Below, one piece after another: positions 1 through 47,403 of a stretch of 47,403 bases of DNA (the stretch's first letter is position 1; each line of letters begins with the position of its first letter). The notes under the pieces were generated by a model. It was not told the DNA's origin, did no database searches, and saw only the letters and a list, made by a program, of their open reading frames with translations. Source of the stretch: Gemmatimonadales bacterium. GTDB lineage: Bacteria; Gemmatimonadota; Gemmatimonadetes; Longimicrobiales; Gaopeijiaceae. The stretch covers positions 1 through 47,403 of the forward strand of contig REEG01000135.1 in assembly GCA_007695195.1 (NCBI GenBank), written 5' to 3'. Position numbers and translations under genes: made by a program.

Positions 1-139
1 GTTCATCCTCGGAAAGCTCGGTCATCTCGGGCTCCGCGCGTTCAGGGAGATCCCCGGCCTCCGGGGCTTCCTCCGCGCATCCGGCGACGACGAACGCCAG
101 CGCCAGAGCGGGAAGGAAAGGTCTGATGGACCGCTGCAT
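1..139 (-). CDS. Small lipoprotein, N-terminal part only
   Basis: The gene runs off the left edge of the window; 46 codons are visible. The protein starts with a short basic n-region, a hydrophobic stretch and a lipobox ending V-A-G-C at residue 21. After that the sequence is acidic and rich in Glu, Pro and Ala, as in the linker of an envelope-anchored lipoprotein. The ATG at 139 is preceded by a good ribosome binding site (GGAGGA a few bases upstream), so the start is well supported. It is divergent from the cardiolipin synthase-like gene, and the roughly 80 bp between them must hold both promoters. No functional domain is visible in the part present, so the role is unknown. Confidence 0.75.
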   Translation of the reverse strand, partial: MQRSIRPFLPALALAFVVAGCAEEAPEAGDLPERAEPEMTELSEDE

Positions 140-219
140 GGACTCCTCCGGCTAGATTGATGTGACGGCATCCGGACGATACGGATGAAGCGAGGGCAGG
201 TCAAACCCCGGAGTGCCCA

Positions 220-1665
220 TTGCTCATTGGATTTCTGGTCGTGGCCCACCTCCTGGGCGCCGCATTCGCCGGGGCTGCCCTCATGGAGGTCCGAACACCT
301 CAGGGAACGCTGGCGTGGGTGCTGGCCCTCCTGGTCGTTCCGTACCTGGCCGTTCCGGCCTACTGGATTCTCGGACCCTCCCGCTTCGAGGGGTACGTTT
401 CGGCTCGACGTGGGGGAGATCACCGTCTGAGAGCCGCCGTGGGTGAGGTGGAGGCCGACGCCCGTCGCTTCCGCGTGGAGATCCCGGAAACCCGGGGAGG
501 CATTCGTGCCATCGAACAGTTGGCCAGAATGCCGGTTCTCCGGGGAAACCGAACCCGGCTGCTGGTGGACGGCGAGGAATCCTTCCAGAGTCTCTTCGCC
601 GGACTCGAACGGGCTCAGGACTACGCTCTCGTTCAATTCTATACCATCCGGGACGACAAGGTGGGGCGTCGACTCCGGGATCTACTGCTGGCCCGGGCCC
701 GGGACGGCGTGCGAGTGTACGTCCTCTTCGACCGGGTCGGCAGCCGCTCCCTCCCCCGACGGTATATCCGTGAGCTTCGCCGAGGAGGGGTTTCCATCTC
801 GGCCTTCCTCTCATCCAGAGCCTGGATCCGGCAACGCTTCCGGCCCCGACTTCAGGTAAACTTCCGGAACCACCGGAAGATCATGGTGGTGGATGGGCAC
901 GAGGGGTGGCTGGGCGGGCTGAATGCCTCGGAGGCCTACCTGGGTCGTGACCCCCGGATCGGGACCTGGCGAGACACGCACCTGCACCTGGAGGGCCCGT
1001 CGGTGACCGGCCTCCAACTCTCCTTCCTCGAGGACTGGCACTGGTCCACGGGAGACGTCCCGGAACTGAACTGGACGCCCCGGCCGAGCGAGTCCGCCGG
1101 CCAGGGAGATGAGGGGGACGAAGCCGTCCTGGTTCTGCCATCTGGACCGGCCGACCCGCTGGAGACCGCGAACCTCATGATCCAGCACGCCATCCACGGC
1201 GCCAGGGAGCGGTTCTGGCTGGCCACGCCCTACTTCGTACCGGACGAAGGAATCCTGTCGGCGCTGGAGCTGGCGGTCCTCCGGGGCGTGGAGGTCAGGA
1301 TCCTGGTTCCCGAGACCGCCGACGTCCCCCTGGTCCACCTGGCCAAGCTGGCGGTTCTTCCCCGACTCCTCCGCACCGGAGTCCAGATCCACCGGTACAC
1401 CGCCGGTTTCATGCACTCCAAGGCCTTCCTGGTAGACGACCGGGCCGCGGCGGTGGGAACGGTCAACCTGGACAACCGGTCGCTGCGGCTCAACTTCGAG
1501 GTGACCGCCATCCTCCTTGACCCTGGGGCGATCCGCCGGGTGGAACGGATGCTCGAAGATGATCTATCCCGGGCCGAACCCCTCACCGTGGATGAGCTGA
1601 ACGCCCGCCCCGCCTGGGAGCGTGCCGCAAGCCGCGCCGCCTACCTTCTGGCCCCCATCCTCTGA
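220..1665 (+). CDS. cls: Cardiolipin synthase-like phospholipase D family protein
   Basis: This is a membrane phosphatidyltransferase of the PLD superfamily; members condense phosphatidylglycerol or related lipids into cardiolipin at the inner membrane. Two N-terminal hydrophobic segments (about residues 1-22 and 30-52) precede the catalytic part, the usual bacterial Cls layout. Both HKD motifs are visible: HRKIMVVD (H218, K220, D225) and HSKAFLVD (H399, K401, D406), each followed by the expected Gly-rich or Asn-rich segment. At 481 residues the length is normal. The start is uncertain: the frame opens at TTG 220 without a clear ribosome binding site, and a start slightly downstream at GTG 241 is possible. 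The next gene follows after 19 bp and is probably cotranscribed. The lipid substrate is inferred from the family. Confidence 0.85.
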   Translation: MLIGFLVVAHLLGAAFAGAALMEVRTPQGTLAWVLALLVVPYLAVPAYWILGPSRFEGYVSARRGGDHRLRAAVGEVEADARRFRVEIPETRGGIRAIEQLARMPVLRGNRTRLLVDGEESFQSLFAGLERAQDYALVQFYTIRDDKVGRRLRDLLLARARDGVRVYVLFDRVGSRSLPRRYIRELRRGGVSISAFLSSRAWIRQRFRPRLQVNFRNHRKIMVVDGHEGWLGGLNASEAYLGRDPRIGTWRDTHLHLEGPSVTGLQLSFLEDWHWSTGDVPELNWTPRPSESAGQGDEGDEAVLVLPSGPADPLETANLMIQHAIHGARERFWLATPYFVPDEGILSALELAVLRGVEVRILVPETADVPLVHLAKLAVLPRLLRTGVQIHRYTAGFMHSKAFLVDDRAAAVGTVNLDNRSLRLNFEVTAILLDPGAIRRVERMLEDDLSRAEPLTVDELNARPAWERAASRAAYLLAPIL

Positions 1666-1684
1666 GACATCCGCACCCGACCCC

Positions 1685-2305
1685 ATGGAATCCGCCGTCC
1701 TCCCCCTCCTGACGCTCCAGTTCTTCGTGGCCGCGCTCCTCTGGCTGGGAGCCCTTCCCCTTCCCGAAGCGCGCCTGTCACGAGGGCCCGCGCTCGTTCA
1801 GGGTGATCTGACCCGGCTTGTCCTCCCGGTGGTACTCATCGTGTGCGGACTCCTCTTCTTCTCGAGCCCCCTGGCAGCGGTGTGGCGACCGCTCATTCAC
1901 GGCGGTGGCGGATGGGGCGGATTCGAGCCGGCACTGGGTATCCGGGTCTTCACCGCACTGAATGTGACGGTCACGGCGGTGGCAGTCGCAGCCACAGGCG
2001 GCACCCGCCGCTCCCCGTTCACGCCCCTGCTGGTCCTCCTACCGGGCCTCCTCTGGGGCGTGGGCCTCCCGCGAAGCGAGTTGCTGGCCGGCGTGGTGCT
2101 GACGGTGGTGGCCACCGGGGTGGCCTCCGTGCCCGGTGGACTCCCGGCGGACCCGTCCCCCTGGGAGCCCTCCAAAGAGTCCGCGACTCCCCCGTTCCGT
2201 CTTCGCCTCAGCCGGGGCATCGTCCTGGCCGGAGCTCTGGGATTGGTGGCGCTGTCCTTCTGGTTCGGAGCGGCGGAGGGGACTGCCCACGTCACCGGGC
2301 TCTGA
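1685..2305 (+). CDS. Small multi-pass membrane protein, unknown function
   Basis: The protein has 206 residues from ATG 1685. It shows about six hydrophobic segments (near residues 4-22, 37-57, 70-95, 100-120, 125-140 and 178-200) and no catalytic motif I recognise. It lies 19 bp downstream of the cardiolipin synthase-like gene on the same strand, so a role at the membrane together with that enzyme is possible but not shown. Its last 14 bases overlap tail-to-tail with the end of the copper ATPase gene on the other strand. I cannot assign a family. Confidence 0.6.
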
Positions 2306-4661
2306 CCGGGGGGCTCCACCGGCGGAGCCGGTTCGCGTTGGTCACCACCGTCACGGAGCTGAACGCCATGGCGGCTCCGGCAATCATGGGGTTCAGGAGG
2401 ATTCCCACCACGGGATAGAGCACACCCGCCGCTATCGGGATCGCCGCCGTGTTGTAGACGAAGGCGCCGAAGAGGTTCTGCTTCATATTCCGGACGGCGG
2501 CGCGGGAGAGCTCCACCGCGTCGGCGACCCCGTGGAGCGATCCACCCATGAGGGTGATGTCCGACGACTCCATGGCAACGTCGGTTCCACTGCCGATGGC
2601 GATGCCCACATGGGCCCGGGCCAGAGCCGGGGCGTCGTTGATTCCATCGCCCACCATGGCCACGCGCCCTCCCTCGGACTGGATCCGAGCCACCACCTCG
2701 TCCTTCCCATCGGGAAGAACGCCGGCGTGGACCTCCCGGATTCCCACGCGCTCGGCCACGGCCCGCGCCGTTCGCTCGTTGTCTCCCGTGAGCATGACCA
2801 CCCGGAGCCCCAACCGCTCCAGGCGGGCCACGGCGGCGGCCGAATCCTCCTTCTCCTGATCCGCCAGCGCCAACAGACCTTCCGCCCGCCCGTCCACCGC
2901 CACCATGGCCGGCGTCTTCCCCTCTCCCGACAGCCGGTCCCATCCCGCTCGAAGGGGTTCCGCATCCACGCCCTCATCGGAAAGGAGGGTTGGCGTGCCC
3001 ACGAGGATTCGCCGTCCTTCGACCTCAGCCACCACTCCCTTTCCACCCCGGGTCTCGAAGGCCGAAGCCTCTTCCAACTCCAGCCCCTGGTTGCGAGCGG
3101 CCTGCACAACGGCCTGGCCGAGAGGGTGCTCCGAACCCACCTCCGCCGCCCCGGCCAGTTGCAGGATCCGGTCCGACGACTTCCCCTCCCGGTCGATGGC
3201 ATCGGTGAGGACAGGTTTACCCCGTGTAACCGTCCCCGTCTTGTCCAGGATCACCGTATCCAGACGACGCGCCTGCTGCAGGGCCTCCCCGTTGCGAATG
3301 AGGATCCCCGCCTCGGCGGCCTTCCCCACCGAGATCATCACCGAGATGGGTGTGGCGAGACCGAGGGCGCAGGGGCACGCGATGACCAGGACCGATACGG
3401 CCACCACCACGGCATAGTTCAGGGCAGGCTCCGGACCGACCCAGAGCCAGACGCCGAAGGCGATCACCGCAATGGTGACGGCCACGGGAACGAATACGCC
3501 GGACACCTTGTCCACCAACCGCTGGATGGGAGGCTTGGACCCCTGGGCCTCCCGCACCAGTTGGACAATCCGGGAGAGGACCGTTTCAGAGCCCACCCGG
3601 GTCGCCCGCATGCGGAAGCTCCCGGAACGGTTGATGGTGCCGCCTACCACCTCGTCCCCGGTGGTCTTCTCCACCGGGATGCTCTCTCCGGTGACCATGG
3701 CCTCGTCCACGGCGCTGGCGCCGCTCTCCAGGACGCCGTCCACGGGGATTCGCTCACCGGGTCGGACCACCAGGAGGTCATCCACTCGAACCTGGTCGGC
3801 GGGGATCTCCACCTCGGATCCGTCCCTCAGGACCCGGGCCATTTCCGGCCGGAGATCCATGAGCGACCGCAGGGCCCGGGAGGTGGACCCTCGGGCCCGG
3901 GCCTCCAGCGCCTGCCCCAGGACCACCAGGGTGATGATGACGGCGGCGGCCTCGAAGAAGGGGTGGGCGGTCCCTTCCGGAAAGAGTCCGGGCGCGGCCA
4001 CCGCCATGACCGAGTAGAGGAAGGCCGATCCCGTCCCCAGCGCCACCAGGGTGTCCATGTTGGAACGCCCGTGCTTGAGCGCCGCCCAGGCCCCGGTGAA
4101 GAACTGGCCGCCCACCCACACCATGATGGGGAGGGTCAGGACCCCGGTCAGCGCCCAGAGCAGCCGCATGGTGCCGTGGTCCACCCCATCCAGGAAGGGC
4201 ACCCACTCGTGATGACCCAGCAGGAGGATGGGAACCGAGAGCACGGCACCCACCTTGAACTTCCGGAAGAGCTTCCTTGCCTCCTCGTCCCGCTCGGCGT
4301 CGCGAGCCTCGTCCTGCTCGGCCGCGGTGTCATCGGCCATGACCCGTCCCGAGTACCCCACCCCCTCCAGCGCTTCCACCAGCGCCTCCGGTGTCACACC
4401 ACCCGGTACGAACCGGACGGTGGCCTGCTCCGAGGGAAGGGACACCGAGACGTCGCGGACACCCTCCACCCGGGCCAGCGCCCGCTCCGCCGAGGCCACG
4501 CACGCCCCGCAGTGCATTCCTTCCACGGCGAGGGTGAGTCGTTGGACGTCTTCTGCCTCCCGGGGTTCCGCAGATTCCGGCGAGGCGGTGCCATTCCGCG
4601 ACGCCGATATGGACGACCGCTCGTCAGCGGAAACCTTCGGTGAAGCTGTGCGAGATTCCAT
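2292..4661 (-). CDS. copA: Cu+-exporting P1B-type ATPase (CopA family)
   Basis: The protein (789 residues) pumps monovalent copper out of the cytoplasm using ATP. It has one N-terminal heavy-metal-associated domain with GMHCGAC (C51, C54), the actuator loop VTGES (about 323-327), the transmembrane metal-binding CPC (429-431), the phosphorylation motif DKTGT (D473), and the hinge GDGINDAP (671-678). The last helices contain YN and a Met-x-x-Ser-Ser pattern, typical of the Cu+ subgroup. I start it at ATG 4661; a TTG at 4682 in the same frame overlaps the stop of the SPOR gene and would add seven residues. It is the last gene of a minus-strand run that includes holA. No copper-sensing regulator or chaperone gene is seen beside it. 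Confidence 0.93.
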
Positions 4662-4678
4662 GGGGACTCGGTGAAAAT

Positions 4679-5671
4679 TCAAGGGTCAAGGGGGCGCTCC
4701 TGCGCCCGGTTGTCGACCAGGAAGGTCTCGAAGCCCTGATCCTCCAGCGTTCGGGCCAGCTCCCGGGCCTCATCCGGCGTGGAGAAGACGCCCAATCGCA
4801 CCCGGATGAAGTCGGTCCCCTCCACCCGCACCAGGCGAGGCTCCCACCCTGCGGCACGGAGGCGCTCCAGAAGGTTCGCCGCGTCGTCCGGTGTGCGATA
4901 GGCCGCGAGCTGAACCGCCCAATCTCCGGCCTCCGGCCCCAGGTACACCTCGGCACTCTCGGTCATCGGCGCCTCGGCCTCCAGGGTGTCGGAGGGGGCG
5001 GGTTCGGGCTGGGGTTCCGGGTCCGGTTCGGGTTCGGGCTCGGGCTCGGGCTCGGGTTCGGGTTCAGGCTCGGGTTCAGGCTCGGGTTCGGGTTCGGGCC
5101 TCGCCTCAGGCCCAGGCTCGGACTCCTGCCGGGCCGCCAACTCCTCCTGAAGGCCACGGGCCTCGACCCGGAGGGGACTCGCCGGATAGTCCCGGAGAAG
5201 GATCTCCAGGTATCGGTCGGCCCCGGCCACGTCCCCGGCCAACTCGGCGCTCCGGGCCAGGCGGAGGAGGGACTCCTCGGCCATCTCCGATCCGGGAAAC
5301 TCCACCACCAACCGGCGATACTCCATCTCCGCCAGGGAGGGATCCACCGTCAGGAGCGCCCTCAGCCAGAGTCCCCGGGCCAGGAGCGTCCGGGGCGGGC
5401 TGCCGTCGTGTGCGTCCCACCAGGTCTCCAGGGTTGTGCGCGCCTGCCCGTAGCGCCCCCCGTCCAGAAGCTGCTCGACTCGGTCCAGCGCATCCTGGGC
5501 GGCCACCTCCCCCGCTCCGGCCCCGCCCCATGGCACCGCTATCCCCGGTCCAGCCAGGAGGAGTATCAGGGCCGCCATCGCCCCGAATCCGAGGCTTCGC
5601 CCCGGCGTCCGCGGTCCCGGTTCCAGGCCGCGACGACGACGAGAGGAGGGAGAGGAGCGCCCTCGTTCCAT
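4679..5671 (-). CDS. Membrane-anchored SPOR-domain protein with Glu-Pro repeat linker
   Basis: This is probably a periplasmic peptidoglycan-binding protein of 330 residues. A basic Arg/Ser-rich N-terminus precedes a membrane segment (about 27-50). A helical, TPR-like region follows (about 55-185), then a linker of alternating Glu-Pro dipeptides (about 195-235). The C-terminal SPOR domain (about 255-325) contains the usual WAVQLAAY strand and RVRLGVF motif. SPOR domains bind denuded glycan strands at division sites. The start codon overlaps the holA stop (TGATG), so translation is coupled. Its stop lies 17 bp before the copA ATG. Why a cell-wall protein sits between a replication gene and a copper pump is not evident from the sequence. 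Confidence 0.85.
5001..5100. repeat. Hexanucleotide repeat encoding a Glu-Pro linker
   Basis: On the plus strand the units are GGGTTC and GGGCTC in irregular alternation, with a few GGTTCA and GGTCCG variants. Read on the minus strand they give Glu-Pro dipeptides inside the SPOR protein. The repeat is in frame, so gain or loss of a unit changes the linker length by two residues without a frameshift. Confidence 0.85.
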
Positions 5672-6675
5672 CACGCCACCTCCTCCGCCCGGCACATACG
5701 TGCCAGGAGCCAACTCTCCAGATGGTGCAGGTCCGCCAGCGGACTGGACTTGAGAAGTCGATCCACCTCCAGGAGCCCTTCCACCGCCTCTTCCACCTCT
5801 GCGGGAGTCCACCCCCGGGCCTGCGCCGCCGAGGAACGCGCGAGCCAGCGCTGGCGCGCCGGAAGAGCCGACTCCAGCGCCCGCTGCCCTCCGTGCACGG
5901 CCACACCGAGCCGGAGCATGTGGGTCGCCAGCCCGATGGTGAGCCCCACCCCGGATTCCCCGTGGTGCATGAGGGTGTGCAGGCCCTCCAGCGCCTCCGG
6001 GAACCGACGCTTCCCCACAAGGTCGAACCAGCCCCAGCGATCCTGCCTGGGAACCCGCGTCCCGGCCGCCTCCACGTGCGCCATGGTGATGGACTCGCCC
6101 TCCGCCGCCACCGCGTCCAGCTTCGCCACCTCCTGGGCCAGGATGGCCAGATCGCTCCCCACCCCGGCCGCCATGGCCCGGGCGGCCTCCGCCTCCAGGG
6201 TTCGGCCGTGGCGCTCCAGGGCCCACTCCATGAGCCACCCGGGAAGATCATCCCGACCCACGGCCCGGAATTCCAGGGAACGGGCCATCTTGGCCAGGTC
6301 CCGGTAGAAACGGGCCGACGAGCGAGCGGGGACGGTGCAGACCAGGATCAGTGCGAGTCCCGGCGGGGGGGTGCGAACGGCGTCCAGAAGGAGATCCCGC
6401 ATCCGCGAAGAGCCGGCCAGACTCTCCGTCTCCCGGATCTCGATCACCCGCCACTCCGCCATCATGGGAGGGGTTCCCAGGCGGGACGCCAGCGTCTCGG
6501 CATCCAACTCCGAGCCGTGCAGACGGTCCAGATTGAAGTCCCGGGTGGACTCGTCCAGATGAGCCGCCACCAGCGCAGCCGCAGCCTCACCCTTCCGGAA
6601 TTCGTCCTCGCCGTGGAGATAGAAGACGCCCCCGGGGTCGGAACCGAGGGCGCGACGGAGGTCCTTGGGGATCAC
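5671..6675 (-). CDS. holA: DNA polymerase III subunit delta
   Basis: Delta is the clamp-loader subunit that opens the beta sliding clamp. The protein has 334 residues, the usual length. It begins with a short strand and the HGEDEF segment typical of the AAA+-like first domain (about 15-30), followed by a middle region with GRDDLPGW (about 141-148) and a helical C-terminal collar domain (about 215-334). As expected for delta there is no working Walker A motif. Its stop overlaps the start of the SPOR gene, and it begins 44 bp after the anti-sigma-like gene. Assignment is by overall pattern. Confidence 0.88.
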
Positions 6676-6719
6676 AGTCGCCTACCGTGTGGGGGGGACG
6701 GAGGCGGAGCGGGGCCGGA

Positions 6720-7301
6720 TCAGTGCAGCCCCGCCCTCACCAGGGCGGGATTCCGATATCGATGATAGAGGGGAGAGTGCTCGTAGAGAAGGACGTTGGA
6801 GCCGGACCAGAGATCTGCATCCACCATCAGCGAGGGAACCGCCGCTCCCCCGCGCCCCATAGGGGTCGCGAGGGGGTCCGAGCCCAGCACATAGGGAAGG
6901 TCCTCCGCCGCCGCACCGGGCCCGTTGACCACCAGCACCGGCAACTCAACCGACGGAGTCTGCTGCCAGAGATTGGGGGTCCAGACCGCGACCACCACCA
7001 GGACCGCCGCGGCCACCAGGGCCATTGTCCCACCACCGCTGGCCGCCTGGGGCCGGAAGCGACGGATTCGCTCCCTTTCCTCCATGGTATAGACGGAGTG
7101 GAGCACCCGTTCCCGGAAGTCCTGCCGGACCCGGAGCTCGGGTACATCATGGAGGATATCCACGCCACGACGTACCACGGCGTCGTACTTGCGGCACGAT
7201 TCGCACCCATGCAGGTGCGCACGAAGCCGCTCCCGGTCCCGATCCGGAACCGCGTCATCCTGAAGATCGGAATAGCGCGTTAGGAAGTCATCGCATGTCA
7301 T
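6720..7301 (-). CDS. Zinc-finger anti-sigma-like membrane protein
   Basis: This 193-residue protein is probably the anti-sigma factor for the ECF sigma gene just upstream. Its N-terminal cytoplasmic domain contains the ZAS motif H29-x3-C33-x2-C36, which in this family binds zinc and clasps the sigma factor. One membrane segment (about 91-108) follows, then an extracytoplasmic part of about 85 residues with no recognisable domain. The chosen ATG 7301 has GAGGTG upstream; the frame is open further upstream but looks non-coding there. Unusually, about 260 bp and a hairpin terminator separate it from the sigma gene, where such pairs normally overlap. Confidence 0.8.
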   Translation of the reverse strand: MTCDDFLTRYSDLQDDAVPDRDRERLRAHLHGCESCRKYDAVVRRGVDILHDVPELRVRQDFRERVLHSVYTMEERERIRRFRPQAASGGGTMALVAAAVLVVVAVWTPNLWQQTPSVELPVLVVNGPGAAAEDLPYVLGSDPLATPMGRGGAAVPSLMVDADLWSGSNVLLYEHSPLYHRYRNPALVRAGLH

Positions 7302-7481
7302 GGACCGGCACACCTCAGTCGGGAATCGAACGATGGGGGAAGTCCGGATGAGGGCGCCGACGCGCCCCGGGACAACCCCGGTCCCGACTGTCATACTGGT
7401 GATGGCGGCGGCGGGTTCCTGCCCGCCCGAATCCCCTGGAGCGGAACCCACCCGTGCACCGGATCCCCCTACCAAACGAAA

Positions 7482-7511
7482 CACCCCCACCGGATATCTC
7501 CGGTGGGGGTG
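7482..7511 (-). terminator. Rho-independent terminator after the ECF sigma gene
   Basis: A perfect 13-bp stem (7482-7494 with 7499-7511) closes on a 4-nt loop, TATC. On the minus strand the stem is followed by TTTCGTTT, giving a usable U-rich tail. It lies 54 bp after the sigma stop and 180 bp before the anti-sigma start. Confidence 0.75.
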
Positions 7512-7565
7512 AGGGCGGACGGCACCATCAAGGGGGAATGGGCCGAGCCGCCGCTGTGGACCTGC

Positions 7566-8216
7566 TCAGTCCACCATAGGGGCCACGATGCGGGCAAAGT
7601 TGTTCCGAGCCCGGTTCAGTCGGCTCTTCACCGTCCCCAGGTTGGTGTCGGTAATCTCGGCAATTTCTTCGTAGGTCTTCCCCTCAAGTTCCCGGAGCAC
7701 GAAGACCAACCGGTGATGCTCCGGCAACTCCTTCACCGCCTTCTCCACCACATCCTTGACGTGGCGCTTCCGGAAGAGATCGTCGGGCTTCAGCTTCTCG
7801 TCTTCCCACTCCAGCGGCCGGTGGTCCGCGTCCCAGTTCTTCTTGATGGTCTGGAAGAGCACCAGCGGATTCCGGGACCGGTTCCGGAGTTCATTCTTCG
7901 CCAGATTCGAGGCGATGGTGTAGATCCATGTGGAGAACTTCTTGGACTGGTCGAACCGATGGAGGTGTCGGTAGACCCGGACGAAGGTCTCCTGAACCAG
8001 ATCCTGGGCCCGCTCCCGGTCCCCAACGGTCCGGTAGACGAAGTTCAGGAGGCGGTTGTCATAGCGGTCCACCAGTTCACCGAAGGCTCGCTCCTGTCCG
8101 TCCAGGAAGCACTGCACCACCTGGCTGTCGGTGAGTGAACCCAATTCTTCCCGGCTGATCCGGGTCGGTGTGGCCCGATGCCCCTGGGTCTGCGTGTCGA
8201 TCGCGTTGACTGCCAT
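7566..8216 (-). CDS. ECF RNA polymerase sigma factor (RpoE-like)
   Basis: This is a group-IV sigma factor of 216 residues that directs RNA polymerase to a stress or envelope regulon. Region 2 (about 40-115) has the RAQDLVQETFVRVY helix and the FSTWIYTIASN segment that melt and bind the -10 element. Region 4 (about 155-205) has the helix-turn-helix YEEIAEITDTNLGTVKSRL that reads the -35. The N-terminus is about 25 residues longer than in minimal ECF factors. Start ATG 8216 is supported by AAGGGGGA upstream. The downstream zinc-finger gene is its likely anti-sigma factor, with a terminator between them. It may activate its own promoter. Confidence 0.92.
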   Translation of the reverse strand: MAVNAIDTQTQGHRATPTRISREELGSLTDSQVVQCFLDGQERAFGELVDRYDNRLLNFVYRTVGDRERAQDLVQETFVRVYRHLHRFDQSKKFSTWIYTIASNLAKNELRNRSRNPLVLFQTIKKNWDADHRPLEWEDEKLKPDDLFRKRHVKDVVEKAVKELPEHHRLVFVLRELEGKTYEEIAEITDTNLGTVKSRLNRARNNFARIVAPMVD

Positions 8217-8290
8217 GGAATTCCCCCTTGGAGTTCCCTTCCCGGGAGGCCTGCCCTCCCGCCGGCGTGGAGACCGATCCCGGTCCCCTG

Positions 8291-8316
8291 CCCTTGTAGG
8301 TTGCAGGAAGTGTTCC
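8291..8316 (-). promoter_or_regulatory. Possible ECF-type promoter of the sigma gene
   Basis: On the minus strand GGAACA (8316-8311) resembles the -35 of ECF-dependent promoters. About 16 bases later comes CTACAAG, which does not match the usual GTC-type -10 well. The position, roughly 80-100 bp before the sigma start, fits autoregulation. Only the -35-like element is convincing. Confidence 0.3.
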
Positions 8317-8375
8317 AGAACCAAAACCGCCTATTCGGCAGGGATTTCGCCCCATGGCCCCAGGGGGGTGTCACC

Positions 8376-9074
8376 TCAAGGGGACGGTTGTCCTTCATCC
8401 CAGGGGACAGAGGGACGCGGTGGCGCCGGACGGTGGTCTTCCCAGGCCCGGGGCAGGAAGGCATGGGCGAAGAGGAGAGTCGACACTGTCTTGGCATCGG
8501 TCACCGCTCCCCGATAGACCGCTTCCACGGCCCGGGAGAGGGGGAGGCACCCCACCTCCAGGAATTCGTCCTCGTCCCGATCCACCGCCCCCGCCTCCAG
8601 GCCGGAGGCCGCGAAGAGGTGGATCACCTCGTCGGTGAATCCCGGGGTGGTGAAGATGGCGGTGAGGTAGCGCAGCTCCCGCGCCCGGTACCCGGTCTCC
8701 TCGGCCAGCTCCCTGCGGGCGCACACCTCCCACGATTCGTCGTCGCTGTCGGGGATGCCCGCCGGCACCTCGTACAGAAAGCCCCCGGCGGCGTAGCGGT
8801 ACTGGCGGAGCAGGACGATGCGCGGGTCCGGATGGGGGAGCGGATCCAGGAGGGGAAGGACCGCCGACGCCCCCCGATGACGGATGAGCTCAAGCTCTCC
8901 GGTACTCCCGTCGGGAAAACGCACCCGGTCGATGCCGAGACGGACCACCCGTCCATGGTGGACCGGGACCCGGGAGAGGCGCCCCGGCTCCCCCGATTCC
9001 GCCGGGCCAGGTCCCGCCAGGCGGAATTCCCGGTTCAACTCCGTCCACTCCTCCGGACCCGGCTGCCCACTCAT
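8376..9074 (-). CDS. Nudix hydrolase, ADP-ribose pyrophosphatase-like
   Basis: This 232-residue protein hydrolyses a nucleoside diphosphate linked to another moiety; the PAG entry into the Nudix box and overall shape suggest an ADP-sugar such as ADP-ribose. The Nudix box lies around residues 105-130 and contains REL and EETGY with the metal-binding glutamates. There is one extra residue between its first glycine and first glutamate compared with the G-x5-E consensus. Its ATG overlaps the stop of the upstream M16 gene by 4 bp, so it is translationally coupled to the peptidases. The C-terminus is Pro-rich. Substrate is not determinable from the sequence. Confidence 0.85.
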   Translation of the reverse strand: MSGQPGPEEWTELNREFRLAGPGPAESGEPGRLSRVPVHHGRVVRLGIDRVRFPDGSTGELELIRHRGASAVLPLLDPLPHPDPRIVLLRQYRYAAGGFLYEVPAGIPDSDDESWEVCARRELAEETGYRARELRYLTAIFTTPGFTDEVIHLFAASGLEAGAVDRDEDEFLEVGCLPLSRAVEAVYRGAVTDAKTVSTLLFAHAFLPRAWEDHRPAPPRPSVPWDEGQPSP

Positions 9075-10489
9075 GGGGACGTCTCCTGGACGGCGGCCAT
9101 CCCACCGACGGGGTCCGTGTCTTCGGTCTGGACCTGCACGTCCCCGAGGCCCAACCCCTCCAGCGGACCCTGGAGATGGTCGGCGTCGCCCACCACCACG
9201 ATGGCCGCTCCCTCCGGGTCCAGGATTCCAGCCAGCACCTCATGGATGGACCCGGGCGTCACGGCCCGGATGCGCTCGCGGTAGCCGTGATGATAGTCCA
9301 GGGGAAGCCCGAAGATATGGAGCTCCGCCAGGCGGGCCGCGATCTGGGGCGCCGTCTCCATCCGCAGGGGGAAGACCCCGGCCAGGTAGTCCCGAGCCTG
9401 GCGCACCTCGCTCTCCTCGGGCCCGTGCGCCACGAAGCGCCGGAACTCGAAGAGCGCCTCCTGCAGGGCGGCAACCGTGACTTCGGTCTGGACGGCGGTA
9501 CCGATGGAGAAGAGTCCGCCGCTGCGACGACGGGCGAACCCGGACCGGACCCCGTAGGTGAATCCGTGCTTCTCCCGGAGGTTCAGATTCAGCCGGCTGG
9601 TGAACGATCCACCCAGGACGGCGTTCCCCACATCCAACTCCGCCTCCCCCTCCAGGCTCCGGGACGGCCCCACCTGACCGATGCGGATCTCCGACTGGAC
9701 GGCCCCGGGTCGGTGGACCAGCACAACCGGCCGGGCGTCGGGCTTGGGAGCCTCCGAAGGAGACTCGGAGGCCACCACCGAGCCCACCCATCCGGACAGA
9801 TGCCGGTCCACCGCCCCATGGACCTGAGCCTCCGCCAGATCTCCCACCATGATGAACGCACCCCGATCCGGACGGTACCGCCGCTCGGCGAAGGCCAACA
9901 CCTCTTCGCGCTCGATGGCCGCCACGCTCTCCACCTCGCCGGACAGCCCCCGGTGGTAGGGGTGGTCCTGGGGAAAGAGGGTCCGGTTCAACTCGTCGGA
10001 CGCCAACTGGCCCGGATCCATGCGGCGCTGCCGGATGGCCGCCAGCCGCTGCCGTCGAACCCGCTCCACCTCGGGCTCCGGGAAGACGGCCGTCCTCAGC
10101 ACCTCCGACACCACCTCCAGGGTCGCATCGAGCCGGTCGGCGAGGGTGGTGAACGACAGGGTGGTGGCGTCCCATCCCGTGGACACCCGGAGGCTCACCC
10201 CCAGACGCTCCAACGCCTCGGCCAACTGGAATGCGTCCCGCGACTCGGTTCCGCCGGTGAGGATGTCTCCCGCCAGCACGGCGATCCCGCCCCGATCCCC
10301 GGGAGCGGTGGACTCGCCGGCGTCCAGCACGATACACCCGCTGGCCAACGGGATCTCGGGGCGGGTCAACGACAGCACCCGCACCCCGCCCCCGGCGGTC
10401 CCGGACGACACCGGAGGAAGGTGGAAGGGCCGGATGGGCCCCGGTTCCGGGGGACTGGCGTGGCGACGAAGGGAATCGACCGGCGTCAT
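9071..10489 (-). CDS. M16 family peptidase, non-catalytic subunit
   Basis: The protein (472 residues) has the two-lobed M16 fold but no HxxEH zinc site in its first lobe, so it is likely the inactive partner of the peptidase encoded just upstream. The second lobe keeps the conserved EKHGFTYGVRSGF segment with the Arg/Tyr that in this family contacts the substrate backbone. It starts at ATG 10489, overlapping the upstream stop as ATGA, and ends overlapping the Nudix start in the same way. Paired active/inactive M16 subunits (as in mitochondrial processing peptidase) form heterodimers around a closed chamber. No signal peptide is visible, so a cytoplasmic role is likely. Confidence 0.88.
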   Translation of the reverse strand: MTPVDSLRRHASPPEPGPIRPFHLPPVSSGTAGGGVRVLSLTRPEIPLASGCIVLDAGESTAPGDRGGIAVLAGDILTGGTESRDAFQLAEALERLGVSLRVSTGWDATTLSFTTLADRLDATLEVVSEVLRTAVFPEPEVERVRRQRLAAIRQRRMDPGQLASDELNRTLFPQDHPYHRGLSGEVESVAAIEREEVLAFAERRYRPDRGAFIMVGDLAEAQVHGAVDRHLSGWVGSVVASESPSEAPKPDARPVVLVHRPGAVQSEIRIGQVGPSRSLEGEAELDVGNAVLGGSFTSRLNLNLREKHGFTYGVRSGFARRRSGGLFSIGTAVQTEVTVAALQEALFEFRRFVAHGPEESEVRQARDYLAGVFPLRMETAPQIAARLAELHIFGLPLDYHHGYRERIRAVTPGSIHEVLAGILDPEGAAIVVVGDADHLQGPLEGLGLGDVQVQTEDTDPVGGMAAVQETSP

Positions 10490-11760
10490 CGGGCCTCCTC
10501 GTGGGGTAGGTAGGTCAGGACCGCCCGGTTGTCGGCGCCCAGACATCTCTCGGCAAAGTCCCGGACCCGCTCCGGAGTCACGGCCCGAAGCCGCTCCATC
10601 TCCGAATTCAGGCGCCCGGCATCTCCCAGGAGCTGCTCGTACATGCTGAACAGGTCGGCACGGGTGGCCAGTTGGGCCACCTGACGGAGGAACCGGGTCT
10701 CGGCCAGCGCCAGGGCACGCTCCACCTCGGCATCCGTTACATCGGCGAGCCCCTCCAGCTCCGCCGTGAGGGCCTCCTCCAGCTCCGCCGGATCCGACTC
10801 CGGATACCCGGTGATCCACGAGATCATGAAGCTCCGCCCCGTGGCCAGGGGGAAGGCGTAGGACACCACATCCTTGGCCACCCCTCGATCCCGCACCAGC
10901 CGGCCGTAGAGGCGCGATGCTCGCCCGTCGGAAAGCACCGAAGTGGCCAAATCCGCGGCGTAGAAGTCGTCGGTGGTGATGGGCGGCACCCGCGAGGCCA
11001 GATAGACGCGAGGGAGGGGAACCCGCGCCCGCACCGTCTCCCGCACCGTCTCACCGATGCGCTCCCCGGGGTCCAGGCGCCCGGGCACAGGGGGTACCTC
11101 CTCACCGCGGGGAATCTCCCCGAAGAATTCCCGGACCCGCTCCAGGGCCCGCACGGGCTCCAGATCGCCGGTGAGCGTCAAGACGGCGTTGTTGGGGGCG
11201 TAGTAGAGCCGGAAGAACTCGGCCACGTCATCCAGATCCGCCGCTGCGATATCCTCGGCGGATCCGATGACGGTGTGGTGGTAGGGGTGGTCTTCGGGAA
11301 AGACCAACCGCTGGAGACGCTCGTCCCAGTCCCCGTAGGGCTGGTTGTCGTACCGCTCCCGACGCTCGTTCAGCACCACATCGCGCTGATTCTCCAGCTT
11401 CTCCCCGGTCATGGCCGGGAGGAGCCAGCCCATCCGGTCCGACTCGAGCCAGAGGGCCAGATCCAGGTGATGGGAGGGCAGCGTCTCGTAGTAGTTGGTC
11501 CGATCGAACCAGGTGGTGGCGTTCAGGGATCCGCCCGCCCCTTCCACCAGCTCGAAGTGCCGGTTCTTGGGGACGTGGGCCGACCCCTGGAACATCATGT
11601 GCTCGAAGAGGTGGGCGAACCCGGTCCGCCCGGGCCGCTCGTTCCGGGATCCCACCCCGTACCACAGATTCAGGGCCACCACGGGAACAGCCGGGTCCGG
11701 CGCCAGGATCACGGTCAATCCGTTGTCCAGGGTATGCCGTTCGAAGGGGAAGGACAGCAC
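10486..11760 (-). CDS. M16 family zinc metallopeptidase, catalytic subunit
   Basis: This 424-residue protein carries the inverted zinc motif HLFEH (H50, E53, H54) with the third ligand probably E132, at the normal distance. It should cleave peptides together with the inactive subunit encoded next. The frame starts at GTG 11760, with CGAGG shortly before it. No signal peptide is seen, unlike many secreted M16 pairs in related bacteria. It lies 111 bp downstream of the TPR gene; the gap holds only a small GC-rich hairpin. Confidence 0.92.
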   Translation of the reverse strand: MLSFPFERHTLDNGLTVILAPDPAVPVVALNLWYGVGSRNERPGRTGFAHLFEHMMFQGSAHVPKNRHFELVEGAGGSLNATTWFDRTNYYETLPSHHLDLALWLESDRMGWLLPAMTGEKLENQRDVVLNERRERYDNQPYGDWDERLQRLVFPEDHPYHHTVIGSAEDIAAADLDDVAEFFRLYYAPNNAVLTLTGDLEPVRALERVREFFGEIPRGEEVPPVPGRLDPGERIGETVRETVRARVPLPRVYLASRVPPITTDDFYAADLATSVLSDGRASRLYGRLVRDRGVAKDVVSYAFPLATGRSFMISWITGYPESDPAELEEALTAELEGLADVTDAEVERALALAETRFLRQVAQLATRADLFSMYEQLLGDAGRLNSEMERLRAVTPERVRDFAERCLGADNRAVLTYLPHEEAR

Positions 11761-11871
11761 GCAGCCTCGCTGGATGGGGGGTCGGAAGGGTTCAGGTGGG
11801 CACCCCGGGGGACTCCCGGGGTTCCGGACCGGGACATGGGATTCGGTGGGTGAAGGGGGGGTGCCGACCCT

Positions 11872-12750
11872 TCAGGGGCGCTGGCTCAGCCGCTCCCGCA
11901 TGGACGACGGTGCCAGGGTGCGCACGAGGAAGCGGCGGGCAGCCTCGACTCCGCCTTCTATCCGGTCCTCTACCTCCAGGACCAACGCCTCGTCCGCTTC
12001 GGCGGCCTGGAGGCGGCCCCGCTCCAGCATCTCCATGGCATCTCCCTCTCGCCCCTGGATCGCCAGCACCAGCGCCGCCAGGAGCTGCGCCTCCAGGTCG
12101 TCGGGACGCACGCGGGCCCCTTCCTCCAGGGCTCGGGCGGCTTCCTCCATCTCGCCCAGCTCGACCCAGGCGAGACCCAGGAGGAGGTGGGCCCATCCAT
12201 CGTCCGGCGACAGTTCGGCGGCCTGCCCGAAGAAGTGGGCTGCGGCCTCCATCTCCCCTCCCAGCGCCCGGGCCACCCCGAGCTCCAGGTGAACCAGGGG
12301 GTCCCCGGGCTCGAGACGGAGCGCCGCCTCCAACTCTTCGGTCGCCTTCTCCAGCATGCCCTCGCGGGAGAGGTAGGCCCCGTAGGCGCAACGGGTTGGG
12401 GCGGATTGGGGGGCGATCATGGCCGCCGTCCGGAGCGCCGCCTCCGCCTCCGGATCGTCGAATCGGGCCAGCGCATTCCCCACGGTGGTGAGGAGCACCG
12501 GGTCCTGGGGCTCCAGCGCCAGAGCCCGTTTGAACCGCTCGTACGCGATGCCCTCCAACCCCAGTTCCCGCTCCGCCACGCCGAGCCAGCTCAGGATGTA
12601 CGGGCTCTCCGGGTGGTCGGCGAGGGCATCCCGGAGTCGATCCGCCGCCTGGTCCCACTCGCCGTCCCGGGCCATCTCCAGCGTCCGCTGCAGAATGGCC
12701 TCCTCGGCGTCGTCGGGAACCCGGAATCGGGGAGCGTCGGGATCAAGCAC
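11872..12750 (-). CDS. TPR repeat protein
   Basis: A soluble protein of 292 residues made almost entirely of tetratricopeptide repeats, about six units between residues 15 and 250, with recurring A-x3-G-x2-A-x4-A spacing. TPRs are protein-binding scaffolds; no enzymatic domain is present. It starts at GTG 12750, overlapping the end of the phosphoglycerate mutase gene by 8 bp, so the two are translated together. A functional link to glycolysis is not evident. Confidence 0.82.
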   Translation of the reverse strand: MLDPDAPRFRVPDDAEEAILQRTLEMARDGEWDQAADRLRDALADHPESPYILSWLGVAERELGLEGIAYERFKRALALEPQDPVLLTTVGNALARFDDPEAEAALRTAAMIAPQSAPTRCAYGAYLSREGMLEKATEELEAALRLEPGDPLVHLELGVARALGGEMEAAAHFFGQAAELSPDDGWAHLLLGLAWVELGEMEEAARALEEGARVRPDDLEAQLLAALVLAIQGREGDAMEMLERGRLQAAEADEALVLEVEDRIEGGVEAARRFLVRTLAPSSMRERLSQRP

Positions 12751-13963
12751 CGAACTTCTCCAGTCTCCCGGCGTGGGCCAGCGCCAGCGTCATGAGATGG
12801 CGGGCCTCCAGGATCCCCAGCTCTCCCGATCGGCAGGCGCTCTCGCCGAACTCACTGGCCGAGGGTCGGGCCCACCGGGAGTGGATCAGGGCCGGGACGG
12901 CGTGCCACGAGTGATAGGCCATGGCGGCGGGCGTGCTGTGATCGCCGGTCACCATGAGGACGTCAGCGTCCAGCGCCGCCACCTGCTCCATCCACCGGTC
13001 CGCCGCCTCGATGGAGGCCACCTTGGCGTCGAAGTCCCCGTCCTCGCCGCGGGCATCGGGCGCCTTGTGATGGAGGAAGTGGAAGTCGAAGTCGCCGAGC
13101 CCCCGGGCCAGGATCTCCACCGCCTCCTCGTCGGAGGAGGGCGGCCCGGCGATGTCCATCCCCACCAGGCGGGCCACTCCCCGGTACATGGGGTAGCGTG
13201 CGATGGCGACGCCGCGGAGGCCGAAGCGCTCCTTCAGCCCCGGGAGGCCCCGGTGCACGGCGTACCCCCTGGCCAGCACCCCGCTGATGGGATCGCCCTC
13301 CGCCAGGATCTCCCGGGCCCGGCCCAGGACCCGGCCCAGCAGCTCCGACGCCGACTCCGCCGCCGGATCCCTGGCCTCGGGCTCATGGGGCAGGACCCCT
13401 TCCACCTGCGGGTCCGTATCCCGGAGGCGCTCATCCAGTCCGGGGGCCCGGAGCACCAGCACCGCCCGGTGCTCCTTCTCATGCTCCACGAAGATCTCGC
13501 CGCCGTCCGGGAGCTCGAGCCCCTCCTGGAAGCCCTCCCGGAGTCGATCCACCGCCGCCTTCCCCACCTCGTCCGAGGGCCGCCCCGCCCGCCGGTCCAC
13601 TACCCGACCCTCCCGGTCCAGGGTGGCCAGATTGAGGCGCACGGCCAGGTCTCCGGGCTGCAGCTCGAACCCCACCCCCAGGGCGCTCAGGGCGCCTCGA
13701 CCGATGACCGTCTCCATGGGATCGTAGCCGAAGAGGGCCAGGTGGCCGGGGCCGCTTCCCGGCGTCACCCCCGGCGCCACCGGAATGAGCATGCCCAGCG
13801 ACGACCGGGAGGCCAGGGCGTCCAGGTGCGGCGTGCGGGCCGCCTCCAACTCCGTCAGCCCCGAGGTGGGGTGGGGAAGCCCCCCGAGCCCGTCCAGGAC
13901 CACAAGGACAATCCGCCCGCCGGCGGGCTTCACAAGGTCGTCGGGAATCTTCGCGGGAGACAT
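12743..13963 (-). CDS. apgM: 2,3-bisphosphoglycerate-independent phosphoglycerate mutase, archaeal type
   Basis: The enzyme interconverts 3- and 2-phosphoglycerate in glycolysis and belongs to the alkaline phosphatase superfamily. It has 406 residues, typical of the ApgM group and shorter than the GpmI group. Visible features are the N-terminal metal motif LDGLGG, the Ser-containing PGSGPGHLALFGYDP, the RYPMYRGVARL segment, and the C-terminal metal ligands HHKAPDARGEDGD and TGDHSTP. ATG 13963 is chosen; the frame stays open upstream to 14020. A promoter-like sequence (TATACT at 14039-14034) lies about 70 bp upstream. The TPR gene follows with an 8 bp overlap. Confidence 0.88.
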   Translation of the reverse strand: MSPAKIPDDLVKPAGGRIVLVVLDGLGGLPHPTSGLTELEAARTPHLDALASRSSLGMLIPVAPGVTPGSGPGHLALFGYDPMETVIGRGALSALGVGFELQPGDLAVRLNLATLDREGRVVDRRAGRPSDEVGKAAVDRLREGFQEGLELPDGGEIFVEHEKEHRAVLVLRAPGLDERLRDTDPQVEGVLPHEPEARDPAAESASELLGRVLGRAREILAEGDPISGVLARGYAVHRGLPGLKERFGLRGVAIARYPMYRGVARLVGMDIAGPPSSDEEAVEILARGLGDFDFHFLHHKAPDARGEDGDFDAKVASIEAADRWMEQVAALDADVLMVTGDHSTPAAMAYHSWHAVPALIHSRWARPSASEFGESACRSGELGILEARHLMTLALAHAGRLEKFGA

Positions 13964-14033
13964 GATGGGCAACGCTCCGGGCTGGGGATCTGGGGACAGG
14001 GGCCGAGAGTTCCGCGGCACAGGCTCGGCTCTC

Positions 14034-14061
14034 AGTATAGCAAAGGAGGCCTACCCCGGAA
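14034..14061 (-). promoter_or_regulatory. Candidate promoter for apgM
   Basis: On the minus strand TATACT (14039-14034) matches a -10 box at five of six bases, with a weak -35 TTCCGG (14061-14056) 16 bp upstream. It lies in the 214-bp divergent region between apgM and the aminotransferase. Nothing else clear was seen in that region. Confidence 0.35.
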
Positions 14062-14177
14062 GCCTTGCCGCCCCTGGAGGGGAACGGTACGATCCGGCCG
14101 GGAGCGTTCTCGACCCGACACCCGGGGCCGTCCCCGACCCAGCGCCTGAACCCACCCCCCTTGAACCCCCGCCGCCC

Positions 14178-15326
14178 ATGACGCCCTTTGTCCCCTTCGA
14201 GATGGAACGATGGCAGTCCACCTACGAGCACCGGGTCCGGTTCAACCTCTCCGAGTCCGGCGTCCACCCCCTGTCCACCCGTGAGCTCCTGGCCATGGCC
14301 GGCGAGGAAGGGGAGACGGTGGCCGGCGAACTCTGGGACCTTCGCCACGGCTACGGCCAGTCCAACGGGTCCGACCTCCTCCGGGAGCGGATCGCCGCCC
14401 TCTATTCCCAGGCGGACCCGGACTCGGTCCTGGTGACCGTGGGCGGAGCCGAGGCCAACTTCGTGACCCTCTGGCGACTCCTGGAGGAGGGGAGGGACTG
14501 GGCCGCCATCCTCCCCACCTATATGCAGATCCCGGGAATGGTGAGGAATCTGGGGGGGACGCTCCACCCTGTGCACCTCCGGGAGGAGGAAGGCTGGCAG
14601 CCCGACCCCGATGACGTGGGGAAGGCGTTCGAGGCAGGGGCTCGCGCCCTCCTCATCACCAACCCCGGGAACCCCACCGGCATCCGCCTGGACCCGGAGC
14701 GCCGCACCGCCATCGCCGCCCACGCCGAGCGCCATGGCGCCTGGATCGTTGCCGACGAGGTCTACTCGGGAGCCGAGGCCGATGGTGTCACCACACCCTC
14801 CTTCCACGGCACCGCCTCCCGGGTGGTGGTGACCCAGTCCCTGTCCAAGGCCTACGGGCTGCCGGGCCTCCGGGTGGGCTGGGCGATGTCGACCCCGGAG
14901 ATGGCCGCCGACCTCTGGGCCCGCACCGACTACACCACCATCACGCCCTCCACCCTCTCGGACCGGCTCGCCGCCGTGGCCCTGGAGCCCACGGTCCGGG
15001 AGCAGATCCTGGCCCGAACCCGGGGCATCATTGCCGCCAACCGGGAGCGGATGGCCGAATGGGTGGCCGAGCAGGACGACCGGTTCAGCTACCACCCCCC
15101 CGACGCCGGCGCCATCGCCTTCCTCCGGTACCACGGCGACACCCCCTCCGCCGAAGTCGCCGAACGGCTCAGGGTCGAGGAGAGCGTCCTGGTGGTGCCG
15201 GGCTCCCAGTTCGGCGTGGAGGGAACCCTCCGCGTCGGTTTCGGTCCGCCCCGCGACGAGCTGGATGCGGGGCTGGAGCGGGTCGCCGCTCTCTTTGACC
15301 GGCTCGATCCGGTGGGGGTCGCATGA
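14178..15326 (+). CDS. Class I/II PLP-dependent aminotransferase
   Basis: This is a fold-type I pyridoxal-phosphate enzyme of 382 residues. The Schiff-base lysine is K224 in SLSKAYGLPGLRVGW. Other cofactor and substrate contacts seen are TNPGNPTG (161-168), ADEVYSG (192-198) and the Arg of GLRVGW. Such enzymes transfer amino groups between amino acids and keto acids or act as lyases on amino acids; the substrate cannot be read from sequence. The start ATG 14178 lacks a clear ribosome binding site, and the frame is open upstream without good coding character. Its end overlaps the mscS start (ATGA), so the two are coupled. Confidence 0.85.
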   Translation: MTPFVPFEMERWQSTYEHRVRFNLSESGVHPLSTRELLAMAGEEGETVAGELWDLRHGYGQSNGSDLLRERIAALYSQADPDSVLVTVGGAEANFVTLWRLLEEGRDWAAILPTYMQIPGMVRNLGGTLHPVHLREEEGWQPDPDDVGKAFEAGARALLITNPGNPTGIRLDPERRTAIAAHAERHGAWIVADEVYSGAEADGVTTPSFHGTASRVVVTQSLSKAYGLPGLRVGWAMSTPEMAADLWARTDYTTITPSTLSDRLAAVALEPTVREQILARTRGIIAANRERMAEWVAEQDDRFSYHPPDAGAIAFLRYHGDTPSAEVAERLRVEESVLVVPGSQFGVEGTLRVGFGPPRDELDAGLERVAALFDRLDPVGVA

Positions 15327-16276
15327 GACCCGCCACCGCCGGCCTCCATCAGGAGCAGACCGGAACCCTGGAAGGGATCAGCGAGGAGATCGGCCTCGGC
15401 GGCGTCTTCGAGCTCGTCCAACGGGTCATCTCGTACGAGATCTTCGAGCTCAGCGGCACGCCGGTGAACCTCATGCTCATCTTCACGGTGGGCCTCCTCC
15501 TCATCGCCACCTGGACCCTCTCCAACTTCCTGCAGCGGGCGGTGGAGAAGGGCTTCCGGTCCCGGGGGGTCGAGGACATCGGCACCACCGCCATCACCAA
15601 GCGGCTTCTCCACTACGCGGTGATGGCCATCGGGCTGGGGATCGCCCTGGAGACCATCGGCATCAGTCTCAGCGCCCTCTTCGCTGCCGGAGCCATCTTC
15701 GCGGTGGGGCTGGGTTTCGCCATGCAGAACATCGCCCAGAACTTCGTGTCGGGCCTCATCCTGCTGGTGGAGCGGGCCATCAAGCCCGGGGATATCGTGG
15801 AGGTGGAGGGGCGGGTGGTCCGGGTCCTGAAGATGGGCATCCGGACCACCATCGGCCGGACCCGGGATGAGGAGGAGATCATCATCCCCAACGCCAGCCT
15901 GGTGCAGTCCACGGTCAAGAACTACACGCTGGGCGACCCCTTCTTCCGGATCCGGGCCTCGGTGGGGGTCTCGTACGACTCGGATATGCGGGCGGTTCGG
16001 GACTGTCTCACCCGGGCGGCCCGGTCCGTCCAGGGTCGGGTTGAAGACCGGGACCCGGTGGTTCTCCTCATGGACTTCGGAGACTCCACCGTGGACTGGC
16101 AGGTGTCCATCTGGTCCGACAACGCCTGGAGTGCCCCCGCACTGGCGTCGACACTGAGGGAAGCGATCTGGTGGGCCCTGAAGGAAGACGGCATCGAGAT
16201 CGCTTTCCCGCAGATCGACGTCCACTTCGATCCGGTGGTGGAAGAGGCGGTCACCCGCCTTCCCAGAGCCGGTTGA
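15323..16276 (+). CDS. mscS: Small-conductance mechanosensitive channel (MscS family)
   Basis: A membrane channel of 317 residues that opens under membrane tension to release solutes on hypo-osmotic shock. Predicted helices lie near 48-68, 97-115 and 118-150; the last contains the Gly/Ala-rich pore helix (AVGLGFAMQNIAQNF) followed by SGLILLVERAIKPGDIVEV, the start of the beta domain. The C-terminal alpha/beta part ends at about residue 305. The start overlaps the stop of the aminotransferase gene (ATGA). The AAA ATPase gene follows after 12 bp on the same strand. Confidence 0.93.
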   Translation: MRPATAGLHQEQTGTLEGISEEIGLGGVFELVQRVISYEIFELSGTPVNLMLIFTVGLLLIATWTLSNFLQRAVEKGFRSRGVEDIGTTAITKRLLHYAVMAIGLGIALETIGISLSALFAAGAIFAVGLGFAMQNIAQNFVSGLILLVERAIKPGDIVEVEGRVVRVLKMGIRTTIGRTRDEEEIIIPNASLVQSTVKNYTLGDPFFRIRASVGVSYDSDMRAVRDCLTRAARSVQGRVEDRDPVVLLMDFGDSTVDWQVSIWSDNAWSAPALASTLREAIWWALKEDGIEIAFPQIDVHFDPVVEEAVTRLPRAG

Positions 16277-16288
16277 GCCGGAGCACCC

Positions 16289-17785
16289 ATGCCGCTGGAG
16301 CACCCCCTTCGAGACGCTGAACTCCTCATCCGCTCCGGCCATCCCCTCCTGGTGGTGGAGAGTGACGACCGCCCCAGGACCGGGACCCTCCTCCGGCACC
16401 TGGCCGACCGGATGGGTCTTCCCCTCTTCCGGTGGACCCGCGTTCGGGGACTCACCCGGGTGGACCAGGAGGGGTCGATCTACGAGACCCGGGAGCCGGA
16501 GCGGGCCCTCCGGCACATCGCCGCGTCGCCGGCCCCGGCGCTCTACCTCCTGGAGGGGTTCCGATCGGTCCTCCCGGCCTCACCCCTTCTGGCGGCGAAG
16601 CTGAGCGAGGCGCTGGACACGCTGGAACGTCTGCGGGGCGCGCTGCTTCTCCTGGGTGAGCTTCCCGAGCTTCCACCGGAGACCCGGGGGCGGCTCTCTA
16701 CCGTGCGACTCCCGGTCCCCTCACGGGACGAACTCCGGCAGCTCCTGGGTCGGGTGGTCCGCGATGCATCCCGTCGGAAGCATGTGGAGGTGGCCCTCTC
16801 CCGCGCCGAGATGGACCGCTTCCTGGATCACCTCCAGGGGCTCTCCCTCATGGAGGCCGAGAAGATCGTGACCCGTGCCGTACTGGAAGACCAGCGACTG
16901 GGCTCCGATGACCTCCGGCACGTGGCCGAGGCCAAACGCCGCATCATCGAGCGGGAGGGGATCCTGGAATACTACCCCCTCGAGGACACCCACGTCCGGG
17001 TGGCGGGACTCAGGGCGCTCCAGGACTGGCTCAGAAAGCGGGCCGCGCTCATCCGCGAGCCCGAACGGGCCCGGGCCTTCGGGCTGGACTTCCCGCGAGG
17101 GGTTCTTCTCACCGGCGTACCCGGCAGCGGAAAGAGCCTCTGCGCCCGAGCCGTGGCCACCGAGTGGCAACTCCCCCTCCTGCGCCTGGATCCCGCTTCC
17201 CTCTACAACCGCTACATCGGCGAGACCGAGAAGAACCTGCGGCGGGCCACCCGATTGGCCGAGGACATGGCGCCCCTGGTGCTCTGGATCGACGAGATCG
17301 AGAAGGCCTTCTCCGCCGGTGGCGACAGTCAGGACGGCGGCGTATCGCGGCGGGTGCTGGGCTCGTTCCTGAACTGGATGCAGGAGCGAAAGGGGCCCGT
17401 CTTCCTCCTGGCCACGGCGAACCAGGTGGATCAACTCCCCCCGGAACTCCTCCGGAAGGGCCGCTTCGACGAGGTCTTCTTCGTGGACCTCCCCGATGAG
17501 GAGACCCGGGCCGAGATCCTCCGGATCCACCTGGAGAACCGTGGGCGGGATCCGTCGGACATGGACCTCCGCCGACTCGCTGCCGAGGCCCACGACTTCA
17601 CCGGCGCCGAACTGGAGCAGGTGGTGGTCTCGGCCCTCTACGACGCCTTCGCCGATGGAACGCCCTTCGACGAGGCCCTACTCACGCAGGAGATCCGGCG
17701 AACCCGCCCCCTGGCCGTGACGGCGTCGGAGCGCATCCAGGCGCTACGAAGCTGGGCCCGAGGCCGCACCGTCCCCGCCCATTGA
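16289..17785 (+). CDS. AAA ATPase, Ycf46-like
   Basis: This 498-residue protein has a divergent N-terminal ATPase-like region (about 1-200) that lacks a working P-loop, then a complete C-terminal AAA module. Visible are Walker A GVPGSGKS, Walker [12 protein letters not shown], the sensor and second region of homology around [23 protein letters not shown], and an alpha-helical lid with FTGAELEQ. Ycf46-type proteins are found in cyanobacteria, plastids and scattered bacteria, where they have been linked to photosynthesis or CO2 use, but no biochemical role is settled. It lies 12 bp after mscS. Its last 42 bp overlap, tail-to-tail, the end of the HD-GYP regulator gene. Confidence 0.82.
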
Positions 17786-18997
17786 CCCGCCGTCCCCACC
17801 CGCTGACCCCAACTTCGCCTCGCCGGCCATGGACGGCTCCTCGCCCCACTCCGTCCCCACCTGTGAGCCTTCCTCCGCGTCGGGTCTGAGAAAGGACGAC
17901 GGACCGGGCAGTTCTGGCAGGGACTCGGCCAGGAGCGAGTCCAGTCGGTCCACCACACCCCGATCCACCAGCTTGAAGAACGCCTCCACCACCTGGGGAT
18001 CGAACTGCTTCCCCTCACCGGCACGGATGTAGTCCAACGTCTCTTTCCGGGTGAAGGCGCGCTTGTACGGACGTTCGTGGCTCAGGGAATCGAAGACATC
18101 GGCTACCGCCACGATCCGTCCCGTCAGCGGGATGTCCACTCCGCGCAGTCCCTTCCCGTACCCGGCCCCATTCCACCATTCGTGATGGGACGTGGCCACT
18201 TCCGCCGCCATCTGCAGGAGGCGAAAGCGGCTGCCTGAGAGGATGCGTCTGCCGATGTCGGTGTGCTGCTGCATGGTGGCAAACTCATACTCCGAGAGCG
18301 GACCGGGTTTCATGAGGATCGAATCGGACACCCCGATCTTTCCCACATCGTGGAGGGTGGCGGCTCGCCGCAGCAGACGAACATCCTCTTCCGGCAGCCC
18401 CACCTCCCGGCCGATGAGCGCCGACAGCAGTCCCACCCGTTCCGCGTGCCGGCCCGTGAGGTCGTCGCGATATTCCGCCGCCAGCGCCAGACGATGGAGG
18501 ATCTCCACCTGCGCTTCCGCCAGATCACGGGTACGCTGCTCCACCCGCTCTTCCAGCGTACGGTTGTGGCGCTGCAGCCGGAGGTGCAGAACGCGGGCTT
18601 CCAGGAGATTCTGGATCCGGAGCAGCACCTCAGAGGTATTGAAGGGCTTGGTGAGGAAGTCCCGGGCCCCCATGGACAGCGCCTGATCCTGGACCTCTTC
18701 GCTCAGGTCTCCGGTCAGGACCAGGATGGGGAAGTACTCCTCCCGTGGAATCACCTCCGAGAGCATCTCCAGGATCCCGAATCCGTCGATCCACGGCATG
18801 TGGAGATCCAGGAGGAGGAGATCGGGCTCGAAGGTTTCAAAGGTCCGCATCACCATGCGTGGATCCGTCAACGCGCGCACCTCGGCGAACCCAGCTCGAT
18901 TCAGGAGCCGTTCCAGGACCCGAACATTGGCGGGTTCGTCATCCACCGCCAGGATGCGGCAGCCCAGAACCTCACTGGCCAAATCCGTCTCAGGCAT
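17744..18997 (-). CDS. Response regulator with HD-GYP phosphodiesterase domain
   Basis: A 417-residue two-domain protein. The receiver domain (about 12-130) has the acidic pair at D19-D20, phospho-acceptor D64 in LLLLDLHMP and the conserved K117. After a coiled-coil linker (about 140-165) comes an HD-GYP domain (about 165-365) with HD at 216-217 and HHE at 271-273. Such domains hydrolyse cyclic di-GMP. The GYP signature reads GAGYGKG here, with Gly in place of Pro, and the preceding Asp is Asn, so activity may be altered. A Gly/Ser-rich tail of about 50 residues overlaps the AAA gene on the other strand. Its start overlaps the deacylase gene by 8 bp. No histidine kinase is adjacent. Confidence 0.9.
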
Positions 18998-20189
18998 CCC
19001 TGGTCACCTTTGGAGGGGGAGAGGTGGGTGCGTTGACATCCTCTGAACTGCGAGGCTGCGAGTCGGGCGGTGGCACCTCCACCTCATCCGGTTCGGAGCG
19101 TCGCACCAGAAGGTAGCGCCCATCGGGAAGGGGAGTGGCCCGGTACCCCAGCAGCCTGAAGAGCGAAGGAAAGAACACCCGTCGAATGAAGGGGTGAACC
19201 CGGAAGGCCGCGGCACCACCGGACCCCGGATCTGCCTCCGGTAGAATGCCCGGGAGGAAGCGGAGCCAGCGCTCCACCCGCCGCCGCCGGAGCGCCTCCG
19301 AGACCCGAAGCCAGGACTGCCCGATGGGCCGCCCCACGAAGAAGCCATCGTCCCCGCTGCTCTGATACAGGGGAAGAAGGATATGCCCGGAGGCCGGCGC
19401 ACGCACCACCCCTCCATCCTCCTCGGCCAGCACTTCCCCCCGCTTGATGGCGGCGAAGGATCGAAGCCCCGTACGCATCCGGAATTCGCTGGTGGACTCC
19501 AGCGCATGCCGGTGGACCAGCCGAACGGCGCTGGGGAAGCCTCGGGTCGCCCGGGTAAGACGACGCCGGGGCGTCCGAACGCGCAGATCCCGCCGCGGGA
19601 TCATGGCCAGCCATCCCAGTAGGAGCCAGAGGGCGTCGGCCCCATGCTCCACCGAGATGGGATCGTCGTGCTGGCCGGCCTCGAAGGCCAGCGAAGCGAT
19701 TCCGGCAGCGTCCTGGGAGTCGATGAGGGTTCCCGGCAGCGCATCGGCGAGCCCCAACACCATGGGCACGGGGATCACCAGCGCCATGGCACGGTTCGCC
19801 AGTGTATCCCCGAGCACGGTGAAGGGCGGCCCATCTCCCGAGGTGGTGTGGATGTCCACCAGGTGGATCGGTCCGTCCGAGTCGGCGCGGATGCGGGCCA
19901 ATTCCCGGCGGAGTTCATCGCGCTGGGTGGCTTCCGCTGTGTCATCCGCTCCTTCCACATCCCAGATGCGGTTCAGGTCCCGATCCACAAAGCGCACGCC
20001 GGTAGCCAGAGCGGGCAGATTTCCCGCCAACCCCACGAAACGGCCCCGCAGGAGTCCATCTCCCGAGAGTTCCGCCGCCACGGCTTCCAGCGCCCGGACC
20101 CCGGCCGGCTCATTGCCGTGCATTCCCCCGAGCCCAACAAGGGTGGGGCCCGGGAGCGGTCCTCGGACGTCGCACAGAACCCTGTTCAT
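18990..20189 (-). CDS. Succinylglutamate desuccinylase/aspartoacylase family zinc hydrolase
   Basis: This 399-residue protein is a zinc carboxypeptidase-like deacylase (AstE/AspA clan). Metal ligands are H24 and E27 in [10 protein letters not shown] and H114 in VDIHTTSG; the DLNR motif (71-74) and E170 in AFEAGQHDD complete the active site. Relatives remove acyl groups or hydrolyse amide bonds of amino acids or short peptides. It starts at ATG 20189, overlapping the stop of the GCS2-type ligase by 4 bp. Published surveys of amidoligases note that AspA-type hydrolases often accompany GCS2-type and RimK-type ligases, so this enzyme probably acts on the ligase product. The Arg-rich C-terminal extension (about 260-399) has no clear domain. 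Confidence 0.85.
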
Positions 20190-22105
20190 TCGGTGTGCCG
20201 TAGGCGCTCCTCCAATAGCTCGTAGGCAATTGGCATGAAATCCCGCTCGGTGATGAGTCCCACCAGTTTCCCTTCCCGGACCACCGGAAGACAGGCCACC
20301 GACCGATCCCGCATGAGATCGATGGCCTCCAGAGTCAGGGTGTCGGGGGCCACTGTAAGGGGATTTCGCTCCATGATGTCCTTCACCGGTGAGGCATCGT
20401 CCGAGCCCCGGGCCGAGGGATCGGCCAGGTGGCGGAGGAGGGATCGGTACGAGACCACTCCTACGAGCCGGTGATCCCGATCTTCCACCGGGATGTGGCG
20501 GATCTTCTCCCGGTCCATGACGAAGGCCACCAGATCCACCAGCTCGTCCTCATTCACCGTCACCGGGTCGGTGGTCATATACTGCTCCACCCGCAGGTAG
20601 GTGTGGGTCCACCCACCGGCCTCTTCCAGCCGGGCCGGGGCCCACCGGTGGACGGGCTCACCCTCTTCCTGGCGACGGGCCGTGGCCGCCGTCACCGCCG
20701 CCAAACGCTCGGACTGGGTCCCGGTGCCCTCCATCATGGCCAGCGACCGGAGGGTCCACTCGCTCCCGGTCTGGCCCGACTCCACCCTCTCCTCGATGAC
20801 GCCGAGGTAGCGATCCACATCGGCCGCATCGATTCCCACGCCCTCGAGTCCCTGCCGCGCCAGAGGGAGCAGCGTGTCCAGGATCAGGGGAGCCGCCCCG
20901 GTGGTCCGGCCATCGATCCAGCGGAGGCCGGCGTTCAACCCATGCCGCGCCGCCGCCAGGAAGTTGGACTTGGCGTCCCGGAAGTCCATGCGCACAGCGG
21001 GATCACCGTAACGGTCACGGGCGCCCAGGGTCAGTCCGATCCAGAAGGCGGCGTTGGCCGCCTCATCCAGCACGCTGGGTCCCGACGGGAGGGCCCGGCA
21101 CTCGATCCTCAGGTGGGGACGCCCGTCGCTGATCCCGTAGCAGGGCCGGTTCCAACGATACAGCGTACTGTTGTAGAGCTGAAGGGCCTGGAGCCTGGGC
21201 GGCCGACCCTCCGCCATGGCCTCGAAGGGATCTTCCTCCACCGGCCCGGCCATGAGCACCCGGAAGCGGGCCAGGTCCTCTTCGAAGAGCTGGGTCACAC
21301 TTCCCTCGAGCCACCGGTCGCCAAAGCGGACCCGTGGAGCCAGATCCCGCACGTACGGGGTGGCCGCCCGGGTGTCCAGCGACTGCTGGAAGAGGGCGAT
21401 CCGCGTCTCGGCCCAGAGGCGCCGGCCAAAGAGGAGGGGCGAGTTCACCGCAGCCGCCAGCACCGGGGCCATGATGAGTTGGGCCGAATTGTAGACGGCG
21501 GCGAAGTCGTCGGCCGCCACCTGGAGGTGAATCTGGCAACTGGTGTTGCACGCCTCCAGCATGACCGAGTCGTGTTGGAGGATGAGTTCGTCGGACCCCT
21601 CGATGCGAAGCTGCCACTCACCACCCCGAAGGCGGTTCAGTGCCTCGTTCAGGGTGTAGTAGCGGGCCTTGGGGGTAATCTGATCCAGGGAGAGGTCGGA
21701 CTTGGAGAGGGTGGGAAGCGTCCCGGTGAGCACCACCTCGGCGCCCTCGGCCCGAGCCGCCTCCCGAAGCGCCGCCAACCGCCCGTTCAGTTCGTCTTCC
21801 ATGCGGCGGAGGTTCCCTCCCTCCAGCCGCAGGGGCGGAAGGTTCAACTCCAGGTTGAAGAGGGCCAGCTCGGTGGTGTACGGGTCTCCACCCAGGCGCT
21901 CCAGCACCTTCAGCGCCGCCGGAGCAGGACGCCATCCCCGCCCCGTCAGGAAGACCTCCTGCTCCGCCCCGAACCGCTGCACATCGTCTTCGATCTGCCC
22001 TTCTTCGAGGAGTTGCTCCAGCGCCCGGAGATCCCGGAGGATCGCCTTGGTGAAGGTTCGAATGGCCTCGGGCCGAAGATCCGACTGCTCGAAGTGTTGA
22101 CCCAC
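20186..22105 (-). CDS. GCS2-type carboxylate-amine ligase with C-terminal CBS pair
   Basis: The 639-residue protein combines a glutamate-cysteine-ligase-like domain (about 15-400) with two CBS domains (about 505-635). The GCS2 part has the GAEQE motif near residue 46-50, ELNLP-type segments and an IECRALPSG strand typical of the fold, which uses ATP to form an amide bond between a carboxylate (often glutamate) and an amine. CBS pairs bind adenine nucleotides and commonly sense energy state. I start at GTG 22105 because it has AGGAGGG at a good distance; the frame stays open upstream. The deacylase and HD-GYP genes follow as a coupled operon. Real gamma-glutamylcysteine synthesis is possible but the context favours another product. 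Confidence 0.82.
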   Translation of the reverse strand: MGQHFEQSDLRPEAIRTFTKAILRDLRALEQLLEEGQIEDDVQRFGAEQEVFLTGRGWRPAPAALKVLERLGGDPYTTELALFNLELNLPPLRLEGGNLRRMEDELNGRLAALREAARAEGAEVVLTGTLPTLSKSDLSLDQITPKARYYTLNEALNRLRGGEWQLRIEGSDELILQHDSVMLEACNTSCQIHLQVAADDFAAVYNSAQLIMAPVLAAAVNSPLLFGRRLWAETRIALFQQSLDTRAATPYVRDLAPRVRFGDRWLEGSVTQLFEEDLARFRVLMAGPVEEDPFEAMAEGRPPRLQALQLYNSTLYRWNRPCYGISDGRPHLRIECRALPSGPSVLDEAANAAFWIGLTLGARDRYGDPAVRMDFRDAKSNFLAAARHGLNAGLRWIDGRTTGAAPLILDTLLPLARQGLEGVGIDAADVDRYLGVIEERVESGQTGSEWTLRSLAMMEGTGTQSERLAAVTAATARRQEEGEPVHRWAPARLEEAGGWTHTYLRVEQYMTTDPVTVNEDELVDLVAFVMDREKIRHIPVEDRDHRLVGVVSYRSLLRHLADPSARGSDDASPVKDIMERNPLTVAPDTLTLEAIDLMRDRSVACLPVVREGKLVGLITERDFMPIAYELLEERLRHTE

Positions 22106-22208
22106 GGCGATGCCCTCCTGATGCGGGGAGTCCGGCTCCGACCTGCACTGCACCGGAGATGACGATTTGGCAGTCCAACCTACGGGATCTCCAGGCACAA
22201 CGAAATAC

Positions 22209-22236
22209 GGCCGCGCCGCCCGAAGGCGACGCGGCC
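22209..22236 (-). terminator. Terminator of the sulfocyanin-like gene
   Basis: A 12-bp stem with one mismatch (22209-22220 with 22225-22236) closes on TTCG when read on the minus strand, giving the extra-stable C(UUCG)G loop. It is followed by GTATTTCGTTGT, a modest U-rich tail. It lies 46 bp after the sulfocyanin-like stop and before the GCS2-type ligase start. Confidence 0.72.
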
Positions 22237-22281
22237 GCACCTACTCGGGCTGCACCGAGCTGTGTCCAGCTATTCCGGTAA

Positions 22282-22866
22282 TCAGCTCCGGAAGCCCGCC
22301 TCGCCCTCGGCCGAGACGGTGAACGGCATCCACATCCCTGAGGCCGCGTGACCCACCACGTAGCAGATCAGAGCGAACTCGCCGGACTGATCGGCGACGA
22401 AGGTGATGGTCTCCTGCTCACCCGGGAGCGTCGACTCGGTCATGGACGTCGGGTTCGACGTCACGGCGCCCTCGAAGAGCGGCGTCACCTGGGAGAAGGA
22501 GTTGGGCCAGGGGCTCTGGATCTCACCCACGCCCACCGAGTGACCCATGTTGGGGTCCTGGTTGATGAGAGTGAGAGAGACCTCATACCCCTCGGGAACC
22601 ACGATCTCGCCGGCTCCGCCGTGGAGGCCGTGGAAGTTCCAGTAGTTGTTGGCGGAGGAAGTCCCGGCGATCAGGTCGATCTGCACGGTCCCGGCATCGT
22701 GGTCCACCACGAACCAGTCGGGGGTGTGCAACTCGCCCGGAGCCGCAGTGGGCTCCTCGGCGACCGGGGCATCAGCGGGAGCGTCGGCGGGAGGTGCGTC
22801 GGCGTCACCGCAGGCTACGAGGCCCAGACCAACAAAAAGTGCGACAGAGAGAGTCTTGATTCGCAT
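22282..22866 (-). CDS. Sulfocyanin-like blue-copper lipoprotein
   Basis: A periplasmic electron-transfer protein of 194 residues. The N-terminus is a lipoprotein signal with the lipid-modified Cys at 19 (LVAC), followed by an Ala/Pro/Asp linker to about residue 42. The cupredoxin domain keeps a full type-1 copper site: H109 in NMGHS, then C168, H173 and M178 in ICYVVGHAASGM. The NYWNFHG segment resembles the conserved FNG region of archaeal sulfocyanins. It could shuttle electrons between a respiratory complex and a terminal oxidase, but no such genes are in the window. It appears to be a single-gene unit: there is a terminator below it and over 230 bp of non-coding sequence above. Confidence 0.83.
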   Translation of the reverse strand: MRIKTLSVALFVGLGLVACGDADAPPADAPADAPVAEEPTAAPGELHTPDWFVVDHDAGTVQIDLIAGTSSANNYWNFHGLHGGAGEIVVPEGYEVSLTLINQDPNMGHSVGVGEIQSPWPNSFSQVTPLFEGAVTSNPTSMTESTLPGEQETITFVADQSGEFALICYVVGHAASGMWMPFTVSAEGEAGFRS

Positions 22867-23054
22867 GTGTCCAGTGTCCTTCCATTCTGGGTGGCTATTT
22901 GGTTCTCGGAACCCGGGTGGACCGAATGTCCGGACGGCCCCCCTCGGGAGATTCCGAACCGGCTCGGCAGTATCCTCAGGTGTCCGGAGCCCGGGTCTAC
23001 ACACGACCCGGCAGGGGGTGCCGCAGCGAGTTAAGATACCAACAGAGGGGGCCA

Positions 23055-23078
23055 GGGGGAAGGAACCCCACTTCCCCC
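23055..23078 (-). terminator. Weak hairpin after argJ
   Basis: An 8-bp perfect stem (23055-23062 with 23071-23078) with an 8-nt loop lies 22 bp after the argJ stop. No U-run follows on the minus strand, so it may be a transcript-end stabiliser rather than a strong terminator. The rest of 22867-23100 holds no gene; presumably it carries the sulfocyanin promoter. Confidence 0.35.
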
Positions 23079-23100
23079 GTCCCTGCGCTCGACTCCAGGG

Positions 23101-24270
23101 TCACGACGAGGCGTAGGCCGCGTTCTCCTCCACGTACCCTTCGGTGAGATCGCAACCCAGGGCCATGCCCTCGCCCGATGCCAGGCCCAGGTCGATGCGC
23201 ACATTCACCGGATCCCCGCCCAGGAGCTCGCGCACGCGTGCCTCGGGGAAGTCCACGGGCATCCCCGCCCGGATGACCTCCACACCCTGCAGGGTGATGC
23301 GGACTCGCCCGGGAACGACCCGACAGGTCACGCACTTCCCCACGGCCATGAGGAGGCGACCCACGTTGGGATCCGCTCCGTAGGCCATGGTCTTCACCAG
23401 GGGGCTGTCGGCCACGCTGCGGGCGATCCGCCCCGCCTCGCTCGAGTCCACCGCCCCCGACACCTGCACCCGGAGGAGTTTGGTGGCGCCCTCGCCGTCC
23501 CGAGCCACCAGTTCAGCCATGCTGAGGCAAACCGCGTCCAGCGCCGTCCGGAAGGCGGTGGCGCTCACCTCTCCGGCCGCGCCGTTGGCCAGCGCCACCA
23601 CCATATCCGACGTGCTCGTGTCGGTGTCGATGGAGAGGACCTGGAAGGAACGGGCGGCGGCGGCTCGGAGCATCCGGTCCAATTCCGGCGCCGGGACGGC
23701 GGCATCGGTGAAGAGGTAGACCAGCATGGTGGCCAGATTGGGAGACACCATACCGGCCCCCTTCCCCACTGCGGTGAGAGTGGCTCCCTCCACCTGGGCC
23801 GAAACCACCTTCGGGTGGGTATCGGTGGTCATGATGGCCCGGGCGGCGGGCCACAGGTCCGGACCCAGGGTGGCTCCCATCCCCTGGATTCCACGGCGGA
23901 TCCGGTCCATGGGAAGGCGCCGCCCTATGATCCCGGTGGATCCCACCAGTACCTCCTGGGGCGATACACCGGTCTCGTGTGCCGCCAACTCCGCCATCTC
24001 CCGGGCGTCTGCAAGACCGGCCGGTCCCGTGGCCACATTGGAGAAGCGGGCGTTCACCACCACCGTCCGCAGACGCCCGGCGGCGAGACGTTCCCGGGCC
24101 AGGAGGATGGGGGCACCGGGAAAGTGGTTCCGCGTCAGAAGGCCCGCCGCCGTCGCCGGCCGCCGGGAATGGAAGAGAGCCAGATCCGGAGCGTCGGGAT
24201 CGGCGCGCATTCCCACGGCTCGTCCAGCACTCACGAAGTCCTGCGGAAGTCGCGGTTCGTCCAGAAGCAC
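23101..24270 (-). CDS. argJ: Glutamate N-acetyltransferase (ornithine acetyltransferase)
   Basis: ArgJ moves the acetyl group from N-acetylornithine to glutamate, closing the cyclic arginine pathway in the cytoplasm; bifunctional versions also use acetyl-CoA. The 389-residue precursor cuts itself at the conserved KGAGMVSPNLATML, leaving T181 as nucleophile of the beta chain. The oxyanion TG pair appears in VGSTGIIG (about 109-116). The C-terminal EENAAYAS ending is typical. Start is GTG 24270 without a strong ribosome binding site. No other arginine genes are adjacent; it sits 62 bp downstream of a MarR-type regulator. Confidence 0.95.
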   Translation of the reverse strand: MLLDEPRLPQDFVSAGRAVGMRADPDAPDLALFHSRRPATAAGLLTRNHFPGAPILLARERLAAGRLRTVVVNARFSNVATGPAGLADAREMAELAAHETGVSPQEVLVGSTGIIGRRLPMDRIRRGIQGMGATLGPDLWPAARAIMTTDTHPKVVSAQVEGATLTAVGKGAGMVSPNLATMLVYLFTDAAVPAPELDRMLRAAAARSFQVLSIDTDTSTSDMVVALANGAAGEVSATAFRTALDAVCLSMAELVARDGEGATKLLRVQVSGAVDSSEAGRIARSVADSPLVKTMAYGADPNVGRLLMAVGKCVTCRVVPGRVRITLQGVEVIRAGMPVDFPEARVRELLGGDPVNVRIDLGLASGEGMALGCDLTEGYVEENAAYASS

Positions 24271-24332
24271 GGAGAGTCTCCCAGGGTCAGGGGCAAGCGG
24301 ATGCGCCCTACTGAAGGCGGCCTCCCGGAAAG

Positions 24333-24854
24333 CTAATCCTCCGGCCCTTCCAGGGAATGGCGGACGTCCTCCAGAAGGGCACCCAAGCGGCTGAGGCGTA
24401 CTGGCTCCAGGGCGGCGAAGGCGGCGTCCTCGGCCCGCGCCAGGGGTTCATCGAGACGCTCCAGAAGGGCCCGACCCTCCGGGGTGATGCGCGCCAGAAC
24501 CCGCCGTCGATCTTCCGACGAGCGCTCCCTGGACACCCACCCGCGCGCCTCCAGCCGGTCCAGGAGCCGTGTGACCCCGGGGGTTCGTTCGATCATCCGC
24601 TCAGCCACCGAGAGGGTCGGAATGCCGGCCTCGCCGGCTCCCCGAAGGATTCGCAGGACGTTGTACTGCTGCAGCGTCACCCCCTCCGCATCCACCACCT
24701 TGGTGAGACGCCGGCGCAGGAGGTCGGCATTTCGCAGAAGGGAGATTCCCACCCATTGTTCGCGGGACCGGAACCGGGTCGTACGACGAAGTCGGTCGGC
24801 GAGAGCGGCCGCGGCCTCCTCGTCGTGACCATTGTTTTCTTGATTTTCTTTCAT
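24333..24854 (-). CDS. MarR family transcriptional regulator
   Basis: A 173-residue winged-helix regulator. The DNA-binding core is around residues 60-125, with LQQYNVLRIL, a recognition helix in TPGVTRLLDRLEARGWV and the wing containing ERSSEDRRRV. A helical dimer region flanks it. Such proteins are dimeric repressors released by small ligands or oxidants. The ATG at 24854 sits inside an AT-rich imperfect palindrome, suggesting autoregulation and possibly a leaderless message. The targets are unknown; neighbours are argJ and a TPR lipoprotein gene. Confidence 0.85.
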   Translation of the reverse strand: MKENQENNGHDEEAAAALADRLRRTTRFRSREQWVGISLLRNADLLRRRLTKVVDAEGVTLQQYNVLRILRGAGEAGIPTLSVAERMIERTPGVTRLLDRLEARGWVSRERSSEDRRRVLARITPEGRALLERLDEPLARAEDAAFAALEPVRLSRLGALLEDVRHSLEGPED

Positions 24855-24866
24855 ACTTGAAAATAT
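24853..24866 (-). promoter_or_regulatory. AT-rich palindrome at the MarR start
   Basis: The 14-bp plus-strand sequence ATACTTGAAAATAT is an imperfect palindrome (five of seven pairs match) that overlaps the MarR start codon, in a short AT-rich island within very GC-rich DNA. It could be a MarR operator or a -10 region for a leaderless transcript. Confidence 0.4.
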
Positions 24867-24918
24867 GGCAGGCAGGGTAGCGAGGGCAACCACCGACGCC
24901 GGGATGGGCAGCCGGGCC

Positions 24919-25968
24919 TCACCACCCCCGCCGAGCCACCTCCGCCTCCACCGCCAGATACCCGAAGGCCGGCCACTGGCGCGGCTCCAGGAGCACCTCG
25001 TGCATGACGGCCCGGGCCTCGCCCTCCCTTCCTCCAATCTGATGGAAGGCGGCGATGCCGTACCGGAGGGTGGCTCCGCCCAGGGTGCCGGCCCCCTCCC
25101 GGGCCCTCAGAGACGCCTCGTCCACCTCGCCGGCGAAGACCCGGAGCAGGTAGAGATAGCTGGCGTTCTCGATGATCTCGTCGTCGTCGGGGAGATCCAC
25201 CAGGAGATCCGCCGCCTCGGCTCCCCGCCCCGCCCGGTGTAGCGTCAGGAAGAGCCAGTACGCGGTGGCCACACGCAGGTCCGGATTGGTGGAGACCTCC
25301 ATGCAGGACCGAAACGCCTCAGCCGCCCCTTCCCAATCGCCCTGCACGTATCGGGCGAGGCCGAGATGGTACCAGAGGTTGAAGTGGAGGGTGGTGAGGG
25401 GGATTCCCTGGGGGTTGGGCAATCCGTCCGGCTCGATCTCGTCGGGCCGGTCCGCCGCCAACACCAACCCCCGCTCCAGATCGGCCTGGGCCCGGGCCGG
25501 CTCCCGCACCGTCAGAGACCGGTGGCCCCGATGACGGAGGAAGCGGGCATCGTCGGGAAACCGCTCCAGCCCCTGGGTGAAGGTGGCGATGGCATCCCGG
25601 TACTGTCCCAGATAGGCCTCGCGGCGCCCCACCCAGATCCACGCCTCCGGATCGTCGGGATCGGCGTCCAGCGCCGCCCTGGCCAATTCCAGCTCCCGGC
25701 TCTGCTCTTCCCGGAACTCCTCGTCCAGTGGAGGTGGGAAGAGCGCCCCGCCCAGGAAGGATCGGGCTTCGGCACCGGGCACCAACGCGTCGGCGCCATC
25801 CCGGGAATCGGTGTCGGCACCGGGTCCGGTGGACACCGCCGGCGCCGCGTCTTCCAGCCCCCGATCCAGGGGCTCGGCCTGATGCCCATCTCCCCCACAG
25901 CCGGTGGCCAGCGACCCAAGGGAAAGACCCAGACCCAGCCTCAGCGCCCAACGACGACCTCGCTCCAT
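24919..25968 (-). CDS. TPR repeat lipoprotein
   Basis: The 349-residue product begins with a basic n-region, a Leu/Gly-rich hydrophobic stretch and a lipobox LATGC (Cys at about 23). An acidic linker and TPR-like helical repeats (about 90-340) follow. It is probably an outer-membrane or periplasmic scaffold. Two ATG codons lie at 25974 and 25968; I choose 25968 because the GAGGGG just after the upstream stop is correctly spaced for it. It is directly downstream of the amidohydrolase gene (10 bp from that stop), so the two secreted proteins are probably made together. Confidence 0.8.
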   Translation of the reverse strand: MERGRRWALRLGLGLSLGSLATGCGGDGHQAEPLDRGLEDAAPAVSTGPGADTDSRDGADALVPGAEARSFLGGALFPPPLDEEFREEQSRELELARAALDADPDDPEAWIWVGRREAYLGQYRDAIATFTQGLERFPDDARFLRHRGHRSLTVREPARAQADLERGLVLAADRPDEIEPDGLPNPQGIPLTTLHFNLWYHLGLARYVQGDWEGAAEAFRSCMEVSTNPDLRVATAYWLFLTLHRAGRGAEAADLLVDLPDDDEIIENASYLYLLRVFAGEVDEASLRAREGAGTLGGATLRYGIAAFHQIGGREGEARAVMHEVLLEPRQWPAFGYLAVEAEVARRGW

Positions 25969-25978
25969 GATCATCCCC

Positions 25979-27412
25979 TCAACGGACCCGGTTTGATGAG
26001 ATCCAGACCGACCGGAGCGTCCGCGTGTTCCGGATATCGTCCCGGGGATCTGCGTCCAGCACCACCAGGTCGCCCCACGCCCCGGGCACCAGCGTGCCCA
26101 CCGTGCCCTCCAGCCCGAGGCACCGGGCCGCCTCCCCGGTGGCACTCCGCAGCACCGCCTCGGGAGAGAGCCCCGACTGCACCATCATCTCCATCTCCAG
26201 GTGCTCGAAGTACCCCTGGAAGCGTCCCACCGGCCCGGAGTCGGTACCCAGCGCCACCAGGCCGCCCCCCTCGTGGATCCGCCGCAGGTTCTCCATGGCC
26301 ACCGGAAGCTGCGCCTCGAACCACCGCGCCGCCTCGCTCTCCCGCACCGCCGCCTGGCGGGCCGGGTCCATCAGTACCTCCATGACCTCCGGATCCGCCT
26401 CGGCCAGGAAGAAGGGATCGTCGAAGAAGTCGGGCCGCTCTCCGTAGACGAACACCGACAGCTCCCGGGTGAGGGTGGGTGTGAGGCAGACGCCCCGCTC
26501 CACCACCGCCTGCACGAGGTCGTCGTCCACCAGTTCGTCCCGAATGGAGTGCGCCAGGATTGCGGCCCCCTCCTCCACCAACCCCCGGGAATGCTCGAGG
26601 TCCACCATGTGGACGGCCGTGGGAATCCCCCGGGCCTCGGCCTCCCGGATGAGAGCCCGGTAGGTGTCCCGGTCCATGGCCGTGGTGCGACCCAGGGAGT
26701 CGTCGACCCGGAACTTCACCCAGTCCACCTCCATCCCCTCCAGGCGCTGGAACTGCTCGTCCACCTCATCGGGGGATCGGGGCGTGAGGATGGGACCGGC
26801 CAGATAGATGCGGGCGCGGGAGAGATCGGACCGATCCTGACCGTCCCGGAGCGCCACCGCCTCGGGCCCGTCGCCCCCCATGCTGGCCACCGTGGTCACG
26901 CCGTAGCGGGCGTAGAGAGCCAACTGGCGCAGGAGGTTCTCCTGGGTGTAGTGCTCGGCACCGCTCTCTGCCCCGCGGACGCCGGCGGCGTGGCCGTGGG
27001 CATTGATGAAGCCCGGCATCACGAAGGCGCCGCCCAGGGCGATCTCCTGTGCACCGGCCGGGACCGTGACCCGGCCTCGGGGCCCCACCGATTCGACTCG
27101 CCCGCCCCGGGTCACCAGGACGGCATCGGGGATGGGTTCCGCTCCGGTGCCGTCCCACAGGAGCGGTGCGGAGAAGACCCGCACCTCGCCATCGGTGACC
27201 GGCGGTGGGGTAGCGGGGCCCTGGGACGCGGCGGCCGCCGCTCCAGATGCCGCCGATTCGTCCGGCGAGGTCTCCTGGTCGCTACCGCAGCCCGTTGCCC
27301 CGCCAAGGGCCAGCGCCAGCGCCACCGCCACGAGAGCGGAAGGGAAGAGGGCAGCGGGCCGACGGAGTGCGGAACGGAAGACGGAAATGGGCCACACCGG
27401 GGGTGCTGACAT
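25979..27412 (-). CDS. Amidohydrolase lipoprotein, imidazolonepropionase-like
   Basis: A 477-residue enzyme of the metal-dependent amidohydrolase superfamily, exported as a lipoprotein (lipobox GATGC, Cys 42). The metal site includes H139 and H141 in NAHGH, a probable bridging Lys in VKFRVDD, His residues in AVHMVD and LAHSIRD, and the Asp of LGTDSG. The C-terminal beta segment GTLVPGAWGDLVVLD is typical of the family. Related enzymes hydrolyse cyclic amides or act as Xaa-Pro dipeptidases; the substrate is unknown. Start ATG 27412 has AGGAG at good distance. The TPR lipoprotein gene follows after 10 bp. Confidence 0.87.
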   Translation of the reverse strand: MSAPPVWPISVFRSALRRPAALFPSALVAVALALALGGATGCGSDQETSPDESAASGAAAAASQGPATPPPVTDGEVRVFSAPLLWDGTGAEPIPDAVLVTRGGRVESVGPRGRVTVPAGAQEIALGGAFVMPGFINAHGHAAGVRGAESGAEHYTQENLLRQLALYARYGVTTVASMGGDGPEAVALRDGQDRSDLSRARIYLAGPILTPRSPDEVDEQFQRLEGMEVDWVKFRVDDSLGRTTAMDRDTYRALIREAEARGIPTAVHMVDLEHSRGLVEEGAAILAHSIRDELVDDDLVQAVVERGVCLTPTLTRELSVFVYGERPDFFDDPFFLAEADPEVMEVLMDPARQAAVRESEAARWFEAQLPVAMENLRRIHEGGGLVALGTDSGPVGRFQGYFEHLEMEMMVQSGLSPEAVLRSATGEAARCLGLEGTVGTLVPGAWGDLVVLDADPRDDIRNTRTLRSVWISSNRVR

Positions 27413-27549
27413 GGCAACTCCTGGACTGGGGACAGCCCCCACGGACGGCAGGGCACCCTTCACTGAAGCGATTTCAGGGATCTATTCGAGAGTACCAGTC
27501 CGGGGACGGAGGGGCCAGATCCCGTCGCCCGGCTACGTGCCCACCCGTC

Positions 27550-28890
27550 TCACGTGCCCACCCGGCCCCGTTGGAGGCCCACCTCGTCCCGATCCGCCCG
27601 GCGGATCCCCTCCTCCACATCCACCATGGCCAGGAGGACGGCGCCCACGGCGAAGAAGGTGAAGATGGAGAGGATGGCTATGCGGCTCGATCCGGTGAGT
27701 GCGATGACCAGGGCGAACACCAGGGGCCCCACCATCCCGGCGAACTTCTCCATGACGGAGAAGAACCCGAAGAACTCGCCGGAGAATGACCGGGGGATCA
27801 TGGCGGCGAAGAGGGAGCGGGAGATGGCCTGGGTGCCTCCCTGCACCAGACCCACCAGGAAGGCCAGGACGAAGAAGTGGACGGCGCTGGTCATGAAGAA
27901 CCCCAGCACCGTGACCCCCATGTACACCGCCAGCCCGGCGAAGAGGGCGCGCTTGGCCCCCCACGACGAGGCCAGGTTTCCGAAGAGGAAGGTGGCGGGC
28001 ACCCCCACGAACTGCACCAGGACCACAGCCCCGATGAGGGCCCCCTGCTCGATCCCCACCTCGGCGCCGTACACCGCCGCCATGCGGATGATGGTGCCCA
28101 CGCCGTCGTTGTAGATGAGGAAGGCCAGCAGGAAGAGGGCGGCGTCGCGGTAGCTCCGGAGATCCCGAACCGTCCCGAGCACCCGGGCCGCCGCCAACGC
28201 CGTGGCGCCCCGGTGCTCCCCCTCCACCGCCAGCGCCTCGGCCGGTGGCGGTTCGGGCACCCGGAGGAGGAGGGGAAGGGTGAACGCCGCCCACCAGATC
28301 CCCACCGAGGCCAGGGCCAGGCGGGCCGGGAGCGTCCCCTCGGGCAACCCGAACCACCCGGGCTGCTCGATGACCAGGAGCGCCACCACCAGGAGGAGGC
28401 CGGCCCCCAGATACCCCACGGCGAAGGCTCCCGCCGACACCCGGTCCAACTCGTCCCGGTCCGCCAGGTGGGGGAGGAGCGCATCGTAGAAGATGGCGCT
28501 CCCATTGGCGCCGATGTTCACCAGGATAAAGAGGGAGAGTCCCAGCACCCAGTCTCCCCGGTCCACCCAGAAGAGGGCCACCGCCGCCGACGCGCCCAGC
28601 ACCACGAAGGCCGCCAGGAAGCGCTTCTTCCAGGGGCGCTGGTCCGTGATGGCGCCCAGAACCGGAGCCGCCACCGCCACCAGGACGATCCCCAGGGCGG
28701 TGGCCAGAGCGAAGTTGCGGGTGGCCACCTCCGAGGCGAGCCCATCCGCCGCCACCGTCTGGAAGTAGATGGGGAAGACGGTGGCCACGATGACCGCCCA
28801 CATCCCCGTCACGGCCCAGTCGTACATGGCCCACGCCCGGAGCTCAGGGCGGTGAAGCCCCAGGGCGTCGAGGGAGACTCGGCGGAACAT
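27550..28890 (-). CDS. MFS transporter, UMF1 (Atg22-like) family
   Basis: A 446-residue inner-membrane transporter with about twelve hydrophobic helices. The N-terminal AWAMYDWA motif and the APVLGAITD segment after the second helix are characteristic of the UMF1/Atg22 branch of the major facilitator superfamily; yeast Atg22 exports amino acids from the vacuole. The GGTQAISRSLFA segment near residue 355 also fits. The bacterial substrate is unknown. The start is ATG 28890. The gene diverges from the tricorn protease gene across 133 bp and is 137 bp upstream of the amidohydrolase gene. Confidence 0.85.
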   Translation of the reverse strand: MFRRVSLDALGLHRPELRAWAMYDWAVTGMWAVIVATVFPIYFQTVAADGLASEVATRNFALATALGIVLVAVAAPVLGAITDQRPWKKRFLAAFVVLGASAAVALFWVDRGDWVLGLSLFILVNIGANGSAIFYDALLPHLADRDELDRVSAGAFAVGYLGAGLLLVVALLVIEQPGWFGLPEGTLPARLALASVGIWWAAFTLPLLLRVPEPPPAEALAVEGEHRGATALAAARVLGTVRDLRSYRDAALFLLAFLIYNDGVGTIIRMAAVYGAEVGIEQGALIGAVVLVQFVGVPATFLFGNLASSWGAKRALFAGLAVYMGVTVLGFFMTSAVHFFVLAFLVGLVQGGTQAISRSLFAAMIPRSFSGEFFGFFSVMEKFAGMVGPLVFALVIALTGSSRIAILSIFTFFAVGAVLLAMVDVEEGIRRADRDEVGLQRGRVGT

Positions 28891-29023
28891 CGGAGGGACT
28901 CCCGGAGACGGGGAGGATGGGTCGGCCGGCTCGCAGGGCTCTTGACCCCCACGGCATCGGCGATGGAGCTTCGAGAAGATAGCGCGTTGGTCGACGCTCC
29001 CTTCGAACCCGGAGACGCTCCGC

Positions 29024-32000
29024 ATGATCCCAGTTCCCGTCCGTCCTGCCGTCCTCTTCCCCCTCCTTCTGCTGCTTCTGGCTCCGGTCGTGGTCCCGGA
29101 CGAGGGGATCGCCCAGGACACGCGCCTCCTCCGGGAGCCCACCGTGAGCGCCGAGCACATCGCCTTCACCCACGGGGGCGACCTCTGGGTCGTGGGCCGG
29201 GAGGGAGGCGAGGCCCGTCGACTCACCGCCACCCCGGCGGTGGTGTCGAGCCCCCACTTCTCGCCGGACGGCCGGCACATCGCCTTTACCTCGGCCATCT
29301 CGGGGACGCCACAGGTTCACGTGGTGGGGGTGGAGGGCGGGGACCCGGTGCGCCTGACCTGGTACCCGAGCCCGTCCCACGCCCGGGGCTGGACGCCGGA
29401 TGGAACCCACATCCTCTACGCCTCGGGACGGGAGACGGCGCCCACCCCCCACAACCGGCTCTGGACCGTGCCGGTGGAAGGGGGAGCATCCACCCTTCTC
29501 CCGGCGCCCTTCGGCTTCGCCGGCTCCTTCTCCCAGGACGGCGGCCGCATGGCCGTGCACCAGACCACGCGCTGGGACCCGGAGTGGCGAGGATACCGAG
29601 GGGGGCAGAATCAGCCGCTGGTGATCCTGGATCTGGAGACGCTGGACGAGGTGCTCCTCCCCGGCGATTGGACCTCCGACACCCACCCGGTCTGGCTGGA
29701 CGGGACCATCTACTTCCTGTCGGATCGGGACTGGGCCATCAACGTCTGGGCCTACGATCCGGCCGATGGGGCCCTGGAGCAGATCACCTTCGAGACGGAC
29801 GTGGACATCAAGCACCTGGCGGGAGGCGCCGGTGTGCTGGTCTATGAGCACGACGGATGGATCCACACGCTGGATCCCGCCACCGGGGTGTCGGAGCGGG
29901 TGGAGGTGACGGTGCGGGGCGACTTCCCCTGGGCCCGCCCCCGCTGGGTCGATGTGGGTTCGAACATCCGATCCGCCGGACTCTCGGCCACCGGCGCCCG
30001 GGCGGTGATGGAGGCCCGGGGCGAGATCTTCACCGTTCCGGTTGAGCACGGGAGCGCCCGGAATCTGACCCGGAGCGACGGTGCCGCCGACCGGGCCCCG
30101 GTGTGGTCGCCGGACGGTGAGTCGGTGGCCTGGTTCTCCGACGATGGGAGCGGCTACCGCCTCCTCATCGGGCCCCAGGACGGCCTGGGCGAGCCTCGAT
30201 CCATCTCCATCGGCGAGTCCCGCATGGCATGGAACCCCTCCTGGTCCCCCGACGGGAGCCGCATCGCCTTCATGGACGACCGGGCCCGGGTTCGGGTGGT
30301 TGAGGTGGAGTCGGGGCAGGTCCTCACCGCCGATGAGGGGGGTGATTCCAACGACCGGACCTCCATGCGCCCGGTGTGGTCGCCGGACTCCCGCTGGCTC
30401 GCCTACGAGAACCGCTTCGCCAACCAGTTCCGCCGCCTGGTGGTCTGGTCGGTGGAGAGCGGCGAGACGGAGGTCCTCACCGATCCCATGGCCGACGCCT
30501 TCTCCCCGGCGTGGGACCGGGACGGCCGCCACCTCTGGTTCCTGGCCGGCACCGACCTGGGCACCGCCGCTGGTTGGGCCAACACCAGCTCCATCGTGGC
30601 CGAGCCCACCTACGGAGCGTACGTCATGGTGCTCCGAAGCGATGACCCCACCCCCTTCCCCCTTCGCAGCGACGAGGAAGAAGGGAGTGCCGGGGCCGGC
30701 GACGGGGCCCCGACGAGTGCCGCCGCCCCCCAGGAGACGGCGGCCGACGGTGACGACGACGTCCGCATCGACCTGGAGGGGATCGAGCGCCGCATCGTCC
30801 CCCTCCCCATGCCGACGGGTCGGTACACCTCGGCGCTGGCGGGACCCGAGGGTGCCGTCTTCCTCACCGAGATGACCCGGGGCCAGCCCGGCATGACCCT
30901 CCACCGCTTCACCCTGGAATCGCGGGAGGCGGAGAGCTTCGCCCAGGGCGTGGGGCGGGTGGCCGTATCCGGCGACGGCGGCCGGATCCTCTTCTTCAGT
31001 GGAGGGCAGTGGCGGGTGGTGAGCACGGCCCGCCCGCCCGATGCCACCTCCGGGCGTCTCACCGTGGACCTCCGGGCCCACATCGACCCGGCGGTGGAGT
31101 GGCGGCAGATCTTCGACGAATCGTGGCGGATGCAGCGGGACTTCTTCTACGACCCGAACCTCCACGGCGCCGATTGGGACGCTGTGTACCAGCGGTACGC
31201 GCCCCTGGTGGAGCACGTGCGGCACCGGGCCGACCTGAACTACGTCATCGGGAAGGTGAACGCCGAGCTCTCCGTGGGCCACTCCTTCTTCGGGGGCGGC
31301 GACCTGCCCCAGGTGGAGTCCACGCCGGTGGGACTGCTGGGGGCGGATCTGGAGGCGGCGGATGGGCGCTGGCGCATCGCCCGGATCTTCACCACAGAGC
31401 AGTGGAATCCCGGCCTCAACGCCCCTCTGGACCAGCCGGGGATGCGGGTCCGGGAGGGCGACTACCTCCTGGCGGTGGAGGGGGTTGAGCTCACCGCCCA
31501 GGACGATCCCTTCCGCGCCTTCGAGGGGACGGTGGGGCGGCAGATCCGGATCCAGGTGTCCAGCACCCCCTCCATGGACGAGGCCTGGACCGAGACGGTG
31601 GTGCCCATGGCCAATGAGATCCCCCTGCGGCAGCGGGCGTGGGTCGAGGACAACCGGCGACGGGTGGACGAACTCTCCGACGGACGCCTGGCCTACGTCT
31701 GGGTACCCAACACCGGGAACCCCGGCCTGGTCTCCTTCGACCGGTACTACTTCTCCCAGCAGGACCGGCCCGCCGCCGTCATCGACGAGCGCTTCAATGG
31801 GGGCGGGCTGCTGGACGACTACATGGTGGACCTCATGAACCGGAATCTCCGGGCCGCCATCACCAACGAGTCGGTGGAGGGGCGACCGCACCGCCTCCCG
31901 GCGGGGATCCTGGGTCCCAAGGTGCTCCTCATCAACGAGTACGCCGGCTCCGGCGGCGACTTCTTCCCCTGGGTCTTCCGCCACCTGGAGATCGGACCCC

Positions 32001-32308
32001 TCATCGGTCAGCGCACCTGGGGCGGGCTGGTGCGTTCCTGCTCCCACTACCCCATGGTGGACGGTGGCTTCGTGAACGCGCCGTGCAACGCCGTCTTCGA
32101 GCCCGGCGGCGACTGGATCGCCGAGAACGAGGGTGTGCACCCGGACATCGAGATCCGGGTGACGGCCCGGGACGTGGCCGAGGGGCGGGATCCCCAACTC
32201 GAGCGGGGCGTGAGTGAGGCACTCCGGCTCCTGGAGATCCACGGCGGGGTCGAGGTCATCCAGCCGCCCTTCCCCACCCCGTCCCGGCGGCCGGGAGACG
32301 GACGGTAG
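29024..32308 (+). CDS. Tricorn-like S41 protease, secreted
   Basis: This is a 1094-residue protease. An N-terminal signal peptide (about 1-31, ending before QDTRLL) suggests export. Two beta-propeller regions follow (about 35-330 and 330-660) with repeated SPDG blades (WSPDGESVAWFS, WSPDSRWLAYEN). After a linker come a helical C1 domain, a PDZ-like domain (about 765-860) and the C-terminal S41 domain. Catalytic candidates are H753 in SVGHSFF and nucleophile S976 in AGSGGDFFP. In Thermoplasma the tricorn protease degrades peptides released by the proteasome. This copy is extracytoplasmic, so a nutritional or envelope role is more likely. Confidence 0.92.
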   Translation: MIPVPVRPAVLFPLLLLLLAPVVVPDEGIAQDTRLLREPTVSAEHIAFTHGGDLWVVGREGGEARRLTATPAVVSSPHFSPDGRHIAFTSAISGTPQVHVVGVEGGDPVRLTWYPSPSHARGWTPDGTHILYASGRETAPTPHNRLWTVPVEGGASTLLPAPFGFAGSFSQDGGRMAVHQTTRWDPEWRGYRGGQNQPLVILDLETLDEVLLPGDWTSDTHPVWLDGTIYFLSDRDWAINVWAYDPADGALEQITFETDVDIKHLAGGAGVLVYEHDGWIHTLDPATGVSERVEVTVRGDFPWARPRWVDVGSNIRSAGLSATGARAVMEARGEIFTVPVEHGSARNLTRSDGAADRAPVWSPDGESVAWFSDDGSGYRLLIGPQDGLGEPRSISIGESRMAWNPSWSPDGSRIAFMDDRARVRVVEVESGQVLTADEGGDSNDRTSMRPVWSPDSRWLAYENRFANQFRRLVVWSVESGETEVLTDPMADAFSPAWDRDGRHLWFLAGTDLGTAAGWANTSSIVAEPTYGAYVMVLRSDDPTPFPLRSDEEEGSAGAGDGAPTSAAAPQETAADGDDDVRIDLEGIERRIVPLPMPTGRYTSALAGPEGAVFLTEMTRGQPGMTLHRFTLESREAESFAQGVGRVAVSGDGGRILFFSGGQWRVVSTARPPDATSGRLTVDLRAHIDPAVEWRQIFDESWRMQRDFFYDPNLHGADWDAVYQRYAPLVEHVRHRADLNYVIGKVNAELSVGHSFFGGGDLPQVESTPVGLLGADLEAADGRWRIARIFTTEQWNPGLNAPLDQPGMRVREGDYLLAVEGVELTAQDDPFRAFEGTVGRQIRIQVSSTPSMDEAWTETVVPMANEIPLRQRAWVEDNRRRVDELSDGRLAYVWVPNTGNPGLVSFDRYYFSQQDRPAAVIDERFNGGGLLDDYMVDLMNRNLRAAITNESVEGRPHRLPAGILGPKVLLINEYAGSGGDFFPWVFRHLEIGPLIGQRTWGGLVRSCSHYPMVDGGFVNAPCNAVFEPGGDWIAENEGVHPDIEIRVTARDVAEGRDPQLERGVSEALRLLEIHGGVEVIQPPFPTPSRRPGDGR

Positions 32309-32355
32309 CCGGCGCCGGGGGAGGCCGGGAGCCCTGGCCGTGGCTCACCGCCCAG

Positions 32356-33735
32356 GTGCCGGGGGTGCCGGCGCGGATCCGGGAGAGGCCCGAGGACTTC
32401 CGGGTGGATGAGGTGCCCCTTGGGCCTCCGGAGGGGCGGGGCGAGCACCTCCTCTTCCAGGTGGAGAAGCGGGGGATCCCCACCCACCACCTGGTGAGCG
32501 CCCTGGCCCGGGCGCTGGGGGTGGACCGGCGGGCTTTCGGGGTAGCCGGACGGAAGGATGCCCAGGCCGTCACCACCCAGTGGATGAGTGTGCCCGGGGT
32601 GTCCGGCGAGCGACTCCGAGCGCTGGACCTCCCCGCCCTCCGCGTCCTGGAGGTTGGCCGTCACCCGCGCAAGCTGGCCGTGGGAGCGCTGGCCGGGAAC
32701 CGCTTCCAGCTCCGGCTCCGGGGGGTGGATCCCCACCATCTTCCCCGGATCCGCCTCGTCCTGGAAACCCTGGAGGCCCGGGGGGTCCCCAACTACTTCG
32801 GCCCCCAGCGATTCGGTTCGCGGGGCGACAGCGCCGTGGTGGGCCGGGCCCTTCTGCGGAATCGGTGGGACGAGGCGCTCCAGGTCATGGCCGGATCCCC
32901 CACGGAAGCCGATACCCCCCTCATCAGGGAGGCCCGGGCCGCCTTCGACGCCGGCCGGTACGGAGAGGCGGCAGAACTCTGGCCCCCCGCTTTCCGGGAA
33001 CCGCGCCTGGTGAGCCGGCTTCTCGCCGAGGGAAAGCGCTCCGAGGAAGCGGTGCGTGCCGTGGGCCGCCGCATGCTGGACCTCTACCGATCGGCCTACC
33101 AGTCATGGCTTTTCAACGCCCTGCTGGCGGTGCGGATCGACGAGATCGACCGGGTTCGCCCCGGTGACCTGGCCTATCGCCGCGGGGGTGGCGGCCACCT
33201 CGCCGGGGAACCGGTCTCGCGCCCCCGTGGCCGAGCCCGCCATCGTGCAGAGTCGACGTCAAGCCATGCCGACCGGACCGGGCGTGCCGCCGATCCCACG
33301 TCCCGTCAGGACCAAGGGAGCCTGGTGGAGGTCACCGATCCCTCCGACTTCGGGACCTCACTCCGCCGCGGCGAGCTCTCCGCCACCGGCCCCCTCTTCG
33401 GTCCGCGCATGCGGCGACCCACAGGGGAGGTGGCGGCGCTGGAGGAGGGGATCCTGGCATGGGCCGGAGTGCAGGCGGGAGAGTTCGCCCGGAGGCGGGG
33501 CAATCGGCGCATGGGGCTCCGCCGTCCCCTCCGCTTTCTCCTCCAGGACACCCAGGTGGAGGAGGGAGCCGACGCCCATGGTCCGTATGTGGAGCTCCGC
33601 TTCCGCCTCGACCCCGGTTGCTACGCCACCGCCGTGGTTCGGGAAGTGGTGAAGGGGACGGCGGGGGCGGCGGGGGCGGGGTCCATAGCACCTCAGCCGG
33701 GAAAGTCTTCAACGAGCGACCCCGGAAGGGGTTAA
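32356..33735 (+). CDS. truD: tRNA pseudouridine(13) synthase TruD
   Basis: TruD converts U13 of certain tRNAs to pseudouridine. The catalytic Asp is D68 in GRKDAQAVTTQW. Other family segments seen are RPEDFRVDE (11-19), NYFGPQRFG and the RRPLRFLLQ strand. The first canonical start is GTG 32356, but upstream codons from about 32332 encode a WLTAQ segment that aligns with the N-terminus of E. coli TruD, so translation may begin earlier. An Arg/Ser-rich insert of about 45 residues (near 290-325) interrupts the region before VEVTDP. The C-terminal 25 residues are low-complexity. The gene follows the tricorn gene by 47 bp. Confidence 0.88.
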   Translation: MPGVPARIRERPEDFRVDEVPLGPPEGRGEHLLFQVEKRGIPTHHLVSALARALGVDRRAFGVAGRKDAQAVTTQWMSVPGVSGERLRALDLPALRVLEVGRHPRKLAVGALAGNRFQLRLRGVDPHHLPRIRLVLETLEARGVPNYFGPQRFGSRGDSAVVGRALLRNRWDEALQVMAGSPTEADTPLIREARAAFDAGRYGEAAELWPPAFREPRLVSRLLAEGKRSEEAVRAVGRRMLDLYRSAYQSWLFNALLAVRIDEIDRVRPGDLAYRRGGGGHLAGEPVSRPRGRARHRAESTSSHADRTGRAADPTSRQDQGSLVEVTDPSDFGTSLRRGELSATGPLFGPRMRRPTGEVAALEEGILAWAGVQAGEFARRRGNRRMGLRRPLRFLLQDTQVEEGADAHGPYVELRFRLDPGCYATAVVREVVKGTAGAAGAGSIAPQPGKSSTSDPGRG

Positions 33736-33745
33736 TGAAGGAATA

Positions 33746-33810
33746 CCCAGGCAAAGCCCTGGGAAACTCTACACATCTGTAGAGCTGAAAATTTGCTCGA
33801 AGAGTTTCCC
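33746..33810 (+). other. Nested, mutually exclusive hairpins after truD
   Basis: Three perfect stems can form. P1 pairs 33746-33751 with 33758-33763. P2 pairs 33767-33773 with 33778-33784 around the loop CATC. P3 is 10 bp and pairs 33761-33770 with 33801-33810. P3 uses bases needed by both P1 and P2, so the RNA can hold either P1+P2 or P3. This is the logic of an attenuator or riboswitch expression platform. No U-run follows P3. The element begins 10 bp after the truD stop. Confidence 0.5.
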
Positions 33811-33831
33811 CCGGCCGCGGGTGCCCTCCCC

Positions 33832-33867
33832 ATGGATTCCTGGTGGCGCATGGATTCCTCGTGGCTA
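33832..33867. repeat. 18-bp direct repeat, two copies
   Basis: ATGGATTCCTGGTGGCGC (33832-33849) is followed at once by a copy with four changes (33850-33867). It is a simple tandem duplication in the non-coding region between truD and the monooxygenase gene. Confidence 0.7.
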
Positions 33868-33942
33868 CTGGCTGTGTTGTCGGAGGTGCCCGTCCCGCCT
33901 CGCCCCTGCCTCGCCCCGCTCCGCCTGCCCCTCCCCCCTGCT

Positions 33943-33974
33943 CTAAAAATGCGAACCCAGATTCGCATTTTTAG
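33943..33974 (+). terminator. Perfect 13-bp inverted repeat, likely bidirectional terminator
   Basis: Arms 33943-33955 and 33962-33974 are fully complementary with a 6-nt loop. The core TGCGAA/TTCGCA is flanked by A5 on the left and T5 on the right, the classic form of a rho-independent terminator able to work in both directions. It would end the truD transcript about 210 bp after the stop. An operator role is the alternative. Confidence 0.6.
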
Positions 33975-33998
33975 GGAACGGATGGCTCAGGGGAGGGC

Positions 33999-34140
33999 GA
34001 TCGGCGCGCAGGCGGCAGGAGATCGGTCTGGGGATGGTGGAAGATCGGTCTGGGGGCGTCCCGAGACCGGTCTGGGGCGGTTGGCGACCGGCGCAGGGGC
34101 TTCCGGAGATCGGCCTACAGGCGGTGGCGAATCGAGGTGG
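33999..34140. repeat. Array of about seven imperfect 21-22 bp tandem repeats
   Basis: Units begin at 33999, 34021, 34043, 34065, 34086, 34108 and 34129, each opening with GATCGG or a close variant (GACCGG, GAATCG). The second to fourth share GGTCTGGGG. The spacing of 22, 22, 22, 21, 22 and 21 bp is close to two helical turns, so the conserved heads face the same side of the helix. The rest of 33736-34295 holds no convincing gene. Confidence 0.75.
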
Positions 34141-34149
34141 CACGATTCA

Positions 34150-34190
34150 TGATTGTGGTATTTTCCATAGAGAAGTGGTAAACTCTCCAC
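34150..34190 (+). promoter_or_regulatory. AT-rich putative promoter region with GTGGTA repeats
   Basis: Directly after the tandem repeats the base composition drops to AT-rich. GTGGTA occurs twice, at 34156-34161 and 34176-34181, 20 bp apart. TTGTGG at 34153 could serve as a -35 box, but no good -10 is seen at the right distance. It lies about 110 bp before the monooxygenase start and is the best promoter candidate for that gene. Confidence 0.4.
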
Positions 34191-34295
34191 GCCCGATGGC
34201 CTGGACCCTGAAGACGGAGACTTCCGGCAGGTAACACCGCCGCCCAACCGCCCGGGAACCCAAGCTTACCACCAACACTCAACCCTTGCTTTCCC

Positions 34296-35888
34296 ATGAC
34301 CTTCCCCGACCCGGACATGTCCATGAAACCCCTTGACCTCGGCATCTTCTTCTTCGCCAGCTCCGAGGGTGGGGACGACGCCCGGGACGGCTACCGACTC
34401 ATCCTGGAGGCGGCCCGCTTCGCCGACCGTCGCGGCTTCGCCTCACTCTGGATGCCCGAGCGGCACTTCCACGCCTTCGGTGGCCTCTCGCCCAACCCCG
34501 CCCTCCTGGCCGCCACCCTGGCCACCCACACCGAGCGCATCAGTCTCCGGTCCGGAAGCGTGGTGGTCCCCCTCCACCATCCGGCACGGATCGTGGAGGA
34601 GTGGTCGGTGGTGGACCAGCTCTCCGGCGGACGCGTGGAGTTGGGGGTGGCCGCCGGCTGGTTCCCCGACGACTTCGTCCTTGTGGACGGCGGGTACGAG
34701 GAGCGGAAGGACACCCTGGTGGAGCGGATCCACGAGATCCGAGCCCTCTGGCGGGGAGAGCCCCTCCGAGCGGTGAACGGGATGGGCGACGAGGTGAGCG
34801 TCCGGACCGTGCCCCGGCCGGTGCAGGCCGAGATCCCCATCTGGCTCACCGCCGCCATGTCGCCGGATAGTTTCCGGCAGGCGGGAACGCTGGGCACCCA
34901 CATCCTCACCCACCTCCTCTTCCAGGGCATTGATCAGCTCGCCGAGCGGATCCAGGAGTACCGGGCCGCATGGCGGGAGGCGGGCCACCCCGGCGAGGGC
35001 CAGGTCTCGGTCATGGTGCATACCCACGTCACCGACCACGACGAGGGCATCCGCGAGCTGGTGCGGGGGCCCATGAAGCAATATCTGGGAAGCTCCGTCT
35101 CCCTGGCGCACCGCTACCTCCAGTCCCTTCCCATCTTCCGCGACAACCCGGAGCTGACGGTGGAAGGGCTCTCCCCTGAGGCGGTGGACACGGCGCTGGA
35201 GTACTCCTTCGAGCGCTACTTCCGCACCAGCGGGCTCTTCGGCGCTCCCGAGTCGTGCCTCCCGCTCCTGGCGCGCCTCTCATCCATCGGTGTGGATGAG
35301 GTGGGATGCCTGGTGGACTTCGGCCTCCCGGTGGACCAGGTGCTGGCGGCGCTGGAACCGCTGGACCGCCTCCGTAAGCTGGCGGCGGAACCCACCGAGC
35401 TGGCCGCCTCCATCGCGGGCCCGCCGACCCGGGAGCCGCTGGGCTACGCCTCTCCCCTCCCGGTGGGTACCGCTACCAGCACCCGAGAGCCGGCCGCCGG
35501 GGGTGCAGGCGTGCCGGACACCCGTCTCGGCGACGGGTCAGCCACGCGCCTCGCCACCGCCTCCACCCCGGCCGCGGCGGAGATGGAAGCGGTCCTCTCA
35601 GGCGTCTGGAGCGAACTGCTGGAGCAGGACCGGGTCGATGTGGAGACCAACTTCTTCGAGTTGGGCGCCCACTCCCTCCTGGCCGTTCGCGCCGTGGAGC
35701 AGATCCGGGAGCGGACCGGCCATACGGTGGAAGTGGTGGACCTCTTCCGCTTCCCCACCGTCCGATCGCTGGCCCAGCACCTGGCCGGCGACGGCGACGC
35801 CGAGGAGGAAGGGATGGAGGAGGCCCGCGCCCGGGCGGCTCGGCGCCGGGGGGGGCGGCCCGGCGCGGACCGTCGGGCACGGCGGTAG
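34296..35888 (+). CDS. Luciferase-like monooxygenase fused to a phosphopantetheine carrier domain
   Basis: A 530-residue two-domain protein. Residues about 10-360 form a flavin-dependent luciferase-like monooxygenase of the kind found in natural-product assembly lines (MupA/Atu3671 type), with WMPERHFHAFGGLSPNP and RIVEEWSVVDQLSGGRVELG as typical segments. After a Pro/Thr/Ala-rich linker, residues about 427-505 form a peptidyl or acyl carrier domain; the phosphopantetheine serine is S460 in LGAHSLLAVR. The oxygenase would act on a substrate tethered to its own carrier. No adenylation, condensation, ketosynthase or phosphopantetheinyl transferase gene is in the window. The C-terminus is Arg-rich. 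Starts at 34317 and 34323 are alternatives. Confidence 0.85.
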   Translation: MTFPDPDMSMKPLDLGIFFFASSEGGDDARDGYRLILEAARFADRRGFASLWMPERHFHAFGGLSPNPALLAATLATHTERISLRSGSVVVPLHHPARIVEEWSVVDQLSGGRVELGVAAGWFPDDFVLVDGGYEERKDTLVERIHEIRALWRGEPLRAVNGMGDEVSVRTVPRPVQAEIPIWLTAAMSPDSFRQAGTLGTHILTHLLFQGIDQLAERIQEYRAAWREAGHPGEGQVSVMVHTHVTDHDEGIRELVRGPMKQYLGSSVSLAHRYLQSLPIFRDNPELTVEGLSPEAVDTALEYSFERYFRTSGLFGAPESCLPLLARLSSIGVDEVGCLVDFGLPVDQVLAALEPLDRLRKLAAEPTELAASIAGPPTREPLGYASPLPVGTATSTREPAAGGAGVPDTRLGDGSATRLATASTPAAAEMEAVLSGVWSELLEQDRVDVETNFFELGAHSLLAVRAVEQIRERTGHTVEVVDLFRFPTVRSLAQHLAGDGDAEEEGMEEARARAARRRGGRPGADRRARR

Positions 35889-35925
35889 GGAGAACCGAGC
35901 CGTACCAGGGGCGGGGCGGAATGAC

Positions 35926-37278
35926 CTACGGGTTGGCCTCCGCCTCCTTGGTCGTGATACGGATGACGCCGTGGGCGCCCGCTTCTCCCCAATGCGTCAG
36001 GGCGGCCTCCCCTTTGAAGACCTCCACCCGGGCGATGTCCACGGGATCTATTTCCGAGAGATCCTCAGACCAGACGTCGCCGTCCACCACGATGAGGGGC
36101 GACGGGCTCTCGGGGTCGGCGGCGCCGGCCCGGAGCGCGATGTCACTGGTCCTGAGCGGGGGCGTGGCTCCCGCATCGGGGGCCGATCCATCGGTCCCGG
36201 CGACGGTCTCCTCAGCCACTGTGGCGCTGGACTCCGCCTCCGTCGGCAGGGGCAGGGTGTCGGCGGTGGGCACATCCACCTGGCAGGCGGCCAGAAGGAC
36301 CGTCAGGGCCAGAAGTACTCCGGCGAGGGCGGTGGGAATACGGGAAAGGGGTGAGCGTGGCTTCATAGCGCGGATCCTCCTCTTGAGGTGTCGGGCGGGG
36401 GCGGAGAGGGTGAGGGCCGGGAGCGGGCCCAACGGTCGGTCTGTGCAGACGGAGAGCAGCGTCCATGCATAGGCGCGGCGGGAGACTCCACGCCTCAGGA
36501 CCCGGGCGTCACAGTCGGCCTCCAGTGCCTGCCGGAGGCGTCTGTGCTGGAGCCAAAGGAAGGGGTTCCACGGAACCATGATCAGGGCCAGGAGGCCGGC
36601 GGTGAGCAAGCGGGTATCGCCGGCCCTGCGGTGCTCCTCCTCGTGGAGAAGGATCATGCCGAGTCGGGGCTGATCCAGCGTCAGAAGTCGTTTCGGCAGA
36701 ACCAGCTGGGGGCGTGAGACCCCCACAACGGCAGGCCCCACATCGTCGGACAGCAGAAGCTCATGGCCCAGGACCCGGGCCGACGGCCACCGAGCCAGCC
36801 GACGCCGCAGGCGCCGCTGGGCCGCCGCAGCGCCTGTCAGGAAGGTGAGGGAGGCCAGGAGCCAGAACGCCAGGAACGCCCGGCCCGCCTCAGGCGGGGG
36901 CTCCCCGCCCAACACCGCACGGCCCAGGCCCCGGTGCAGGGTGGAGGCGACGTGGTTCACGGTAGAGGCCAGGAAGGTGGGGATCACGCCCACGACCTCC
37001 CTGGCGAGAGCGCGAACTCCCGCTCCAGCCGCCGGTTGATCCCCAGCTTCTCCCAGCGGCTCCACCGCCGCCACACCCTCGCCCGCCGTGGCCTGGGCTC
37101 CGGAACCCGGAGGCAGGGCACCACTGGCGGCCAATCCCAGGCTGCCCACACTCCCGGCCAGCGCCAGCGCCCACACCCAGCGGGTGGGGCTCCCCAGGGC
37201 GGCCAGGCCCCTTTCCAACCCCCAGGCGGCCAGGGTCAGAAGGCCGGAGAGCGCCACCCCGTAGAGGATCCAGCTCAT
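35926..37278 (-). CDS. M56 (BlaR1-like) peptidase with TonB-plug-like C-terminal domain
   Basis: A 450-residue membrane protein. Helices near 3-20, 33-52, 130-152 and 222-245 surround the zinc peptidase motif HEEEH (H212, E213, H216), with a further ligand likely in EADCDA (about 253-258). A helix at about 314-332 leads to an extracytoplasmic part. Its last 55 residues (PLIVVDGDVW, IARVEVFKGEAA, HGVIRITTK) resemble the plug of SusC-type TonB-dependent receptors, not the penicillin-binding sensor of BlaR1. It is coupled to the BlaI-type repressor gene by ATGA. By analogy it would cleave the repressor when its outer domain senses a signal. Confidence 0.85.
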   Translation of the reverse strand: MSWILYGVALSGLLTLAAWGLERGLAALGSPTRWVWALALAGSVGSLGLAASGALPPGSGAQATAGEGVAAVEPLGEAGDQPAAGAGVRALAREVVGVIPTFLASTVNHVASTLHRGLGRAVLGGEPPPEAGRAFLAFWLLASLTFLTGAAAAQRRLRRRLARWPSARVLGHELLLSDDVGPAVVGVSRPQLVLPKRLLTLDQPRLGMILLHEEEHRRAGDTRLLTAGLLALIMVPWNPFLWLQHRRLRQALEADCDARVLRRGVSRRAYAWTLLSVCTDRPLGPLPALTLSAPARHLKRRIRAMKPRSPLSRIPTALAGVLLALTVLLAACQVDVPTADTLPLPTEAESSATVAEETVAGTDGSAPDAGATPPLRTSDIALRAGAADPESPSPLIVVDGDVWSEDLSEIDPVDIARVEVFKGEAALTHWGEAGAHGVIRITTKEAEANP

Positions 37279-37649
37279 GGGGCCTCCTCGCCCAGTTCGT
37301 CCAGGAGTCGGCGCATGCGATCCAACTCCGCCGCCGGAATGGTCCGGGCCGACACGAGGCGAGCCAGCGTGAGTTCCGCCGACCCGTGGAAGATCTTGTC
37401 CACCACCCGGTCCAACGCCGAATCCCCCGCCCGCTCCGCCTCTACCACCGGGAAGTACCGGTAGGCCCGCCCCTCCTTCTCGTGGCGGACGTACCCCTTC
37501 TCTTCCAGGATCTGCAGGATCTTGAGGATGGTGGTGTAGGCGGCCTCTCCTCCCAGGGCCTCCCGGACCTCGGCCACGGTTCCGGAACCGTCCCGCCAGA
37601 GGACGCTCATGACGTCGAGCTCGCGCTGGGAAAAGGTGATGTCGTCCAT
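37275..37649 (-). CDS. blaI: BlaI/MecI/CopY family transcriptional repressor
   Basis: A 124-residue winged-helix repressor of the penicillinase-repressor family. The DNA-binding part is residues 5-75, with the recognition helix in YTTILKILQILEEKGYV and the RAYRYFPV wing; the C-terminal helices dimerise. The M56 peptidase encoded next is expected to inactivate it by cleavage. The two genes overlap by 4 bp. Candidate operator half-sites lie 20-100 bp upstream. The symbol names the family only; no beta-lactamase gene is in the window. Confidence 0.9.
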   Translation of the reverse strand: MDDITFSQRELDVMSVLWRDGSGTVAEVREALGGEAAYTTILKILQILEEKGYVRHEKEGRAYRYFPVVEAERAGDSALDRVVDKIFHGSAELTLARLVSARTIPAAELDRMRRLLDELGEEAP

Positions 37650-37668
37650 CCCGCCTCCAGAAGGCAGC

Positions 37669-37752
37669 TACGAATCGGTGGGTACGAACCCCTTCGTTAC
37701 TACCACCAACCTACACCCCACTCCCGGCCCTGTCTACCCACATGTTCGTAAT
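37669..37752. promoter_or_regulatory. Candidate BlaI operator cluster
   Basis: TACGAA occurs at 37669-37674 and 37683-37688, the near-inverted TTCGTT at 37693-37698, and TTCGTA at 37745-37750. The middle pair forms a pseudo-palindrome. All lie in the 219-bp divergent region between the blaI-like gene and the hydrolase lipoprotein gene, so both could be regulated from here. Confidence 0.4.
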
Positions 37753-37868
37753 TGGTCGATCCCGGGACCTTGTTCCGACGACGGGCGGGACGTACGGTGC
37801 GGAGGATCCTTCCTCCGCCCCCGCCCAGATCTCCCCCTTAGCCGCCACCCGGAGCCCTCGCCCCCGTC

Positions 37869-39887
37869 ATGCCTCCACACGTCCTCCCTCGCCCTCTCCG
37901 GGCCGGCCCTCTCCGAGCCCACCCACTCCGGGCCAGACCCCGACGCCAGGTGGTCCCCCTCCTGGGCACCCCCCTCCTGGCCATCATCCTCCTGGCCGGG
38001 TGCGCCGGCTCCCTCCATCTGGCGGAGAGCGACCACCCCCGGGTCCTGGCCCACCAGGCCATCGCCGGCGACAGCCCCTCCACCCCCGGCCCCTGGGAGG
38101 TAGGCTTCCTCACCTACGGGAGCGGGACGGACCGGCAGCGCCCCGAATACGCCGAGGGCGTGGCCTTCACCACCACCAGCGTCGACGCCTCCCCCTTCGC
38201 CCGACGCACCGAACAAGCCCGCTTCTGGCGCCGCTACTGGGGGTTCGACGAGACCGAATTTCCGCGGAATGGCCGGGTCTGGTATCCGGAAGGCGAAGGC
38301 CCCTTCCCCCTGGTCCTGGTGGTGCACGGGAATCACGACCCCCGCCGCTCCTCGGATCGGGGGTACGCGTACCTGGGCGAGCTCCTGGCGAGCCGCGGGT
38401 TCATCGTCACCTCGGTGGACATGAACTTCCTGAACGGCCGCATCCGGGGCGAGAACGACGCCCGGGGGTGGATGCTCCTGAAGCACCTGGAGGCGTGGGA
38501 AGGGTTCACCGCCGACCCGGACAACCCCTTCCACGGAAAGGTGGACTGGGACCGCATCGCCCTCATGGGGCACTCCCGGGGAGGCGAGGCGGTGGGGCAC
38601 GCCGCCGCCTTCAACCAGCTCCGGCACTACCCCGACGACGCCGCAGTCACCTTCGACTTCGGCTACCGGATCCGGTCGCTGGTGGCCATCGCCCCGGTGG
38701 ACGGACAGTACCTCCCCGCCGACCGGCCCGTCCCCCTGGAAGACGTGAACTACCTGGTCTTCCACGGCTCCCACGACGGCGACGTGACCTCCTTCGCCGG
38801 GCTCCGCCAGTACCAGCGCGTCTCGTTCACCGGCGAGGTGCCGGCCTTCAAGTCGTCGGTATACGTCTACCGGGCCAACCACGGCCAGTGGAATACCGGG
38901 TGGGGTCCGCTGGACAGTGGCCCCCGGAGTCCGCGCATCCTCCGGCTGGACGGCCTCCTCCCCATGGAAGATCAGCTCGAGTTCGCTCGGGTCTGGATCA
39001 CCGCCTTCCTCGAGGCCACCCTCCTGGGCGAGGAGCGCTGGCTCCCCCTCTTCCGGGACCACCGCACGGCAGGGGAATGGCTCCCGCCCACCATGTACAA
39101 GACCCGCTTCGAGCACAGCACGTTCGTCCCCCTGGCCGACTTCACCGAGGACATCGACCTCACCACCGGCACCACTCCCGGGGTCACCCTGGAGGGCGAG
39201 GGGCTCTCCACCTGGCGGGAGGGAGAGCTGGTCCTTCGCTCCCGGCTGACGGCGCAGCAACAGCGTTCCCAGGAAGCCCGCGCCGTGTGGCTGGGCTTTC
39301 ATGGCTCGGAGGAAGGGCAGGAGCGCGCCGCGACGCCCCCTCCCCGGTGGACCGTGCGGCTGGACGAGGGGACTGCGGCCCAGGTGGGGATGGGCCTCGG
39401 CGCCACCCTGGACTTCGTCATGGGCGCCACGGAACGCCGACCCGGACCGGCCGACGAGGACGACGAGGACACGGAGACGCAGGAGGCCGGGAACGAGCCG
39501 GATCAACCGGCCCCCGACGCCACCCCGGAAGGCCCCCTGGACCTATCGGTGGTCCTGGTGGACGACGCCGGAAGCGTCGCCTCCCTTCCCCTCTCCCACT
39601 TCGGACCGCTCCGGAAGCCGCTGGAGATCCGCATCCTCCGGCGCTCCGACCTGGAGGCGGACCGCTTCCCCACCCTCCACGAGGTGGTGGGGCACCACTT
39701 CTCCCTCCCGCTGGACGAGTTCGTGGCGGTGAACCCCTCGCTTCGTCCGGACCAGATTCGGGAGATCCGCCTGGAGTTCGACCGGACCAGGGTGGGCGAG
39801 GTCTGGCTCACCCGGCTGGGGGTGAGCCAACCCGACGACGGCTTCCTGCAGCCCCGGGTGCCCGCAGGCGCCAACGGAACCCCGTAG
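37869..39887 (+). CDS. Alpha/beta-hydrolase lipoprotein with C-terminal beta domain
   Basis: This 672-residue protein has an Arg/Pro-rich N-terminus followed by a lipobox (LLAGC, Cys 45), so it is probably anchored in the envelope. The hydrolase part (about 110-400) keeps the oxyanion segment VVHGNHDP, nucleophile S236 in MGHSRGGE, acid D303 in HGSHDGD and H338 in RANHGQWN. The shape resembles platelet-activating-factor acetylhydrolase or chlorophyllase-like esterases. Residues about 420-660 form a beta-rich region with an acidic low-complexity insert (around 525-555). It diverges from the blaI/M56 pair and may be one of its targets. The substrate is unknown. The start lacks a clear ribosome binding site. 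Confidence 0.8.
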   Translation: MPPHVLPRPLRAGPLRAHPLRARPRRQVVPLLGTPLLAIILLAGCAGSLHLAESDHPRVLAHQAIAGDSPSTPGPWEVGFLTYGSGTDRQRPEYAEGVAFTTTSVDASPFARRTEQARFWRRYWGFDETEFPRNGRVWYPEGEGPFPLVLVVHGNHDPRRSSDRGYAYLGELLASRGFIVTSVDMNFLNGRIRGENDARGWMLLKHLEAWEGFTADPDNPFHGKVDWDRIALMGHSRGGEAVGHAAAFNQLRHYPDDAAVTFDFGYRIRSLVAIAPVDGQYLPADRPVPLEDVNYLVFHGSHDGDVTSFAGLRQYQRVSFTGEVPAFKSSVYVYRANHGQWNTGWGPLDSGPRSPRILRLDGLLPMEDQLEFARVWITAFLEATLLGEERWLPLFRDHRTAGEWLPPTMYKTRFEHSTFVPLADFTEDIDLTTGTTPGVTLEGEGLSTWREGELVLRSRLTAQQQRSQEARAVWLGFHGSEEGQERAATPPPRWTVRLDEGTAAQVGMGLGATLDFVMGATERRPGPADEDDEDTETQEAGNEPDQPAPDATPEGPLDLSVVLVDDAGSVASLPLSHFGPLRKPLEIRILRRSDLEADRFPTLHEVVGHHFSLPLDEFVAVNPSLRPDQIREIRLEFDRTRVGEVWLTRLGVSQPDDGFLQPRVPAGANGTP

Positions 39888-39988
39888 CTGAGCCAGGCGG
39901 TCCCCGGGGTTCCGAGACCGTTTGCGCCCCCCCTTGCCCACCGCGGCAGGGGATGACCGGCGATGACCGGCCCGGCGACGCCCCTCCC

Positions 39989-41077
39989 CTACCGGAACCG
40001 GAGGGCCACCCCGTGGACCCGACCGCCGTCGGACCGGGGACGCACGCCGTACTCCAGGGTGAAGCTGTCGCCCAGGAAGGCGCCGCCCATGCTCCAGGGC
40101 GACGTGCCGACGCGGCGACCGCTCTCGAGCCCGGCCCGGCCCACGAAGGTCCGCCCCGCCACGGGCCACCACCCCACCTCCACCCCGATCCCGGCCCGGG
40201 GCCGGTACCCCTGCCGCACCGTCAGCCCCCCCATGGCGGCCACGTCCAGGGGACCCAGCGGCGTGGCCGTGGTCCCGAACCCGGCACGAGCCCAGCGCGG
40301 ATGAAGGCGATCACCCGAGGGCGGAAGCTCCAGCGACGGTCCCAGCCCACCCCCCGACACCCCCAGCGTCACCGGACCCACCTCGGCGGCCACCCCCAGA
40401 TCCAGATGGGCGGTGGCGTCCCGCGCCTCTCCCCGGCGTGCCTCCATCCCGGTGAGGGCGGCCCCCACCCGAATGCCCTTCACGGTGCGTCCGAGCCCGG
40501 CGGTGACGGCGCCCACGGTGGTGCCTTCCCCCCCCGGAGCTCCCTCGACTCCGTCCACTCCACCGGCCGCGGCGCCCCCGTCCCACACCCGCACCCCCAG
40601 CCCAGCCCCACCTCCCCACCACGCCGTGGCCGCCGCCATGGAAAGCCAACCCACTTCCGGATACAGGCGACCCGCCGCCACTCCCGAGCCCCGGGCCCGC
40701 TCCACCAGGGCCGGATTCCCGAAGAGGAGATCGGGATCCCGGTCCGCCAGGGGGAGGGCACCGCCCAACCCGAGAGAGCGGATGGAGGGAGGCACCCCCG
40801 GATCACCGGTGAGCTGAGCCCCACCTTGTACCGGCACGAGAAGGGCCGGAACCGTGACCACAAGCGCCAGGACCACCCCAAGGAGCGGAATGGCGGAGCC
40901 CTCGGAAACGGCCGGAGCGGCACGGGAACCAGCTCGAGCGGGGCGGCTCAACCGGTTGAGCCACCAGCACCGGACCCTGGACAGAGGAGGTAGAGAAGGC
41001 ATGAGGCCGTTGTCTGGAGGAAGGGAGGACCGGGATGTGAGAACAGGGGCCCGAGCGGAGAGGCCGGTGGGACTCAC
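39989..41077 (-). CDS. Predicted outer-membrane beta-barrel protein
   Basis: A 362-residue protein with a hydrophobic signal-like segment (about 62-85, ending at VQGGAQ) and then Gly-rich amphipathic strands to a C-terminal Phe-Arg. The start of the mature part (RSLGLGGALPLADRDPDLLF) resembles PorV/FadL-like barrels, where a Gly-rich region precedes a short Asn-Pro motif (here GNPAL). GTG 41077 overlaps the stop of the AI-2E transporter gene by 4 bp, so coupling favours it, though ATG 41002 gives a shorter leader. It is the last gene of a six-gene minus-strand operon. The 100 bp beyond it, towards the convergent hydrolase gene, hold no clear terminator. Confidence 0.65.
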   Translation of the reverse strand: MSPTGLSARAPVLTSRSSLPPDNGLMPSLPPLSRVRCWWLNRLSRPARAGSRAAPAVSEGSAIPLLGVVLALVVTVPALLVPVQGGAQLTGDPGVPPSIRSLGLGGALPLADRDPDLLFGNPALVERARGSGVAAGRLYPEVGWLSMAAATAWWGGGAGLGVRVWDGGAAAGGVDGVEGAPGGEGTTVGAVTAGLGRTVKGIRVGAALTGMEARRGEARDATAHLDLGVAAEVGPVTLGVSGGGLGPSLELPPSGDRLHPRWARAGFGTTATPLGPLDVAAMGGLTVRQGYRPRAGIGVEVGWWPVAGRTFVGRAGLESGRRVGTSPWSMGGAFLGDSFTLEYGVRPRSDGGRVHGVALRFR

Positions 41078-42207
41078 GGGAGAATGGCGGTCCCGGGCGA
41101 CTCCCCATCCGGTGGGTCCAGCGTGAGCCGGGCCATCTCCATGAGGGTGAGGGCCGTCACGAAGAGGACGGGACCCACAAAGATGCCGACTCCGCCGAAG
41201 ACCACCAGTCCGCCCAGGACGCTGAAGAATACCACCAGGGGGTGCAACTGGGCGCGGTTCCCCACGAACACGGCCCGAAGGACGTTGTCCACCGATGAGA
41301 TCACCGCGAGCCCCAGGACAAGGAGGGCCAATGCCTTCCAGGGCGAGCCCGCCACCAGCAGGATGATGCTGGCGGGCATCCAGACCAGAAAGGGACCGAT
41401 CACCGGGAGAAGAGAGAGGAGCCCCATGATCAGTCCCCAGAGCGCCGGCGCCGGAAGACCCAGGGCCCAGAAGGCCACTCCGCCCAGGATGCCCTGGACC
41501 ACGGCCACCAGGAGTGAGCCGAAGACGGCCGCGAAGCTGACCTCGGCGGCCCGGGACATGAGACGCTCCGTCAAGGTGCGCTCCATGGGGATGGCATCCT
41601 TGAACTTCTCGGCCAGGGCGTCGCCGTCACGAAGAAGGTAGTAGATGGTGAAGAGGGCGGTGAGGGTCTGGAGAAACCAGCCGCCAAGCCCCGAGAAGAG
41701 GCCCAGGGTACGGGTGGCCAGCGTACCGGCCACCTCCCGCGCCTGATCCGTGAGGTTGGCGGTGACCTCCGCGGGATCCATTCCGATCCGGTGGGCAAGG
41801 TAATCGATCCAGAGATAGGCCCGTCCCCCGGGTTCCAGGGCCTGGCTCGCCGCCGCCGCCACCAGATCGATCCCGATTCTGGCCTGGTGGAAGAGGATGA
41901 GGGAGATCCCCAGGACGGGGAGCAGCACCATGAGAAAGAGGACGGCCGTCCCCACAATGGCGGCCAGCGCCGGCCTGCGCACCCATTCCCGGAACGGGTG
42001 ATAGGCGGGCCAGGCCAGGGCCACCACTACCAGACTTGTGAGGATGGCGGGAAGGAAGGGTCGCAGCATGGTGCCCACCAGAACCACGCCTCCCAGGGCC
42101 AGAACCGCCAGGAAGACCCGCCGGAGACGATCCGCATCCGAGGCCGGGACCACCCCCCGGGCCTCCGCCCCCTCCTCGCTCCCCTGAACCTCCGGTGGCT
42201 TCCCCAT
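41074..42207 (-). CDS. AI-2E family transporter (PerM/YdiK-like)
   Basis: A 377-residue polytopic inner-membrane protein with about eight hydrophobic segments. Family features are the paired helices at about 32-75, the GLPAPALWGLIMGLLSLLPVIGPFLVW segment (key motif LPVIGP near 275) and the LHPLVVFFSVLGG stretch near the C-terminus. Members are trimeric or pentameric and include an autoinducer-2 exporter, Na+/H+ antiporters and proteins of unknown cargo. It lies 3 bp after the unknown 343-residue gene and is coupled to the barrel gene. The cargo here may be the product of the ATP-grasp enzyme of the same operon, which is inference. Confidence 0.88.
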   Translation of the reverse strand: MGKPPEVQGSEEGAEARGVVPASDADRLRRVFLAVLALGGVVLVGTMLRPFLPAILTSLVVVALAWPAYHPFREWVRRPALAAIVGTAVLFLMVLLPVLGISLILFHQARIGIDLVAAAASQALEPGGRAYLWIDYLAHRIGMDPAEVTANLTDQAREVAGTLATRTLGLFSGLGGWFLQTLTALFTIYYLLRDGDALAEKFKDAIPMERTLTERLMSRAAEVSFAAVFGSLLVAVVQGILGGVAFWALGLPAPALWGLIMGLLSLLPVIGPFLVWMPASIILLVAGSPWKALALLVLGLAVISSVDNVLRAVFVGNRAQLHPLVVFFSVLGGLVVFGGVGIFVGPVLFVTALTLMEMARLTLDPPDGESPGTAILP

Positions 42208-42210
42208 GCC

Positions 42211-43242
42211 CTACCCGCTGCTTCCCGACGACGACGGCTCGGGCACCTCCGTTCCGAACCCGCCGGCGGCTGAGCGTCGATAATCCTTGGGCGAGAAGCG
42301 CGGGCGCCGTGCCGAGCCCTGGAAGGGCCGCGGCCGGAGCTCCGGATCCCACACCGGAACATGCTGGATCTCGATTCCGCCGGTGAGGAGCTCCGAGAAC
42401 CATTCCACCAGATCCGCCAGCGGCACGTGGGGCCCCGCCGCCGGCGCGTCGGGTCCCTCCTCGTCGCCGGCCCACCCCAGATAGACCACCCGCCCGATCC
42501 CGGCATCCCGCAGTACCCGGGGCGTGGGGAGGATGGAGTCATCCAGGTAGTAGCGGTTGTCGAATTCACCCGGGCGCCCCTTCCGGGTCCCCAGCCGCAT
42601 GGCATCGCAGACCCACAGAGGCGGCGCATCGGTGGCCAGGCGCCCCCGGGCCTCGGCCAGCGTCGACGCCCAGCGAAGCAGCTCCGCCACCAGGAGGTCG
42701 GCAGGAAGAAGTGCCTTGGGGTGGGGCCAGTGATCGAAGGTGCACACCGGCTGCGCCTCCCCGTCGGCCACGAGCCACGCTGCCGCCTCCACCGCCGCCC
42801 GCCCCGGCAGGTCCACGACGCACAGCGTCCCGGGCTCGAGCCATCCCGGCGCCGGCGCCCCGGGTCGGGCGTGTCGAGGGAGGAGGAAATCCCCGTCGGG
42901 CCTCACGGGAGTCGCCCCGGCCGAGGACGCTCCGGCCCGCTCCGCAGTCTCGAGCCGGGTCCGTTCCGCCTCCACCACCGCCTCCGGTGTGGGTCCGATC
43001 CGGCGTCGATCCATCCAGTCCACCGAGGCGAAGAGGGGGATGGCATGGTACGGCTCCCAGGGACTCCCCTGGAGAGGACCCCACACCTGGAAGAGGGGCT
43101 CGCTCCGGGCAAAGGCCTGCCAGTCCCGTCCACCCCGGGCGTCGGACGCCTGGGGATCCCCGGCCGTGCGCCCCTTCACCAGTCGGATGGGGAGCCGGAG
43201 CCGGCCCAGGGCCTCAAAGAAGTTGGACCACCGTTGCCACAT
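42211..43242 (-). CDS. Protein of unknown function in the ATP-grasp operon
   Basis: I do not recognise this 343-residue soluble protein. It has no signal peptide or membrane segment. Alternating hydrophobic strands and helices (TLCVVDLPGRAAVEAAAWLV near 135-155, LWVCDAMRLG near 215-225, GRVVYLGWAGDEE near 255-268) suggest an alpha/beta fold. FDNRYYLDDSILPTPRVL (about 231-248) may be a conserved motif. The C-terminus is Ser/Gly-rich. ATG 43242 is chosen because GAGG lies seven bases before it; ATG 43254 is possible. Either start overlaps the end of the ATP-grasp gene by 29-41 bp, which argues strongly for joint translation and function. Confidence 0.75.
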   Translation of the reverse strand: MWQRWSNFFEALGRLRLPIRLVKGRTAGDPQASDARGGRDWQAFARSEPLFQVWGPLQGSPWEPYHAIPLFASVDWMDRRRIGPTPEAVVEAERTRLETAERAGASSAGATPVRPDGDFLLPRHARPGAPAPGWLEPGTLCVVDLPGRAAVEAAAWLVADGEAQPVCTFDHWPHPKALLPADLLVAELLRWASTLAEARGRLATDAPPLWVCDAMRLGTRKGRPGEFDNRYYLDDSILPTPRVLRDAGIGRVVYLGWAGDEEGPDAPAAGPHVPLADLVEWFSELLTGGIEIQHVPVWDPELRPRPFQGSARRPRFSPKDYRRSAAGGFGTEVPEPSSSGSSG

Positions 43243-44476
43243 GCAGCGCCTCATGGGTGAGGAAGGGTCGGGCCGCGGCCCGGGAATAGTATCCGGCGAA
43301 ACGCCCGTTCACCACGAAGGCCCCGAGAGTCGGGAAGAGCGACCCTGCTCCGAACTCCAGGGGGGTCACCTGGAAGCACTCCTGGAGGCACCACTCGGCG
43401 GGCTTCGCCTGCGCCTCCTTCAGGGCTTCGTCCCAGACCTTCGGGGTCACCAGCGAGCCCATGATCACGGCATCTCCCATGCGACCGAAGGCCCGCTTGA
43501 GCACCCAGCGGGGCTGCTCGTCCCGCCACCGGGAGATCCCATCCGCCTCGAAGGGCAGAGTCCGGGGCGCATGGGCATCCAGGAGGGCCAGCGTTTCCGC
43601 ATCGTCGGCCATGACCTCGCGCCACACCTCGAAGACCTTCTTGCTCTGGCGGACCATGTGGCGGAGGGGGTTCATCATGGGGAGCCGGGCGCCCATCCGT
43701 CCCCAGGTCCCGAAGTTGGGGAGGCGGGGCATCCACTCGCCGGGGTAGAAGCGGAAGGCGCCGTCCACGGGCGTCCCCAGGATCCGGGGCCGACCCGACC
43801 ACCCCCGGGTCAGGTGGGCCGGGGAGCCCCGCACCGTCCGGTGGCCGGCCTCGGTGAACCACCGGTCCAGGATCAGCATGTGCTGCAGATCCTCGGAGAA
43901 GGCGGTGGCGTAGAGGAGCCCCACCGTCTCGGCGTCGGCGAAGGCCGTCACCAGCGCATCCCGAAGCCCGGCCTCCCACCGGCACCCCGGCCCCGGATCT
44001 CCCATAAGGTGGGGAAGCCCCACCGTCTCGTTGAACCCCCCGGGGACATCCTCGTTGAACTCGGACACCATGAGGCGCCCGTCGTCGCAGGGGAAGAGGT
44101 CGTAGCGGGCACACTGCAGCGTCCGCTGGGGCTCCCGGGCCAGGAGGGGGTGCAGGGGACGGGGAATCCCCAGCCGATCCAGGATCGCCACATCGGCGTG
44201 GACCCGGTCCTCGAAGCGGGAGAGGGCCGCCGAAAGCCCCTCCACCGCTGCCACCACCTCTCGGTGCAGCGCCTCGGGCACCACCATGACCTCGGGGATC
44301 ATGGTGAAGTGTCCGGCGGAGTACGTATCCCACTTGAACCAGTCGAAGCGGAGGGCCCGGAGGAGCTCGGATCGCTCCGCCTCACCCAGCCCCCAGGGCC
44401 GGGTGGAAAGTCCCCACCGGTGCGCCGGGGTCGCGGGAGGTGGCGCCACCCCCGACGGGCTCCCCGACGGGCTCAT
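43214..44476 (-). CDS. Glutathionylspermidine-synthase-like ATP-grasp ligase
   Basis: A 420-residue enzyme of the circularly permuted ATP-grasp group, which joins a carboxylate to an amine with ATP. Visible family features are RYDLFPCDDGRLMVSEFNED (about 136-155) with acidic metal ligands followed by PGGFNET, the nucleotide-binding WVLKRAFGRMGDAVIMG (about 332-348) and the acidic LQECFQ. It resembles the ligase half of glutathionylspermidine synthase and E. coli YjfC, without an amidase domain. The start ATG 44476 overlaps the upstream stop (ATGA). The DUF350-like membrane protein encoded just before fits a known YjfC-type association. The substrate is unknown; conjugation of a peptide to a polyamine is one possibility. 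Confidence 0.78.
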   Translation of the reverse strand: MSPSGSPSGVAPPPATPAHRWGLSTRPWGLGEAERSELLRALRFDWFKWDTYSAGHFTMIPEVMVVPEALHREVVAAVEGLSAALSRFEDRVHADVAILDRLGIPRPLHPLLAREPQRTLQCARYDLFPCDDGRLMVSEFNEDVPGGFNETVGLPHLMGDPGPGCRWEAGLRDALVTAFADAETVGLLYATAFSEDLQHMLILDRWFTEAGHRTVRGSPAHLTRGWSGRPRILGTPVDGAFRFYPGEWMPRLPNFGTWGRMGARLPMMNPLRHMVRQSKKVFEVWREVMADDAETLALLDAHAPRTLPFEADGISRWRDEQPRWVLKRAFGRMGDAVIMGSLVTPKVWDEALKEAQAKPAEWCLQECFQVTPLEFGAGSLFPTLGAFVVNGRFAGYYSRAAARPFLTHEALHVATVVQLL

Positions 44477-45363
44477 CCTCCCGGCCCCAGGAAGATGTTC
44501 AGGACCCGGTTGGCACCCCACGCCGCCAGGGCGAGCCCCAGGTAGACCAGCCCCTCGGTGGCTCGGGCACCGGCGGGGCGCCCCACCGCAACCGCGCCCC
44601 CGGACGCCCCGGCTCCGGCCCCGTCGGGAGCCTCCGCAGACCCGCCGGCCCCGGCCCGAGCCACCCCCAGGAAGACCTCGTGGGCCAGGAGGAGCCCCGC
44701 CAGCACCCCGAAGGTGAGGAGCCCATGCCGCCACCCCCAGAAGTCACCGGCCACGGCGTCGGTGAGGGGAATGGCAGCGGCCAGGAGGAAGAGGGCGGCG
44801 GCCCGGCCGTCTTCCGGATCGTGGGTCCGGCGCAGGCTCCCGGAGGTTCCGGGGAACCGCTTCCGCTCCCGCCGCAGCCAGATCCGGAAGGCCATCACCA
44901 GGGCGATCCACCCCATGAGGAAGAAGCCCCAGACGATCCACCACCCCCCCTCGTCGTCGCCCACCGGATCGGCATCTCCCCAGAGGCTCCCACCGAAGAT
45001 GAGGCCCGTGGCCAGGACGAAGGCGGCCATCACCAGTCCGGCCACGGGATTGCGGCGCTCCAGAACGTCGATCCGGTAGCGAAGGCCGGTGATGCGGGAC
45101 CCGGCGTGGCCGAAGAGCTTCACCGCCGCATAGCCCAGCACCAGGTAGAAGAGGACGTAGACCCCCCGGACGCTGTCGTCGGCCCAGATCAGGCAGACGA
45201 GCCAGATCCAGAAGAGAGACGCCAGCACCGCCGCCCGCACCAGCCCCGGTCCGGGATTGCCCCGGAAGTAGAGGCGGTGCATGGCCGCCTGCATGGTCCC
45301 GATCCACGCCCCCACCATGGCCACGAAGGCGACAATGAGGATCAGGACCTCCGATTCATCCAT
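44473..45363 (-). CDS. Polytopic membrane protein, DUF350-like
   Basis: A 296-residue protein with about eight predicted helices (near 6-24, 43-61, 66-84, 107-127, 141-160, 187-203, 214-235 and 271-291). The segment around ERRNPVAGLVMAAFVLATG (102-120), a charged turn with Asn-Pro leading into a helix, resembles DUF350, a family often encoded next to YjfC-type ATP-grasp ligases. An Ala/Gly-rich loop (about 236-268) precedes the last helix. The start ATG 45363 overlaps the M48 gene stop by 8 bp, and the ATP-grasp gene overlaps its end by 4 bp. The family call is by eye. Confidence 0.6.
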   Translation of the reverse strand: MDESEVLILIVAFVAMVGAWIGTMQAAMHRLYFRGNPGPGLVRAAVLASLFWIWLVCLIWADDSVRGVYVLFYLVLGYAAVKLFGHAGSRITGLRYRIDVLERRNPVAGLVMAAFVLATGLIFGGSLWGDADPVGDDEGGWWIVWGFFLMGWIALVMAFRIWLRRERKRFPGTSGSLRRTHDPEDGRAAALFLLAAAIPLTDAVAGDFWGWRHGLLTFGVLAGLLLAHEVFLGVARAGAGGSAEAPDGAGAGASGGAVAVGRPAGARATEGLVYLGLALAAWGANRVLNIFLGPGG

Positions 45364-47386
45364 TCGCCTCTCCGTCGGTTGTTGACGCGATCGACCCGAG
45401 GGGTGGAAGGGGCACCTCGAGCGCCTCGCCCAAGGCCCGAAGGAGCTCCGCTTCTTCCGGGCCCACGCGACCGTCCCACTCCACCACCGCGGCGGCCGCT
45501 TCCAGGAAGCCACGCTTGGCTCCCGGGGCCGCCATCTCCAGCGCCGTGAGGGAGGCGTCCACCATCCCCAGGCCCAGATCCCCCGCCGATGTCAGTCCGC
45601 CCCGGCCCCCACCGCCGGGGAGCCTCGCCGCCCCTGCCGAGAAGGCGTCGGCCGCCGCCTCCGGCGCCCTTCCTCCGGCATGGGCCAGGAGCGAAAGGAG
45701 AATCCCAGCGGGCTCCGTGAGGCCATCGAGCCCCTTGCCCCCGCCTCTCCGGCCGCCGGGCTCCCCCTCCACCTCCACCGGAAGATTCCGGCGAACCAGA
45801 TGGAAGAGGGCGAAGAGGAAGGGATCCACCGAGCCGCCCCGTCCCCTTTCCAGCAGCTCGGACAGGGTATCCCGAAGAGCTCGGGCTCGCTCCGCCGGGA
45901 GCCCCCGAAGCCCTGGAAGCGCCAGCTCCAGGAGGGGAAGGCGGAGCTCCCGGGGAGCCGAGGACGCCCAGGTCATCACGTCGTCGGAGCCCCTCAGGAC
46001 CCGATTGCCCAGGCGGCGCCCCACCACCTCCGCCGGATCCCCTTCCTTCCCCTCACCTTCGGGTCGTTCCACCCCCGCCAGGACCAGCCCCACCACCGTT
46101 CCCAGGGCTCCCTCCGGGGTGCGGACCTGACTGCGGATCTCGTCGGGGAGGGCGCCGAGAATCCGCCTGGCTTCGGCCACCTGCCCCGGTCCCAGCGTCC
46201 CGGCCGAGGCGAGGATCCCCCCCAGGATCATGGCACCGGGGAGGCCGCCGGCAGCACCTGACTCCCGGCCCTCCATGAGGTCGCGGATGGGGTCCCGCCG
46301 GGAGGGCCGGCTCGCTTTCCTCCCCGACCCCCGGACCTTGGGCGCCGGGGGGACGTCGTAGCTCCCGTCCCACGTCGGCTGCACCCTCCGGATCCGCTTC
46401 TCCAGCGGCGGGTGGGTGGCCGTCATCCCCGAGAGGGCCTTCCGGCGCCCCGACGCGAAGAAGAAGTGGCTCGCCTCCTCGGCGTGGGAATCCTGGAGGC
46501 GCGATCCGTGGGCACCGGCGCCGATCCGCTTCAGGGCGTTGGCGATGCCGTCGGGGTTCCGGGTGAACTCCACCGCCGCCGCGTCGGCCAGATACTCCCG
46601 CTGGCGCGACACGGCGGCCTGGATGAGGCGCCCCACCAGGACCCCCAGATAGCCCAGGACCACCAGGGCGATGCCGACGGCCGCGATGGCGCCGGCCTGC
46701 CCTCCCCCTCCCGAACTCCGGCCCCGGCCCGACCCCATCCCTCCCCGGAGGACTCCGCGCCCCACCACCGTCAGGAGGAGGATCCCGAAGAGGAGGCCCA
46801 TGAGGCGGATGTTCAGGCGCATGTCGCCGTTCAGGATGTGGCTGAACTCGTGGGCCATGACCCCCTGGAGTTCGTCCCGGGTGAAGGCGTCCAGGGCGCC
46901 TCGGGTGACGGCCACCGCCGCGTCGTTCAGGGTGTGTCCGGCGGCGAAGGCGTTGATGCCGGGCTCCCGGTCCATGATGAAGACCTCGGGAACCGGAACC
47001 CCCGAGGCGATGGACATCTCCTCCACCACATTCATGAGTTGGCGCTCCTTGGGATCCCGGGTGCCCGGATCCACACGGCGCCCCCCCAGGAGCTCGGCCA
47101 CCGCCGCGCCTCCCTTCCGAAGCTGGCTCGTGCGAAAGGCGGTGCCTCCTCCGATGAGGACGCCCATCCCCAGCGTCACCAGGACGAAGAGGCCGGGGTC
47201 GAAGAGCCGGGCCGGGGAGGCGGGACCGGGGGTCACTCCCGGCTCGGCCGACGCCCCGGCAACGCCCAGTGCCACCGCCGCCACCAGGTAGACGCCCAGT
47301 ACCAGCCCCACTACCGCCAGCACATAGAGGGCCACCAGCTTCCTGGACAGTCCCCTGGCCTCGTCCTGGACCTCGAAGAAATTCAC
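45356..47386 (-). CDS. M48 membrane metalloprotease with TerB-like C-terminal domain
   Basis: A 676-residue protein. Helices near 17-45 and 65-82 precede an HtpX-like zinc protease domain with HEFSH (about 179-183), two further helices (about 192-213 and 233-258) and a third metal ligand in REYLADAAAVEFTR. The second half is cytoplasmic and helical. Its final 60 residues (VVEWDGRVGPEEAELL, then PLPPLG) look like a TerB domain. Long M48 proteins of this type usually follow a lemA gene, which may lie just right of the window. The start is GTG 47386 with AGGAG upstream. It is the first visible gene of the six-gene operon and may act in membrane-protein quality control. Confidence 0.88.
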   Translation of the reverse strand: MNFFEVQDEARGLSRKLVALYVLAVVGLVLGVYLVAAVALGVAGASAEPGVTPGPASPARLFDPGLFVLVTLGMGVLIGGGTAFRTSQLRKGGAAVAELLGGRRVDPGTRDPKERQLMNVVEEMSIASGVPVPEVFIMDREPGINAFAAGHTLNDAAVAVTRGALDAFTRDELQGVMAHEFSHILNGDMRLNIRLMGLLFGILLLTVVGRGVLRGGMGSGRGRSSGGGGQAGAIAAVGIALVVLGYLGVLVGRLIQAAVSRQREYLADAAAVEFTRNPDGIANALKRIGAGAHGSRLQDSHAEEASHFFFASGRRKALSGMTATHPPLEKRIRRVQPTWDGSYDVPPAPKVRGSGRKASRPSRRDPIRDLMEGRESGAAGGLPGAMILGGILASAGTLGPGQVAEARRILGALPDEIRSQVRTPEGALGTVVGLVLAGVERPEGEGKEGDPAEVVGRRLGNRVLRGSDDVMTWASSAPRELRLPLLELALPGLRGLPAERARALRDTLSELLERGRGGSVDPFLFALFHLVRRNLPVEVEGEPGGRRGGGKGLDGLTEPAGILLSLLAHAGGRAPEAAADAFSAGAARLPGGGGRGGLTSAGDLGLGMVDASLTALEMAAPGAKRGFLEAAAAVVEWDGRVGPEEAELLRALGEALEVPLPPLGSIASTTDGEANG

Positions 47387-47403
47387 GTCTCTACATCTCC
47401 TGG

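Follow-up and report, generated by a model that had tools for sequence, protein, structure and literature searches.

The far end of a 47,403-base contig (C265; hereafter the window, meaning the whole stretch of DNA analyzed) from a Gemmatimonadales genome that is 96.4% complete carries a compact operon in which the gene of a divergent GspS-like ATP-grasp ligase overlaps that of an orphan protein ending in a GGFG...G tail. We consider it probable that these two proteins form a divergent tail-ligase system of the type represented by ygiBC and yjfLMC in Escherichia coli, in which the ATP-grasp enzyme would join an amine to the C-terminal glycine of the orphan. At the level of sequence, this reading draws on the layout of the operon and its conservation in relatives, on retained catalytic residues, and on a shared tail that is under selection. 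The features of the operon, all on the minus strand, are as follows.

45356..47386, minus strand: M48 (HtpX-like) membrane metalloprotease with a probable C-terminal TerB-like domain, 676 residues (Pfam PF01435, 108.1 bits; motifs and hydropathy)
44473..45363, minus strand: DUF350-like integral membrane protein, 296 residues (PF03994, 29.5 bits; hydropathy; alignment)
43214..44476, minus strand: divergent GspS-like ATP-grasp ligase, 420 residues (PF03738, 46.9 bits; residue mapping; tree)
42211..43242, minus strand: orphan, a soluble predicted carrier protein of 343 residues (no family match; orthologues; hydropathy)
42214..42279, minus strand: C-terminal tail of the orphan, RRSAAGGFGTEVPEPSSSGSSG, predicted substrate of the ligase (tail survey with control; selection on the tail)
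41074..42207, minus strand: AI-2E family transporter (PF01594, 155.1 bits), outside the conserved system
39989..41077, minus strand: putative outer-membrane barrel (no family match in Pfam or NCBIfam), outside the conserved system

Organization and conservation of the operon

The M48-TerB and DUF350 genes overlap by 8 bp, the DUF350 and ATP-grasp genes by 4 bp, and the ATP-grasp and orphan genes by 29 bp, so that the overlaps of 4-29 bp previously reported among these four genes are confirmed by the coordinates. The AI-2E gene begins 3 bp after the orphan, and the barrel gene overlaps it by 4 bp only if translation starts at GTG 41077; with ATG 41002 as the start, a gap of ∼70 bp results. Convergent to the operon lies the gene of a 672-residue α/β hydrolase (37869-39887, plus strand), with weak matches to PETase and chlorophyllase families of ∼30 bits, just over the cut-off.

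The ligase and orphan were found together in two of 298 Gemmatimonadota genomes, the window's own included, and on three contigs from GTDB. All five genomes (the window, L007, L008, L009, and G093) share the order M48-TerB, DUF350, ATP-grasp, orphan, which argues that the arrangement in the window is not due to chance, and the 29-bp overlap between the ATP-grasp and orphan genes is kept in L007 and L008. The contigs of L009 and G093 break inside the M48 gene, so the stretch compared starts within it. A LemA gene is located directly upstream of M48-TerB in L007 and L008, and in G093 a separate contig carries the rest of the M48 gene with LemA upstream of it. As the window contig ends 17 bases upstream of the M48 gene, its LemA is probably missing merely through assembly. 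A further M48 peptidase gene, divergently oriented, is found just upstream of LemA in two relatives (L007:3184-4242 and L008:3117-4256).

Five genes make up the conserved unit: LemA, M48-TerB, DUF350, ATP-grasp, and the orphan. It excludes AI-2E and the barrel, neither of which was found near the operon in L007-L009. In L007 and L008 the orphan is followed by a DUF3667 gene in convergent orientation, in L009 by a convergent open reading frame of similar appearance, and in G093 by a different gene. The earlier note had described six joined genes and made the idea of one system depend on their occurring together in relatives: the joining holds in the window genome alone, but the contacts of AI-2E and the barrel are not conserved in relatives, and the six genes are rarely together, whereas a four-gene core plus LemA is maintained. 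The view of the exporter and barrel as parts of one system is consequently not supported.

The nearest relatives retrieved for the window genome are Gemmatimonadota, and isolate codes of some of them bear on habitat. The codes LCM1 (L008) and PLM2 (L009) are taken here to denote mats of two soda lakes in Canada (Last Chance and Probe Lake; for these mats, see PMC6748926), and the CSSed code of L007 suggests Kulunda soda-lake sediment; the source bacterium appears to be of a soda-lake type.

The ATP-grasp ligase retains ten mapped catalytic positions of Gss

The window ligase matches GSP_synth (PF03738) with 46.9 bits against a Pfam cut-off of 29.3. It is ∼17-20% identical to YgiC, YjfC, and Gss of E. 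coli, occupies a long branch of its own in the tree, and has YjfC (7uk6, E = 1.4e-4) as its sole match in the PDB. Residues equivalent to Arg316, Asp318, Glu330, Asn332, Glu391, Lys498, Lys533, Arg538, Gln568, and Arg598 of Gss are kept in all five window-type enzymes; we take Arg316, Asp318, Glu330, Asn332, Lys498, Lys533, and Arg598 to be ATP/Mg-binding and catalytic positions. Ser335 and Ser337, located in the substrate pocket of Gss, are replaced by Val and Gly. Both YgiC and YjfC are annotated as peptide--spermidine ligases, and the window enzyme is likewise predicted, from its residues, to act as a peptide-amine ligase. The conjugate-forming chemistry proposed earlier is thus supported, as a reading of the sequence.

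AlphaFold2 modeling of the ligase with only four sequences gave a pLDDT of 39.5, too low for a structure search, and no match to the window-type ligase was found on plasmids. A separate and very divergent ATP-grasp protein (L029:1288-2646) occurs in G226, a genome of the same family; a rough tree places it with the window clade, and no tail-bearing neighbor was seen.

The orphan protein and its conserved tail

The orphan has no match in Pfam (E = 0.1), NCBIfam, PHROGs, PADLOC, or plasmids. Membership of DUF1190, the family of YgiB and YjfM, was rejected at the same E of 0.1, and a defense function of the orphan or operon was set aside as PADLOC gave no match. An orphan profile run against the 298 genomes gave matches in G093 and the window genome; a marginal fragment at E = 0.007 was the sole further match and was discounted; orthologues are present in four other genomes in total. 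Neither a signal peptide nor a lipobox was found: hydropathy at the N terminus peaks at 0.19, and cysteines occur only at positions 141, 167, and 212. The AlphaFold2 model reached a pLDDT of 40.4, again too low for a structure search.

The description of this protein as unrecognised therefore stands as far as families are concerned, but it overlooked the C-terminal GGFG...G tail typical of the partners of GspS-like ligases. The C terminus RRSAAGGFGTEVPEPSSSGSSG, or a close variant, is present in all orthologues and is their most conserved segment, with 17 of 25 columns invariant (68%) compared with two of 22 (9%) in the preceding linker. When genomes are compared, synonymous differences affect 6-11 of the 17 codons in the tail, and two to three codons change the residue. 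Other candidate tail-bearing proteins in the window genome were weak matches, none of which held up as tails.

Tails of this type accompany GspS-like ligases

A GGFG-type, Gly/Ser-rich tail on a protein encoded within two genes of the ligase, as seen for the orphan, recurs widely beside GspS-like genes. The general form is (S/R)RGGFG...G, and the strict pattern was defined as [RKSA][GQA]G[FYW]G near the C terminus with a final G, S, or A. A neighbor with the strict tail was identified in 31 of 36 cellular and plasmid loci, with five failing, a figure that is descriptive because the pattern was written after the tails had been seen and many loci are related. As a control, two of ∼1,310 other open reading frames from those loci carried the strict tail. 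All 14 canonical Gemmatimonadota loci include a neighbor ending in RGGFG...G/S, and among plasmids tails were found in Vibrio, Rhizobium, Sulfitobacter, Methylobacterium, Pseudomonas, Sphingomonas, Pseudarthrobacter, Acinetobacter, Asticcacaulis, and Roseomonas, a spread that covers Proteobacteria and Actinomycetota. The tails of YgiB and YjfM, encoded beside YgiC and YjfC in E. coli, are also among those that match. Deinococcus has a near-variant, SRGGLTSTARGALSSGG, and looser Gly/Ser tails occur in Brevibacillus, Trichormus, and one Bacillus plasmid. The terminal residue is not always glycine, being Ser or Ala in some tails. By a simple test, a hydrophobic stretch together with a lipobox-like motif is present in 25 of the 30 tail carriers other than the orphan. 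One Roseomonas plasmid (L040:4926-7276) encodes two tandem GspS-like ligases, a DUF350 protein, and a tailed DUF1190 protein.

The four phage loci comprise clear tails in T4-like phages of Aeromonas and Acinetobacter, a looser Gly/Ser tail in a Pseudomonas phage, and no tail at the DSS3_VP1 locus. In the Aeromonas, Acinetobacter, and Pseudomonas phages phiAS4, Lazarus, and NoPa (L083, L084, and L085, respectively), a lipoprotein encoded close to the GspS-like ligase bears the Gly/Ser-rich tail, which has the GGFG form in phiAS4 and Lazarus.

Among the plasmid loci, that of Azospirillum (L041) alone lacks a Gly-rich tail neighbor altogether, and its ligase (L041:5016-6167) has lost at least six of the mapped residues: Asp318, Glu330, Glu391, Lys498, Lys533, and Arg538. 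Judged by these losses, it is possibly a pseudoenzyme, and the joint loss fits a link between tail and catalysis, as a single case. No tail protein was found in the stretch of genes examined around E. coli Gss; as this enzyme acts on glutathione, its lack of a tail partner is counted in favor of the tail-ligase model.

M48-TerB, LemA, and the DUF350-like protein

The M48 protein contains HEFSH at residues 179-183, REYLAD at 263, and four hydrophobic segments, thus combining an HEXXH motif with a downstream Glu. A TerB profile matched five of six M48 homologues (best E = 1.3e-6), with the window protein itself below the reporting level. Full-length M48-TerB homologues occur in other genomes of the phylum with no ligase set nearby, and the window genome has a second LemA and M48-TerB pair (G000:C200:22046-24422), in which a single in-frame TGA interrupts the region matching M48. 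The M48-TerB module is thus more widespread than the ligase set, and its role in the window operon is a matter of conjecture.

The DUF350-like protein has seven hydrophobic segments above threshold, and its match of 29.5 bits exceeds the Pfam cut-off of 26 (the L008 homologue, at 24.3 bits, is just under). The DUF350 assignment on which the earlier note had made its proposal conditional is thereby supported, as is, by the family matches of both proteins, the pairing of a DUF350 membrane protein with a ligase of the YjfC type.

Candidate donor amines

Neither a PF01564 spermidine synthase nor AdoMet decarboxylase was found in the window genome or three relatives, and a search for nspC gave nothing over the cut-off in the window genome or G093; a weak nspC match looks, on inspection, like diaminopimelate decarboxylase. 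Spermidine made by the cell itself was rejected as the donor on these grounds. Arginine decarboxylase (SpeA) is clearly present in the window genome, at 782.8 bits. Because the synthases were not found and SpeA is present, agmatine, putrescine, or an imported amine appear as likely to be the donor as spermidine.

Proposed mechanism and alternative explanations

In the proposed mechanism, the ATP-grasp enzyme would recognize the tail of the orphan (GGFG...SSG-COOH), ATP would activate the carboxylate of the terminal glycine, and this would form an amide bond with an amine, most likely a polyamine; the orphan is thus probably the substrate of the ligase, judging from the tail. The DUF350 protein, placed in the inner membrane, would be a partner of either the ligase or the modified orphan. 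LemA and M48-TerB may be an independent membrane quality-control pair that has joined the operon, and their part may be to dock the modified orphan, to process it, or to remove it. Several points weigh against the model. The body of the orphan shows no sequence relationship to DUF1190, and the orphan is soluble, whereas the known carriers are for the most part lipoproteins destined for export. The spermidine genes searched for were not found, so that spermidine may not be the donor; the ligase is distant from the characterized enzymes and differs from Gss at Ser335 and Ser337; and the tail pattern, set after the tails had been seen, is failed in its strict form by five loci. A cytoplasmic location is expected for the ligase, and with a soluble carrier the tail is then likelier to have a ligase-related role than a periplasmic one.

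The same tail could instead be a docking or regulatory motif, with the ligase acting on a small molecule and the orphan serving as a non-covalent partner or sensor. Co-occurrence of tail and ligase alone cannot separate a substrate from a docking site, and those tails that end in Ser or Ala would suit docking; a final G or GG is very common among the tails, however, which is what a carboxylate acceptor of the GspS type should have (Gly is also the last residue of glutathione), and the E. coli homologues are reportedly peptide-spermidine ligases, so that we regard docking as rather unlikely. It is less likely still that the operon reflects ordinary co-transcription, with LemA/M48-TerB as one unit and the DUF350-ligase-tail set as another, unrelated one under a common promoter: the M48-TerB homologues found elsewhere without a ligase nearby and the second copy on C200 would suit such an arrangement, but the joined order with overlapping genes persists in five genomes, with orphans down to ∼55% identity. 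In the model of the earlier note, the operon would produce a small conjugate of a peptide or an amine, AI-2E would export it, and it would serve at the outer membrane together with the barrel. This is very unlikely: the 3-bp gap between orphan and AI-2E and the close packing of the barrel in the window genome speak for it, but neither gene was found near the operon in L007-L009, and the orphan is followed by a convergent gene in L007 and L008 and by another gene in G093.

A bolder extension of the tail-ligase model, which we offer tentatively and would not expect to hold, is that the GGFG...G tail marks proteins for conjugation at the C terminus and can be passed from one protein to another, as a bacterial analogue of the C termini of Pup or ubiquitin-like proteins. 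GspS-like ligases would then attach amines to any bearer, the signal would in this lineage have left exported lipoproteins for a soluble carrier, and M48-TerB would be its processor or eraser.

Comparison with known systems

Operons of DUF350, DUF1190, and GspS-like genes have been linked to PspA and polyamine genes (Ravi 2024, PMC11237479); neither M48 nor HtpX appears in that text, and the section on these operons makes no mention of a tail. A search of the open literature, which did not take in the key biochemical work on YgiC and YjfC (Pederick 2023, doi 10.1021/acs.biochem.2c00592), yielded no publication dealing with their partners' RGGFG tail; if Pederick 2023 used the YgiB/YjfM tail, the idea of the tail is known for E. 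coli and only the window variant is new. According to Sui 2012, as cited in PMC12506659, YgiC does not make glutathionylspermidine, although glutathionylspermidine synthase is the annotation given to GspS-like genes of many bacteria and phages. A tail shared by otherwise dissimilar neighbors provides a concrete candidate substrate for these ligases. The window system is informative here in that its carrier is not a lipoprotein and the tail is kept without export, which suggests that it works with the ligase in the cytoplasm rather than in the periplasm.

In E. coli ygiB-ygiC, as in the window, the gene of a GspS-like ligase adjoins that of a protein ending in a GGFG...G tail (YgiB). Unlike the orphan, which is soluble and belongs to no family, YgiB is a DUF1190 protein with a lipobox, and the E. 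coli pair has no DUF350, LemA, or M48-TerB. The yjfIJKLMC operon (PspA-linked DUF350/DUF1190/ATP-grasp) shares with the window a DUF350 protein, a ligase, and a tailed protein, YjfM, which ends in SRGGYGRSSSARGHWGG; in contrast, the window unit has no PspA, YjfI, or YjfK among its conserved genes and includes LemA/M48-TerB, a longer DUF350 protein, and a new carrier. The ligase itself has the PF03738 ATP-grasp domain and the ten identical active-site positions in common with E. coli Gss, but is ∼18% identical to it, has no fused amidase, and differs at Ser335/Ser337 (Val/Gly). Lastly, window-type loci resemble known pairs of LemA and M48 (HtpX-like) genes in having LemA directly upstream of M48-TerB, and differ from them in the added ligase set, without which M48-TerB is also encountered elsewhere in the phylum.
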